In this document: one piece after another, positions 1 through 49,775 of the stretch
Position numbering within the stretch: position 1 is the stretch's first letter
How the letters are laid out: each line of letters starts with the position of its first letter
NCBI GenBank assembly: GCA_012838505.1
Contig: DUPD01000016.1
Span: 1-49,775, forward strand
Length of the DNA stretch: 49,775 bases
Direction of reading: 5' to 3'
Origin: Bacilli bacterium
GTDB lineage: Bacteria > Bacillota > Bacilli > Bacillales > Amphibacillaceae
Notes under the pieces: generated by a model
Database searches by the model: none
What the model saw: the letters and a program-made list of their open reading frames with translations, nothing else
Told to the model about the DNA's origin: nothing
Program-made: the position numbers and the translations under genes

Positions 1-17
1 AAAGCTTTTATCAATTA

Positions 18-64
18 GCTGAGGCCGATCCCGCGGAAAGCGTCCGCCTAGAGTGGAAATCACC
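18..64. repeat. GC-rich dispersed Bacillaceae-type intergenic repeat (partial)
   Basis: A block much richer in GC than its surroundings, containing CCCGCGGAAAGCGTCCGCC followed by GGAAATCA. From memory, near-identical segments occur in many copies between genes of Bacillaceae genomes, but no other copy is visible in this window. It lies just upstream of a gene that lacks its 5' end, so it may mark a rearrangement boundary. The assignment rests on recalled resemblance only. Confidence 0.4.
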
Positions 65-113
65 GCGTCACCTGTAACCCAATTGTTCGTGTTTTATAGC
101 CAATTAAGTCATT

Positions 114-797
114 ATGAAATTCATTCAAATATATAATTTATATGAATTTGATAGAAAGTTGCGTTTAGAACTATTATCTTCATTGGAGAAAATTGAAATT
201 TCCTTTCGTACAAAAATCTCCTACTACTTAGCCCATAAATATGGTTCAACACCACACCTAGATGTATCTAACTTTAAAAATGAAGACTATTTCAATGATA
301 TGACACGCCAGATCAAGGATGAAATCAATAGAAGTAAAGAACTGTTCATCATTCATCATCAAGAAAAATATGAATCTATATTTCCTATTTGGGTTGTTAT
401 TGAAGTTACTTCATTTAGTTTGCTATCCAAAATTTACTCGAACTTAAAAGATGATGACCAAGATGGTATTGCTGATTCTTATAATAACAATCGTTTTTTT
501 ATTAGAAATTGGCTGTATGCTTTATCCACATTAAGAAATATCTGTGCACACTTTGGTAGGTTATATAATAGACATCTACCTATTCATTTTAAATTAGCGA
601 AAGAGGATCGAAAGAATCTAAGGTATGGCAATACTACTTTTAGCGCTATTTTTGTGATCTGTAAAATTTTAAGTGATAAAATATTAACAAAAACACTAAT
701 AACAAATATTTCAGCACTTGTTGAGGAGTATGAACAGGTAGATATTACTCAATTAGGTTTTCCCGAAAACTGGAGAAACATTTTAGAAACAATATAA
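114..797 (+). pseudogene. Abi-family (AbiD/AbiF-like) abortive-infection protein, 5'-truncated
   Basis: The 227 residues match the middle and C-terminal parts of Abi_2-type abortive infection proteins: the block LYEFDRKLRLELLSSLEKIE near residue 9, and a HEPN-like R-x4-H motif, R141 to H146 in LRNICAHFGRLYN. Family members are usually near 300 residues, with about 60-90 residues ahead of the LYEFDRKLR block; here that part is absent. An in-frame TAA lies at 105-107, there is no Shine-Dalgarno sequence before the ATG at 114, and the GC-rich repeat sits where the missing 5' part should be. The rest of the frame is undamaged. HEPN Abi proteins are thought to act as RNases in phage defence; this copy is probably inactive unless expressed as a fragment. 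Confidence 0.6.
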
Positions 798-847
798 AAG
801 TATCGTAATAAAGCAGCGTTCAAACAATCCATTTATTACGATGCTTT
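797..847. terminator. Inverted repeat between convergent genes
   Basis: Two 16-base arms, 797-812 and 832-847, pair with a single G-U and form a long stem between two convergent genes. The arms end in AAAG and CTTT and no long T run follows, so termination in both directions is plausible but not certain. Confidence 0.45.
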
Positions 848-1321
848 TATTATCCGCTCAAAGCCTGCCATTCCGATAATTTTATTTCCATCACTACTAG
901 CAATCCCCATTATGGTGTCTTTTTTATCAATCAATTCATCTAAATAAGTCCTTAAATCACCTGTAATAAACTCTTTATTCGCTACAACTTGCATCGCATT
1001 ACCAACTGTTTGTAAAGCGTCTTCGATCATACCTTCAATTAGTGCTTCGACTAAAAGCTTCTCATCTCTAGTCAATCCTTGTGTCGTTGCACCGACTGCT
1101 TCAATTGCTTGAGCAAGTGTTTGAATCCATTGTCCAGCAACATTTGTCTTTTCGCCTTTAGATTCTGGTTGTAGTTTTGCCAGTTGGGACAAATCAATCA
1201 CTTCAGTAAATTGTCCGATAAATTGAATCCATTGTGAGACAGCCACCTTTTGACTAAGATCTTGAATCTTTGCCTCTTATTCTTGCTCGTTACTGTCAAG
1301 TTGTGATTGGTTTCGATCCAT
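836..1321 (-). pseudogene. DUF6944-like small protein gene with in-frame stop at codon 15
   Basis: The gene reads leftward. An ATG at 1321-1319, preceded at good spacing by the Shine-Dalgarno GGGGTGA, opens a frame beginning MDRNQSQLDSNEQE and then hits TAA at 1279-1277. Past the stop the same frame continues without a break as EAKIQDLSQKVAVSQW and on to 836. The remaining 136 residues can start at a GTG at 1246-1244, which has no clear ribosome site. The body, with WIQTLAQAIEAVGATTQ and ALQTVGNAMQVV, resembles the repetitive small Bacillaceae proteins I recall as DUF6944; function unknown. It may be a pseudogene, a case of reinitiation at the GTG, or a sequencing error. Confidence 0.5.
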
Positions 1322-1574
1322 TTAGCTCACCCCAAGTTAGTTCAACCAGATTATTGTTACATTATATTCTTAGTTTTTATTTACGTTTCAAGTTCGGTTA
1401 TAATCAAGAAAAATAGGCGTAAAATGAATTGAATAGCGGATTTAATGAATGCTTCATGAGAGGCGCATGATCAACAGCTTGATTGTTGGGGAAGATTTAA
1501 ATTGTTTGCTATGCTTTTATGTATAACAGGAAGTGTAGGTGATGTAGATTAGACGTCTAAGAAGTGCATTCTTT

Positions 1575-1946
1575 ATGATTCCAGGGTTTATTTCATTTGG
1601 TATTGGTATCGCTGGGCTGATTTTACCGGTCCTTCCAGGCTTGCCTTTTTTCTTAATTTCATCCTATTGCTTTGCTAAAAGTTCAAAGCGGGTCGAAAGT
1701 TGGTTTAAACAGACAAAAGCATATCAGCAATATGTGGTTGTTTTTCGAGAAAAACAAGGGATGACCTTAAAGAAAAAAATTCGAATTAACGTGATTGCTG
1801 ATGCGTGTATTCTTTATTCGATTTTTATCGTTAATTTATTTTGGGTCAGAGTGATGATGGTTGCACTCGGATTAGCTAAGTACTATTATTTTATCTTTAA
1901 AATGAAAACGATTTTGCCACCCGAAACAGCTGATGACCGTCATTAA
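1575..1946 (+). CDS. DUF454 (YbaN-like) small membrane protein
   Basis: 123 residues. The N-terminal FGIGIAGLILPVLPGLPFF, followed by CFAKSS and W, is the DUF454 signature (G-x-LP-x-LP-x-xPF, then CFA+SS). There are two to three membrane segments: one near residues 5-30 and a hydrophobic stretch near 75-105. The function of the family is unknown. The frame is open upstream to 1548. An ATT at 1548 lies 6 bases after a good ribosome site (AGGTGAT, 1537-1543) and would add IRRLRSAFF, which fits the usual family N-terminus better than the ATG at 1575, which has no strong site. The ATG is kept as the conservative call. The gene ends at a terminator shared with the convergent lipoprotein gene. Confidence 0.75.
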   Translation: MIPGFISFGIGIAGLILPVLPGLPFFLISSYCFAKSSKRVESWFKQTKAYQQYVVVFREKQGMTLKKKIRINVIADACILYSIFIVNLFWVRVMMVALGLAKYYYFIFKMKTILPPETADDRH

Positions 1947-1986
1947 CCCCAACCATTCTAAACAAAGAATGATTGGGGCTTTGATT
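1947..1986. terminator. Bidirectional rho-independent terminator
   Basis: A 13-base stem, CCCCAACCATTCT (1947-1959) with AGAATGATTGGGG (1967-1979), has one G-U pair and a short loop, with T-rich sequence following on the plus strand. It separates the convergent DUF454 and lipoprotein genes. Confidence 0.8.
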
Positions 1987-1987
1987 T

Positions 1988-2380
1988 TTAGTGGATTGAG
2001 AAGCCTGCAATTTGGTTATCTTGATCAAAGCTAATTTCAAATGTAACATGACTTTCGACAAATGTTGCATCAATGACGATCACTTGATATTGAGCGAGGC
2101 TTTCTATTTCTTTGAATTCGTGCTCAATGTATGGTCCAAAATGTTCGGTTACTAGTTGCCATGTTTCAGCAAGTGCTTCTGCTGATAATTCTTCACGAAC
2201 TTTATCGTCAAACATTTGAGTCGCTACAGTAAATTCTCCTTCGGCTAGATGACCAACAAATCCAGTCGCAATTTCAATCGCTTCATTTGTCTGTTTGATG
2301 ATTTCTTCGCTACCATCACAACCAATCAAAAAGTTCGGGGATAAGAAGATCAAACTGATTATTTTTAATTTTTTTGTCAA
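1988..2380 (-). CDS. Small DUF3887-type lipoprotein
   Basis: 130 residues starting at a TTG (2380-2378) with the ribosome site AGGTAGG about 7 bases upstream. The N-terminus is a lipoprotein signal: positively charged MTKKLK, a hydrophobic core, then FLIGC as lipobox, so the mature protein would begin at Cys21 and be anchored outside the cytoplasmic membrane. The mature part (FVGHLAEGEFTVATQMFDD near 42-60, then two beta-strand-like stretches) fits the DUF3887 fold found in many Bacillota surface lipoproteins. Function unknown. It is divergent from the two-component operon that follows, with about 200 bp between them. Confidence 0.7.
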   Translation of the reverse strand: MTKKLKIISLIFLSPNFLIGCDGSEEIIKQTNEAIEIATGFVGHLAEGEFTVATQMFDDKVREELSAEALAETWQLVTEHFGPYIEHEFKEIESLAQYQVIVIDATFVESHVTFEISFDQDNQIAGFSIH

Positions 2381-2458
2381 TCGTTTACCTACCTTTTCGT
2401 TTCAATACAATGGTTTTAATCATAACATTTTCATGATGATAAAAAAGTTTCGTGAATA

Positions 2459-2488
2459 TTGACTGGCTGATTCAGTCATGTGTGTAAT
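2459..2488 (+). promoter_or_regulatory. Probable promoter of the two-component operon, with an inverted repeat
   Basis: TTGACT (2459-2464), an 18-base spacer and TGTAAT (2483-2488) lie about 105 bp before the response regulator. An inverted repeat, TGACTG (2460-2465) and CAGTCA (2473-2478), covers the -35 box and spacer and could be an operator. Confidence 0.5.
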
Positions 2489-2594
2489 ATTGATAGCACT
2501 TTAAAACGAGACGTGATAAGCTTAGGACAGAATTAATTTATGCTCAAATGAGTAGTTCTTAGAAGAATTTTTATTAAAAAAAGGTGTGAAAATA

Positions 2595-3266
2595 ATGGCA
2601 GTTATATTAGTCGTTGATGATGATGATCATATTCGTCAATTGATCTCATTGTATCTTACAAAAAACCACTTTGATGTGATTGAAGCGAAAAATGGAGCTG
2701 AAGCAATTGAAAAACTTGATCAGACAGCGATTGATCTAGCAATCGTTGATATTATGATGCCTAAGATGGATGGCATTGAGTTAACAAAGGAATTGCGAGC
2801 TTATTATGAAATTCCAATTTTAATGGTTACTGCAAAAGGAGATTCAGAAGATAAGATAATTGGCTTTGAAGCGGGAACAGATGATTACTTAGTGAAGCCA
2901 TTTGATCCAATTGAATTGGTGCTAAGGGTGAAGGCACTTCTTAAACGTTATAATGTTAACGTGGAGAGGCGAAATAAGCTTGGTGAGATTGAAATTGATC
3001 TCGATCGACTAACTGTTTCAAACCAAGAAACAACGGTCGAACTGAAGCGAAAGGAATGTGAATTGTTATTAGAATTATCATTTGAACCTGGTCGGATCTT
3101 TACCCGTGCTCAACTCGTCGAAAAGATTTGGGGCTATGATTATGAGGGTGATGAACGAACAGTAGATGTTCACATTAAAAGATTACGTGAAAAATTAACT
3201 GATTTTGATCAGTTAACGATTACGACTGTAAGAGGTTTAGGTTATCGTCTCGAGGATGTGGACTAG
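2595..3266 (+). CDS. OmpR-family response regulator (HssR-like)
   Basis: 223 residues. The receiver domain (about 1-118) has the acidic cluster DDDD at 8-11, the phosphoacceptor D52 in VDIMMPKMDG, T79 and K101 in YLVKPF. The winged-helix domain (about 128-222) ends with KIWGYDYEGDERTVDVHIKR, GLGYRLE. This C-terminal block closely resembles staphylococcal HssR, a haem-stress regulator, but no hrtAB efflux genes are nearby, so the signal is unknown. The ATG at 2595 is chosen because AAAGGTG ends about 9 bases before it; the in-frame GTG at 2586 sits directly on that site. The kinase gene starts at the very next base after the stop codon, so the two are co-translated. Confidence 0.9.
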   Translation: MAVILVVDDDDHIRQLISLYLTKNHFDVIEAKNGAEAIEKLDQTAIDLAIVDIMMPKMDGIELTKELRAYYEIPILMVTAKGDSEDKIIGFEAGTDDYLVKPFDPIELVLRVKALLKRYNVNVERRNKLGEIEIDLDRLTVSNQETTVELKRKECELLLELSFEPGRIFTRAQLVEKIWGYDYEGDERTVDVHIKRLREKLTDFDQLTITTVRGLGYRLEDVD

Positions 3267-4613
3267 ATGCGGAGAAGCCTATATTGGAAGTTTTCGGTCA
3301 CATTTGTTGCAGGTGTAATTGTAAGCATTATTACTTCATATTTAATCACATCCTTATTTATCCAAGAGGAGGTTATTTTTGAACGAGAACTGGAGGAAAC
3401 GTCTAGTTATTTCGAAGGATTATTGAAATTGGTCGATTTTGAAAGTGTTCCTGAATTGCTTGAACTTTCCTCCCAGTACGGGGTTGAACTCGTTCTATTA
3501 GATCAAAATGGACAACCAATTTATGAAGAAATGAATGTTGACTTTATTACGACTGAAATGATCGAACGACTTCAATCGTTAGCGGAAAATGAAGTGATTT
3601 CGTTTACGCCGAAACGAGGTAAAGCAGTTCGATATCTAGGAATGGGATTAGCTAATATTAAAGATGCAGATTTTTTATTTTTAAAAATGGATCGAACAGA
3701 TGCACTAGCTGACACTAGACGACTGACATTGCAGTCGTTATTACTCGTTTTAGTTGTCGGCAGTTTATTTATTATGCTAATCTCCCGCTATTTTGTTGAT
3801 AATATCCGTACGATCACAAAGGCAAGTGAAGAGTTAGCGACAGGTGACTTTTCGATCCGATTATCAACCGAAAGTCAAGATGAGCTTGGTCGTTTAATGC
3901 GGAGCTTTAATGACTTAGCAGAAGCGTTAGGTAATATGGATGAGGTAAGGAAGCAATTTGTTAGTAATGTCTCACATGAAATGCAATCACCACTGACATC
4001 AATTAAAGGATACGCTCGCGCATTAAAAGATGGACTCGTGCCTGAAGAAAATCAACAAGAATATTTAGAGATCATTTATCAAGAAGTTGATCGCTTATCG
4101 CGACTTTCAAATAATTTATTAAAAATGGCCTCATTAGATGCCGAAAAGGATTTAATTAAACTTGAAAATTACCGCTTAGATGAACAGATCAGACGGGTGA
4201 TTTTATCGACTGAGCCATTATGGCGCGATAAAAATATCGATGTTGAGCTTGATTTAAGTCAAACGTATATTCATGCTGATCAAGATTTAATGGAACAAGT
4301 TTGGCTTAATTTAATTGTTAATGCGATCAAATATAACCGTGAAAATGGAGCGCTTTATATTTCATTTTATAAAGATGAGGCAGGTTTAGTGATTCGGATT
4401 AATGATACGGGAATTGGGATTGATCAAGATGAAATTCCATATATTTTTGATCGCTTTTATAAAGTTGATCAATCGCGCTCAGAGTATCGGACTGGCAATG
4501 GATTAGGTTTATCGATTGCAAAGAAAATCATCACCATTCATAATGGAACGATTGATGTTGTTAGTCATAAAGGAATTGGTACGACATTTTTTGTCCGGTT
4601 ACCGTTAAGTTAA
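3267..4613 (+). CDS. Membrane sensor histidine kinase, partner of the preceding regulator
   Basis: 448 residues. Transmembrane segments lie near 9-31 and 153-176 and flank an extracellular sensor of about 120 residues. A HAMP domain follows (about 178-230), then HisKA with H237 in SNVSHEMQSPLTSIKG, and a HATPase_c domain with N box NLIVNAIKYN, G1 NDTGIGID and G2 GNGLGLSIAKK. The H box reads HEMQSPLT instead of the common HELRTPLT; I recall this variant in a Bacillus kinase subgroup, so it is probably functional. The kinase phosphorylates the adjacent regulator, with which it forms a two-gene operon. The sensed ligand cannot be read from the sequence. Confidence 0.9.
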   Translation: MRRSLYWKFSVTFVAGVIVSIITSYLITSLFIQEEVIFERELEETSSYFEGLLKLVDFESVPELLELSSQYGVELVLLDQNGQPIYEEMNVDFITTEMIERLQSLAENEVISFTPKRGKAVRYLGMGLANIKDADFLFLKMDRTDALADTRRLTLQSLLLVLVVGSLFIMLISRYFVDNIRTITKASEELATGDFSIRLSTESQDELGRLMRSFNDLAEALGNMDEVRKQFVSNVSHEMQSPLTSIKGYARALKDGLVPEENQQEYLEIIYQEVDRLSRLSNNLLKMASLDAEKDLIKLENYRLDEQIRRVILSTEPLWRDKNIDVELDLSQTYIHADQDLMEQVWLNLIVNAIKYNRENGALYISFYKDEAGLVIRINDTGIGIDQDEIPYIFDRFYKVDQSRSEYRTGNGLGLSIAKKIITIHNGTIDVVSHKGIGTTFFVRLPLS

Positions 4614-4643
4614 CCGATTATTTTTTAAAAAAACTACTTGTAG

Positions 4644-4675
4644 TTCACATTCAGTTCATAATCAATGGCTATACT
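4644..4675 (+). promoter_or_regulatory. Candidate OmpR/PhoP-type direct repeats upstream of a -10 box
   Basis: TTCACA (4644-4649) and TTCATA (4655-4660) repeat with an 11-bp period, one helical turn, and are followed by a -10-like TATACT (4670-4675). There is no good -35 box. This is the geometry of OmpR-family activator sites, and both hexamers fit the Bacillus PhoP consensus TT(A/C/T)A(C/T)A. It precedes the small-protein/yugP pair and directly follows the two-component genes. Confidence 0.4.
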
Positions 4676-4707
4676 AAAGACAAACATACAAACTGAGGTG
4701 ACTACAT

Positions 4708-4872
4708 TTGAGTAATTATCAGTCAACTATTCACTTGAACCAGGGACAATCGATTTCTTTTAAGTTTAAAAAACCATCAATTATGAGTCAACTTGCCGAA
4801 ACGTTATCTGAACAAGGTATTGAGGCGCAGGTTGTTAAAAAAATAAAGATCTGTAAAGGAAGGGATGCTTAA
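4708..4872 (+). CDS. 54-residue small protein coupled to yugP
   Basis: A short gene of unknown function beginning at TTG (4708-4710), 7 bases after the ribosome site GAGGTG. The protein runs MSNYQSTIHLNQGQSIS to KKIKICKGRDA. It is lysine-rich with no signal peptide or membrane segment. Its TAA overlaps the ATG of the next gene by one base (TAATG), a typical translational-coupling arrangement, which argues that it is really translated. It resembles no family I recognise. It may serve the metallopeptidase or simply keep its translation coupled. Confidence 0.6.
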   Translation: MSNYQSTIHLNQGQSISFKFKKPSIMSQLAETLSEQGIEAQVVKKIKICKGRDA

Positions 4873-5573
4873 TGTTTTATCCTATAATGGGCATTGATGC
4901 AATGTATTTATTAATTATGGTTGCGTTTGGAATAGCGATGTGGGCGCAAGCAAATGTACAAAATAATTTCGAACGATTTTCTAGAGTCCAGTCGGGTGCT
5001 CAGATCACTGGCTTACAAGTTGCACGCCGGATTCTAGACAATAATGGTTTATATGATGTTAAAATTGAACGATCAGGGCATGGAACTTTATCCGATCACT
5101 ACGATCCACGCACAAAAACGGTTCGGCTATCTGATCCGATTTATAGTGGCTCATCGATTGCTTCATTAGCTGTTGCAGCTCATGAGGTTGGCCATGCGAT
5201 TCAACATGATCGTGGTTATTTAATGTTAAGTTTCAGAACAGCATTATTTCCAGTAGCAAATTTAGGCTCAAGAATGGCGCCCATTTTTTTAATAGCGGGT
5301 TTTGTTTTTTCTGGACTTGAATCACTAGTTGGGATCGGAATTGGTTTGTTCGCCGCAGCGGTTTTATTCCAACTTGTGACATTACCTGTTGAATTTAACG
5401 CAAGTACCCGTGCGAAGAATGAATTAGTTTCACTGGGCTTGGTTATGAGAAATGAAGAGGTTGGGATTAGCAAAGTATTAAATGCAGCTGCTTTAACCTA
5501 TGTGGCAAGTACTTTAATCGCTGTACTGCAATTATTAAGATTAATTATGATTTTCGGTGGACGTCGTAGGTAA
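4872..5573 (+). CDS. yugP: YugP-type membrane zinc metallopeptidase
   Basis: 233 residues, starting one base inside the stop codon of the preceding small gene. A membrane segment near 7-25 is followed by the soluble metallopeptidase part with the zinc motif HEVGH (H104, E105, H108), then two or three hydrophobic segments (near 122-170 and 205-228). The family (Zn_peptidase_2, B. subtilis YugP) is widespread in Bacillota; its substrate is unknown. All catalytic residues are present and the length is normal. The proposed OmpR-type site upstream suggests control by the neighbouring two-component pair, but this is inference. Confidence 0.88.
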   Translation: MFYPIMGIDAMYLLIMVAFGIAMWAQANVQNNFERFSRVQSGAQITGLQVARRILDNNGLYDVKIERSGHGTLSDHYDPRTKTVRLSDPIYSGSSIASLAVAAHEVGHAIQHDRGYLMLSFRTALFPVANLGSRMAPIFLIAGFVFSGLESLVGIGIGLFAAAVLFQLVTLPVEFNASTRAKNELVSLGLVMRNEEVGISKVLNAAALTYVASTLIAVLQLLRLIMIFGGRRR

Positions 5574-5595
5574 AAGAGTTGCTGATCAAAAGAGT

Positions 5596-5634
5596 AAAAA
5601 GCCTAGCAAATCAACTATTTGTTAGGCTTTTTTA
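5596..5634 (+). terminator. Rho-independent terminator after yugP
   Basis: A stem of AAAAAGCCTAGCAAAT pairs with ATTTGTTAGGCTTTTT around a 5-base loop and ends in a T run. Confidence 0.9.
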
Positions 5635-5696
5635 CTAAGTTTGATCTGACAAAGGATTCGTTGTAAAGGAACAGTTATTTTTTTATTAGAAAACTT

Positions 5697-5723
5697 TAAA
5701 GACTTCTAGAGAAATGCCGATAT
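5697..5723 (+). promoter_or_regulatory. Sigma-D (flagellar) promoter
   Basis: TAAA (5697-5700), a spacer of exactly 15 bases and GCCGATAT (5716-5723) reproduce the B. subtilis sigma-D consensus. It lies 36 bp before flaG and puts the filament-assembly operon in the late flagellar class. Confidence 0.9.
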
Positions 5724-5759
5724 AAGAAGAAAGTAATCTGTAGAGGAGATGGCATTAGA

Positions 5760-6161
5760 ATGGATGTCAGTAAAGTGATCTCTGGATCAAGTTATACTTC
5801 AGAAATCAATAAACAACCACAAACAATCAATCATTCACAGAAAAAACCAGCTGAAACGATAGAGAAAAATGTTAATGGTGTGCTCCAACAAAAAACATTG
5901 TATTCTCAAGCGAGAACACACGGGAATCATCTGGTAGAGCGAGTAGATATTGAAAGTATGGTTGAGGGACTAAATGATTTTTTACAACCGGTTAATACAT
6001 CGATTCGGTTTGTCTTGCATGATAAGCTTGATCGGTACTACGTAAAGGTAGTTGATGCACAAACTGAAGAATTAGTCAGAGAAATCCCTCCTGAACAAAT
6101 GTTAGATATGTATGCAGCAATGGCGGAATTTATGGGATTAATTGTTGACGAAAAAATTTAA
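5760..6161 (+). CDS. flaG: FlaG family flagellar protein
   Basis: 133 residues, with a ribosome site GAGGAG upstream. The first 55 residues are polar and low in structure. The C-terminal 75 residues carry the FlaG domain: LNDFLQPVNTSIRFVLHDKL, YYVKVVDAQT, LVREIPPEQMLDMYAAM, ending in a hydrophobic helix. FlaG influences filament length and cap assembly in other bacteria; its exact role in Bacillus (YvyC) is unclear. It is the first gene of the sigma-D operon, 15 bp before fliD. Confidence 0.9.
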   Translation: MDVSKVISGSSYTSEINKQPQTINHSQKKPAETIEKNVNGVLQQKTLYSQARTHGNHLVERVDIESMVEGLNDFLQPVNTSIRFVLHDKLDRYYVKVVDAQTEELVREIPPEQMLDMYAAMAEFMGLIVDEKI

Positions 6162-6176
6162 AAGGAGTGATTACAG

Positions 6177-7694
6177 ATGGGTATGAGAGTCGGAGGTTTA
6201 GCTACTGGGATGGATATTGATGGCATCGTCAAAGATTTGATGGCAGCTGAACGAATTCCATTAGATAAACTAGAACAAGATAAAACTAGGATTGAGTGGC
6301 AACGAGACGCATTTCGTGATGTGAATACGATGTTGCTTGAACTCGATCAGTTGATGTTAGATATGAAGTTAAACCGAACGTATAATACGAAGTCGGCAAC
6401 ATCATCTAATCAGGCGGTTACAGCAACAGCCGGATCTGGAGCAACAGAAGGTAGTTATAATATTAAAGTGACGCAATTAGCGACGAGTGCGATTAATGCG
6501 ACAAATGGAACACTTTCTGAATTTATGGGGCTGGAAGATGGCAAGGTTAATCCATTTTCATCATTAAGTGAACAAGTAGAGAGTTTATCAGGTGATTTTC
6601 CTAAGGAAGTTTCTTTTAAAACATATCACAATGGTGAACAAACACACACGATTGAAGTAACAGAAGAAGATTCATTAAATAGTATTTTAACGAAAATCAC
6701 TAACACAAAAGAAGCAGGTGTCCGCGCATTTTATGATGTCCAAACTGACCGTGTAATTATGGAACGTACAAGTGCAGGTGAGTTTAATTCTGGCGGAGCA
6801 GAAATTGAATTTGTTGCAGATGAGAATGATTTTAACTTCTTTGCTGATATTTTTGGACTTGACAGTGAAAAAGAACAAGGTGGTACTGATGCTAAATTTG
6901 AATACAATGGCATTGAGTTGACATCAAAAACAAACACAACAACATTAAACGGGATTACATTTACATTCAATGATCTCACAGATCGTACGAACATCAATAT
7001 TACGAATGACACTGAAGCCGCTTTTGATAATATTAAAAATTTCGTTGATAAGTATAATGAAATGGTTGATAAAATTAATGGTAAATTAACTGAAGATCAT
7101 CACCGTGATTATCCACCATTAACATCAGAACAAATGGAAGAAATGTCAGATCGTGAAATTGAATTGTGGGAAGAAAAAGCACGTAGCGGCTTATTAAGAC
7201 GTGATCCGATTTTAACAAATGCATTATCACAAATGCGTCAAGCATGGACTGATCGAGTTGCTAATGATGGGCCATTTTCGCATTTCTCACAAATCGGGAT
7301 CTCAACAACGGCTAATTATATGGATGGTGGAAAATTAGAAATCAATGAGAACAAACTAAGAGCTGCCCTTCAAGAAGACTCTGATGCAGTTTACAAATTA
7401 TTCTCAAATAATGCTGAAGGGGCAGAACGTGGTATCGTTAACCGACTTGAAGATGCGATTGATCGAACAACGGAACGAATTAATCAACAAGCAGGTCGCT
7501 CGACATATCAACCACATCAATATGCGCTTGGTCGTCGTTTAAAGGGAATGGATGACCGAATTGAAGTATTTAAACGTCGCTTACAGCAAGTAGAAGACCG
7601 CTATTGGAAACAATTTTCGGCAATGGAATCTGCTATCCAACGTATGAATGAACAATCGAACTATTTATTTAGCCAGTTCAATCAACAATGGTAA
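6177..7694 (+). CDS. fliD: Flagellar hook-associated protein 2 (filament cap)
   Basis: 505 residues, starting 7 bases after AAGGAGTGA. The N-terminal FliD_N region (VGGLATGMDIDGIVKDLMAAERIP, in two parts at 5-30) and the coiled C-terminal FliD_C region (about 230-500, ending RMNEQSNYLFSQFN) are both present. The middle, surface-exposed part is acidic and repeats T/N/E-rich beta stretches. FliD forms the pentameric cap at the filament tip and guides flagellin folding after export. It is followed by its usual partners fliS and fliT. Confidence 0.95.
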   Translation: MGMRVGGLATGMDIDGIVKDLMAAERIPLDKLEQDKTRIEWQRDAFRDVNTMLLELDQLMLDMKLNRTYNTKSATSSNQAVTATAGSGATEGSYNIKVTQLATSAINATNGTLSEFMGLEDGKVNPFSSLSEQVESLSGDFPKEVSFKTYHNGEQTHTIEVTEEDSLNSILTKITNTKEAGVRAFYDVQTDRVIMERTSAGEFNSGGAEIEFVADENDFNFFADIFGLDSEKEQGGTDAKFEYNGIELTSKTNTTTLNGITFTFNDLTDRTNINITNDTEAAFDNIKNFVDKYNEMVDKINGKLTEDHHRDYPPLTSEQMEEMSDREIELWEEKARSGLLRRDPILTNALSQMRQAWTDRVANDGPFSHFSQIGISTTANYMDGGKLEINENKLRAALQEDSDAVYKLFSNNAEGAERGIVNRLEDAIDRTTERINQQAGRSTYQPHQYALGRRLKGMDDRIEVFKRRLQQVEDRYWKQFSAMESAIQRMNEQSNYLFSQFNQQW

Positions 7695-7724
7695 AGATGA
7701 TTTCAAACAAGGAGTGTAAATTAT

Positions 7725-8123
7725 ATGGTACAGCAACCCTATCAAGCTTATAAGAATAACTCAGTCAATACAGCGTCACCAGCAGAGCTAACATTAATGC
7801 TCTACAATGGTTGCTTAAAATTTATTAGATATGGCAAAAAGGGGATAGAAGATCAGGATATGGAGTTGAAAAACACCAATATTCAAAAGGCACAAAATAT
7901 TATCGCAGAATTGATGGTAACCCTTGATCAAAATGCCCCAATCTCAAAAGAAATTATGCCATTATATGACTACATCAATCAATTGCTGATTGAGGGGAAT
8001 ATTAAAAATGATCTTGACCAATTAAACGAAGCTTTTAACTTAGTTGAAGAATTTCGTGATACGTGGAGAGAAGTGATTAAGCAAACGCGTACTCGAGAAT
8101 ATAAGCAAGGTGTACAAGCATAA
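7725..8123 (+). CDS. fliS: Flagellin export chaperone FliS
   Basis: 132 residues. The start carries the family signature AYKNNSVNTASPAELTLMLY, followed by a four-helix bundle pattern. FliS binds the C-terminus of flagellin and keeps it unfolded for the export gate. Flagellin (hag) itself is not in this window. The stop codon overlaps the fliT start (TAATG), so the two are translationally coupled. Confidence 0.94.
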   Translation: MVQQPYQAYKNNSVNTASPAELTLMLYNGCLKFIRYGKKGIEDQDMELKNTNIQKAQNIIAELMVTLDQNAPISKEIMPLYDYINQLLIEGNIKNDLDQLNEAFNLVEEFRDTWREVIKQTRTREYKQGVQA

Positions 8124-8476
8124 TGTCGTCATTAATTGAGTTGAAAACAATAACTGAAAAATTTGTCCAATTGTTTGAAAAACCAATTTTAGCAAAGGAT
8201 CGCGATCAATTACTAGAAGAAGTTAATCGATTTTTAGATCAACGCGATCAGTTATTAAAAAAAATTAAAGCACCATTTTCTGAAGAAGAAGCTAATTTGG
8301 TCTCAACAATTATGGAGCAAGATAAAGAAATCCAATTAAAACTGGATCATCTTTTCTTAACTTTAAAAAGCGAACTTCGTGATGTAAAAAAACAGAAGTC
8401 GTCGTCAGAAAAGTATCTTGACCCCTATCGTCATGTTGCTACAAATGATGGATCATATTGGGACAAGAAAAAATAG
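8123..8476 (+). CDS. fliT: FliT-like flagellar chaperone
   Basis: 117 residues, predicted all-helical and charged (IELKTITEKFVQLFEKP, LDQRDQLLKKIKAPF, LFLTLKSELRDVKKQK). Sequence conservation in FliT is weak; the call rests on size, helical character and position right after fliS, overlapping its stop codon by one base. FliT chaperones FliD before export. Last gene of the sigma-D operon. Confidence 0.8.
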   Translation: MSSLIELKTITEKFVQLFEKPILAKDRDQLLEEVNRFLDQRDQLLKKIKAPFSEEEANLVSTIMEQDKEIQLKLDHLFLTLKSELRDVKKQKSSSEKYLDPYRHVATNDGSYWDKKK

Positions 8477-8485
8477 AAAATGATC

Positions 8486-8517
8486 AACTCTCTAAGTGAA
8501 ACTTAGGGAGTTTTTTG
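8486..8517 (+). terminator. Rho-independent terminator after fliT
   Basis: A 12-base stem, AACTCTCTAAGT and ACTTAGGGAGTT, with loop GAA and a following T run. Confidence 0.92.
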
Positions 8518-8565
8518 TTATACTATGTTTAAGCGCTTTAGCTAAACTTCATCCTATTTTTTCTA

Positions 8566-8591
8566 GTTTAAAGTATAGGGAAATAGGGAAT
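8566..8591 (+). promoter_or_regulatory. Candidate sigma-B-type promoter of hpf
   Basis: GTTTAA (8566-8571), 14 bases, GGGAAT (8586-8591) fits the general-stress sigma-B pattern (GTTTAA, 13-15, GGGWAW). In B. subtilis the homologous gene (yvyD) is under sigma-B and sigma-H control. The match alone is short. Confidence 0.45.
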
Positions 8592-8626
8592 TAAAGAATT
8601 ATAGATAAAGAAAGGAGGACACTTTT

Positions 8627-9172
8627 ATGAATTATAACATTAGGGGTGAAAACGTTGAGGTGACTGAAGCAATTAAAGCTTATGTAGAGAAGAAAGTTTC
8701 TAAGCTTGAACGCTATTTTGAGACACCGCCAACATCAGATGTCAATGTTAATTTAAGTGTCTATAATGATGAGCAAAAGATTGAAGTTACGATACCAATG
8801 ACGAATTTATTACTGAGAGCGGAAGAGAAGCATGAGGATTTATATGCAGCGATTGACTTAGTAGTAGCAAAGTTAGAACGTCAAATTAGAAAGCATAAAA
8901 CAAAAATCAATCGGAAATCACGTCAAAAAGGTGCAGCTAAGTATATGTTTGCAGAGATGGAAAAAAGTCCTGTTGAACAAGAGGATGATGATGCGATTGA
9001 AATTGTTCGGACGAAACGTTTTAACTTGAAGCCAATGGATTCTGAAGAAGCAATCTTACAAATGGATATGTTAGGCCATGATTTCTTTGTCTTTACCAAT
9101 GCCGATTCAGGAGATACAAGCGTTGTTTATCGTCGTCATGACGGTAAATACGGCTTAATTGAACCCAATTAA
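8627..9172 (+). CDS. hpf: Long-form ribosome hibernation promoting factor
   Basis: 181 residues with a full AAAGGAGG ribosome site. The N-terminal domain (about 1-100; MNYNIRGENVEVTEAIKAYV start) binds the decoding region of the 30S subunit. After a charged linker (about 100-122), the C-terminal domain (RTKRFNLKPMDSEEAILQMD to the end) is the dimerisation domain that joins two ribosomes into 100S particles. The presence of both domains defines the long form typical of Bacillota. It stands alone, between the flagellar operon terminator and its own downstream terminator. Confidence 0.95.
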   Translation: MNYNIRGENVEVTEAIKAYVEKKVSKLERYFETPPTSDVNVNLSVYNDEQKIEVTIPMTNLLLRAEEKHEDLYAAIDLVVAKLERQIRKHKTKINRKSRQKGAAKYMFAEMEKSPVEQEDDDAIEIVRTKRFNLKPMDSEEAILQMDMLGHDFFVFTNADSGDTSVVYRRHDGKYGLIEPN

Positions 9173-9242
9173 TCACTTAGAATAAAGCGCGATTAACAGC
9201 CATAAAAAATGATGTGTAAAAGAACTCTAATTGAATAGATTA

Positions 9243-9288
9243 AAAAATAGTCTCAGTAGGTATGATCATACTTACCGAGACTATTTTT
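9243..9288. terminator. Bidirectional terminator between hpf and the ROK gene
   Basis: A long imperfect hairpin. Outer arms AAAAATAG and CTATTTTT continue inward through TCTC/GAGA to GTATGATCATAC at the centre. A/T tracts on both sides serve both convergent genes. Confidence 0.85.
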
Positions 9289-9311
9289 CTTTTCAAGACT
9301 GTACCGAAAAA

Positions 9312-10493
9312 TTAAGCGTGGTTTCTTTTTTGATCGAGTAAAAAGCCTTCGATTGTGAAGGCTGCCATTCCCGAAATTGTAGAATATGTGCCTAATTTAG
9401 CTGAATCAATTTTAAGTTTATTTTGGTGAAAACCGATTGCATGCTCTAATATGTAACTTTCAATAATCGGATAAATCCACTCTTTTGCTCGCATTAAACG
9501 ATTACCAATGATCACATGCTCTGGGTTGAAGATATTAATACAGTTTGTTAACCCAATCGCGATATATGTTGCAATTTCCTCGAATAGATCAATGACAGCT
9601 TGATTTCCATCGTTAGCAAGCTGGATCAATTGCTCAAATGGCTCAACTTGATCAGCTGTTACAAGCCCACGCTTGATCGCCTCATCAATCACGGCTTGTT
9701 CAGAAGCATAGCGCTCCCAACACCCTCGATTGCCACAGCGACAAGTTTTTCCATCCTTCTCGATGGTCATATGACCGAGTTCACCAGCAAACCCATTTAA
9801 ACCGTGATATAACTTTCCATCTAGAATCATACCGACACCGATCCCAATGCCGATACTGGCAAAAATCGTGTGGTGTGAATTTTGACTCGAACCATAACGC
9901 ATTTCTCCGTATGCCCCAGCATTCGCCTCATTCTCAATATAAACAGGCAGGTTAAAAATGTTCTCTAACTTTGACTTTAGCTCAACATTTTTCCAGTTTA
10001 AATTTGGAGCGAGTAAAATTTCACCATCTCGACTCACGACTGCAGGTACACCCACACCAATGCCAATTACGCCATAACGACTTTTTGGCACCTGCTCCAT
10101 TAATCCTTTAATGAGATTAATCATAATTGGAAAGATTGTGTTGAAGTGTGTTGTTTGTAATTGAATCGTATCCTGCTCAATGATTTTTCCTTTTAAATCG
10201 GTAATCACACCTAAAATATAGCCAACACCTAATTCAATTGAAATTGAATAACCAGCATTGCCATTGAAAAGCAACATCACTGGTCGTCGCCCACCACTTG
10301 ATTTTCCTGGACCAGATTCTTCTACAAGCTTCTCATCAATTAATTCACTAACTAATGAAGACACTGTTCCTTTATTTAACCCCGTTATTTTAGCAACATT
10401 TGCTCTTGATATCGGGGTATGGTTCATAATGGTAGTTAAGACGAGGGTTTTATTTTCTTGTTTAACAACATATTGATTCCATGTCCGACTCAT
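9312..10493 (-). CDS. XylR-like ROK-family transcriptional repressor
   Basis: 393 residues from the ATG at 10493; an in-frame GTG at 10505 is possible but lacks a ribosome site. An N-terminal winged helix (about 15-70; ISRANVAKITGLNKGTVSSL) is followed by the linker SSGGRRPVML and a ROK domain with IGIGIGVG, the ENEANAGAYGE signature and the zinc motif CRCGNRGCWE. The whole length matches Bacillus XylR, including GYSISIELGVGYILGVITDL. In B. subtilis XylR represses xylose genes and is relieved by xylose. No xylose gene is nearby, so the effector and targets here are unproven. A palindrome with the spacing of the xyl operator lies about 90 bp upstream of its start. Confidence 0.85.
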   Translation of the reverse strand: MSRTWNQYVVKQENKTLVLTTIMNHTPISRANVAKITGLNKGTVSSLVSELIDEKLVEESGPGKSSGGRRPVMLLFNGNAGYSISIELGVGYILGVITDLKGKIIEQDTIQLQTTHFNTIFPIMINLIKGLMEQVPKSRYGVIGIGVGVPAVVSRDGEILLAPNLNWKNVELKSKLENIFNLPVYIENEANAGAYGEMRYGSSQNSHHTIFASIGIGIGVGMILDGKLYHGLNGFAGELGHMTIEKDGKTCRCGNRGCWERYASEQAVIDEAIKRGLVTADQVEPFEQLIQLANDGNQAVIDLFEEIATYIAIGLTNCINIFNPEHVIIGNRLMRAKEWIYPIIESYILEHAIGFHQNKLKIDSAKLGTYSTISGMAAFTIEGFLLDQKRNHA

Positions 10494-10581
10494 AATGACA
10501 CTCACTCTCTATCAAAACAAAATTTTAAGTTAAAATAGCCTTTCTTTACTTTAACATAATTGATTAGACAATTCCATGGAG

Positions 10582-10606
10582 TTAGTTTAACAGGTAGACA
10601 AACAAA
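10582..10606. promoter_or_regulatory. XylR-type operator candidate
   Basis: TTAGTTTA, nine bases, CAAACAAA: an interrupted palindrome of 25 bp with the same 8-9-8 layout as the B. subtilis xyl operator, whose half-sites are TTAGTTTG and CAAACTAA. One mismatch per half-site. It overlaps the -35 box of the promoter below, where a bound repressor would block transcription. Confidence 0.5.
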
Positions 10607-10655
10607 TTTTCTGTTGATATAATTTTACATGAGGAGATGGTGACAAACCTCATGT
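10595..10655 (+). promoter_or_regulatory. Promoter of the DUF4340 gene with a 5'-end hairpin
   Basis: TAGACA (10595-10600), 17 bases, TATAAT (10618-10623). The expected transcript starts near 10630, within or just before an 8-bp perfect hairpin (ACATGAGG 10627-10634, CCTCATGT 10648-10655). The leader then runs about 100 bases to the gene. The hairpin may stabilise the mRNA or be a second operator; no T run makes it a terminator. Confidence 0.6.
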
Positions 10656-10759
10656 GAAAGGGATTTTTTACATATATAACAGTCTAAAAACAATACATAT
10701 CTAACTTTAATTGGCTTTATATAGCTGATTAAGTCTAGAGGAATTTAGAGGTGCTCATG

Positions 10760-12124
10760 ATGAAGAAATCAGCTAAAAAGAAACAAAAATTATCGGCAAA
10801 ACAGCAGAAAATCATTTGGGGTGTTGGAATTGCTGTCGTTGCTCTTATAAGTGTATTTTTGGCGATAAAAGCAGTCGAAACAAGTGAAGAAATCGTTCAG
10901 TTCTTTAATTCAAATGATGAAATAATAGCGATCACGATTCAAGGTGATGAAGGTTTTAAAATCGAAAAAGATCAGGACCAATGGACGGTACTTGACCGAC
11001 TTGAGGAGACAGATCAAGAAGCGGTATTGCAAGCACTTGCTGTTTTAAATCAAATGGGTGGAGAAAAAGTAGAGGCAAAACGTCAAAGTGTTGGTTTAGA
11101 TTTCCCAAGACTTGCGATTCGAGTCGACTATGACGACGATAGTACTAAACGAGTGTCACTTGGTCATCCAGATCCTACTGGTGGAGGTTACTATGTTGAG
11201 GTGCAAGGTGATGACCTGTCAGGTGTTTATTTTGTAGAAAATATTTTGATTGATTACCTGCCGCTTAAGGTGAATAATTACTTAGTCACAGCGCTTTTAC
11301 CATGGACACCAGATCAGGTTGAATCGATTAAAATTAATCGAGAGCAAGAGTTAGTGCAGTTGACAAAAAGTAGCCCGTATCCAGCAGAAGAGACAAGAAC
11401 GAATGTTGGAGGCTGGTTTGTTGCTGAACCGTACACTCATTATTACGGTACGTCATACACAGAAATGCAAGAGTTAAATCAAGCGTTGCAGACACTTCAG
11501 ATGAATGAAATTGTCGAAAAAGATGTGGCAGATTGGTCTCAATATGGGTTGAATTCGAGTGACTTTTCAATCGAATTTAGCACAGCTGATGATCAACGGA
11601 CATTGTTAATCGGCGCAGCGGAAACAGAATCAACAACGTTTGCTAGATTTGCTGATACGAATGATGTCTTTTCGATCGCTAATGAGTTATTAACTCCATT
11701 CGAACAGCCTGCTTCAGATTATCATGACGGTTATATCAAGATCATTGCGCTTGACAATTTAAATCAATTATCAATTGAGTCAGAACGATTAACTGTTGAT
11801 GTTAATGTCGAAAAAGATGGTGATGATGTCCACTTTAAAGTTAATGACCAATTTTTATTTGAGAAAGGTTTCCGAGAAGCATATACGGCAATCGCTGGAC
11901 TTCCTGTTGCTGGGCTTTCAGAGGGCGCTGTTTATCAAGAAGCTGAGATTACGATAACATCAACGATTGCACTTGAAGATGGTGAGAAAGTAGTTATTTT
12001 AGAGCTCGTTGATTATGATGAAGAGCACTATGCAGCTTTTGTGAATCAAGAGAGTGACTTTTTAGTCAAAAAAGCTCATGTTGATGAAACGTTAACGGTT
12101 ATTGAACAAGTTTTAGAATATTAA
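10760..12124 (+). CDS. DUF4340 domain protein, membrane-anchored
   Basis: 454 residues from the ATG at 10760, which is 6 bases from GAGGTG; upstream in-frame GTG and ATG codons lie too close to that site. A lysine-rich cytoplasmic start (KKSAKKKQK) and one membrane segment (about 20-40) are followed by a large extracellular part with two DUF4340-like repeats of beta strands (GFKIEKDQDQWTVLDR, IEFSTADDQRTLLIG). DUF4340 proteins usually occur in GldG-type ABC transporter operons; this one stands alone. Function unknown. It has its own promoter with a possible XylR-type operator and a terminator behind it. Confidence 0.75.
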   Translation: MKKSAKKKQKLSAKQQKIIWGVGIAVVALISVFLAIKAVETSEEIVQFFNSNDEIIAITIQGDEGFKIEKDQDQWTVLDRLEETDQEAVLQALAVLNQMGGEKVEAKRQSVGLDFPRLAIRVDYDDDSTKRVSLGHPDPTGGGYYVEVQGDDLSGVYFVENILIDYLPLKVNNYLVTALLPWTPDQVESIKINREQELVQLTKSSPYPAEETRTNVGGWFVAEPYTHYYGTSYTEMQELNQALQTLQMNEIVEKDVADWSQYGLNSSDFSIEFSTADDQRTLLIGAAETESTTFARFADTNDVFSIANELLTPFEQPASDYHDGYIKIIALDNLNQLSIESERLTVDVNVEKDGDDVHFKVNDQFLFEKGFREAYTAIAGLPVAGLSEGAVYQEAEITITSTIALEDGEKVVILELVDYDEEHYAAFVNQESDFLVKKAHVDETLTVIEQVLEY

Positions 12125-12206
12125 TTGATTTAAAGGCGTATCTTGTCACAGCGGTGTAATTGCTGGAAACTAACTAAAAACTTATCAGGTATTATTTATT
12201 TATTGG

Positions 12207-12238
12207 GATGGGGTGTTTAATTGGCCTCATCTTTTTTT
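12207..12238 (+). terminator. Rho-independent terminator
   Basis: GATGGGG and CCTCATC form a 7-bp stem with one G-U pair, followed by seven T. It ends the DUF4340 transcript. Confidence 0.75.
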
Positions 12239-12285
12239 GTAATCACAAATGAAGCATTAGTAGCAAGTCATAATATGGATAAACA

Positions 12286-12314
12286 TTGTAATATAAGCGC
12301 GTAAGTGTTATTAT
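12286..12314 (+). promoter_or_regulatory. Vegetative promoter of secA
   Basis: TTGTAA (12286-12291), 17 bases, TATTAT (12309-12314), giving a leader of about 50 bases before secA. Confidence 0.6.
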
Positions 12315-12372
12315 ATTGGTTAGTGTTTAGCTTATTAAAAGCTATATTGGAAATAGAGGAGCGTATGAAAAG

Positions 12373-14880
12373 ATGCGAGGATTACTCAAACGATTATTTG
12401 ATAGTAATGAACGTAAATTAAAAGAGCTTCAACTGACAGTCGATCAAATTGAAGCGTTAGAGCCCGAGTATGAAAAACTAACTGATGAGCAGTTAGTAGC
12501 AAAAACTGAAGAATTTAAGCAGCGATACAAGGATGGGGAAACCTTAGACGAGTTATTAGTTGAAGCATACGCTGTTGTCCGTGAAGGATCAAAACGGGTC
12601 TTGAACATGCGTCCTTTTAATGTTCAATTAATGGGAGCAATCGTCCTACACGGCGGTGATATCGCCGAGATGAAGACAGGTGAAGGTAAAACCCTAGCAT
12701 CGACAATGCCAGCTTACTTAAACGCACTAACTGGTGAAGGTGTACACATCATCACAGTTAACGAATATTTAGCTGATCGTGATGCGCGAGAAATGGGAGA
12801 GTTATTTAATTTCCTCGGTTTAACTGTTGGCTTAAACGTAAACAGTATGACAAAAACTGAAAAACGAGCAGCCTATCAAGCAGATATTACTTATGGAACC
12901 AACAATGAATTTGGTTTTGACTACTTAAGAGATAACATGGTGCTTTACAAAGAACAAATGGTTCAGCGCCCATTGAACTTTGCGATTATTGATGAGGTTG
13001 ACTCAATTTTAATTGATGAGGCGAGAACCCCGCTAATCATTTCAGGTTCAGCTCGTAAATCAGCAGCGTTATATCAACAAGCAAATACGTTTGTCCGCAC
13101 ATTGAAAAAAGAAGTTGACTACACATATGATGAAAAAACAAAAGGTGTTCAATTAAGTGAAGAAGGGATTACCAAAGCTGAAAATTTCTTTAATGTAGAG
13201 AATCTCTTTGATCTCAATCATGTGACCTTAACACATCATATTAACCAAGCGTTAAAAGCACATGTATCAATGCATCGTGACACCGATTATGTTGTTAAAG
13301 AAGGCAAAGTCGTTATCGTTGACCAGTTCACAGGTCGTCTGATGGAAGGTCGTCGTTATAGTGATGGTCTACACCAAGCGATCGAGGCGAAAGAAGCTTT
13401 GCCAGTTCAAAATGAAAGCATGACTTTAGCTTCAATCACTTTCCAAAACTACTTTAGAATGTACAACAAACTATCAGGGATGACAGGTACAGCAAAAACG
13501 GAAGAAGAAGAATTCCGCAACATTTATAATATGAATGTTTTTGCAATCCCAACAAATAAAGAGATTGTCCGTCATGATAAACCAGACTTAATTTATAAAA
13601 CGATGAAAGGTAAATTTGAAGCGGTTGTTGCAGAAATTAAAGAGCGCAACCAAAAAGGTCAACCTGTTTTAGTAGGTACAGTTGCGGTTGAAACGTCTGA
13701 GTTGATTTCGCAACTTCTTAAAAAAGCTGGTGTGAAGCACAATGTATTAAACGCTAAAAACCATTTCCGTGAAGCAGAAATTATTGAAAATGCTGGTGAA
13801 CAATTTGCCGTTACGATCGCAACAAACATGGCTGGACGTGGTACGGACATTAAATTAGGTGAAGGTGTTAAAGAATTAGGCGGTCTTGCCGTTATCGGTA
13901 CGGAGCGACATGAATCCCGTCGGATCGATAACCAGCTTCGAGGGCGCTCAGGTCGTCAAGGAGATCCTGGAGTGACGCAATTCTACTTATCAATGGAAGA
14001 TGATTTAATGCGTCGATTTGGTTCGGATAATATGAAGGCAATGATGGATCGTTTTAATATGGATGATTCACAACCAATTGAGAGTAAAATGATTTCTAAA
14101 GCAGTTGAATCTTCACAAAAACGTGTGGAAGGGAATAACTTTGACGCTCGTAAAAATGTTCTATCTTATGATGATGTTTTAAGAGAGCAGCGTGAAGTCA
14201 TTTACAAGCAACGCTATGATGTACTTAATTCAGAAAACTTATATGACATTGTAATAGGTATGATCGAGGAAGTTGTTAATGATGTTGTTGATACACATAC
14301 TCAAGATGAGGATAGTGAAGCTTGGGATCTTGATTCACTAATCGAGTATGTGCATGCAAACTTAGTTGAATCAAATTATCTAACGAAATCAGCGATTGAA
14401 AATAAAGAACCAGAAGCAATTAAGCAACTTATAATGGAAAAAGTACTTCAGAAATATCAAGAAAAAGAAGCTGATCTCGGCTCTGAACAAATGCGTGAAT
14501 TTGAGAAAGTCATTTTATTAAGAACCGTAGATACAAAATGGATGGATCACATCGATTCAATGGATCAACTTCGACAAGGAATTCATTTACGTGCATACGG
14601 TCAAAATGATCCATTAGGCGAGTATCAAATGGAAGGCTTCGCAATGTTCGAGGCAATGATCCAATCGATTAATGAAGAAGTTGCCCGTTATGTGATGAAG
14701 GCACAAGTTCGTGCAAATCTCGAACGACAAGAAGTTGCCAAAAATGCAACGGCAGTAACAGGTGATCAATCAAAAAAACAAAAGAAAAAGACACCTTTCG
14801 TTAAAGGCGAAACAGTCGGAAGAAACGACCCGTGCCCATGCGGAAGCGGGAAAAAATACAAACAATGCCACGGAAGATAA
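12373..14880 (+). CDS. secA: Preprotein translocase ATPase SecA
   Basis: 835 residues, ribosome site GAGGAG about 10 bases upstream. Order: NBD1 with Walker A MKTGEGKT (about 100-107) and Walker [14 protein letters not shown], the preprotein-binding domain inserted near 225-370, NBD2 with [15 protein letters not shown] and the arginine finger block [13 protein letters not shown], helical scaffold and wing domains, a lysine-rich linker, and the C-terminal zinc site [13 protein letters not shown]. SecA drives export of unfolded preproteins through SecYEG and supplies SecB-independent targeting in Bacillota. Length is normal. Its neighbours hpf upstream and prfB downstream keep the conserved Bacillus order. 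Confidence 0.98.
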
Positions 14881-14939
14881 GTTTTAAAATACTTGATCTA
14901 GTGTATATTTAACTCAAGATCTAAATCACTACAAATATT

Positions 14940-14966
14940 ATGGACATCCATTGATTGGATGTCCAT
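14940..14966 (+). terminator. Perfect 11-bp hairpin between secA and prfB
   Basis: ATGGACATCCA and TGGATGTCCAT around TTGAT. No T run follows on the plus strand (TGTAACGG), so this is more likely an mRNA stabiliser or processing site than a strong terminator. Confidence 0.4.
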
Positions 14967-15005
14967 TGTAACGGAAAAAAACAAAACAATTAACGAGGTG
15001 AAGCA

Positions 15006-16104
15006 ATGGAATTAACAGAAATCAAGCAAGAGCTAACTAAGATCTCAAACCGAATTGCCGAATTTAGGGGGTCTCTTTGACTTAGAAGAGAAACGAACTG
15101 AAATTGCAGAATTAGAAAATGAAATGACAGCACCCGATTTTTGGGATGATCAAAAACAAGCCCAAAAAATAATTGATCAAGCAAATGCGATCAAAGACCT
15201 CGTCCAAACCTTCGATCAACACGTCGAATCACTTGAAAACTTAGAAGTAAGCTACGAGTTAATTAGAGACGAACCAGACGAAGAATTAAGGCTAGAACTT
15301 GAAGATGAGCTAACACAACTGATTGAAGCACTTAATCAATATGAATTACACATCTTATTAAGTGAACCCCACGATAAAAGTAATGCGATTTTAGAACTTC
15401 ATCCGGGAGCTGGTGGGACAGAATCTCAAGATTGGGCAAGTATTCTGTTACGAATGTATACACGTTGGGCGGAACAAAGAAATTTTAAAGTTGAAACACT
15501 GAACTATCTTGCAGGTGAAGAAGCTGGTGTGAAAAGTGTGACGTTATTGATTAAAGGACACAATGCATATGGTTATTTAAAAGCTGAAAAAGGTGTCCAT
15601 CGTTTAGTCCGAATTTCACCATTCGACTCATCTGGTCGTCGCCACACATCATTTGTTTCTTGTGAAGTGACTCCCGAAGTCGATGATGATATTGATATTG
15701 AAATCAAAACTGAAGACATTAAAATTGATACGTATCGAGCAAGTGGCGCAGGTGGACAACATGTTAACACGACTGATTCGGCGGTAAGAATTACACACTT
15801 ACCTACAGACACTGTCGTGACATGTCAATCTGAACGTTCACAAATCAAAAACCGTGAACAAGCATTAAAGATGCTCAAATCAAAACTGTACCAAATTGAA
15901 ATTGAAAGACAACAAGCTGAATTGAGTGAAATTCGAGGTGAGCAGAAAGAAATTGGTTGGGGAAGCCAGATCCGTTCTTATGTTTTCCACCCGTATTCAA
16001 TGATTAAAGATCATCGAACAAACTTAGAAATAGGGAATGCTCAGAGTGTAATTGACGGTGAAATTGATCCATTTATCGATGCATATTTACGTCAACAAAT
16101 GTAG
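15006..16104 (+). CDS. prfB: Peptide chain release factor 2, with programmed +1 frameshift
   Basis: The gene is read in two frames, 15006-15077 then 15079-16104, giving 365 residues, close to B. subtilis RF2. The first 24 codons end CTT TGA; a +1 shift skips T15078 and continues as GAC TTA GAA. RF2 itself reads UGA, so the stop is an autoregulatory sensor of RF2 level. The product has the stop-codon-recognising tripeptide SPF in VRISPFDSS and the peptidyl-hydrolysis motif GGQ in [14 protein letters not shown]. The ribosome site is GAGGTG, 7 bases before ATG. It follows secA, as in most Bacillaceae. Confidence 0.97.
15066..15081 (+). promoter_or_regulatory. prfB +1 frameshift signal
   Basis: AGGGGG (15066-15071) is an internal Shine-Dalgarno sequence three bases before the slippery CTT-TGA-C (15075-15081). 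Spacing and sequence match the classical RF2 frameshift site. Confidence 0.96.
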
Positions 16105-16129
16105 GTGAAAAGAGAAAACGAGGTGGTTA

Positions 16130-16999
16130 ATGATGATTGCAAAATATCGACGCCAGCCGTTACCTACTAAAGCGGTCCAAGTTTTTGAATATGCACTTGT
16201 TGTACTTGGCTCATTTTTTGTTGCGATTGGGTTTAATTTATTTTTATTACCAAATCAAATTGCATCAGGTGGTGTAGCAGGAATTAGTACAATTCTATAT
16301 GCATTGTTTCGCTTTGAACCATCAACTGTCCAGTGGGCAATAAATATTCCGCTATTTTTTGTCGGTATGTGGATACTCGGTCGAAGCTTTGGTATTAAAA
16401 CTTTAATTGGTACAGCAATGGTCCCTTTATTTGTTTCATTAACAAGTGATTGGAATCCAGCTAGTTCTGATCCATTTTTAGGAGCAATATTTGGTGGGAT
16501 GGCATGTGGATTAGGAATAGGAATTGTTTTTCGTGGCAAAGGGTCAACAGGTGGAATTGATTTAGCTGCACAAATTGTTCACAAATTTGTGCCACTCCCT
16601 TTTGGAATCTGTGTAGCCCTGTTTGATGGATTGATCGTTTTAGTGGCAACATTTGTTTTTTCAGTTGAAGCGGGTTTGTATGCTCTGATTGGCTTGTTTG
16701 TCACAAGTCGGACGATTGATTTAGTTCAAGTCGGTTTAAACAGTTCAAAAGCAATTATGGTTGTGAGTGATCACTTAGAAGCAATTCGCGACGCTCTATT
16801 AACTGAAATTGATCGCGGTGTAACTGTTTGGAAAGCAGAGGGCGGCTATACTCGAGCAGATAAAAAAATGATTATGTCTGTCGTAAATCAAAATGAGTTT
16901 AGTCGGACGACACAAATTATCAAGCAAATTGATCCAAATGCGTTTATAATCGTGATGAATGCAAGTGAAGTAATTGGAGAAGGTTTTAGTAAAAGCTAA
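16130..16999 (+). CDS. YitT/YvjA-family membrane protein
   Basis: 289 residues, ribosome site GAGGTGG before ATG-ATG. Five to six membrane segments fill residues 20-200 (YitT membrane domain; GFNLFLLPNQIASGGVAGIS near 35-54 is the typical first motif), followed by a cytoplasmic DUF2179 domain (about 215-285; GVTVWKAEGGYT, MIMSVVNQNEF). The family function is unknown; DUF2179 resembles small-ligand-binding PII-like folds. The position after prfB corresponds to B. subtilis yvjA. Confidence 0.85.
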   Translation: MMIAKYRRQPLPTKAVQVFEYALVVLGSFFVAIGFNLFLLPNQIASGGVAGISTILYALFRFEPSTVQWAINIPLFFVGMWILGRSFGIKTLIGTAMVPLFVSLTSDWNPASSDPFLGAIFGGMACGLGIGIVFRGKGSTGGIDLAAQIVHKFVPLPFGICVALFDGLIVLVATFVFSVEAGLYALIGLFVTSRTIDLVQVGLNSSKAIMVVSDHLEAIRDALLTEIDRGVTVWKAEGGYTRADKKMIMSVVNQNEFSRTTQIIKQIDPNAFIIVMNASEVIGEGFSKS

Positions 17000-17012
17000 G
17001 CCTTCTTTTTTT
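16978..17012 (+). terminator. Rho-independent terminator overlapping the yitT-like stop
   Basis: AGAAGG (16978-16983) pairs with CCTTCT (17001-17006), extended inward by TTAG/CTAA, and is followed by a run of T. The left arm lies inside the coding sequence. Confidence 0.75.
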
Positions 17013-17177
17013 GTTAATATTTACCCTTAAATATTTAAATCTGATAACGATAATTGAACTAGGTCAAAACACCTTGCTTAAATGATGATAAATACCCATT
17101 TAATTGCCGATATGAATTTTTTGACAGCTTTTGAAATGAAATTGTAATAAAAAACCCCAAAAAAAAGTCGTTTTTGA

Positions 17178-17186
17178 TGTTATAAT
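17178..17186 (+). promoter_or_regulatory. Extended -10 promoter of ftsEX
   Basis: TGTTATAAT: a consensus -10 box preceded by the TG of an extended -10. The region 17 bp upstream is an A tract without a -35 box. The leader would be about 65 bases. Confidence 0.5.
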
Positions 17187-17257
17187 GTAATAGATTGATT
17201 GATGTCAATCACGAAATTATATTTAACTACAATTTATTAAAAAAGGTGAGTATGTTC

Positions 17258-17944
17258 ATGATAGAGATGCTTGATGTAAAGAAAACATATCCAAATGGTG
17301 TTATCGCCTTAAATGGTGTAAGTGTAAAAATTAAACCGGGTGAATTTGTTTATCTCGTTGGACAAAGTGGTGCTGGGAAATCAACTTTTATTAAACTTAT
17401 TTTTCGTGAAGAAAAGGCATCAAGTGGAAGTGTGACAGTAAACAGTAAAGATTTAGTTCAAATGAAGTGGAAAGATGTGCCTATATTGCGACGCGATATT
17501 GGTGTTGTATTTCAAGACTTTAAACTATTACCTAAAATGACAATCTATGAAAATGTCGCTTTTGCCTTAGAAGTTATTGAACAATCGCCACGTCAAATTC
17601 GCAAACGTGTGATGGAAGTGCTGGACCAAGTTGGCTTAAAAAATAAAGCACGCTTTATTCCTGATGAATTGTCAGGTGGGGAACAACAACGAGTTGCGAT
17701 TGCACGTGCAATTGCTAATTACCCTAAAATTCTGATCGCAGATGAGCCAACAGGTAATCTTGATCCAGATACGTCATGGGAAATTATGAAGTTATTGGAA
17801 GAAATTAATGCATCGGGTACGACCATAATCATGGCAACCCATAGTAAGGAAATTGTTAACACGGTCAAACGTCGAGTTATCGCGATGGAAGACGGCTTAA
17901 TTGTTCGTGATGAGTATAGGGGTGATTATGGTTATGAAAGTTAG
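17258..17944 (+). CDS. ftsE: Cell-division ABC transporter ATPase FtsE
   Basis: 228 residues from the ATG at 17258, 8 bases after AGGTGA and the same length as B. subtilis FtsE; upstream ATG codons would add residues without homologs. Walker A GQSGAGKST (about 35-43), Q-loop VVFQDFKLLPK, signature LSGGEQQRV, Walker B ILIADEPTGNLDP and the switch histidine MATHSKE are all present. FtsE with FtsX controls peptidoglycan hydrolases by ATP hydrolysis inside the cell. Its 3' end overlaps the ftsX start. Confidence 0.96.
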   Translation: MIEMLDVKKTYPNGVIALNGVSVKIKPGEFVYLVGQSGAGKSTFIKLIFREEKASSGSVTVNSKDLVQMKWKDVPILRRDIGVVFQDFKLLPKMTIYENVAFALEVIEQSPRQIRKRVMEVLDQVGLKNKARFIPDELSGGEQQRVAIARAIANYPKILIADEPTGNLDPDTSWEIMKLLEEINASGTTIIMATHSKEIVNTVKRRVIAMEDGLIVRDEYRGDYGYES

Positions 17945-18830
17945 AACATTAAAGCGCCACGTTAAAGAGGGTTTAAAGAGTAGTTGGCGTAATAGTTGGA
18001 TGACATTAGCATCAGTTGGTGCAGTCACGACAACACTGTTATTAGTTTCGGTCTTTTTAGCTTTGATGATGAATTTGAACCATGTCGCTCAAAATATTGA
18101 AGAAGATGTTTTAATCAAAGTGTTAATTGATGTCACAGCGACAGATGATGAAGTTGAAGAGCTTGGAGAATCGATCAAATCATTGGACAATGTAGAAAGT
18201 GTTGATTTTTCATCCCGAGATCAAGAATTAAAAGGCTTGATTGATAGTTTAGGAGATGAGGGTAATGTTTTTTCACTCTATGGTGATGATGAAAACCCAC
18301 TTAACCATGCATATATTGTTAAAGCAGTAGAACCAAAAGATACGATCACGCTTGCTGAGGAAATCGAATCATTGAATCGTGTGGAGAAAGTTAATTATGG
18401 ACAAGATGTCGTTGAAAATATATTTACTTTTAATAATTATGCTAGAAACATTGGTTTAATATTAATCGTTGCGCTTTTATTTACGGCAATTTTCTTAATC
18501 TCAAATACGATCAAAATAACGATCATTGCCCGACGCAGTGAAATTGAAATTATGAAATTAGTTGGAGCAACAAATTGGTTTATTAGATGGCCGTTTTTTA
18601 TTGAAGGGTTATTGCTAGGTATATTAGGGAGTATTATTCCAATCGCATTACTTTTCACAGGTTATTACTTCTTAGATCAGAATTCAGCAATGATCAATCA
18701 ATTTGAGTTTATTACGATTCTTCCATTTAATCCATTTGTCTGGCAACTATCAGGGATTGTTATTTTAATAGGAGCAGTCATTGGTATATGGGGAAGTATT
18801 ATGAGTGTTCGTAAGTTTCTAAAAGTGTAA
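17934..18830 (+). CDS. ftsX: Cell-division ABC transporter permease FtsX
   Basis: 298 residues from the ATG at 17934 (8 bases after GGTGA); the ATG at 17928 is an alternative. It overlaps ftsE by 11 bases. There are four membrane segments: one near 25-47, then an extracellular loop (about 50-170) that contacts the hydrolase partner, then three near 175-200, 225-245 and 270-290. The motif IEIMKLVGATNWFIRWPFF is characteristic. With FtsE it relays cytoplasmic ATP hydrolysis to an external murein hydrolase, here probably the M23 protein encoded next. Confidence 0.95.
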   Translation: MKVRTLKRHVKEGLKSSWRNSWMTLASVGAVTTTLLLVSVFLALMMNLNHVAQNIEEDVLIKVLIDVTATDDEVEELGESIKSLDNVESVDFSSRDQELKGLIDSLGDEGNVFSLYGDDENPLNHAYIVKAVEPKDTITLAEEIESLNRVEKVNYGQDVVENIFTFNNYARNIGLILIVALLFTAIFLISNTIKITIIARRSEIEIMKLVGATNWFIRWPFFIEGLLLGILGSIIPIALLFTGYYFLDQNSAMINQFEFITILPFNPFVWQLSGIVILIGAVIGIWGSIMSVRKFLKV

Positions 18831-18853
18831 GTCTTCTTATCTAGGAGACTTAC
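18827..18853 (+). terminator. Hairpin after ftsX
   Basis: GTAAGTCT and AGACTTAC form an 8-bp perfect stem beginning at the stop codon. No T run follows, so it may only attenuate transcription into the M23 gene. Confidence 0.4.
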
Positions 18854-18906
18854 TCTATCAAATATTAATTGAGCTTATTCAATCTAAGCTGAAATGGAGG
18901 AACCTA

Positions 18907-20247
18907 ATGATGAAACGTTTTATAACCTACATACTTTTAGTCATTTTCATGATCGGTATCGTTAGTCCTGGCTTAAATCCTGTTTCAGCAAAAAGTATTG
19001 CTGAACTTGAAAAAGAATTGCAAGCTTTGAAGGACGAACGTTCAACAATTAATTCAGAAGAAAGTGATGCAAAATCGAAAATAAAAGAGAATGAGCGACA
19101 ACAATCAATTGTTCAAGAAAAAATTAATCAACTTGACGGTGAAATCTTTGCTACTGAATCGAATATCGCTTCAAAACAGGAAGAGATTAATGTGACTAAT
19201 GGTGAAATTCAAGCATTAGAAAATTCAATCGCAGAAACAGAAGGTCAGATTGAAGCAACAGAGGAAGAGTTAGAAGAATTGGCTGATCAAATTGAGGAAT
19301 TAATTGAACGGATAGAAGAACGTGACGTTTTAATAAAAAATCGCCTCCGCTCAATGCAACATAGTGGTGGAAGTATCAACTATTTACAAGTATTGTTTGG
19401 TTCACAAAGTTTTGGTGATTTTATTAACCGAGCAACTGCAGTATCAAAAATTTATGAATCTGATCGGACGATTATGAGTGCCCAAGAGCGTGATAAGTCG
19501 GACCTTGAAGATACTGAAGTAGAAGTTGAAGAGAAGAAAGATCAACTTGTTGCTGATAAAGAAAAATTAGATGCTGAGAAAGTTGAAGTCGAAAGCAAGC
19601 GTGCAACACTTTTAGCACAACAAAATGAGCTGTCAAACTTAAAAGCACAATTAAATCAACAACGTGACACACAAGTTGCTACTGCGAATGAATTAGAAGA
19701 AGAACACTACCATTTAGAAGAAGCTAAGTTATCACTGGAAGAGCAACGCCAAGTGATAGCAGATCAAGAAAAGTTGCTTAATGAATTAAAAGATAAGAAA
19801 ATAGCTCAGTTGGCTAATGAAGAACAACAAAATAGTGGGTCCAATGGATCGCTTATATGGCCAAACGGTGGGACAGTTACTTCAGAGTATGGTATGAGGC
19901 ATCACCCAATTTATAAAGTAGATAAGTTACATGGTGGTATAGATATTGGTGGCAACGCCGGATTAGAAATTCGTGCAGCTGCTGATGGCTTAGTTATTGG
20001 AACATATGATTCTGGTACAACTGGATTTGGGCGTTATATTGTTATCCGTCATGAAGAAATTAATATGACAACTCTATATGCTCATCTTTCTTCGGTTAAT
20101 GTTACTGCAGGCCAAACGGTGAATCAAGGAGAACAAATCGGAGTAATGGGGACTACAGGTAGCTCAACAGGAGTTCATCTTCATTTTGAGGTATTTGAAG
20201 GCAAATATGGTGAAGGTCGGGTTAATCCTAGAACACATCTCCCTTAA
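18907..20247 (+). CDS. Secreted murein hydrolase: coiled-coil plus M23 (LytM) peptidase, likely FtsEX partner
   Basis: 446 residues. The signal peptide (about 1-28, ending NPVSAKS) is followed by a long glutamate- and glutamine-rich coiled coil (about 30-310, interrupted near 150-185 by RLRSMQHSGGSINYLQVLFG), then an M23 domain (about 320-446). The zinc and catalytic motifs are intact: H342-x3-D346 in HGGIDIGG, and HLH at 424-426. The layout is that of EnvC, PcsB and CwlO-type proteins whose coiled coil docks on FtsX. Unlike E. coli EnvC, which lost its active site and only activates amidases, this one should cut cross-links itself. It follows ftsEX by 76 bp. Confidence 0.88.
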   Translation: MMKRFITYILLVIFMIGIVSPGLNPVSAKSIAELEKELQALKDERSTINSEESDAKSKIKENERQQSIVQEKINQLDGEIFATESNIASKQEEINVTNGEIQALENSIAETEGQIEATEEELEELADQIEELIERIEERDVLIKNRLRSMQHSGGSINYLQVLFGSQSFGDFINRATAVSKIYESDRTIMSAQERDKSDLEDTEVEVEEKKDQLVADKEKLDAEKVEVESKRATLLAQQNELSNLKAQLNQQRDTQVATANELEEEHYHLEEAKLSLEEQRQVIADQEKLLNELKDKKIAQLANEEQQNSGSNGSLIWPNGGTVTSEYGMRHHPIYKVDKLHGGIDIGGNAGLEIRAAADGLVIGTYDSGTTGFGRYIVIRHEEINMTTLYAHLSSVNVTAGQTVNQGEQIGVMGTTGSSTGVHLHFEVFEGKYGEGRVNPRTHLP

Positions 20248-20270
20248 TATTATTTGTGATAATATCAGAC

Positions 20271-20302
20271 AAAGCATCGCACAAATTGCTGCGATGCTTT
20301 TC
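20271..20302 (+). terminator. Rho-independent terminator
   Basis: AAAGCATCGC and GCGATGCTTT form a perfect 10-bp stem with a 10-base loop, followed by TTCT. Confidence 0.82.
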
Positions 20303-20423
20303 TAAACCTTTAAAAGAAAAACAATCCGAGTTAGAAAATTAATTTTACTGATTGAATCTTTAGTTTGTGTTACACTATATAAATAAGCGATTGATTAGAG
20401 TGATAATTGTAAAATTACAGGGT

Positions 20424-20460
20424 AGCAAAACCTGATAAAATGATATTTTGAGGTTTTGCT
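20424..20460 (+). promoter_or_regulatory. Large hairpin in the ctpB leader
   Basis: AGCAAAACCT (20424-20433) and AGGTTTTGCT (20451-20460) pair perfectly; AAAAT and ATTTT extend the stem inside the loop. It ends about 6 bases before the ribosome site of ctpB, so it could be an attenuator, an mRNA stabiliser or a protein-binding operator. No T run follows. A possible promoter (TTGAAT, 18 bases, TATATA) lies before it. Confidence 0.45.
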
Positions 20461-20477
20461 AATTTGAGGTGAATAAT

Positions 20478-21953
20478 GTGCACGTAAAGAAAAGTATTTT
20501 TGCTCTACTACTAGGATTAGCTGTTATTATTGGTGGTGCGGGAACGTACTTTGTAGTCGAGCTAACGGCAAGCCTAGAGGACGGACAACAACATGACCAA
20601 CCAACTGACTTTATGTCAGAAGATGAATATGAAGCAATGCTCAATGATTTAACTGATGCGATTTCATTGCCGAAGGTTGTTCAAGCTTATTCGATTATCC
20701 AATCAAATTATTTTGAAACAGTAGAGGATGAAGATTTGGTCGAGGGTGCAGTACGTGGAATGCTTACGACTTTAAATGATCCTTATAGTGAGTATATGGA
20801 TCAAGAAACGATGGAACAATTCAATGAACAGCTTGAATCATCGTTTGAAGGAATTGGCGCGGAAGTAAGCATGATCGATGATCGGGTAACAATCGTTGCA
20901 CCAATCAAAGATTCACCAGCTGAAAAAGCAGGACTCAGACCGAATGATCAAGTTTTAACTGTTGATGGAGAACCTGTTGAAGGTTTAGACTTATATGAAG
21001 CAGTAGCTAAAATTCGGGGCGAAAAAGGTTCGGAAGTGACGATTGAAATCCAACGACCAGGCGTCCCAGATCTGATTGAGTTTACCTTAGTTCGTGATAC
21101 CATTCCGCTTGAAACGGTTTATGCGGAAATGGTTGAAACAGGTGGTCATAAAGCAGGTGTGATTCAAATTACGTCATTTGCTGAACAGACGGCAAATCGC
21201 TTTATTGAAGAATTAGCCTCATTAGAAGATCAAGGAATGGATGGCTTAGTGATTGATGTACGTGGTAACCCAGGTGGTTTACTCGATGTAACGGAAGAGA
21301 TATTAAAACAATTTATTACGAGTGACCAACCTTATATGCAAATTGCTGATAATGAAGATAATAGGACACGTTTCTTTTCAGAACTAGAAGAACCGAAAGA
21401 CTATCCAGTTAGTGTACTGATTGATGAAGGGAGTGCCTCTGCATCTGAAATTCTTGCAATCGCCTTAAATGAGACGATAGATGCTGAGCTTGTTGGGCGT
21501 AATAGTTTTGGCAAAGGAACTGTTCAACAAACGATCCCATTAGGTGATGGAAGTACGATTAAATTAACAATCTTAAAATGGTTATCACCTGAAGGAGTGT
21601 CGATTCATGAAGTTGGTGTTGCTCCAACGACTGAAGTTGACCAGCCCGATTACTATTATACAGCACCGATCCAAGTAGAAGAGACGTTTAGTTATGATGA
21701 TACGAACATCAATATTGGTTATACTCAGGTCATGTTAGCTGCTTTGGGCTATCCAGTAGATCGTGAAGATGGTTATTTCAGTGAAGAGACGGAGCAGGCA
21801 ATCCGAGATTATCAAACCGATCGAGAGTTGACTGTGAATGGTGAGCTCGATCAAGAGACAGCAAGTCGAATTGTAACAGATATAATCGAAAAAATCAGAA
21901 GTGATCAAGATGATTTACAAAAAGATAAGGCAATTGAACTACTCTTCCAATAA
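20478..21953 (+). CDS. ctpB: Carboxy-terminal processing serine protease (S41)
   Basis: 491 residues from GTG at 20478, about 6 bases after GAGGTGA; an in-frame GTG at 20469 overlaps that site. A signal anchor (about 5-28), a PDZ domain (about 100-180; DSPAEKAGLRPNDQVLTVDG) and the S41 protease domain with S321 in GSASASEIL, K346 and Q350 in GKGTVQQ follow in order. A C-terminal peptidoglycan-binding domain (about 415-475; VMLAALGYPVDREDGYFSEE) completes the protein. In B. subtilis CtpB cleaves SpoIVFA during sporulation; whether this organism sporulates cannot be read here. The position after ftsEX is conserved. Confidence 0.93.
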   Translation: MHVKKSIFALLLGLAVIIGGAGTYFVVELTASLEDGQQHDQPTDFMSEDEYEAMLNDLTDAISLPKVVQAYSIIQSNYFETVEDEDLVEGAVRGMLTTLNDPYSEYMDQETMEQFNEQLESSFEGIGAEVSMIDDRVTIVAPIKDSPAEKAGLRPNDQVLTVDGEPVEGLDLYEAVAKIRGEKGSEVTIEIQRPGVPDLIEFTLVRDTIPLETVYAEMVETGGHKAGVIQITSFAEQTANRFIEELASLEDQGMDGLVIDVRGNPGGLLDVTEEILKQFITSDQPYMQIADNEDNRTRFFSELEEPKDYPVSVLIDEGSASASEILAIALNETIDAELVGRNSFGKGTVQQTIPLGDGSTIKLTILKWLSPEGVSIHEVGVAPTTEVDQPDYYYTAPIQVEETFSYDDTNINIGYTQVMLAALGYPVDREDGYFSEETEQAIRDYQTDRELTVNGELDQETASRIVTDIIEKIRSDQDDLQKDKAIELLFQ

Positions 21954-21976
21954 ACCGCTCACTCGAGCGGTTTATT
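21952..21976 (+). terminator. Terminator after ctpB
   Basis: AAACCGCTC and GAGCGGTTT form a 9-bp stem with loop ACTC, followed by ATTTA. The T run is short. Confidence 0.65.
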
Positions 21977-22140
21977 TACATCCAACAATTGACTTCATCA
22001 CAACAAAATTTCCAAAAGTCAAACGAAAGTAACTCTAGTTGTGGTATAGTTAAACTAGGTGAAGAATTTGCACGTGAAATCCGAAATTGTCAGATCGATT
22101 TAGTTGTGATTATTTACGTGTCCAAGTGGGGGTTGTCAAG

Positions 22141-23325
22141 ATGGAGAATTGGTTACTTGAAATCGGTAAAGCATTTATACGTTTACTATTCAATCCATTA
22201 TTATATTGGTTTATTTTAATTACATTCTTTGCATCACTTTCCCGGATCAAACGTGAACGAAAACAATTCGGTCGAAAAATTTATCCGCTTTATGACGAAT
22301 GGTATGGTCAGCGGCTGAAATCACTAGTGTTCGGATTGCTTCTTTCAATAGGAATGACGGTTTTAGGTGTTGGCATCCATCCGTTGATGTTAGCTGGAAT
22401 TGTTTGTATGACAATTTTATTTACCTTAACGAAACGATTTACTTTGCTTTCAAGTGCATATGTTTTTGGTTTTACTGCAATCATGATATTATTTTTACCG
22501 TATTATCAATCATATTTACCATCACTTTTTCAAAATGAAATCACTCAAATGGATTGGGTGATTTTCACAACTTTAATGGGAATATTGTTAATCATTGAAT
22601 CATTAATGATTAGCTCAGTTAGTCGCGATCAAACATTCCCAGAGTTAATTAATAGTTCACGTGGAAAGATTGTTGGACAACATCGTTACAAAAAAATAGC
22701 GCTGATTCCGTTATTATTTATTTGGCCGGTTGGTTCATTATCGTTTATATCTAATTGGTGGCCAGTTATCGAATGGAATGGGCTTCCGTTTGGTCTAATT
22801 ATTTTTCCTTTTTTAATCGGCTTTGATTTTCCGATTGCTGGTGGATTACCGACGAAAGTAGCTAAACGTTATAGTGAATATCCATTATTACTCGGTTTTT
22901 TAATTGTCGCCTTGTCACTAATGAGTTATTACGTTAAAATTCTAACGCTCGTAACTGTACTCGTTGCCATTGTCGGGCGAGAATTTATATCTTACCTTTT
23001 GAAGACCAAGGATCAACAACAACTCCCATTATTTAGTCCATTACCTAATGGATTAAAGGTTTTAGCAATTTTACCTGGGACGCCAGCGATTGAACTTGGG
23101 CTGATCCCTGGAGACACAATTAAAAAGGTCAACGGACAAGATGTTGCAACACCTACAGAGTTTTACCAAGCATTACAAATCAATCGCGCTTTTTGTAAGT
23201 TGGATATTGTCGACGAACGTGGTGAATTAAGATTTGCCCAGCGTGCGTTTTATCAAGGTGAACATCACGAACTAGGTGTTATTTTCGTCGAGAATCATCA
23301 AGACCGAATGAAGCAATCAGTTTAA
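22141..23325 (+). CDS. minJ: Topological division regulator MinJ
   Basis: 394 residues from the ATG at 22141; B. subtilis MinJ has 397. Upstream codons in frame would add residues without homologs. The N-terminus (LEIGKAFIRLLFNPLLYWF) and about seven membrane segments (residues 15-300) are followed by a C-terminal PDZ domain (about 305-385; PGTPAIELGLIPGDTIKKV). MinJ bridges DivIVA and MinD, placing the Min division inhibitor at poles and new septa. Gene order ctpB-minJ is as in B. subtilis, where swrA follows; here a convergent helicase gene does. Confidence 0.87.
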   Translation: MENWLLEIGKAFIRLLFNPLLYWFILITFFASLSRIKRERKQFGRKIYPLYDEWYGQRLKSLVFGLLLSIGMTVLGVGIHPLMLAGIVCMTILFTLTKRFTLLSSAYVFGFTAIMILFLPYYQSYLPSLFQNEITQMDWVIFTTLMGILLIIESLMISSVSRDQTFPELINSSRGKIVGQHRYKKIALIPLLFIWPVGSLSFISNWWPVIEWNGLPFGLIIFPFLIGFDFPIAGGLPTKVAKRYSEYPLLLGFLIVALSLMSYYVKILTLVTVLVAIVGREFISYLLKTKDQQQLPLFSPLPNGLKVLAILPGTPAIELGLIPGDTIKKVNGQDVATPTEFYQALQINRAFCKLDIVDERGELRFAQRAFYQGEHHELGVIFVENHQDRMKQSV

Positions 23326-23338
23326 AAATTCGACATAA

Positions 23339-23374
23339 AAAGAGTGATTATTCCCCAGGAAATAATCACTCTTT
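23339..23374. terminator. Bidirectional terminator
   Basis: A perfect 14-bp stem, AAAGAGTGATTATT and AATAATCACTCTTT, with an 8-base loop, between convergent minJ and the helicase gene. Confidence 0.93.
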
Positions 23375-23377
23375 CTT

Positions 23378-26300
23378 TCAATGCTCAAAAGTTAGTAATT
23401 CTCTTAATTCCGTTTCATTTAATGAAGAAAGTAGCGTTTCGCCTGGTTGAATAATTTCATCAACTAACTTACGTTTCTTCTCTTGGAGTTGAAAGATTTT
23501 TTCTTCAATTGTTCCTTCTGTAATCAAACGAATCACTTCAACTTCTTTTGTCTGTCCAATTCGGTGTGCTCGACCGGCTGCTTGTGCTTCGACTGCAGGA
23601 TTCCACCAAAGATCGAACAAGATCACGGTATCAGCACCAGTTAAGTTTAAACCGGTTCCTCCAGCCTTTAATGAGATAATAAAAATTTCCCGTTCACCAT
23701 TGTTAAAAGCTTCAGCCATTTCAACGCGATTTTTAACTGGTGTTTGACCATCTAAATAGAAGGATTGATAATTCAATTTGTTTAGTTCTTTCTCGATGAT
23801 CTTCAACATACTAGAAAACTGTGAAAAAATTAAGATCCGGCGATTTTCGACGCGCAACTGTTCGATAATCGTCAATAGTAATTCAAGCTTGCCTGACTCA
23901 CCTTGATAATTTTCTAAGAATAGACTAGGGTGACAACAAATTTGACGTAAGCGGGTAAGTCCAGCAAGAATTTCAATTTTTTCTTGGTTGAACTGATCAG
24001 CTTCAACAGCTGTATCAAGTTGGCGTTCAATTCGTTCCAGATAAGCAAGATAAACTTCTTTTTGCTCTTTTGTTAACTCACTATATTGCTCAAATTCAAT
24101 TTTTTCTGGTAAATCAGGTAATACATCTGTTTTCAAACGACGCAAAATAAACGGTTTCGTAATTTTACGAATATAGTCATTCGGATATTGAATAAATTCT
24201 TGTTTTGAACCGAGAAAACCTGGTGAGATCGTTTGAAAGATCGACCATAATTCATCAAGGCGATTTTCAATCGGTGTCCCACTTAAGGCAAATCGTTGTT
24301 TCGCGTTAATTAATCGAGTCGCTTTCGCTGTTTGAGTCAGGTGGTTTTTAATCGCTTGTGCTTCATCTAAAATCATCACATCGAACTGAAACTCGCGGTA
24401 GACTTTAATATCCTGACGAATCAATGGATATGATGTGATCCAAACATCAGGCTGTTGATTGCTTGTAAAAATTGTGCGCCGTTCTTCACGTGTACCTGCA
24501 ACAACTTTGATATTTAAAGTCGGCGCAAATTTCTCAAACTCCTTCTTCCAATTGTAAATGAGTGAAGCAGGTGCAATTACGATCGCGGGTTTGGAATTAT
24601 CGATTTCCTTTTCACTTAAAATAAAGCTAATTGCCTGAATTGTTTTACCAAGCCCCATTTCATCAGCTAAGATGCCACCAAGTTGATAGCGAGCAAGTGA
24701 TTTAAACCACTTAAATCCGGTGACTTGATAATCTCTTAGTTGGGCATTCAAACTGTCTGGCACCTGATCATCGAACTGACCTGGTTCTTTTAGTGTCGTT
24801 AATAATCGACTAAATGTCTCTGAGTAATTGATCGGCGTATTTTCTAAAGCATGATCAAGCTGTAAACCTTTAGCAGGTGATAATTGCAAGCTCGAGTCTT
24901 TGAATTGTTTTTTCTTAAAATATAATTCATCAGCTAATGTCTGAAAAGCTTGAAAGGAATCATCTGTTAACTTAATCAGAGCCCCATTTTGTAATCGGTA
25001 ATAGGTTTTCTTTTCAATTAATGCATAGAGTACTTCCTGGACATCCTGCTTTGTGATGCCATCAATATTAAAGTGAATATCGAGCATTCCAGAGGATGGA
25101 TTGACTTCAATATTTGTATCTAAATGATAGTCTTGGTCGGCTTTAAGTGCTTGAACTTGGTCAGTCATATAAACCGTTACTTGATCCATCAACTCAGGTA
25201 ACTGCTGATAAATAAATTGATATATTTTTTCTTCATTAAATAGCCAATAGCTCTTATTTAATAGGCGAAAACCACTTTTTTGTAATTGGGTAAGTAGCCT
25301 ATGTTCAGCTTGAAAATCCCTAACTATGACTTTAGTTTGCGCTGTAGTTGATTGATTTGGGAGAAATTTATCTTTGCCGTATTGAAAAACAACCGATACA
25401 CTTAAAGCATCTTTTTGAAGATCGAGATAAAGTTTACTTTCAAGTGGTACCTGTTGAACTTGCTCTTTTGCCTCTTTGCTAAAGGTAACCTCACCAATTG
25501 ATTTAAGCTGAGGTAACACATAACCAATAAAATGAGTCATTTTGCTTTTGCTAATTTGATAACGATTCTTTTGTCGGTAAGGCAAGATTGTGTGAATTTG
25601 TTCAAGCATCTTTTGTTGTTCAGCAGTTAAGAAATAAACCGACTTTCCCTTGTGTAACAATTGATAATAACTAGAAAATTGATAATCGAATAACGATTGA
25701 AAATTAATTGTAAAGCTTTGGTCCTCATTTATCGTGATCGGAAAGTTAATTTTAGGTAAGTCTTCATGCAACTCAAGTTCAGTCAAAACAGACTGATCCT
25801 CTTTGTTTAATTCGAACGAACGTAACGCTAGTTTTTCGAAAAATGGTTTGATTAAAAATGGTGGTAAACTGACTGTACGCTTGTCAACTGTTGGGAAATC
25901 AGGCGAATAAAGCTGTTCATGAATAATCGCTTGATTGATCAAATCGAATAATGCTAAGTCAATCGTATCAAAGAAATGCTCTTTCGGCCGATATGAAAAT
26001 GTTTCTGTAATTTTATGGACTTCATTTAATTGAATCGCCTTCATGAATGCGGGTAAATCCTTAACAATAAACGGTTGGTTCTCCCCAATCTTTAACTCGA
26101 GCTCGTAATACGCCTCTTTAAGAAAACGATGACGCTTTTCCTCAAGTTGATAATGAACGATTAATTCGGTGTCTTTCGTGATTAAACGTGTTTCGTTTGT
26201 CTCAAATAAATCAATCATTCTCAATGGAAATGGATCGGTTAATTCCACTGATTTTTGCTCGGGAACAAATGAAATTGCTGAGTTATGATTTGAAATTGCT

Positions 26301-26566
26301 AATAGTACCGCAGCAATATGTTTACATGTGTAGTGCGCTTGGTATGCTGAACAGTCACATTTAGCTTCTAAATCATCATCTTCAAAGAAAAAGATACTCA
26401 CTTGATAATGACTGCCACCTTTAACAATTGCTCGCCATGAATTAATCACTTGATTATATGTTAATTTAGTGACACGTCCTCTTTTATATAAATCAACACC
26501 CCGCCGGTAAAAACGTTGGCCGGTTATTTTGAGAATGTCGTTAGGGTCTAAATAAAATTGTGCCAT
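23378..26566 (-). CDS. SWIM-domain SNF2/Swi2 family helicase
   Basis: 1062 residues. A SWIM zinc finger near 58-90 (C-D-C then C-K-H) is followed by an SNF2-associated middle region of about 500 residues and the two RecA-like lobes: motif I DEMGLGKT, motif II DEAQ, motif III ALSGTPIENR, motif V SLKAGGTGLNLTGAD and motif VI AAGRAHRIGQ. It resembles the YwqA-type bacterial SNF2 proteins, which translocate on double-stranded DNA or clear proteins from it; the cellular role is not known. All ATPase motifs are intact. It is transcribed alone and leftward, with an extended -10 (TGCTATAAT, minus strand near 26606-26598). Confidence 0.9.
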   Translation of the reverse strand: MAQFYLDPNDILKITGQRFYRRGVDLYKRGRVTKLTYNQVINSWRAIVKGGSHYQVSIFFFEDDDLEAKCDCSAYQAHYTCKHIAAVLLAISNHNSAISFVPEQKSVELTDPFPLRMIDLFETNETRLITKDTELIVHYQLEEKRHRFLKEAYYELELKIGENQPFIVKDLPAFMKAIQLNEVHKITETFSYRPKEHFFDTIDLALFDLINQAIIHEQLYSPDFPTVDKRTVSLPPFLIKPFFEKLALRSFELNKEDQSVLTELELHEDLPKINFPITINEDQSFTINFQSLFDYQFSSYYQLLHKGKSVYFLTAEQQKMLEQIHTILPYRQKNRYQISKSKMTHFIGYVLPQLKSIGEVTFSKEAKEQVQQVPLESKLYLDLQKDALSVSVVFQYGKDKFLPNQSTTAQTKVIVRDFQAEHRLLTQLQKSGFRLLNKSYWLFNEEKIYQFIYQQLPELMDQVTVYMTDQVQALKADQDYHLDTNIEVNPSSGMLDIHFNIDGITKQDVQEVLYALIEKKTYYRLQNGALIKLTDDSFQAFQTLADELYFKKKQFKDSSLQLSPAKGLQLDHALENTPINYSETFSRLLTTLKEPGQFDDQVPDSLNAQLRDYQVTGFKWFKSLARYQLGGILADEMGLGKTIQAISFILSEKEIDNSKPAIVIAPASLIYNWKKEFEKFAPTLNIKVVAGTREERRTIFTSNQQPDVWITSYPLIRQDIKVYREFQFDVMILDEAQAIKNHLTQTAKATRLINAKQRFALSGTPIENRLDELWSIFQTISPGFLGSKQEFIQYPNDYIRKITKPFILRRLKTDVLPDLPEKIEFEQYSELTKEQKEVYLAYLERIERQLDTAVEADQFNQEKIEILAGLTRLRQICCHPSLFLENYQGESGKLELLLTIIEQLRVENRRILIFSQFSSMLKIIEKELNKLNYQSFYLDGQTPVKNRVEMAEAFNNGEREIFIISLKAGGTGLNLTGADTVILFDLWWNPAVEAQAAGRAHRIGQTKEVEVIRLITEGTIEEKIFQLQEKKRKLVDEIIQPGETLLSSLNETELRELLTFEH

Positions 26567-26649
26567 AATCTTCTCCTTGAATAAATTCTATCTCTATATT
26601 ATAGCAAATTTAACCTTTAAAAGCTTGGTAAATTAGAACTAGCTAGAAA

Positions 26650-26679
26650 TTGACAAGCTAAATAGAAGTATGCTATTTT
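26650..26679 (+). promoter_or_regulatory. Probable promoter of prfC
   Basis: TTGACA (26650-26655), 18 bases, TATTTT (26674-26679), about 37 bases before the prfC start. Confidence 0.5.
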
Positions 26680-26716
26680 CAATAACGACAAAATAAAACG
26701 GTTAGAGGGTTAGCTA

Positions 26717-28303
26717 ATGAAGTTAAAAGATGAAATAAATAAACGAAAAACATTTGCGATTATTTCGCACCCAGATGCGGGTAAAACAACAATGACAGAA
26801 AAATTATTACTATTCGGTCAACAAATTCGATCGGCGGGGACAGTTAAAGGCAAGAAGTCAGGTAAATTTGCCACCTCTGATTGGATGGAAATTGAGAAAC
26901 AACGTGGGATCTCTGTCACATCAAGTGTGATGAACTTTTCTTATCAAGGTTATCATGTCAATATTTTAGATACACCTGGTCACGAGGATTTCAGTGAAGA
27001 TACGTATCGGACTTTAACTGCTGTTGATAGTGTGATCATGATTATTGATGCAACGAAGGGGATTGAAGCACAAACAATTAAGCTATTTAAAGTATGTAAG
27101 ATGCGTGGGATTCCAATTTTTACATTTATCAATAAACTTGACCGTGAAGGTCGCGACCCATTTGAATTATTAGAACAAATTGAGGAAGTATTAGAGATCG
27201 AAACGTACCCAATGAACTGGCCGGCAGGTATGGGGAAACGTTTTTTAGGTATTTTTGATCGTTATCAAGAACAATTTGTTCGATTTAAGGGAAATGAAGA
27301 AGAAGAGCTGATTCCATATGCTGATTTAGCTCAAGATCGTTATCGTGATTTGACTGAGCAAGCAACTTATCAGGAAACTAAAGAAGAACTTGCTTTGCTT
27401 GATGAGGCAGGTGATCCATTTTCAATCGAGCGTGTATTAAAAGGTGAACAAACGCCTGTCTTTTTCGGTAGTGCACTTGCACCATTTGGTGTCGAAACAT
27501 TTTTTAAAACATTTGTTGAAATGGCACCAAATCCGAAGCCAAGAAAAACAACTGATGGACTAATTCAGCCAGAGCATGAAGATTTTTCAGGTTATATTTT
27601 CAAAATTCAAGCAAATATGAATCCTGCTCACCGTGATCGAATTGCGTTCTTAAGAGTATGCTCGGGAAGGTTTGAGCGTGGCATGACGGTGAAATTAACG
27701 CGGACTGAGCGAGCGATAAAACTCAATCAAACCCAACAATTTGTTGCATCGGCTAGAGAGACAGTTGAAGTCGCATATCCTGGTGATATTATTGGTATTT
27801 ATGATCCTGGTTTTTATCGAATTGGTGATACGTTAACCGATGGAAAAGAACGGATTCAATACGATGAGTTACCTCAGTTTCCACCAGATTTATTTAAGCG
27901 TGTAACTGCAAAAAACGTGATGAAGGCCAAACAGTTTAAAAAAGGCCTTGAGCAACTTGTTCAAGAAGGAGCGATTCAATTATTCACTGGTCACCCATAT
28001 GAGTCGTTAATCCTTGGTGCCGTTGGTGAGCTCCAGTATCAAGTATTTGAACATCGAATGAAACACGAGTATAATGTAGAAGTTAGCTTAGAGTCAATCG
28101 GGGAGCGGATTCCTCGCTGGCTTGATCAAGAAACAGTTGATGTCAATTTATTTGATGACCGTAATCTGTTAGTTAAAGATCGTGAAGGCCAATTTCTAGT
28201 CCTCTTCAAAAGTGACTTTGCCCTTAATTGGTTCACCGACAAGCATAAAGAGATCAAACTCATCGACCTATTCGATGTCAACCAATACAACCAGACTTAT
28301 TAA
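26717..28303 (+). CDS. prfC: Peptide chain release factor 3
   Basis: 528 residues. A translational GTPase with G1 SHPDAGKTT (about 17-25), G2/switch region KQRGISVTSS, G3 DTPGHEDF and G4 NKLDRE. It continues with the RF3-specific domain II and III (FSGYIFKIQANMNPAHRDR; LGAVGELQYQVFEHR), which separates RF3 from EF-G. RF3 removes RF1 and RF2 from the ribosome after peptide release. It is the second release-factor gene in the window, apart from prfB by 10 kb, and it has its own promoter and terminator. Confidence 0.96.
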   Translation: MKLKDEINKRKTFAIISHPDAGKTTMTEKLLLFGQQIRSAGTVKGKKSGKFATSDWMEIEKQRGISVTSSVMNFSYQGYHVNILDTPGHEDFSEDTYRTLTAVDSVIMIIDATKGIEAQTIKLFKVCKMRGIPIFTFINKLDREGRDPFELLEQIEEVLEIETYPMNWPAGMGKRFLGIFDRYQEQFVRFKGNEEEELIPYADLAQDRYRDLTEQATYQETKEELALLDEAGDPFSIERVLKGEQTPVFFGSALAPFGVETFFKTFVEMAPNPKPRKTTDGLIQPEHEDFSGYIFKIQANMNPAHRDRIAFLRVCSGRFERGMTVKLTRTERAIKLNQTQQFVASARETVEVAYPGDIIGIYDPGFYRIGDTLTDGKERIQYDELPQFPPDLFKRVTAKNVMKAKQFKKGLEQLVQEGAIQLFTGHPYESLILGAVGELQYQVFEHRMKHEYNVEVSLESIGERIPRWLDQETVDVNLFDDRNLLVKDREGQFLVLFKSDFALNWFTDKHKEIKLIDLFDVNQYNQTY

Positions 28304-28311
28304 TACAACTA

Positions 28312-28339
28312 AAAACTTGAGGGATTCCTCAAGTTTTTT
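28312..28339 (+). terminator. Rho-independent terminator after prfC
   Basis: AAAACTTGAGG and CCTCAAGTTTT, a perfect 11-bp stem with loop GATT, followed by T. Confidence 0.93.
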
Positions 28340-28360
28340 CTAAATAAATTTAACATACAG

Positions 28361-28400
28361 CGAATATTTGTTCGCTTTTCGGATTGTTTTGCAGTATAAT
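28361..28400 (+). promoter_or_regulatory. LexA (SOS) box and promoter of uvrBA
   Basis: CGAATATTTGTTCG (28361-28374) matches the Bacillus LexA/DinR consensus CGAAC-N4-GTTCG with one change. A TATAAT lies at 28395-28400, so the box covers the -35 region and a bound LexA would block polymerase. This makes uvrB-uvrA DNA-damage inducible, as in B. subtilis. Confidence 0.82.
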
Positions 28401-28433
28401 AAAAATAATAAAGAGAGAATGGAGGCGTGAACG

Positions 28434-30416
28434 ATGGGACAAACATTTGAACTAACATCACACTACAAACCAGAAGGTGACCAACCAAAAGCTATCAAAG
28501 AACTCGTTAAAGGGATCAAGCAGAAAAAACGAGCCCAAACGCTACTAGGAGCGACTGGAACAGGGAAAACCTTTACCGTATCCAATGTCATTAATGAAAT
28601 CAATAAACCGACACTAGTGATCGCACATAATAAAACTCTTGCTGGTCAGCTCTATAGTGAGTTTAAAGAATTTTTCCCTAATAATGCGGTTGAATATTTT
28701 GTCAGCTACTACGACTATTACCAACCAGAAGCCTATGTTCCGTCAACCGACACATTTATTGAAAAAGATGCAAGCATTAATGATGAAATTGATAAATTAC
28801 GACACTCAGCAACCTCAGCTCTATTTGAGCGTGAGGATGTTTTAATTGTTGCTAGTGTGTCTTGTATATATGGTTTAGGTTCACCAGAAGAATATAAAAA
28901 TCAAGTCCTTTCTTTACGTGTCAATATGGAGAAAGACCGCGATCAGTTGTTACGTGATCTTGTTGACATTCAATATGCCCGCAATGACATTGACTTTCAA
29001 CGTGGAACGTTCAGAGTTCGAGGTGATTCAATTGAAATTATCCCTGCGTCAAGAGAAGAACATTGTGTTCGAATTGAGTTTTTTGGTGATGAAATTGATC
29101 GGATTCGTGAAGTTGATGCCTTAACGGGTGAAATTGTTGGTGATCGGGAACACGTAGCGATTTTCCCAGCATCTCACTTCGTTACTGGGGAAGATAAATT
29201 AAAAATCGCGATGAAAAATATTGAAGCGGAACTTGAACAACAGCTTAAATATTTTCGTGATCATGATAAATTGTTAGAAGCTCAGCGTCTTGAACAACGA
29301 ACACGCTATGACTTAGAAATGATGGATGAAATGGGCTTTTGTTCAGGAATTGAAAACTATTCCCGTCATCTAACGTTGCGTGAACCAGGTTCAACCCCAT
29401 ATACTTTGCTTGACTACTTTCCAGACGACTTTTTAATTGTCGTTGATGAGTCACATGTTACACTACCACAAATTAGGGGTATGTATAATGGTGACCAGGC
29501 GAGAAAACAAGTTCTTGTCGATCATGGTTTCCGTTTGCCGTCAGCATTGGACAACAGACCATTAAAGTTTGATGAATTTGAACAGAAAGCAAATCAGTTA
29601 ATTTATATTTCCGCTACGCCTGGTCCATATGAATTAGAACATACACCGGAAATGGTTGAACAAATCATTCGTCCGACGGGATTGCTTGATCCAAAAGTAG
29701 ATGTTCGTCCAATTGATGGACAAATTGATGATTTAATTAAAGAAATTAACGAGCGAGCTGCTAAAAATGAGCGAACGCTAGTCACAACGTTAACGAAGAA
29801 AATGTCTGAAGACTTAACCGATTATTTAAAAGAAATTGGCATGAAAGTTGCTTATCTCCACTCGGAAATTAAAACACTTGAACGAATTGAAATCATTCGT
29901 GATCTACGAGTAGGAAAATATGATGTTTTAATCGGAATTAACTTACTACGTGAAGGGCTTGACTTACCAGAAGTGTCATTGGTCGTTATTTTAGATGCAG
30001 ATAAGGAAGGCTTCTTACGCTCGGAACGTTCGTTAATTCAAACGATGGGACGAGCTGCTCGAAATGAATTTGGACAGGTAATTATGTATGCTGATCGGAT
30101 CACAGATTCGATGAAAAAGGCAATTGATGAAACTGAACGCCGACGTGAAATTCAACAAGCCTATAACGAAAAGCACAACATTACACCGAAAACAATTATT
30201 AAAGAAGTTCGTGATGTGATTCGAGCGACTAAAGTTGCAGAAGAGGCGCTAGAATATAAAGAAGAGCAACTCAATCTATCTGAACTGACCCAAGCAGAAT
30301 TAACTAAAGTGATTGAAAAAATGGAACAAGAAATGAAACAAGCAGCTCGCGAATTAAACTTTGAAAAAGCTGCTGAATTACGAGACCTCGTTCTTGAATT
30401 GAAAGCGGAAGGGTGA
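28434..30416 (+). CDS. uvrB: Excinuclease ABC subunit B
   Basis: 660 residues, ribosome site GGAGG. Helicase motif [11 protein letters not shown], the beta-hairpin region [12 protein letters not shown] that clamps one DNA strand, motif II DESHV, motif V/VI region [14 protein letters not shown] and QTMGRAARN, and the C-terminal UVR domain ([20 protein letters not shown]) that binds UvrC. UvrB verifies the lesion after UvrA hands over DNA and forms the preincision complex. The stop codon overlaps the uvrA ribosome-site region, giving a tight uvrBA operon under a LexA box. Confidence 0.97.
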
Positions 30417-30421
30417 GAATT

Positions 30422-33289
30422 TTGACAAAGAAAAAAATCTCGATTAAGGGTGCTCGGACACATAATTTAAAAAATATTGATGTTGAGATTCCAAAAGATC
30501 AACTTGTTGTTTTAACAGGATTGTCAGGTTCAGGAAAATCATCACTTGCTTTTGATACAATTTATGTAGAAGGACAAAGACGATATGTTGAGTCATTATC
30601 ATCCTATGCACGTCAGTTTTTAGGACAGATGGATAAGCCTGATGTCGATTCAATTACTGGTTTATCACCATCGATTTCAATCGATCAAAAAACAACAAGT
30701 AATAACCCACGGTCAACTGTGGCAACAGTGACCGAAATTTATGATTATTTACGCCTTCTATTTGCTAGGGTTGGCAGGCCAACTTGTCCCAATCATGGAA
30801 TTGAAATAACCTCTCAAACGATTGAACAAATGGTCGATCGGATTTTAGAATATCCAGACCGGACGAGGTTACAAGTTTTAGCACCAGTCGTATCAGGTCG
30901 TAAAGGTGAACATGCTAAACGAATTGACGATTTGAAAAAGGAAGGCTATATCCGTTTACGTATTGATGGTGAATTAGTTGAAATTGAAGAAGAAATCAAA
31001 TTAGAGAAGAATAAAAAGCATGATATTGACGTCGTCATTGACCGAATTGTCATTAAAGACGGGATCAGCTCAAGGTTGTCCGACTCACTTGAAACAGCCT
31101 TAAAGTTAGGTGATGGTCAAGCGATTATTGATTTGATTGATGTAGAGGAATTAAGATTCAATGAGCATCATGCTTGTCCGATTTGTGGTTTTTCAATCAG
31201 TGAACTTGAACCACGGCTATTTTCATTTAATGCTCCATATGGTGCTTGTGAAAAATGTGATGGCTTAGGACACAAGCTTGAAGTCGATGTTGACTTAGTT
31301 ATTCCTGATAAGAGTTTAACTTTAAATGAAGGAGCAATCCTTGCTTGGCAACCGACGAGTTCACAATATTATCCGCAACTCCTTGCAAGTGTTTGTAAAC
31401 ATTACGGAATTGATATGGATGTGCCAGTTAAGGATCTACCTAAGACACAGTTGAATAAAATTTTACACGGCAGTGGTAAGGAAACGATTCATTTTAGTTA
31501 CCAGAATGATTATGGCATGACGAGGAACACAGACATTCAATTTGAAGGTGTCTTAAATAATATCGAGCGCCGATACCACGATACTTCATCTGACTACACA
31601 CGAACACAGATGGAGAAGTATATGGTCGAAAAAGCATGTGTTGCATGTGATGGGCACCGTTTAAATGAACAAGCAAGATCTGTCTTGATCGAAGGTAATC
31701 ACATCGGTCAATTCACGGAACGCTCTGTCAAGGAAGGCCTTGATTTTCTCAGAAAAGCAAACTTAACTGAAAAGGAAATGGAAATTGCTCGGTTAATTTT
31801 AGCTGAAATTGAAGACCGACTCGTCTTTTTAGAGAACGTTGGGTTAGATTATTTAACTTTAAATCGAATGGCAGGGACACTGTCTGGTGGTGAAGCGCAA
31901 CGGATCCGACTAGCAACGCAAATTGGCTCCGCTCTAACAGGGGTACTTTATGTGCTTGATGAACCATCAATCGGCTTGCACCAGCGTGATAATAATCGCC
32001 TAATTCATACATTAAAACAGATGCGTGATTTAGGCAATACGCTAGTTGTCGTTGAACATGATGAGGACACGATGCTTGCGGCTGACTATATCATTGATAT
32101 CGGCCCGCATGCAGGAGAACATGGTGGAGAAGTTGTTGCAACAGGAACACCAAAGCAAATTATTAAAGAGTCAAAATCATTAACAGGGAAGTATTTATCT
32201 GGTGAAAAATTTATCCCACTCCCTGCAGAACGCCGTAAACCAGATGATCGATTCATTGAAATCATTGGCGCGGCTCAGAACAATTTAAAAGATGTTAATG
32301 TAAAAATTCCAGTCGGTGTCTTTACGACGGTTACAGGTGTTTCAGGTTCAGGAAAAAGTAGTTTAGTCAATGAAGTGATGCATAAAAAATTGGCTACTAC
32401 GCTGAATCGTGCGCGGAAAAGAGCGGGTAAACACAAAGAGATTAAAGGGATTGAGCATTTAGAAAAAGTCATAGATATCGACCAATCACCAATCGGCCGA
32501 ACACCACGATCTAACCCGGCAACTTATACTGGTGTATTTGATGATGTTCGTGATGTTTTTGCCCAAACAAATGAGGCAAAAGTAAGAGGCTATAAAAAAG
32601 GTCGTTTTAGCTTTAACGTTAAAGGTGGACGTTGTGAAGCGTGTCGTGGTGATGGTATCATTAAAATAGAAATGCATTTTTTACCCGATGTTTATGTGCC
32701 ATGTGAAGTTTGTCATGGAAAACGTTATAATCGAGAAACGCTTGAAGTAAAGTATAAAGGGAAAAACATTTCTGATATTTTGCATATGCGAATCGAAGAA
32801 GCATTAGATTTTTTCAAAAACATCCCTAAAATAGCGCGAAAGTTACAAACGATTGATGATGTTGGTTTGGGTTATATTCGATTAGGTCAGCCTGCAACTA
32901 CTTTATCAGGTGGTGAGGCCCAACGCGTTAAATTAGCGAGTGAATTACACAGACGATCAAATGGAAAAACACTCTATATTTTAGATGAACCAACAACTGG
33001 GCTACACTCAGCAGATATTGAACGTCTGTTAGAAGTACTCCAAAGATTAGTTGAAAGTGGCAACACAGTTGTCGTAATTGAGCATAATTTAGACGTGATT
33101 AAAGCTGCAGATTATATCGTTGATCTTGGCCCTGAAGGTGGCGATCAAGGTGGAACGATTGTTGCAACGGGAACACCTGAAGAAGTTGCAGAAGTAGAAA
33201 AATCATACACAGGGCATTACTTGAAACCAATTTTAGAACGCGATCGGAAACGGATGGCTGATCTTGTTGAACAAGCTGAAATAAAATAA
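30422..33289 (+). CDS. uvrA: Excinuclease ABC subunit A
   Basis: 955 residues from TTG at 30422, 5-8 bases after AAGGGTGA; a GTG at 30413 inside the uvrB stop is less likely. Two ABC cassettes are present: Walker [11 protein letters not shown] near 31 and [10 protein letters not shown] near 640, signatures [12 protein letters not shown] and [12 protein letters not shown], and Walker [11 protein letters not shown] and [10 protein letters not shown]. Zinc modules are C-x2-C near 250-280 ([14 protein letters not shown]) and 735-765 ([16 protein letters not shown]). UvrA dimers scan for bulky lesions and load UvrB. Normal length for the family. Confidence 0.97.
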
Positions 33290-33304
33290 ACGGGAGAGTG
33301 TTAA

Positions 33305-33508
33305 ATGTCAAAAAAATTGTATCGTTCAAATCAAAACTACATGTTGGCGGGTGTGCTAGGTGGGATCGCAGAGTACTTTAGACTCGATCCAACGATTGTA
33401 CGTTTAATTTATGCTGTTTTTTGGATATTTACTGCTGGTATTGCACCGACTGCAATCTATGTTGCCGCTGCCGTGATCATTCCGAAAAGTGATGTGTATA
33501 ACGGATGA
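33305..33508 (+). CDS. PspC-domain small membrane protein (YvlC-like)
   Basis: 67 residues, ribosome site GGAGAG. It is a single PspC domain: KKLYRSNQNYMLAGVLGGIAE (split at 3-23), YFRLDPTIVRLIY, and a membrane segment (about 34-60). PspC-type proteins take part in envelope-stress sensing. In B. subtilis yvlC sits in the yvlABCD operon, which LiaR or sigma-W-type envelope stress can involve. It overlaps the next gene by 4 bases (ATGA). Confidence 0.88.
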   Translation: MSKKLYRSNQNYMLAGVLGGIAEYFRLDPTIVRLIYAVFWIFTAGIAPTAIYVAAAVIIPKSDVYNG

Positions 33509-33864
33509 AGCGCGCACTGTTATCATTAGTTTTAAATGCAGTTGCCCTGTTACTTGTTGCTAAAGTTTTTTCTGGCTTTCATTTAGAATCGTTTGCTGTC
33601 GCAATCATCGCCAGTTTAATTTTGGCGATCTTGAATGCAGTCGTCAAACCGATCTTACTGTTCTTTACATTACCGATTAATCTGCTAACTCTCGGTTTGT
33701 TTACCTTTGTGATTAATGCGGTCACATTGATGCTAACTCAGGCGTTAATTGGATCAGATTTTGTCATTGATAGCTTTGGTGTGGCAATCCTAGCAGCGAT
33801 TGTTTTATCAGTGATTAATTTAATCTTAAACAAGCTCGTGAAAGATCCATTACTAAAAAAATAA
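33505..33864 (+). CDS. YvlD-type (phage holin 4 superfamily) membrane protein
   Basis: 119 residues with four predicted membrane segments and the family motif ILNAVVKPILLFFTLPINLLTLG in the first half (residues about 42-64, here named only for position). Although the superfamily name includes holin, chromosomal copies next to pspC are envelope-stress proteins of unknown mechanism. It is translationally coupled to the PspC gene by a 4-base overlap. This pair corresponds to yvlC-yvlD of B. subtilis. Confidence 0.85.
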   Translation: MKRALLSLVLNAVALLLVAKVFSGFHLESFAVAIIASLILAILNAVVKPILLFFTLPINLLTLGLFTFVINAVTLMLTQALIGSDFVIDSFGVAILAAIVLSVINLILNKLVKDPLLKK

Positions 33865-33875
33865 CAAAGAAATTA

Positions 33876-33915
33876 AGGGCTATCCAAAAGATTACTTTTG
33901 TGATAGCTCTTTTTA
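33876..33915 (+). terminator. Rho-independent terminator
   Basis: AGGGCTATC and GATAGCTCT, extended by CAAAAG and CTTTTG around ATTA, followed by TTTTT. Confidence 0.88.
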
Positions 33916-33976
33916 AGTTAAAATAAACAGAGGACAAACAAATGAATCACATTTGTAATAAGAAATGAGGTACAGG

Positions 33977-35716
33977 ATGGAAGAAATTTTATTGCAATTT
34001 GATTTTGAAACTCAGAAGGAAGAGCAAGCGCCACTTAAATTTACAAATCCAAATCGCATCTTTACAACCGATCAAATTGATCAAGTGATCCCATTACTTG
34101 AACAGCTTGAGCTTGAGCATAAACAGGGTAAATATCTTGCTGGCTATTTATCATACGAAGCGGCTCAAGCGTTTGAGCCAAACTATCGGACAGAGAAACA
34201 AGTGGAAATGCCGTTGCTATGGTTTGCTAGCTTTGATCAGCCTGTAGAATTAACGATTAAAAAGCCAAAGACCACTTATACCATTTCAAGGTGGCAACCG
34301 ACGATGACGAAGCAACAATATTACGATCGGATTGAAACAATTAAGGCTGCAATTGAACGTGGTGATACAGGACAGATCAACTTTACTACGCAATTAACGA
34401 ATCAGTTCTCTGGAGATTCATATCGTTTTTATCAGCAACTGCTTGAAAATCAACAAGCATCATATAGTGCCTACTTAAATATTGGACGGTTTCAAATTTT
34501 ATCGGCCTCACCAGAATTGTTTTTTAAAGTTAGCCAAGACAAGGTGACCACAAGACCGATGAAAGGAACAATTAAACGAGGTCGCACGTTAGCTGAGGAT
34601 CAGAAAAACAAGACCTATTTATTAAATTCAGCTAAAGAACGCGCGGAAAACTTAATGATTGTTGATGTCTTAAAGGATGATTTAAGCAAAATTGCCAATC
34701 CTGGGTCAGTCAAAGTACCAGAACAGTTAACAGTTGAAACATACCCGACATTGCACCAAATGACTTCAACTGTAACAGCTGAATTAAAAGAAGATACGCA
34801 AATCATCGATTGGTTTACTGCACTATTTCCGTGTGGATCAATCACAGGTACACCTCGGTTAGAAACGATGAAACTGATCGATCAGCTAGAAACTCAGGCA
34901 AGGGAAGTTTATTGTGGTGCAATTGGTTACATCACACCAAATCGTGAAGCGATTTTTAATGTGCCAATTCGGACTGTGATCATTGATCGAGAACAGGGCA
35001 AGGCGAAATATGGAGTCGGTGGTGGAATTACAGCGGGTTCAGAAGCAGCTAAAGAATATGCTGAAGTCGAGACGAAGGCTGCTTTTCTGACAAAAAAAAG
35101 ACGTTCATTTTCTTTGCTTGAATCATTACGCTTATCAAATCAACAGTATCCTAACCTAGCGGCTCACCTCAAGCGATTAGGGGACTCGGCTGCCTATTTT
35201 GGATTTCACTATAATCAGCAAACGATTCGTGCACAACTCGAATCGTTTGGGGAAAATTTTTCAACAAAAGATTATAAAGTTCGTTTATTGTTAGATCATC
35301 ATGGTGAAGTTCAATTAAATGCTGAAGAAGTGTTACTAACGGACAAGTCGGTTAAGGCTTATTTAGCTGATCAGCCGATTGATAAAAACAATCCCTATTT
35401 GTATCATAAGACAACGATTAGGGATCAATATGATGAAGTTGAGATTCATGAGCCAGATAACTTTTCGACACTGTTGTGGAATGAGCATGGTGAGTTAACG
35501 GAATTTTCAATCGGTAATCTTGTTTTAAAAATGAATGGGCATTATTTGACGCCACCAATTGATGCGGGTCTATTGCCGGGTGTTTTTCGCCAAGGATTAC
35601 TTGAACAGGGGAAAATTTCTGAAGCAATTTTAAGAAAAGAAGATTTGAAAAAAGCTGAAGAAATTTGGTTAATCAATGCAGTACGTGGCTGGGTAAAAGT
35701 TGGAAAGATCATCTGA
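33977..35716 (+). CDS. Fused aminodeoxychorismate synthase I / aminodeoxychorismate lyase (PabB-PabC)
   Basis: 579 residues from ATG 33977 (9 bases after GAGG); ATG 33965 lacks a ribosome site. Residues about 1-375 are a chorismate-binding PabB domain: GDTGQINFTTQL, PMKGTIKRGRT, the catalytic-site block FPCGSITGTPR and AIGYITPNREAIFNVPIRT. Residues about 385-579 are a PLP class IV (PabC-like) domain: LLESLRLSNQQYP, LLWNEHGELTEFSIGNL. Together they would turn chorismate and ammonia into p-aminobenzoate for folate. B. subtilis has separate pabB and pabC. No pabA glutaminase is nearby, and the gene is monocistronic, away from folate genes. Confidence 0.9.
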   Translation: MEEILLQFDFETQKEEQAPLKFTNPNRIFTTDQIDQVIPLLEQLELEHKQGKYLAGYLSYEAAQAFEPNYRTEKQVEMPLLWFASFDQPVELTIKKPKTTYTISRWQPTMTKQQYYDRIETIKAAIERGDTGQINFTTQLTNQFSGDSYRFYQQLLENQQASYSAYLNIGRFQILSASPELFFKVSQDKVTTRPMKGTIKRGRTLAEDQKNKTYLLNSAKERAENLMIVDVLKDDLSKIANPGSVKVPEQLTVETYPTLHQMTSTVTAELKEDTQIIDWFTALFPCGSITGTPRLETMKLIDQLETQAREVYCGAIGYITPNREAIFNVPIRTVIIDREQGKAKYGVGGGITAGSEAAKEYAEVETKAAFLTKKRRSFSLLESLRLSNQQYPNLAAHLKRLGDSAAYFGFHYNQQTIRAQLESFGENFSTKDYKVRLLLDHHGEVQLNAEEVLLTDKSVKAYLADQPIDKNNPYLYHKTTIRDQYDEVEIHEPDNFSTLLWNEHGELTEFSIGNLVLKMNGHYLTPPIDAGLLPGVFRQGLLEQGKISEAILRKEDLKKAEEIWLINAVRGWVKVGKII

Positions 35717-35850
35717 GTGACTGTTTTTAAAAAATGGTCAGTTATTTGTCTGTTTCAAGCTCGAGATTCGTGCGAAATTGTCTAATAAGTGCTACAATAA
35801 AGAGGCATATTTGCTTTCTATTCTATGCAAGATAGATGGAGGGAATTCCG

Positions 35851-36804
35851 ATGTCAAAAGTACAAACAAAACATTTAGTTAAACAGTTTAATTTAGAAAT
35901 TATTGCAGGGCATGATGGGCTTGATCGAGGGTTTGTTATGAGTGATATTTCCCGCCCAGGGATTGAATTAACGGGTTATTTTCGTTATTATCCGAAAGCA
36001 CGAATCCAAGTTTTGGGTAAAACTGAAATATCTTATTTGAATGAGTTATCTGAACAAGAGCGAATTGATCGTTCAAAACGGCTCTGTACAAATGTGACGC
36101 CTTGTATCGTCATTACCCGAGGATTAGAAGCGCCACAAGAACTGATCGATCAATGTAATAAATCAAATGTTCCATTACTGAGTTCACCATATAAAACGAC
36201 ACGTGTTGTCAGTCGATTAACAAATTTTTTAGAAGCAGAATTTGCGCCATTTACGACGATGCATGGCGTGTTAGTTGATATTCATGGTGTCGGTGTTTTG
36301 ATTACTGGACAAAGTGGTGTTGGTAAAAGTGAGACGGCTCTTGAATTGGTCAAACGGGGACACCGTCTTGTAGCTGATGATAGTGTAGAAATCCGTCAAG
36401 AAGATTATGACCGTTTAATCGGGAACTCACCTGAATTGATTGAACATTTGCTTGAAATTAGAGGACTAGGAATTATTAATGTCATGACACTCTTTGGCGC
36501 AAGTGCTGTTCGGTCACGTAAAGAAATTGATTATGTGATTAATTTAGAAATTTGGAATGAGAAAAAACAGTATGATCGGATTGGAATTGATGATGAGTTA
36601 ATTCGAATTATTGACGTTGAAATTCCAAAAACAACATTACCTGTCCGTCCAGGGCGAAACTTGGCGGTCATTATTGAGGTCGCTGCGATGAACTTCCGCT
36701 TGAAGCGTCTTGGGGTCAATGCAGCTGAAGAGTTTTCAAATCGATTAACAGAGATGATTGAAAAGGAAAAAGAGAATTTAGAAAATGGAATCAGGTCGGA
36801 ATAG
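35851..36804 (+). CDS. hprK: HPr kinase/phosphorylase
   Basis: 317 residues from ATG at 35851, after GGAGGG; B. subtilis has 310. The N-terminal domain is followed by the Walker A GQSGVGKS (153-160), [12 protein letters not shown], and the K/P-specific block [15 protein letters not shown]. HprK phosphorylates HPr on Ser46 in response to fructose-1,6-bisphosphate and reverses this with phosphate, setting carbon catabolite repression through CcpA. An extended -10 (TGCTACAAT) about 55 bases upstream is the likely promoter of the hprK-lgt pair. Confidence 0.96.
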
Positions 36805-36825
36805 TTAGAAGGAGGATTTGTTTTG

Positions 36826-37653
36826 ATGCTATTAAATGCACCATTAAACCCAGTTTTTTTTGAACTTGGCCCAATTAAAATATATTGGTATGCAATTTTT
36901 ATTGTAACTGGCGTAATCGTTGGTTTATTACTTGCTAATAAAGAGGGCGACCGCTTAAACTTACCTAAAGATACATTTGGCGATTTATTACTATATGCAC
37001 TACCAATTGCGATTTTAGCGGCGCGGCTCTATTACGTGCTCTTTGAATGGCAGCGTTATGTCGGTAAACCTTGGTGGAGTATATTTGCTGTTTGGGAAGG
37101 TGGCCTTGCCATACATGGCGCGCTAATTGGTTCTATTATTACTGGGATTGTGTTTGCCAATAAAAATAAAATACCATTTTGGAAACTTGTAGATATTGCT
37201 GCACCAAGTATCATTATTGGCCAAGCGATTGGTCGTTGGGGTAATTTTATGAATCAAGAAGCTCATGGTGGCCCTGTTTCACAAGCTGCTTATGAAAATT
37301 TCATTCGCTTCTTACCTGATTTTATTGAAAATCAAATGGTGATTGATGGTGTGTTGTATCACCCAACTTTTTTATATGAATTTTTATGGAACTTACTTGT
37401 TTTCGCTGGGTTGCTATGGTTGAGACGACGGAACCCACTGCGTGGCGAGGTATTTATTAATTACCTGATCTGGTATTCAGTTGGTCGATTTTTCATTGAA
37501 GGGATGAGAACAGATAGTTTGTATATGTTTGGTGATACAATTAGAACAGCACAATTCATCTCTATTTTAACTGTTGTTGTTGGTATTATCTTTATTATTT
37601 ATCGCCGAAAATCCGATCAAGTAAACGTTCGATATAACGGTAAAAAGATCTGA
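36826..37653 (+). CDS. lgt: Phosphatidylglycerol-prolipoprotein diacylglyceryl transferase
   Basis: 275 residues, ATG at 36826 after AGGAGG. Seven membrane segments are predicted. The Lgt signature [14 protein letters not shown] lies near 138-151, and the essential HGALIG histidine near 103. Lgt adds diacylglycerol to the lipobox cysteine of prolipoproteins, such as the DUF3887 lipoprotein at 2 kb. It follows hprK by about 20 bp, as in B. subtilis, and ends at a strong terminator. Confidence 0.96.
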
Positions 37654-37657
37654 TCGA

Positions 37658-37695
37658 ACAACCTGCTGATTTCAACCAAATTAGCAGGTTGTTTA
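37658..37695 (+). terminator. Rho-independent terminator after lgt
   Basis: AACAACCTGCT(G)ATTT pairs with AAAT(T)AGCAGGTTGTT around a 5-base loop, followed by TAG. It separates lgt from ppaX, which therefore needs its own promoter. Confidence 0.85.
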
Positions 37696-37703
37696 GTAAA
37701 TTT

Positions 37704-37964
37704 TATAATCCTTGATTAAATTAATAGATGAACAATTGAGTTGTAGGCGGCACCGTGACTTCACTCCGGATGGACGCGCAAGACGTGGCAGTTTTAATCT
37801 ACACAATAAGAATTTTCAGAGCGGTACTGGGACTACGATTATCGTTCTATCAAAGAGATATGTTTCTACAGAAGTCGCCATCCTGACGGAAAGTGAAGTG
37901 TCTTCAGATGATGGGACTCAAGTACAAAGGCTTTAGGTAGTTAGAAATTTTAGGGGGAAATGCA
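37704..37964 (+). other. Unassigned GC-rich, structured leader before ppaX
   Basis: About 260 bases lie between the lgt terminator and ppaX. A TATAAT at 37704-37709 could start a leader near 37716. Bases about 37746-37795 are strikingly GC-rich for this genome. A hairpin near 37872-37920 has AGTC(G)CCATC paired with GATGGGACT and CTGA with TCAG inside it; TGTAG near 37742 could pair with CTACA near 37798. Two segments, AGGCGGCACCG and AGAGCGGTAC, distantly recall the T-box core but lack its UGGN bulge. A 74-codon frame (37712-37936) crosses the block but has no ribosome site or recognisable homology. It may be a structured RNA or a gene remnant. Confidence 0.4.
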
Positions 37965-38606
37965 TTGAAAATAGATACACTATTGTTTGATTTAGATGGA
38001 ACATTGATAGATACAAACCCATTAATTATCGAATCTTTCCTGTTTACAATCAAAAAACATACAGGGCAAACGTATACGAAAGAAGCTGTCTTACCTTTTA
38101 TTGGACCACCACTAATCGAGTCAATGGAAAAAATTGATCCGAACCAGGCTGAGGAAATGATGGCTACATATATTGAGCATAACATGAGTAATCACGAGGG
38201 CTTTGTTCACCCATATCCAACTGTTGTCGACACAATTAAGAAGCTTCACGAAAAAGGCTATAAATTAGCAATTGTTACGACGAAAATAACAGAAAATGCA
38301 CGCCTAGGCTTAGAGATTACAGGACTCGCGCCGTATTTTGATGTTGTCATTGGTTTAACAGAGGTTGAAAATGCCAAACCTGATCCAGAACCCATTTTTA
38401 AAGCACTTGAAGCGCTTGGCGAAACGGTAGACAATGCACTGATGATTGGGGATAACTATCATGACATTGAAGCGGGACAAAATGCGGGGACGAAAACAGC
38501 AGGTGTTGCATGGGCTATTAAAGGAAGAGAAACGTTAGAAGCATTAAAACCAGATTATATGCTAGAAGAACTAGCAGACTTATTGAACATATTAGAGGTG
38601 GATTAA
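37965..38606 (+). CDS. ppaX: Pyrophosphatase PpaX (HAD family)
   Basis: 213 residues from TTG, 8 bases after AGGGGG. HAD motifs: DLDGTLIDT with nucleophile D9 and acid D11, motif II threonine in VTTK, K in NAKPDPEP, and GDNYHDIEAGQNAG. B. subtilis PpaX hydrolyses the pyrophosphate released when HprK dephosphorylates HPr-Ser-P. Its usual place in the hprK-lgt-ppaX cluster is kept here, although a terminator and a 260-base leader separate it from lgt. It is immediately followed by the acetyltransferase gene. Confidence 0.9.
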   Translation: MKIDTLLFDLDGTLIDTNPLIIESFLFTIKKHTGQTYTKEAVLPFIGPPLIESMEKIDPNQAEEMMATYIEHNMSNHEGFVHPYPTVVDTIKKLHEKGYKLAIVTTKITENARLGLEITGLAPYFDVVIGLTEVENAKPDPEPIFKALEALGETVDNALMIGDNYHDIEAGQNAGTKTAGVAWAIKGRETLEALKPDYMLEELADLLNILEVD

Positions 38607-39125
38607 ATGCGTCAAACCGAACGCCATTCAGTTGAAGGCTCGAATGCGCTTTGGCAAATGTATAAAACAGTCTCATTTTTAAAGGTCGTTAAAAATTTTC
38701 TAGTTATCCAACTCGCACGTTACACGCCATGGTTACCAATGAAAAATTGGCTGTATAAAAATTTTCTAAACATGAAAGTGGGCGACAAAACAGCTTTTGC
38801 TTTAATGGTGATGGTTGATTTAATGTTTCCTGAACGAATTACTGTTGGTAACGACTCAGTAATTGGTTACAATACGACGTTATTGACCCATGAGTATTTA
38901 ATTGATGAATACCGTCTGGGTGATATAAAGATCGGTGATCAAGTGATGATAGGAGCAAATTGTACGATTTTGCCAGGTGTCTCGATTGGTGATCGTGCAA
39001 CAGTTGCTGCCGGTACTGTTGTCACAAAAGATGTTGAGCCTGGTAGTTTCGTTGGTGGAAACCCGATGCGAGTTATTTTTACGAAAGAAGAAATGGAACA
39101 AAGAACGCAATCAAGACTTGATTGA
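38607..39125 (+). CDS. yvoF: Left-handed beta-helix acetyltransferase (YvoF-like)
   Basis: 172 residues starting at the base after the ppaX stop. The C-terminal two thirds contain hexapeptide repeats (ITVGNDSVIGYNTT, IKIGDQVMIGANCTILPGVS, IGDRATVAAGTVVTKDV) and end GSFVGGNPMRVI, the mark of trimeric CysE/LacA/LpxA-type acyltransferases. The N-terminal helix region (FLVIQLARYTPWLPMKNWLY) resembles O-acetyltransferases of this kind. Acceptor unknown. In B. subtilis yvoF also follows ppaX. Confidence 0.87.
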   Translation: MRQTERHSVEGSNALWQMYKTVSFLKVVKNFLVIQLARYTPWLPMKNWLYKNFLNMKVGDKTAFALMVMVDLMFPERITVGNDSVIGYNTTLLTHEYLIDEYRLGDIKIGDQVMIGANCTILPGVSIGDRATVAAGTVVTKDVEPGSFVGGNPMRVIFTKEEMEQRTQSRLD

Positions 39126-39186
39126 CAATTGTCTAAGGATCAATCAAGAATCTGTTATTTGTAAGATTGTTTAGGGGGGCAAAGAG

Positions 39187-40776
39187 ATGAAATTGTCCAA
39201 TCGAAATCGAGAAGAGACGTTGCAAGCTTTAAAACAAAAAACATATGATGTCTTAATTATTGGCGGCGGTCTAACAGGAGCGAGTATTGCACTTGATGCA
39301 ACAACACGAGGAATGGATACCGCTTTGTTAGAGATGGCTGATTTTGGCTCTGGCGGTTCGTATCGCCAAAGTATGTTGAGTTTTGAGCAAGGTGATTACT
39401 ATTATAAAACATGGAAAGACTTAGAAGTAGAAAAAGAAACAATCGCAACAAATTTTTCAGCATTATATCAACATACAACAGGTATGTATGTCAAATATCG
39501 CGGTGACCTTGATCTAAAAAATTTAACGACGATTAAAAGAAGTTTACTATTTCCATTTAGAAAAAGACAGACAAATGATACTACTCAAGTCGTGCGTGCT
39601 AAAGATATTCAGCAGTTTGAACCACTCGTCAATCTGAGACATTTGGAGCGAGGATTTTTATTTGAAAGTGGCTTAATCAATCGCTCATTAATGGCAATTG
39701 AATTGATTAAACAAGCAAGTCAACTCGGAACAGACAGTGTAAATTATTTGAAAGTGATTCAATTTATTTATGATCAAGATAATCAAATCATTGGTGTTAA
39801 AGCAGAGGATCAGATCAATGGAGATTCAGTGTCGATTTACGCTCGGAGAATTATCAACGCGACGGGGAAAAATTTTAATCGAATCCGTAAACTTGATTTA
39901 ACCGATCAAAAACAAACACTTCCTCAAACAATCAATAAAAAAACGTTAATCTACCTTAATACGGCTACACCTCCAATTAAACGGATTCTAACTTTTAATG
40001 ATATTCAAAGAGCATCTTACGTTACACTGGTTCCAGACAAGGGTAAATTGCTCTTAACATCAGTGGAAAAATTAGTGCGACCAGAGAAATTGTCTCATCG
40101 ACCGTCAGAAACAGATATTAATCATTATCTCGATTTACTTAATCAAGTTGTTAAAGATTACAGATTTAATCTTGACGATGTAATTGACATCAATTTAACT
40201 TATGAGGTAAATTATGAATCAAATAGTGAGATCACTAATTTATTGCTGATTTCTGATGGAGGATTAATTTCGGTATTTGGAACTGAAACAGAAGCGTATC
40301 GGTTATACGCCGGTAAAGTTGTCGACCATCTTGCAAAAAAATTGAAGAAAGAAATGAATATTCTTTATTCTAATTCAGAAACAAATGTAATCTCGATTAA
40401 TCAGAAAAAACAAGTTGATCCTGATGAATTTGAATCTTTAGCAATTGATCAAGCAGAGTTAAGTCAAATCACAAAAGTTTATGGCGACCAAACGACACAG
40501 TTACTGAAATACTATCAGCGTGCTGAAAAGAAATCGACAAAGCATAAAATTAATCAATTGCTTTGTGCAGAGCTCCTTTATTCAATTGAACAAACAGCGA
40601 TTTATTCACCACTCGATTTCTTCATTCGTCGGACACGAATGATTCACGATCTTGATCATCTATCCGAGCAAACAACTGGGATCCTCAATCTACTCGCCCA
40701 GAAATTAGCCTGGACAAAGGAAGAACGCTCATATTTTGAACGGGAATTCAGAATATGGTTAACCGAACAAGATTAA
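39187..40776 (+). CDS. GlpD-like FAD oxidoreductase with altered active-site motifs
   Basis: 529 residues with the architecture of aerobic glycerol-3-phosphate dehydrogenase: dinucleotide-binding DVLIIGGGLTGASIALDATTRGM near 20-42, ARRIINATGKN, and the C-terminal helical domain with SPLDFFIRRTRMIHDL. The conserved block that follows the FAD loop in GlpD (SRSTKLVHGGLRYL) is replaced by SYRQSMLSFEQGDYYYK, and the WAGLRPL substrate segment by a sequence without that motif. The gene has no stops or frameshifts and keeps its neighbours' codon use, so it looks maintained, perhaps with another substrate. No glpF or glpK nearby. Confidence 0.7.
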   Translation: MKLSNRNREETLQALKQKTYDVLIIGGGLTGASIALDATTRGMDTALLEMADFGSGGSYRQSMLSFEQGDYYYKTWKDLEVEKETIATNFSALYQHTTGMYVKYRGDLDLKNLTTIKRSLLFPFRKRQTNDTTQVVRAKDIQQFEPLVNLRHLERGFLFESGLINRSLMAIELIKQASQLGTDSVNYLKVIQFIYDQDNQIIGVKAEDQINGDSVSIYARRIINATGKNFNRIRKLDLTDQKQTLPQTINKKTLIYLNTATPPIKRILTFNDIQRASYVTLVPDKGKLLLTSVEKLVRPEKLSHRPSETDINHYLDLLNQVVKDYRFNLDDVIDINLTYEVNYESNSEITNLLLISDGGLISVFGTETEAYRLYAGKVVDHLAKKLKKEMNILYSNSETNVISINQKKQVDPDEFESLAIDQAELSQITKVYGDQTTQLLKYYQRAEKKSTKHKINQLLCAELLYSIEQTAIYSPLDFFIRRTRMIHDLDHLSEQTTGILNLLAQKLAWTKEERSYFEREFRIWLTEQD

Positions 40777-40847
40777 CATGTTAAACTATAATGAGATGAC
40801 TTACTCATTGGTTATTAAATGAAAAAAAGCAAAAGAGGCGAAAGACG

Positions 40848-41864
40848 ATAGACAAGAATAACAAAAGTAAAAATAACTACAATAAAGCAATCATCCCTTT
40901 TATTCCGGATGCAAAATTTTATTTTTCCAAAGGGGTCGATGCTTTTTACAAACGAAAATTTGATATCGCCTTAAAATGGATTAAAAAAGCAGAGGAATCA
41001 GATCCAAATGAGATTCTTTATCCAATTCAGATGTCAGTTGTTTATACTGAGATGGAGAATTTCCACCTTGCTAATCAAATTTTAACTGATCTATATCAAC
41101 ACAATCATCAAGACTATCCAGAACTCTATTATTTGATGGCAAATAATTATGCCCATTTGGGTTTATTAAACGATGCTGAAAAATATGCGGCACTCTATTT
41201 GGAAAAGGATGCTGATGGTGAATTTAGATCTGAAGCTGAACAATTATTAACATTGTTAGAACTTGGTTTATCTGATGACGATGAGGACTTTGATTTTGAC
41301 TTTGAACGAGAAGATGAGATTCTGATTTACCAAGAGACAGCTTTTTATCACTTACAAAGACGTAATTGGCATGAAGCAGGAAACATTTTAACCGAAATGA
41401 TTCAACGATTTCCAGACTATCAAATCGCAAAGCATCAGTATCACTATGCATTATTTTTTGTTGGTGAACATGAAGAGGCGATTCAGTTAGAAGAAAAAAT
41501 GTACAAGCAATATCCTGACTCAACCTACAGCATGACAAATTTAATTATTTTTTATCATGATACGGGTAAAGTTGAACAAGCTAATCTCTTGATTAAAAAG
41601 CTCTCAAATATTTATCCAATCCATTGTGAAGCATCGTTAAAAATTGCGATCTCATTTGCTTACGTCGGTCATTTTAATCAAGCTTTTGAACGTTTTTACC
41701 CATTACCAAAAGGAAAGTTAATCAATCACCTCGATTATTATCGTTACTTTGCCCTTTCAGCTTCTGCGCTTAATCATCAAGCACTTGCAAAAAGAATTTG
41801 GGCAGAAGGCTGTAAAAGACACAGTGAGTTAGCGCGTGAACCACTACCTTGGTTCAAAGATTAA
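40848..41864 (+). CDS. TPR-repeat protein with non-canonical start
   Basis: The first in-frame ATG is at 41031, yet the frame upstream clearly codes for protein (IIPFIPDAKFYFSKGVDAFY, then KFDIALKWIKKAEESDP, a TPR) back to an in-frame stop at 40797-40799, with no ATG, GTG or TTG in between. An ATA at 40848 lies 9 bases after GAGG and gives 338 residues. Alternatively an ATG at 40819 joins this frame if one base is skipped in the A7 run at 40822-40828. At least four TPRs are visible, with an acidic linker (DDDEDFDFDFERED) near 140. The place before trxB matches B. subtilis yvcD. Confidence 0.75.
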   Translation: MDKNNKSKNNYNKAIIPFIPDAKFYFSKGVDAFYKRKFDIALKWIKKAEESDPNEILYPIQMSVVYTEMENFHLANQILTDLYQHNHQDYPELYYLMANNYAHLGLLNDAEKYAALYLEKDADGEFRSEAEQLLTLLELGLSDDDEDFDFDFEREDEILIYQETAFYHLQRRNWHEAGNILTEMIQRFPDYQIAKHQYHYALFFVGEHEEAIQLEEKMYKQYPDSTYSMTNLIIFYHDTGKVEQANLLIKKLSNIYPIHCEASLKIAISFAYVGHFNQAFERFYPLPKGKLINHLDYYRYFALSASALNHQALAKRIWAEGCKRHSELAREPLPWFKD

Positions 41865-41947
41865 GCCTGTGAGCAGATTGTTAGACGAAAATAGTGAAAA
41901 ATACGATAATGGGTATACATTATACAATCGAATCTAGAGAATTTTGA

Positions 41948-42916
<969 letters not shown>

Positions 42917-42972
42917 AAACATTACAAAATGAACACAAAATTAAACAAAGCTTTACCTCTTCTTAACGCAGT

Positions 42973-43005
42973 TGTAACACGACTGAAACACACGTGGGGT
43001 ATACT
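42973..43005 (+). promoter_or_regulatory. WalR-box-like site and -10 box without a gene
   Basis: TGTAAC (42973-42978), five bases, TGAAAC (42984-42989) matches the WalR box TGTWAH-N5-TGTWAH with one change. TATACT follows at 43000-43005. A transcript from about 43012 would end after about 68 bases at the terminator below. In B. subtilis the WalR-controlled hydrolase gene cwlO lies exactly here, after trxB. Confidence 0.45.
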
Positions 43006-43045
43006 ATAAGTAATTAATTAACCCCCTTTTTTAAAATATATTTTG

Positions 43046-43080
43046 AGGCACAGACTACATCGAGTCTGTGCTATTTTTTT
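43046..43080 (+). terminator. Rho-independent terminator
   Basis: GCACAGACT and AGTCTGTGC, a perfect 9-bp stem with a 6-base loop, then TATTTTTTTT. It ends transcripts from trxB and from the orphan promoter. Confidence 0.93.
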
Positions 43081-43089
43081 TGGCTAAAA

Positions 43090-43785
43090 TCAATCATTTA
43101 ATTGATGTAATTCACGAGCAATTGATTCAATCATAAACACAACTGGAACTTGGCTCGTGATATTCGTATATTGATAAAATTCCTCAGTTAAATAATAAGC
43201 AATATTGATATCTGACATCTTGCCAATCGTTGTATGCTTATTATTAGTAATACTAATCACTTTACTGCCTTTTTGCTTCATTTGATTTAATTGATTGATC
43301 GTAAAATGACTCTCACCTGAAACAGACAGAGCGATCGTCACACTATTGTTTTCTAGTTTTGAATGAATCGGATACGATGAATCTTTAATATACAGTGAAA
43401 ATTTTCCTAAACCAGAGAAATAACGTGCGCCATACTCCGCTAAAATACCAGAGCTGCCGTTACCGATAAAAATAATGTTATCCGCATGCTTCACAAGCTC
43501 AGCAGCAGTCAGAATCAACTGTTCCTGTTCAGCTGTTAAATTACGTTCGAAAAATTCTAGTACGGGATGATGACTACTCTTAACTGATTTATGCTGATTT
43601 TCTTGTTCAAGTTTCAGCTTTGTTTTAAACTCGGAAAAGCCTTCACAGCCGAGTTTTTTACAAAAACGCAAAATTGTTGTCGTTGAGACGTGTGTTTCAG
43701 CTGCTAATTCCCGGATTCTCATATAAGCAACTTTTTCACAATGATGAATCACATAATTATAAATCGACGTCTCGAGCTCATTTAT
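43090..43785 (-). CDS. RpiR-family (HTH plus SIS) regulator, start codon apparently lost
   Basis: The HTH_6 domain (VAYMRIRELAAETHVSTTT, FCKKLGCEGFSEFK) and sugar-phosphate-binding SIS domain (IIFIGNGSSGILAEYG, IALSVSGESHFT) identify a repressor of sugar-phosphate genes. A GTG at 43752 would begin MIHHCEKVAYM and cut off the first helix, but the frame continues upstream as NINELETSIYNYV, which is normal RpiR N-terminal sequence, to a stop at 43803-43801. No ATG, GTG or TTG exists in that stretch; ATA at 43785 is the best placed, after AAGTGAG. The start was probably removed by the deletion that truncated the divergent GH4 gene. Expression is doubtful. Confidence 0.7.
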   Translation of the reverse strand: MNELETSIYNYVIHHCEKVAYMRIRELAAETHVSTTTILRFCKKLGCEGFSEFKTKLKLEQENQHKSVKSSHHPVLEFFERNLTAEQEQLILTAAELVKHADNIIFIGNGSSGILAEYGARYFSGLGKFSLYIKDSSYPIHSKLENNSVTIALSVSGESHFTINQLNQMKQKGSKVISITNNKHTTIGKMSDINIAYYLTEEFYQYTNITSQVPVVFMIESIARELHQLND

Positions 43786-44442
43786 ATTGACAAACTCACT
43801 TCAGAAGATGAGTCTAGTGGAACGATGCAAAACATTGTCGATCTAAAGTGGCAACCCGAATTTATTAAGGCATTGCGCGCGATTCCTTGTCCATACCACC
43901 GCTACTACTATAAGACAGAGGAAATGTTTGCCGAAGAAATGAAAGCAGCAGAAACGGAAGGTACAAGAGCAGAAGTTGTCCAAAAACTTGAAAAAGATTT
44001 ATTCGAGCTCTATAAAGACGAATCATTAGCAATCAAACCACCACAACTTGAAAAACGTGGCGGTGCATATTATAGTGATGCAGCTTGTAATTTAATTGAC
44101 TCAATTTATAACGACCGTAAAGATATTCAACCTGTCAATACGATGAATAATGGTGCGATCGCCAGCATCCCAAATCAATCTGCAGTTGAAATTAACTGTC
44201 TGATCACAAAAGACGGCCCAAAGCCAATTGCAATCGGTGATTTACCAGTCGCAACACGCGGGCTCGTCCAACAAATTAAATCATTTGAAAGAGTCGCAGC
44301 TGAAGCCGCTGTAACCGGTGATTATGAGACAGCATTGCTCGCAATGACAATTAACCCACTCGTACCATCTGATACTGTAGCCAAGCAAATTCTTGATGAG
44401 ATGTTAGAAGCACATAAAGCGCATTTACCGCAGTTTGGGTAA
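43783..44442 (+). pseudogene. 3' half of a GH4 6-phospho-beta-glucosidase gene (licH-like)
   Basis: About 220 residues align with the C-terminal half of B. subtilis LicH, which has about 442: PCPYHRYYYKTEEM, AETEGTRAEVVQKLEKDLFE, PPQLEKRGGAYYSDAACNL, GDYETALLAMTINPLVPSD. The N-terminal half, with the NAD+-binding fold and the metal and catalytic residues, is missing, so the protein cannot work. The upstream MMNHIIINRRLELIYI is only the reverse of the rpiR coding region. The remaining frame is undamaged, which suggests a recent deletion. GH4 enzymes split phosphorylated cellobiose-type sugars after PTS import; RpiR-type regulators often control them. Confidence 0.85.
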
Positions 44443-44487
44443 GACCGTTTAATTCACAAAAAAGTCAAGATTTATTCCTAAAATATG

Positions 44488-44516
44488 TTGACAATGTAAA
44501 AGATGGGGTTTATAAT
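44488..44516 (+). promoter_or_regulatory. Consensus sigma-A promoter of the tracrRNA
   Basis: TTGACA (44488-44493), exactly 17 bases, TATAAT (44511-44516): a perfect vegetative promoter, the strongest in the window. The start is expected near 44523. Confidence 0.92.
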
Positions 44517-44522
44517 GGTATT

Positions 44523-44689
44523 AACGACCTAGGGGAAGGTCGTAGAATCATATTACATCAAAGTTCATAGGTAAGTTATTATGGTAAGGCATTAAGCCGT
44601 GGCGTTGGGGATCGCCTATACCCGTCCATGTGACGGGGCTCCCCATCCTTATGACAAGCAATGACTAAAAGTATTTAGTCATTTTTTTT
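44523..44689 (+). ncRNA. tracrRNA of the type II-C CRISPR-Cas9 system
   Basis: About 165 bases between a consensus promoter and a terminator. A 5' hairpin (ACGACCT 44524-44530 with AGGTCGT 44537-44543) precedes the anti-repeat. Bases 44547-44571 repeat the first 25 bases of the array repeat with one C-to-T change, which becomes a G-U pair with crRNA; after a bulge, ATTATGGT (44579-44586 region) pairs with the 5' end of the crRNA repeat. Then come a small GGC/GCC loop, the nexus GGCGTTGGGGATCGCC, and a CCCGTC/GACGGG stem followed by TCCCCATCCTT. This tail matches the Geobacillus stearothermophilus Cas9 tracrRNA as I remember it. The anti-repeat orientation shows that crRNAs come from the minus strand of the array. 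Confidence 0.93.
44661..44689 (+). terminator. tracrRNA terminator
   Basis: ATGACTAAA and TTTAGTCAT form a perfect 9-bp stem with loop AGTA, followed by eight T. Confidence 0.93.
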
Positions 44690-44740
44690 ATATATAAAGC
44701 TAGTAAATAATTCAAAATATATAGAAAAAGGATGATTTGT

Positions 44741-47700
44741 ATGAGGTATGATATTGGTTTAGACATTGGTATTTCATCAGTAGGATGGTCAGTTATTAAC
44801 CGGGATAAAGATCGTATCGAAGCAATGAATGTGCGGATGTTTGATGCAGCTGAAAACCCAAAAAACGGATCCTCACTAGCTACACCAAGAAGAGAAGCTC
44901 GCTCAGCTAGAAGAAGACTGAGACGAAGACGTTATCGTGTAGGTCGTGTTCGACAATTTATTATTAATCAAGGACTACAATCTGCCGTTGAAGCGAATGA
45001 TTTATTCGACTGGCAAGACGGAGACTTTGATATTTGGCTCGTTCGAGTAAATGGACTAGAAAGAAAATTAACTGATCGCGAATTTGCGCGAATTTTAATT
45101 CATTATGCCAAAAATCGTGGCTTTAAATCAAACCGAAAAAGTGAAACAAAAGCAGGTGAGGGCGGTGTTTTACTAAAGGCTGTCCAAGAGAATAAAGCAT
45201 TGATGCAAGAAAAAGCATATCGTACAGTTGCGGATATGCTACTTCGTGATGAGAAATTTGAAGGAAAGAAACGTAATAAAGGTGGTGACTATTCACACGT
45301 GCTCGCAAGAAGTGAAATAGAGGAAGAGATTCGAATTGTTTTCACAAAGCAACGTGAATATGGACATCCATTCGCAACTGAAGAAAACGAAGAGACTTAC
45401 ATAAAGATATGGAGTTCGCAGCGTCCATTTTCTACTCAAGAGGATATTGTGAAGCGGATTGGAAATTGTACGTTTGAACCTAAAGAGAAACGTGCACCTA
45501 AATTTACTTACACATTTGAAAAATTCCGTGCATTAGACAAAATTAATCGGTTGCGAATTATTTCGACTACATCACCACAACGCCCATTAACAAAAGAAGA
45601 AAGATTATTGTTAGTTGAGCAATGTATGGAGAAAAAGGAAGTAAAATATAAGGACTTAAGAAAAATTTTAAAATTGGAAGATCATGAAAAATTTAATGAA
45701 TTATTCTATGATCCGAGTGAAACACATGCAAAAAATGAAAATAGAAGATTTGTCTCACTTGATGGTTATTATCAATTAAAACAGATCGTTCATAGTGTAA
45801 AAGATAAAACGATCGCTGAAGCATTTCGACCAATTGATTATGATACATTGGCTTATGCAGTAACGGTTTATAAAGACGACAATGACACGCGTGATTATCT
45901 CAGAAATAACTATGTCAATACTAACGGAAAGCCAGTCTATAATCTAGCCAATCGAGTATATGATGAACAGCTAATTGAACAAGTTTTAAATCTATCGTTC
46001 TCTCAATTTGGTCATCTATCATTAAAAGCGCTAAATAAAATTATTCCTTTCTTAGAAGAAGGTTATCAGTATCATGAAGCCTGTGAAAAGGCTGGATATA
46101 ATTTCAACCAAAGAGTAGGATTAGAAAAGAAGAGGTTACTACCTGTTATACCAGCTGATGAGATTGCAAACCCGGTTGTGATAAGGTCTTTATCTCAAAC
46201 TAGAAAAATAATAAATGCAATCATTAAAAGATATGGCTCACCATCAAATATATATATTGAAATGGCACGAGACATGGGCAGACATTATAAAGAACGAAAA
46301 GATCTAGAAAAGCAATATAATAAAAACCGAACAGTGAATGATAAAGCAAAAGCTAGGATCAGAGAATTACGACCAGAAATTAGTAATCCTAGAGGTCATG
46401 ATATCTTAAAATTTAAATTGTGGGAAGAACAAAGCAACAGGTGTGCGTATTCACTAGATCCAATTACAATAGAGGATCTATTTGATCAAGGAGCTGTAGA
46501 GGTTGATCATATAATCCCATATAGTAAGAGTTTTGACGATAGTAATTCAAATAAAGTATTAGTATTTGCTAAGCAAAATCAGAATAAAGGAAATAGAATT
46601 CCATATGATTGGTTTGGCTCTGATACTGTTAGGTGGCAAGAATTCAATTCATATGTTAAAGCTTTAAAAATACCTAAGAAGAAGAAGGATCTCTTGCTTA
46701 AAGAAAATTTTGATAATGATCAACAAAATACATTTAAAGCAAGGCATCTAAACGATACACGTTACATTACTCGTTTCTTAAAAGGATTTATTGAAGATAA
46801 TTTAGAATTCAGGAAAGAAGAAGGTAAAAAGCAACATGTCTTTACCGTAAATGGAGCTTACACCTCTTTAATGCGAAAGAGATGGGGCTTTAATAAAGAC
46901 CGTGAAGAGAATGATCTTCATCATGCGGTAGATGCTGTAATAGTTGCGGTAAGTCATCCATTCCAAAACAGAGTTAGCAGATACTTTAAACGCAGTGAAC
47001 AACATGCTTCTCAACTATTGAAACGAAAGGGAGAACGATTCCCTGAGCCATGGGAAGGTTTTACGAGAGAGTTAGAGGCTAGATTAGTTCAAGATCCAGA
47101 TAAACTAAAATTAGCACTTGAAAGCTTGTCTTTATCTGGATACGATGAGGAATTTATCTCTCAAGTAAAACCAATCTTTGTTTCGAGAATGCCGAAACGC
47201 TCGGTTAAAGGACAAATTCATGAAGAAACATTAAGAAGACATCGTGGCTTTACTGAAAAAGGGCTTAATTTAATGGTGAAAAAGTATGCTTTAGAAGATA
47301 TTCCATTCGATAAAAATGGTGATTTTCCAATGTACGGTAAAGAATCGGATCCGAAAACATATCAAGTCATTAAAGAGAGATACTTGGAATATGGAAAGGA
47401 TAAAAAGAAAGCATTTAATGATCCACTATTTAAGCCATCAAAAAATCCAGAAAATGCTCCAATAATTAGGAGTATAAAAATTGAAACAACAGCAAATCAA
47501 GTTTTTTATTTAGATGATAAAACCGTTGCTGAAAATGCTAGTATTGCAAGAACAGAAGTTTTTCGCCATAAAGAGAATGGTAAGTTTTATTTAGCACCTG
47601 TTTATGTTAGTGATGTCGTGGCGAAGCGGGTTCCAGAGAAGTTTATCACGGCGTTAAAGCCTTATTCTGAATGGGATCTGATAACGGATGCCTATGAGTT

Positions 47701-47974
47701 TCTATTTAATTTATATCCTAATGACGTGATTAAAGTTAAAATGCCTAGAGAAAAAACTTCGAAGACAAATACAGGAGAGATAAAAAAATGGATAGAAGAA
47801 ATATTTTATTATAAAGGTGTTGATACTGCAACAGCACAGTTGAATATAACTGAGCATAAAAATGAGTTTTCAGATAGAATAGGTTCAAAGAATTTGAAAC
47901 TCATTGAAAAGTATCAAGTTGATCCGTTAGGAAATCTAACTAAAGTGAATCAGGAAAAGCGCCATGGCGTATAG
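44741..47974 (+). CDS. cas9: Type II-C Cas9 endonuclease, GeoCas9-like
   Basis: 1077 residues from ATG 44741, 9 bases after AAGG; ATG 44732 lies one base from that site. It begins MRYDIGLDIGISSVGW, with RuvC-I D8. The arginine-rich bridge helix is near 48-70 (RREARSARRRLRRRRY), followed by the REC lobe, RuvC-II E507 in IYIEMARDM, HNH with D589, H590 and N613 (VEVDHIIPYSKSF), RuvC-III H728 and D731 (DLHHAVDAVIVA), and a C-terminal PAM-interacting part (PVFVSRMPKRSV-type block near 815). All catalytic residues are present. The whole length resembles G. stearothermophilus Cas9 (1087 residues). It cuts DNA matched by crRNA. Its stop overlaps cas1 by 11 bases. No separate strong promoter is visible after the tracrRNA terminator. 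Confidence 0.97.
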   Translation: MRYDIGLDIGISSVGWSVINRDKDRIEAMNVRMFDAAENPKNGSSLATPRREARSARRRLRRRRYRVGRVRQFIINQGLQSAVEANDLFDWQDGDFDIWLVRVNGLERKLTDREFARILIHYAKNRGFKSNRKSETKAGEGGVLLKAVQENKALMQEKAYRTVADMLLRDEKFEGKKRNKGGDYSHVLARSEIEEEIRIVFTKQREYGHPFATEENEETYIKIWSSQRPFSTQEDIVKRIGNCTFEPKEKRAPKFTYTFEKFRALDKINRLRIISTTSPQRPLTKEERLLLVEQCMEKKEVKYKDLRKILKLEDHEKFNELFYDPSETHAKNENRRFVSLDGYYQLKQIVHSVKDKTIAEAFRPIDYDTLAYAVTVYKDDNDTRDYLRNNYVNTNGKPVYNLANRVYDEQLIEQVLNLSFSQFGHLSLKALNKIIPFLEEGYQYHEACEKAGYNFNQRVGLEKKRLLPVIPADEIANPVVIRSLSQTRKIINAIIKRYGSPSNIYIEMARDMGRHYKERKDLEKQYNKNRTVNDKAKARIRELRPEISNPRGHDILKFKLWEEQSNRCAYSLDPITIEDLFDQGAVEVDHIIPYSKSFDDSNSNKVLVFAKQNQNKGNRIPYDWFGSDTVRWQEFNSYVKALKIPKKKKDLLLKENFDNDQQNTFKARHLNDTRYITRFLKGFIEDNLEFRKEEGKKQHVFTVNGAYTSLMRKRWGFNKDREENDLHHAVDAVIVAVSHPFQNRVSRYFKRSEQHASQLLKRKGERFPEPWEGFTRELEARLVQDPDKLKLALESLSLSGYDEEFISQVKPIFVSRMPKRSVKGQIHEETLRRHRGFTEKGLNLMVKKYALEDIPFDKNGDFPMYGKESDPKTYQVIKERYLEYGKDKKKAFNDPLFKPSKNPENAPIIRSIKIETTANQVFYLDDKTVAENASIARTEVFRHKENGKFYLAPVYVSDVVAKRVPEKFITALKPYSEWDLITDAYEFLFNLYPNDVIKVKMPREKTSKTNTGEIKKWIEEIFYYKGVDTATAQLNITEHKNEFSDRIGSKNLKLIEKYQVDPLGNLTKVNQEKRHGV

Positions 47975-48866
47975 ACATATCGTTATCCGCAATCCCGCTA
48001 AGTTATCTACAGCTAACGAACAATTGGTGATTAAACAAGAAGAAGCGATTAAAATACCGTTAGAGGATATTGTCACAATAACGTTAGAAGACCCTGCAAT
48101 AACTATTACAAATGCTTTACTGAGTAAATGCACAGAGTACCATGTTGAACTGATTATTTGTGATCGCAAAAGAATGCCTAGTGGGATTGTGCAACCATTC
48201 CACAGGCATTCAAGACAAAAGGCAGTTTTAGAAATGCAGTTATCCTTAAGTAAACCATTTAAAAAGCGAATCTGGCAAAAGGTTGTTGTGAGAAAGTTAG
48301 AAAATCAAGCGCGGTGTCTTGAATTAAATCATATGGGAGAAGAGGCTCAAAAGGTTTATGCAATTAGCCGAAGTGTAGAGTCAGGTGATCGAACTAATCG
48401 TGAAGCATACGGTGCAAAAATTTATTTTGAACTTTTATTTGGTAAAGGTTTTCAGCGTAGAGAAGAAAATGTCTACAACATTTGTTTGAACTATGGTTAT
48501 AGTATTATCCGTTCGTTAGTGGCAAGGGCACTAGTTAGGTACGGATTTACGCCAAGCTACGGTGTTTTTCACGATAGTCAAACGAATGCATTTAATTTAG
48601 CGGATGACTTCATGGAAGTTCTCAGACCCTTTGTAGATGTGATTATTGTCTCAAATGTTACTGAAGATGATGAATGGACTCCAGAGATTCGTAAATTATT
48701 ATTCCATGTATTAGATATAGAGGCGGTTTGGAACGGAGAGAAATTAAGTGTCACGCATGGCGTTGACAACATGATAAAAAGCTTTGTATCTGCAAGCCGG
48801 CAGCAAGATGCAAGCCTATTAATTCTCCCTGAACTGACTAATCTAAAAGCTCATAGATATGAGTAG
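47964..48866 (+). CDS. cas1: CRISPR integrase Cas1 (type II)
   Basis: 300 residues, overlapping the end of cas9. The N-terminal beta domain (VIRNPAKLSTANEQL, VELIICDRKRMPSG) is followed by the helical catalytic domain with E147 (NREAYGAKIYF), H203 (YGVFHDSQTNAFNLADDF) and E218, the metal-binding residues of Cas1. With Cas2 it inserts new spacers at the leader end of the array. Length is normal. It overlaps cas2 by 8 bases, so cas9, cas1 and cas2 form one translationally coupled operon. Confidence 0.97.
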   Translation: MAYRHIVIRNPAKLSTANEQLVIKQEEAIKIPLEDIVTITLEDPAITITNALLSKCTEYHVELIICDRKRMPSGIVQPFHRHSRQKAVLEMQLSLSKPFKKRIWQKVVVRKLENQARCLELNHMGEEAQKVYAISRSVESGDRTNREAYGAKIYFELLFGKGFQRREENVYNICLNYGYSIIRSLVARALVRYGFTPSYGVFHDSQTNAFNLADDFMEVLRPFVDVIIVSNVTEDDEWTPEIRKLLFHVLDIEAVWNGEKLSVTHGVDNMIKSFVSASRQQDASLLILPELTNLKAHRYE

Positions 48867-49179
48867 ATATATGAGAATTATCGTCTTCTTTGATTTGCCG
48901 GTTGCCCGTCGACAAGATAGGAAAGCTTACGCAAAATTTAGAAAGTTTTTATTAAATGACGGCTATGTTATGTTACAGTATTCTATTTATTCAAGAATAT
49001 GCAATGGACAAGATGGTGTGGCAAAACATATGCGAAGATTAAATGAAAATCTTCCACGTGTAAATGGAGCGATTCGAGCGCTGAAAATTACCGAAAAACA
49101 ATTTGAAAATATGGATATTTTATTAGGAACAGTCACTCCAGAAGAAGAATTAGGAGCAAATAAAATAGATTTCTTTTAA
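48859..49179 (+). CDS. cas2: CRISPR-associated Cas2
   Basis: 106 residues. The first beta strand MRIIVFFDLPV carries the usual aspartate, followed by YAKFRKFLLNDGYVMLQYS and the end strand DILLGTVTPEEE; a ferredoxin-like fold. Cas2 dimers hold two Cas1 dimers in the spacer-integration complex. No csn2 or cas4 follows, which with the Cas9 size defines subtype II-C. A terminator follows directly. Confidence 0.95.
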   Translation: MSRYMRIIVFFDLPVARRQDRKAYAKFRKFLLNDGYVMLQYSIYSRICNGQDGVAKHMRRLNENLPRVNGAIRALKITEKQFENMDILLGTVTPEEELGANKIDFF

Positions 49180-49180
49180 A

Positions 49181-49214
49181 AAACACTTGCAAATTATTTT
49201 GTGAGTGTTTTTTT
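49181..49214 (+). terminator. Terminator of the cas9-cas1-cas2 operon
   Basis: AAACACTTGC (49181-49190) and GTGAGTGTTT (49201-49210) make a 10-bp stem with two G-U pairs, then T. It begins two bases after the cas2 stop. Confidence 0.87.
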
Positions 49215-49278
49215 AACGATAAATTTAATTAATTTGAACAAAAGTGTGATATATTTACTAGAATTCGAGTGGAATTTT

Positions 49279-49318
49279 AAAAAAGAAATCCCTTGAAACG
49301 GGGAAGAATCAAGGGATT
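49279..49318 (-). terminator. Minus-strand terminator closing the CRISPR array
   Basis: AATCCCTTGA (49287-49296) and TCAAGGGATT (49309-49318) form a perfect 10-bp stem. On the minus strand it is followed by TTTCTTTTTT, so it stops transcripts coming leftward out of the array before they enter cas2 in antisense. Confidence 0.83.
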
Positions 49319-49329
49319 GAGTGCCATGT

Positions 49330-49775
49330 ATCATATCACATCAAAGTTCATAGGGGAATTATGGCAAGAAAAACACAGAGCAATCAACAGAATAAATCAT
49401 ATCACATCAAAGTTCATAGGGGAATTATGGCTGATGATGATGCGGATAATCTCACCTTCTAATCATATCACATCAAAGTTCATAGGGGAATTATGGCGCC
49501 TCGTTTAGTCCACTTACATCGGGCAAGATCATATCACATCAAAGTTCATAGGGGAATTATGGCACACTAACTGATGAAGATTGGAAAAATGTTATCATAT
49601 CACATCAAAGTTCATAGGGGAATTATGGCGTAGCACGCCCTACCCACTGCTTTTTACCATCATATCACATCAAAGTTCATAGGGGAATTATGGCATCTCA
49701 TTCATGTTTAATGGTGGTAGGTCAATCATATCACATCAAAGTTCATAGGGGAATTATGGCGGTGAATATAACAAC
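49330..49775 (-). CRISPR. Type II-C CRISPR array, 7 repeats visible, continues past the window
   Basis: Seven identical 36-bp repeats start at 49330, 49396, 49462, 49528, 49594, 49659 and 49725. On the plus strand each begins ATCATATCACATC and ends GGGGAATTATGGC. Six full spacers are 30, 30, 30, 30, 29 and 30 bases; the seventh is cut by the window end. The tracrRNA anti-repeat and the minus-strand terminator show leftward transcription, so crRNA repeats begin GCCATAATTCCCC and end TGATATGAT. That last 9-mer is an extended -10 promoter element, so each repeat may start its own crRNA inside the next spacer, as in Neisseria type II-C arrays. No spacer matches elsewhere in the window by eye. Confidence 0.97.

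Follow-up and report, generated by a model that had tools for sequence, protein, structure and literature searches.

The described systems closest to the locus reported here are GeoCas9 and, with respect to PAM reading, the Nme-type Cas9s. In PMC11658890, D1017 and R1035 of GeoCas9 are given as PAM-base contacts and N4CRAA or N4CWAA as accepted PAMs, and CTAA is named its canonical PAM in PMC12634846. Nme1Cas9 (N4GATT) and Nme2Cas9 (N4CC) are close relatives in which PAM position 5 is read by different residues, G by His and C by Asp; among 29 Nme-type orthologs tested, 25 of them active, Asp at that position goes with C5, and His or Asn with R5 (PMC9433092).

The window, i.e., the whole 49,775-nt stretch of DNA that was analysed, carries an intact type II-C locus consisting of a promoter, a predicted tracrRNA, cas9, overlapping cas1 and cas2, and an array of identical 36-nt repeats. 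Its spacers have matches in phages and prophages of related bacteria, and we predict that its Cas9 cuts where a 30-nt match is followed by N4CTAA; we give this reading a probability of about 0.88. The tracrRNA (forward strand) would pair with the crRNA (reverse strand), the duplex would be processed and then loaded on Cas9, D1028, partnered by R1046, would recognise the C of PAM position 5 in the same way as Asp in the Nme-type orthologs, and the target would be cut by both nuclease domains. The features are as follows.

44488..44516, forward: sigma-A type tracrRNA promoter, TTGACA-17 nt-TATAAT (12/12 consensus; similar boxes at the same position in most aligned relatives)
44522..44690, forward: predicted tracrRNA (start placed from the promoter, end from the terminator; fold z-score -2.64; aligned with 6 other species)
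44524..44543, forward: 5′ hairpin of the predicted tracrRNA, loop AGGGGA (compensatory changes in 10 loci)
44547..44585, forward: anti-repeat (repeat match; duplex with the repeat -43.6 kcal/mol)
44600..44616, forward: region TGGCGTTGGGGATCGCC, presumably the nexus, common to Geobacillus-like tracrRNAs
44660..44690, forward: intrinsic tracrRNA terminator, 10-bp stem and T-rich tail (from the fold; conserved in 7 species)
44741..47974, forward: cas9, type II-C, 1077 aa (TIGR01865, 805 bits; D8, E507, H590, D731)
47822..47878, forward: codons D1028 to R1046 of Cas9, putative PAM-reading pair (from alignment; switch on the tree)
47964..48866, forward: cas1, type II (TIGR03639, 292 bits against a cut-off of 120)
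48859..49179, forward: cas2 (TIGR01573, 80.8 bits)
49172..49219, no strand: inverted repeat with T runs in the cas2-array interval, possible terminator
49330..49775, reverse (crRNA sense): CRISPR array, 7 repeats; truncated at the contig end, with its continuation on contig C61

The first-pass annotation had claimed a complete CRISPR-Cas9 locus, and gene, repeat and promoter analysis confirmed all the parts that it named. The word complete has to be corrected in one respect: the array runs over the contig end onto C61. The cas1 start overlaps the cas9 end (47964 against 47974), and the cas2 start overlaps the cas1 end (48859 against 48866), as had been proposed for these two genes. The assignment to type II-C is supported by the Cas9 and type II Cas1 models, by a RuvC and HNH Cas9 with intact active sites, by a predicted tracrRNA with its anti-repeat near cas9, and by cas1 and cas2 as the only companions of cas9. 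No csn2 or cas4 was seen adjoining cas9-cas1-cas2 (upstream ORFs read by eye and the nearest scanned; downstream as far as the BREX operon). The array lies directly 3′ of cas2, and on C61 it is followed by a 135-aa ORF and then by the BREX operon. The locus is one more compact Cas9 system with a readily testable PAM.

The seven identical repeats noted earlier as a minimum span 49330-49760 in the window, and 48 copies are listed on C61, which gives 55 with no mismatch among them. The two contig ends overlap in a repeat flanked by parts of spacers W6 and C1, which means that one repeat is counted twice; the whole array has about 54 repeats and about 53 spacers, of which 51 are different. Self-targeting by the C61 array was considered and rejected: the best hit beyond the locus in its own genome, at E 0.14 with all 25 of 25 candidates scored, lay across a repeat border and was put down to chance. 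The window spacers gave nothing at E 0.05 in their own genome outside the arrays and the anti-repeat (4 of 11 candidates scored).

The consensus promoter, also claimed earlier, was the top-scoring of 20 promoter-like sites in 44400-49775; at the threshold of 9/12 shuffled sequences average 21.7 sites, so that only the perfect 12/12 score is notable. The presence of a tracrRNA is likewise upheld, as a prediction, by the anti-repeat, the fold, the terminator and the alignment. The anti-repeat is the sole genome match (E < 0.1) to the C61 array stretch outside the array (E 6.5e-6). An Rfam search returned no match, and the tracrRNA terminator was absent from the list produced by a consensus scan of 44400-49775.

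Translation from the ATG at 44741 gives the 1077-residue Cas9 first described, with all four catalytic residues present; an alternative ATG at 44732 would give 1080 aa. The description GeoCas9-like stands: the protein is 51% identical overall, and 48% in the PAM domain, to the Geobacillus stearothermophilus Cas9 P0065, which has 14 of the 14 published GeoCas9 residues checked. The best-matching solved chains are Cas9s that we take to be GeoCas9 entries (PDB 8jtj and 8uza are presumably GeoCas9 structures). Identity above 95% to a known Cas9 had been named as the finding that would speak against novelty; the nearest relative, among the best 120 of 3127 listed, is 88% identical, and by its sequence the Cas9 is a new ortholog. 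Three relatives (P0002-P0004) at 82-88% and the Oceanobacillus Cas9s at 74-78% fall in the same clade. The nearest named relative of the thioredoxin reductase comes from Amphibacillus (85% identity), and a mesophilic host is therefore plausible. With GeoCas9 the system shares the catalytic residues, the equivalents of D1017 and R1035, the tracrRNA nexus and C5; it differs in overall identity and at two of the four PAM-base contacts, N961 and N1020 being L972 and T1031 here.

The Geobacillus-like loci examined are also without the 5′ hairpin of the tracrRNA, which was present in 11 of 11 close loci and in 0 of 11 distant ones. The loci of O. arenosus and O. manasiensis resemble ours in the kind of repeat, the tracrRNA and this hairpin, which appears conserved across related species as the predicted tracrRNA start. 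The extended 5′ part resembles that of tracr-L, which serves as a natural single guide in the type II-A system of S. pyogenes, although the extension is here a short closed hairpin. The GGGGA of its loop is complementary to UUCCCC of the crRNA repeat, and its role is perhaps loop-repeat pairing. With less confidence, the hairpin may protect the tracrRNA 5′ end, and its loop may make the first contact with the repeat. We give even odds to the view that it has no relation to the crRNA and is just a 5′ stem-loop that stabilises the RNA, or else a palindromic operator in the DNA. In favour of this, it is located at the inferred transcription start, and 5′ stem-loops stabilise RNAs in bacilli; a 6-base loop matching the repeat could be the leftover of a repeat copy; and by itself the repeat forms only a weak fold (-0.5 kcal/mol), so that a loop-loop contact is not assured. 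An operator, however, would retain its sequence, whereas here both stem arms change together across loci and the loop stays constant. Moreover, in two Sporolactobacillus loci and in locus G043 the nexus is altered to AGGGA, yet the hairpin loop is still GGGGA, and UUCCCC is retained in the repeats read (one Sporolactobacillus and G043). If the hairpin aids the tracrRNA in finding the crRNA, it would be a new functional part of the guide RNA and could be relevant to guide design in this branch.

From its protospacers, Cas9 is predicted to read NNNNCTAA; in its closest relatives the base read is probably another one. Allowing no more than 4 mismatches, nine spacers had sites, located in phages, prophages, viral contigs or a foreign array, with the following flanks.

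C8 ACGACTAA; C11 AAAACTAA; C22 TGTTCTAA; C24 GAAACTAA; C36 GACGCTAA
C37 GATGCTAA (one of four flanks); C40 CGAACTAT; W2 AGCGATTA; W4 TCCACGAT

Positions 5-7 were CTA for seven of these nine spacers, six of them with CTAA, and the predicted PAM is thus N4CTAA. The CTA frequency in four of the target loci is 0.014, and the binomial probability of 7/9 is about 5e-12, assuming independent sites and the motif as given. With up to 5 mismatches, 10 of the 51 spacers found 19 distinct sites in 137 loci (942 kb), the 8 loci that represent this locus itself being left out. Five shuffled spacer sets and one reversed set found 0 sites at the same limit in the same loci, a control that does not cover the choice of loci by likeness to spacers or prophage genes. 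A single prophage in a genome of the same genus is matched by C8, C11 and C24, in the portal gene, a small ORF of unknown function and the tape measure gene, respectively; C36 and C37 both match one viral contig, in genes for capsid and scaffold. Taken singly, the C22 match is weak, with E 3 from the phage search and two mismatches among its final four bases. That of C40 is moderate (E 2.2e-4, for one genome of 159); it lies in the array of another bacterium, as a spacer there, and the eighth base of its PAM is also the final base of that spacer.

Some matches do not fit N4CTAA. W2 has a 30/30 match flanked by AGCGATTA, C37 has another 30/30 match flanked by GACACGGT, besides near matches whose flanks read CGAA and GGAA, and the genomes that carry them need not be the source of the spacers. 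The flank of W4 (26/30) is CGAT or CGTG. Sites with fewer than 26/30 matches were left uncounted, both those again with CTA (C8 ACGACTAA, C35 GTAGCTAC, C36 GAAGCTAA) and those without it (C12, C9, C27, C19, C29, C42, W5). The window spacers were searched in phages. When the C61 array was compared with phages and plasmids by BLAST, matches in Vibrio, Arcobacter and Moellerella crossed repeat borders and were discarded, which left C22, with matches in two Geobacillus phages, as the sole spacer retained. In viral contigs the W2 and C9 spacer seeds gave 0 matches and the W4 seed diverged sites only; the homologs of W2 had many differing flanks and were uninformative on the PAM.

A PAM of the GeoCas9 type (N4C..A) is consistent with C5 in 8/9 and A8 in 7/9 spacers, taking the better-fitting flank for C37 and W4. 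A broader PAM, N4CNNA or N4CNAA, with T6 as an effect of phage sampling, is somewhat doubtful but a serious contender. CNAA or CNNA is accepted, more or less readily, by GeoCas9, ThermoCas9 and AtCas9; of the seven CTA sites, one prophage contributes three and one viral contig two; and a 29/30 site of C37 is flanked by CGAA. Against this, T occupies position 6 for 8/9 spacers, and the CTA sites trace to four different sources. The earlier suggestion that the PAM may differ from that of GeoCas9 held in part, since the predicted N4CTAA falls within the PAMs that GeoCas9 accepts; the divergence that matters is from the nearest relatives of this Cas9. That we have here only a remnant, silent or decayed, is very improbable: the array is broken across contigs, but the frames are open, the active sites intact, the promoter perfect, the 55 listed repeats free of mismatches, and spacers match a prophage of the same genus.

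For N4CTAA as the predicted PAM, D1028 and R1046, which align with D1017 and R1035 of GeoCas9, are the residues of interest, and from the alignment D1028 probably reads position 5. Residue 1028 is Asp here and His in the three nearest relatives (P0002-P0004) and in the Oceanobacillus Cas9s, all of which lack Arg at 1046. On the tree the Asp/His switch was made no fewer than 12 times, and Arg1046 goes along with it in 12 of 12 independent pairs; Nme1Cas9 and Nme2Cas9 offer a parallel, unlike ours in that the switch here recurs within one tree and is tied to Arg1046. A joint reading, in which the GGGGA loop kisses the UUCCCC of the repeat and so starts pairing, and a two-residue PAM switch (Asp with Arg for C5, His without Arg for G5) has flipped back and forth a dozen times or more, with phages as the presumed selective force, is tentative, and we hold it at less than even odds. 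Such a natural set of close Cas9s differing at the PAM-reading pair bears on how often and why PAM specificity flips, and lets one ask whether the two-residue code is transferable between enzymes.

Protospacers of the relatives were taken outside the relatives' own arrays, and only the three sites with at least 26 matches were weighed; two speak for the His rule and one against. The His-type O. arenosus has ACTTGTGA (28/30) and TAACGTTA (26/30), both with G5, in contrast to the C5 predicted here, and the His-type O. manasiensis has GTATTTTC (27/30, T5). A search of the Sporolactobacillus spacers against phages gave no convincing match. Weaker O. arenosus sites are AACAAATA and TCCTGCTC (25/31 each), and GGCTTGAT and GGGATTTA (24/30 each), with A, G, T and T at position 5; those of O. 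manasiensis are TCGAATAT (25/30, A5) and ACGAATTA (24/30). The Lentibacillus array G093, whose Cas9 is taken to be P0023 (His), has TTTACCAA (25/30, C5). Among Asp types, G101 (Asp in its last piece) has CTCACGCA, CTAACGAA and CTCGGAAA (25/30), with C, C and G at position 5, and S. fortis has one 25/30 site, GGGCAGAT, with A5.

By gene content, the system at the right end of the window (contig C106 of a 2.33-Mb genome, 86% complete, in 111 contigs) is an ordinary, intact type II-C system, and all the parts on which the first-pass annotation based this assignment are present, with cas1 and cas2 overlapping:

44488-44516, + strand, tracrRNA promoter, perfect consensus match
ending at a terminator near 44690, + strand, predicted tracrRNA
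44741-47974, + strand, cas9
47964-48866, + strand, cas1
48859-49179, + strand, cas2
49330 to the contig end, crRNA sense on the - strand, CRISPR array with seven identical 36-nt repeats

An open frame of 233 aa at 43741-44442 aligns with positions 255-429, the C-terminal part, of a 432-position model for family 4 glycosidases, and is probably a truncated gene adjoining the CRISPR locus.

The nuclease had been described as a GeoCas9-like new ortholog, and both parts of that description held. The protein is 51% identical to a Geobacillus stearothermophilus Cas9 (P0065), in which all 14 published GeoCas9 residues checked are present. Its closest homolog among the best 120 of 3127 matches (8000 scored) is 88% identical, with none above 95%, and on sequence comparison we found no characterised near-identical relative. 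Named genera among these 120 include Virgibacillus, Oceanobacillus, Lentibacillus and Sporolactobacillus; Siminovitchia fortis Cas9 shows 77% identity. For the neighbouring thioredoxin reductase, the closest relative with a name comes from Amphibacillus (85%).

The anti-repeat, carried by the plus-strand tracrRNA, resembles the repeat as written on the plus strand, and the crRNA sense was therefore assigned to the minus strand. The array continues on contig C61 (locus L005), where 48 repeat copies were listed; the two contigs overlap in parts of spacers W6 (window) and C1 (C61) and the intervening repeat. This pair recurs at the far end as C46-C47, and the repetition is the probable reason for the assembly break. 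Joined, the array holds ∼53 spacers, 51 of them different. The two W6-C1 copies flank its long middle part (L005 1-3154; window 49659-49775), and recombination between them could delete about 46 units. In crRNA sense the repeat ends in TGATATGAT, a near-match to an extended -10 box (window 49330-49760, minus strand), which might give every spacer a promoter of its own. Neisseria arrays carry a promoter per spacer. On C61, a BREX defence system with brxA, brxB, brxC and pglX follows the far end of the array (L005 4663-13041), which places the CRISPR locus in a defence island.

To find spacer targets, the C61 array stretch, as it stands in the genome, was searched against phage and plasmid records, 159 family genomes and 397 order genomes, and the window stretch against phages and 156 family genomes (the genome sets overlap; for the family and order genomes, scoring was limited to 2-4 candidates per genome). 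Viral contigs were searched with three phage proteins and four spacer seeds, and fetched loci were then scanned for ungapped spacer matches. Within 5 mismatches, 19 distinct sites for 10 of the 51 spacers were found in 137 loci (942 kb); in the same loci, no site was found for any of five shuffled sets or for one reversed set, a control that does not cover the choice of loci by likeness to spacers or prophage genes. The final scan (291 loci, 2.18 Mb including overlaps) left nine spacers with sites outside the arrays at ≤4 mismatches.

The spacer search proposed earlier yielded a shared flank: CTA occupies positions 5-7 from the protospacer 3′ end in 7/9 spacers (6/8 without C37), against a background frequency of 0.014 in four of the site-bearing loci. 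Single positions gave C5 8/9, T6 8/9, A7 8/9 and A8 7/9. C37 has four flanks and W4 has two, of which the better-fitting one was used; for C37 this choice favours the N4CTAA reading, its two perfect matches having GATGCTAA and GACACGGT. One prophage of a same-genus genome accounts for three of the CTA sites and one viral contig for two; a sixth, weak by itself (E 3 in the phage search), is in a Geobacillus phage. The seventh is itself a spacer (L067 10112-10146); the array that holds it belongs to another genus, has a repeat unlike that of the window and looks type I-C-like. This spacer overlaps C40 and was presumably taken from the same phage, so nearly identical stretches of phage DNA seem to have been acquired by two CRISPR systems. 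The predicted PAM of the window Cas9 is therefore N4CTAA. The GeoCas9 PAM was first given as N4CRAA and later as N4CWAA (PMC11658890), ThermoCas9 works best with CNAA and CMCA (PMC5698299), AtCas9 uses N4CNNA and N4RNNA, and one paper terms CTAA canonical for GeoCas9 and ThermoCas9 (PMC12634846). The prediction thus amounts to a narrow variant of an already described PAM class. It is supported; the suggestion that the PAM may differ from that of GeoCas9 holds only in part, N4CTAA falling within the range that GeoCas9 accepts.

Two features are clade-wide, an Asp/His switch in the PAM domain and a tracrRNA 5′ hairpin, and we consider the window system a variant worth testing. GeoCas9 contacts PAM bases through N961, D1017, N1020 and R1035 (PMC11658890), where the window Cas9 has L972, D1028, T1031 and R1046; a MAFFT gap put D1045 opposite R1035, and the HMMER alignment puts R1046 there. 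In the nearest relatives, P0002-P0004, D1028 is replaced by His, and position 1046 is not Arg. Among 79 long sequences (up to P0082 and counting the window's own), 35 carry both Asp and Arg and 42 have His, 0/42 with Arg; the script scored Asp without Arg in two, P0043 (Arg present but shifted) and P0077 (Lys). A quick tree of 71 of these, built with the PAM domain left out, shows 13 changes of the label, of which well-supported branches force at least 12, and Arg accompanies Asp in 12/12 independent pairs (sign test, p 0.0005; P0043 set to Arg by hand). Among the ten nearest, P0003 shows the largest gap between identity outside (89%) and inside (71%) the PAM domain.

In Nme-type orthologs, Asp at this place accompanies C5, and His or Asn R5 (PMC9433092). 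By this rule, the prediction for His-type relatives is G or A at position 5. Weighing sites of at least 26/30 (weaker ones were mixed), Oceanobacillus arenosus has two sites with G5, one of 28/30 in Bacillus phage B103 (ACTTGTGA) and one of 26/30 in a viral contig (TAACGTTA), and O. manasiensis a 27/30 site with T5; these flanks are only suggestive for the rule.

The hairpin, ACGACCT-AGGGGA-AGGTCGT, lies at 44524-44543, right after the inferred transcription start. It was first spotted in a seven-species alignment and then counted on ten loci, where 97.1% of 69 cells of the stem alignment are paired (64.7 shuffled), 21 cells carry double changes (5.7 shuffled) and the covariation score is 0.956 (0.287 shuffled), values reached by 0/500 shuffles each. 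Both sides change in 6/7 stem pairs, which 44/500 shuffles reach, and sliding the stem columns by 1 to 3 leaves ≤50% paired. Within the loop, GGGGA is constant across the ten; G093 is one base shorter. A 7-13 bp hairpin whose loop contains GGGG occurs in 11/11 close-clade loci (the ten counted plus G101) and in 0/11 distant loci with a recognisable tracrRNA (two near-identical). No description of such a hairpin came up in searches of open-access papers, PMC5698299 among them.

The crRNA repeat contains UUCCCC, to which GGGGAA is complementary; UUCCCC is kept in all repeats read, those of the window and eight relatives (for two close loci none was read). In the nexus, a later tracrRNA region, AGGGA has replaced GGGGA in the two Sporolactobacillus loci and in G043, with the hairpin loop still GGGGA, so the loop follows the repeat. 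The hairpin may protect the tracrRNA end, and its loop could make the first contact with the crRNA repeat. The GGGGAA/UUCCCC pairing alone gives -8.7 kcal/mol; a true loop-loop contact is uncertain, because the repeat alone folds weakly (-0.5 kcal/mol). In the eleventh close-clade locus, that of relative G101 (L203-L205), cas9 is fragmented and contains an internal TGA, and the tracrRNA hairpin and the array remain.
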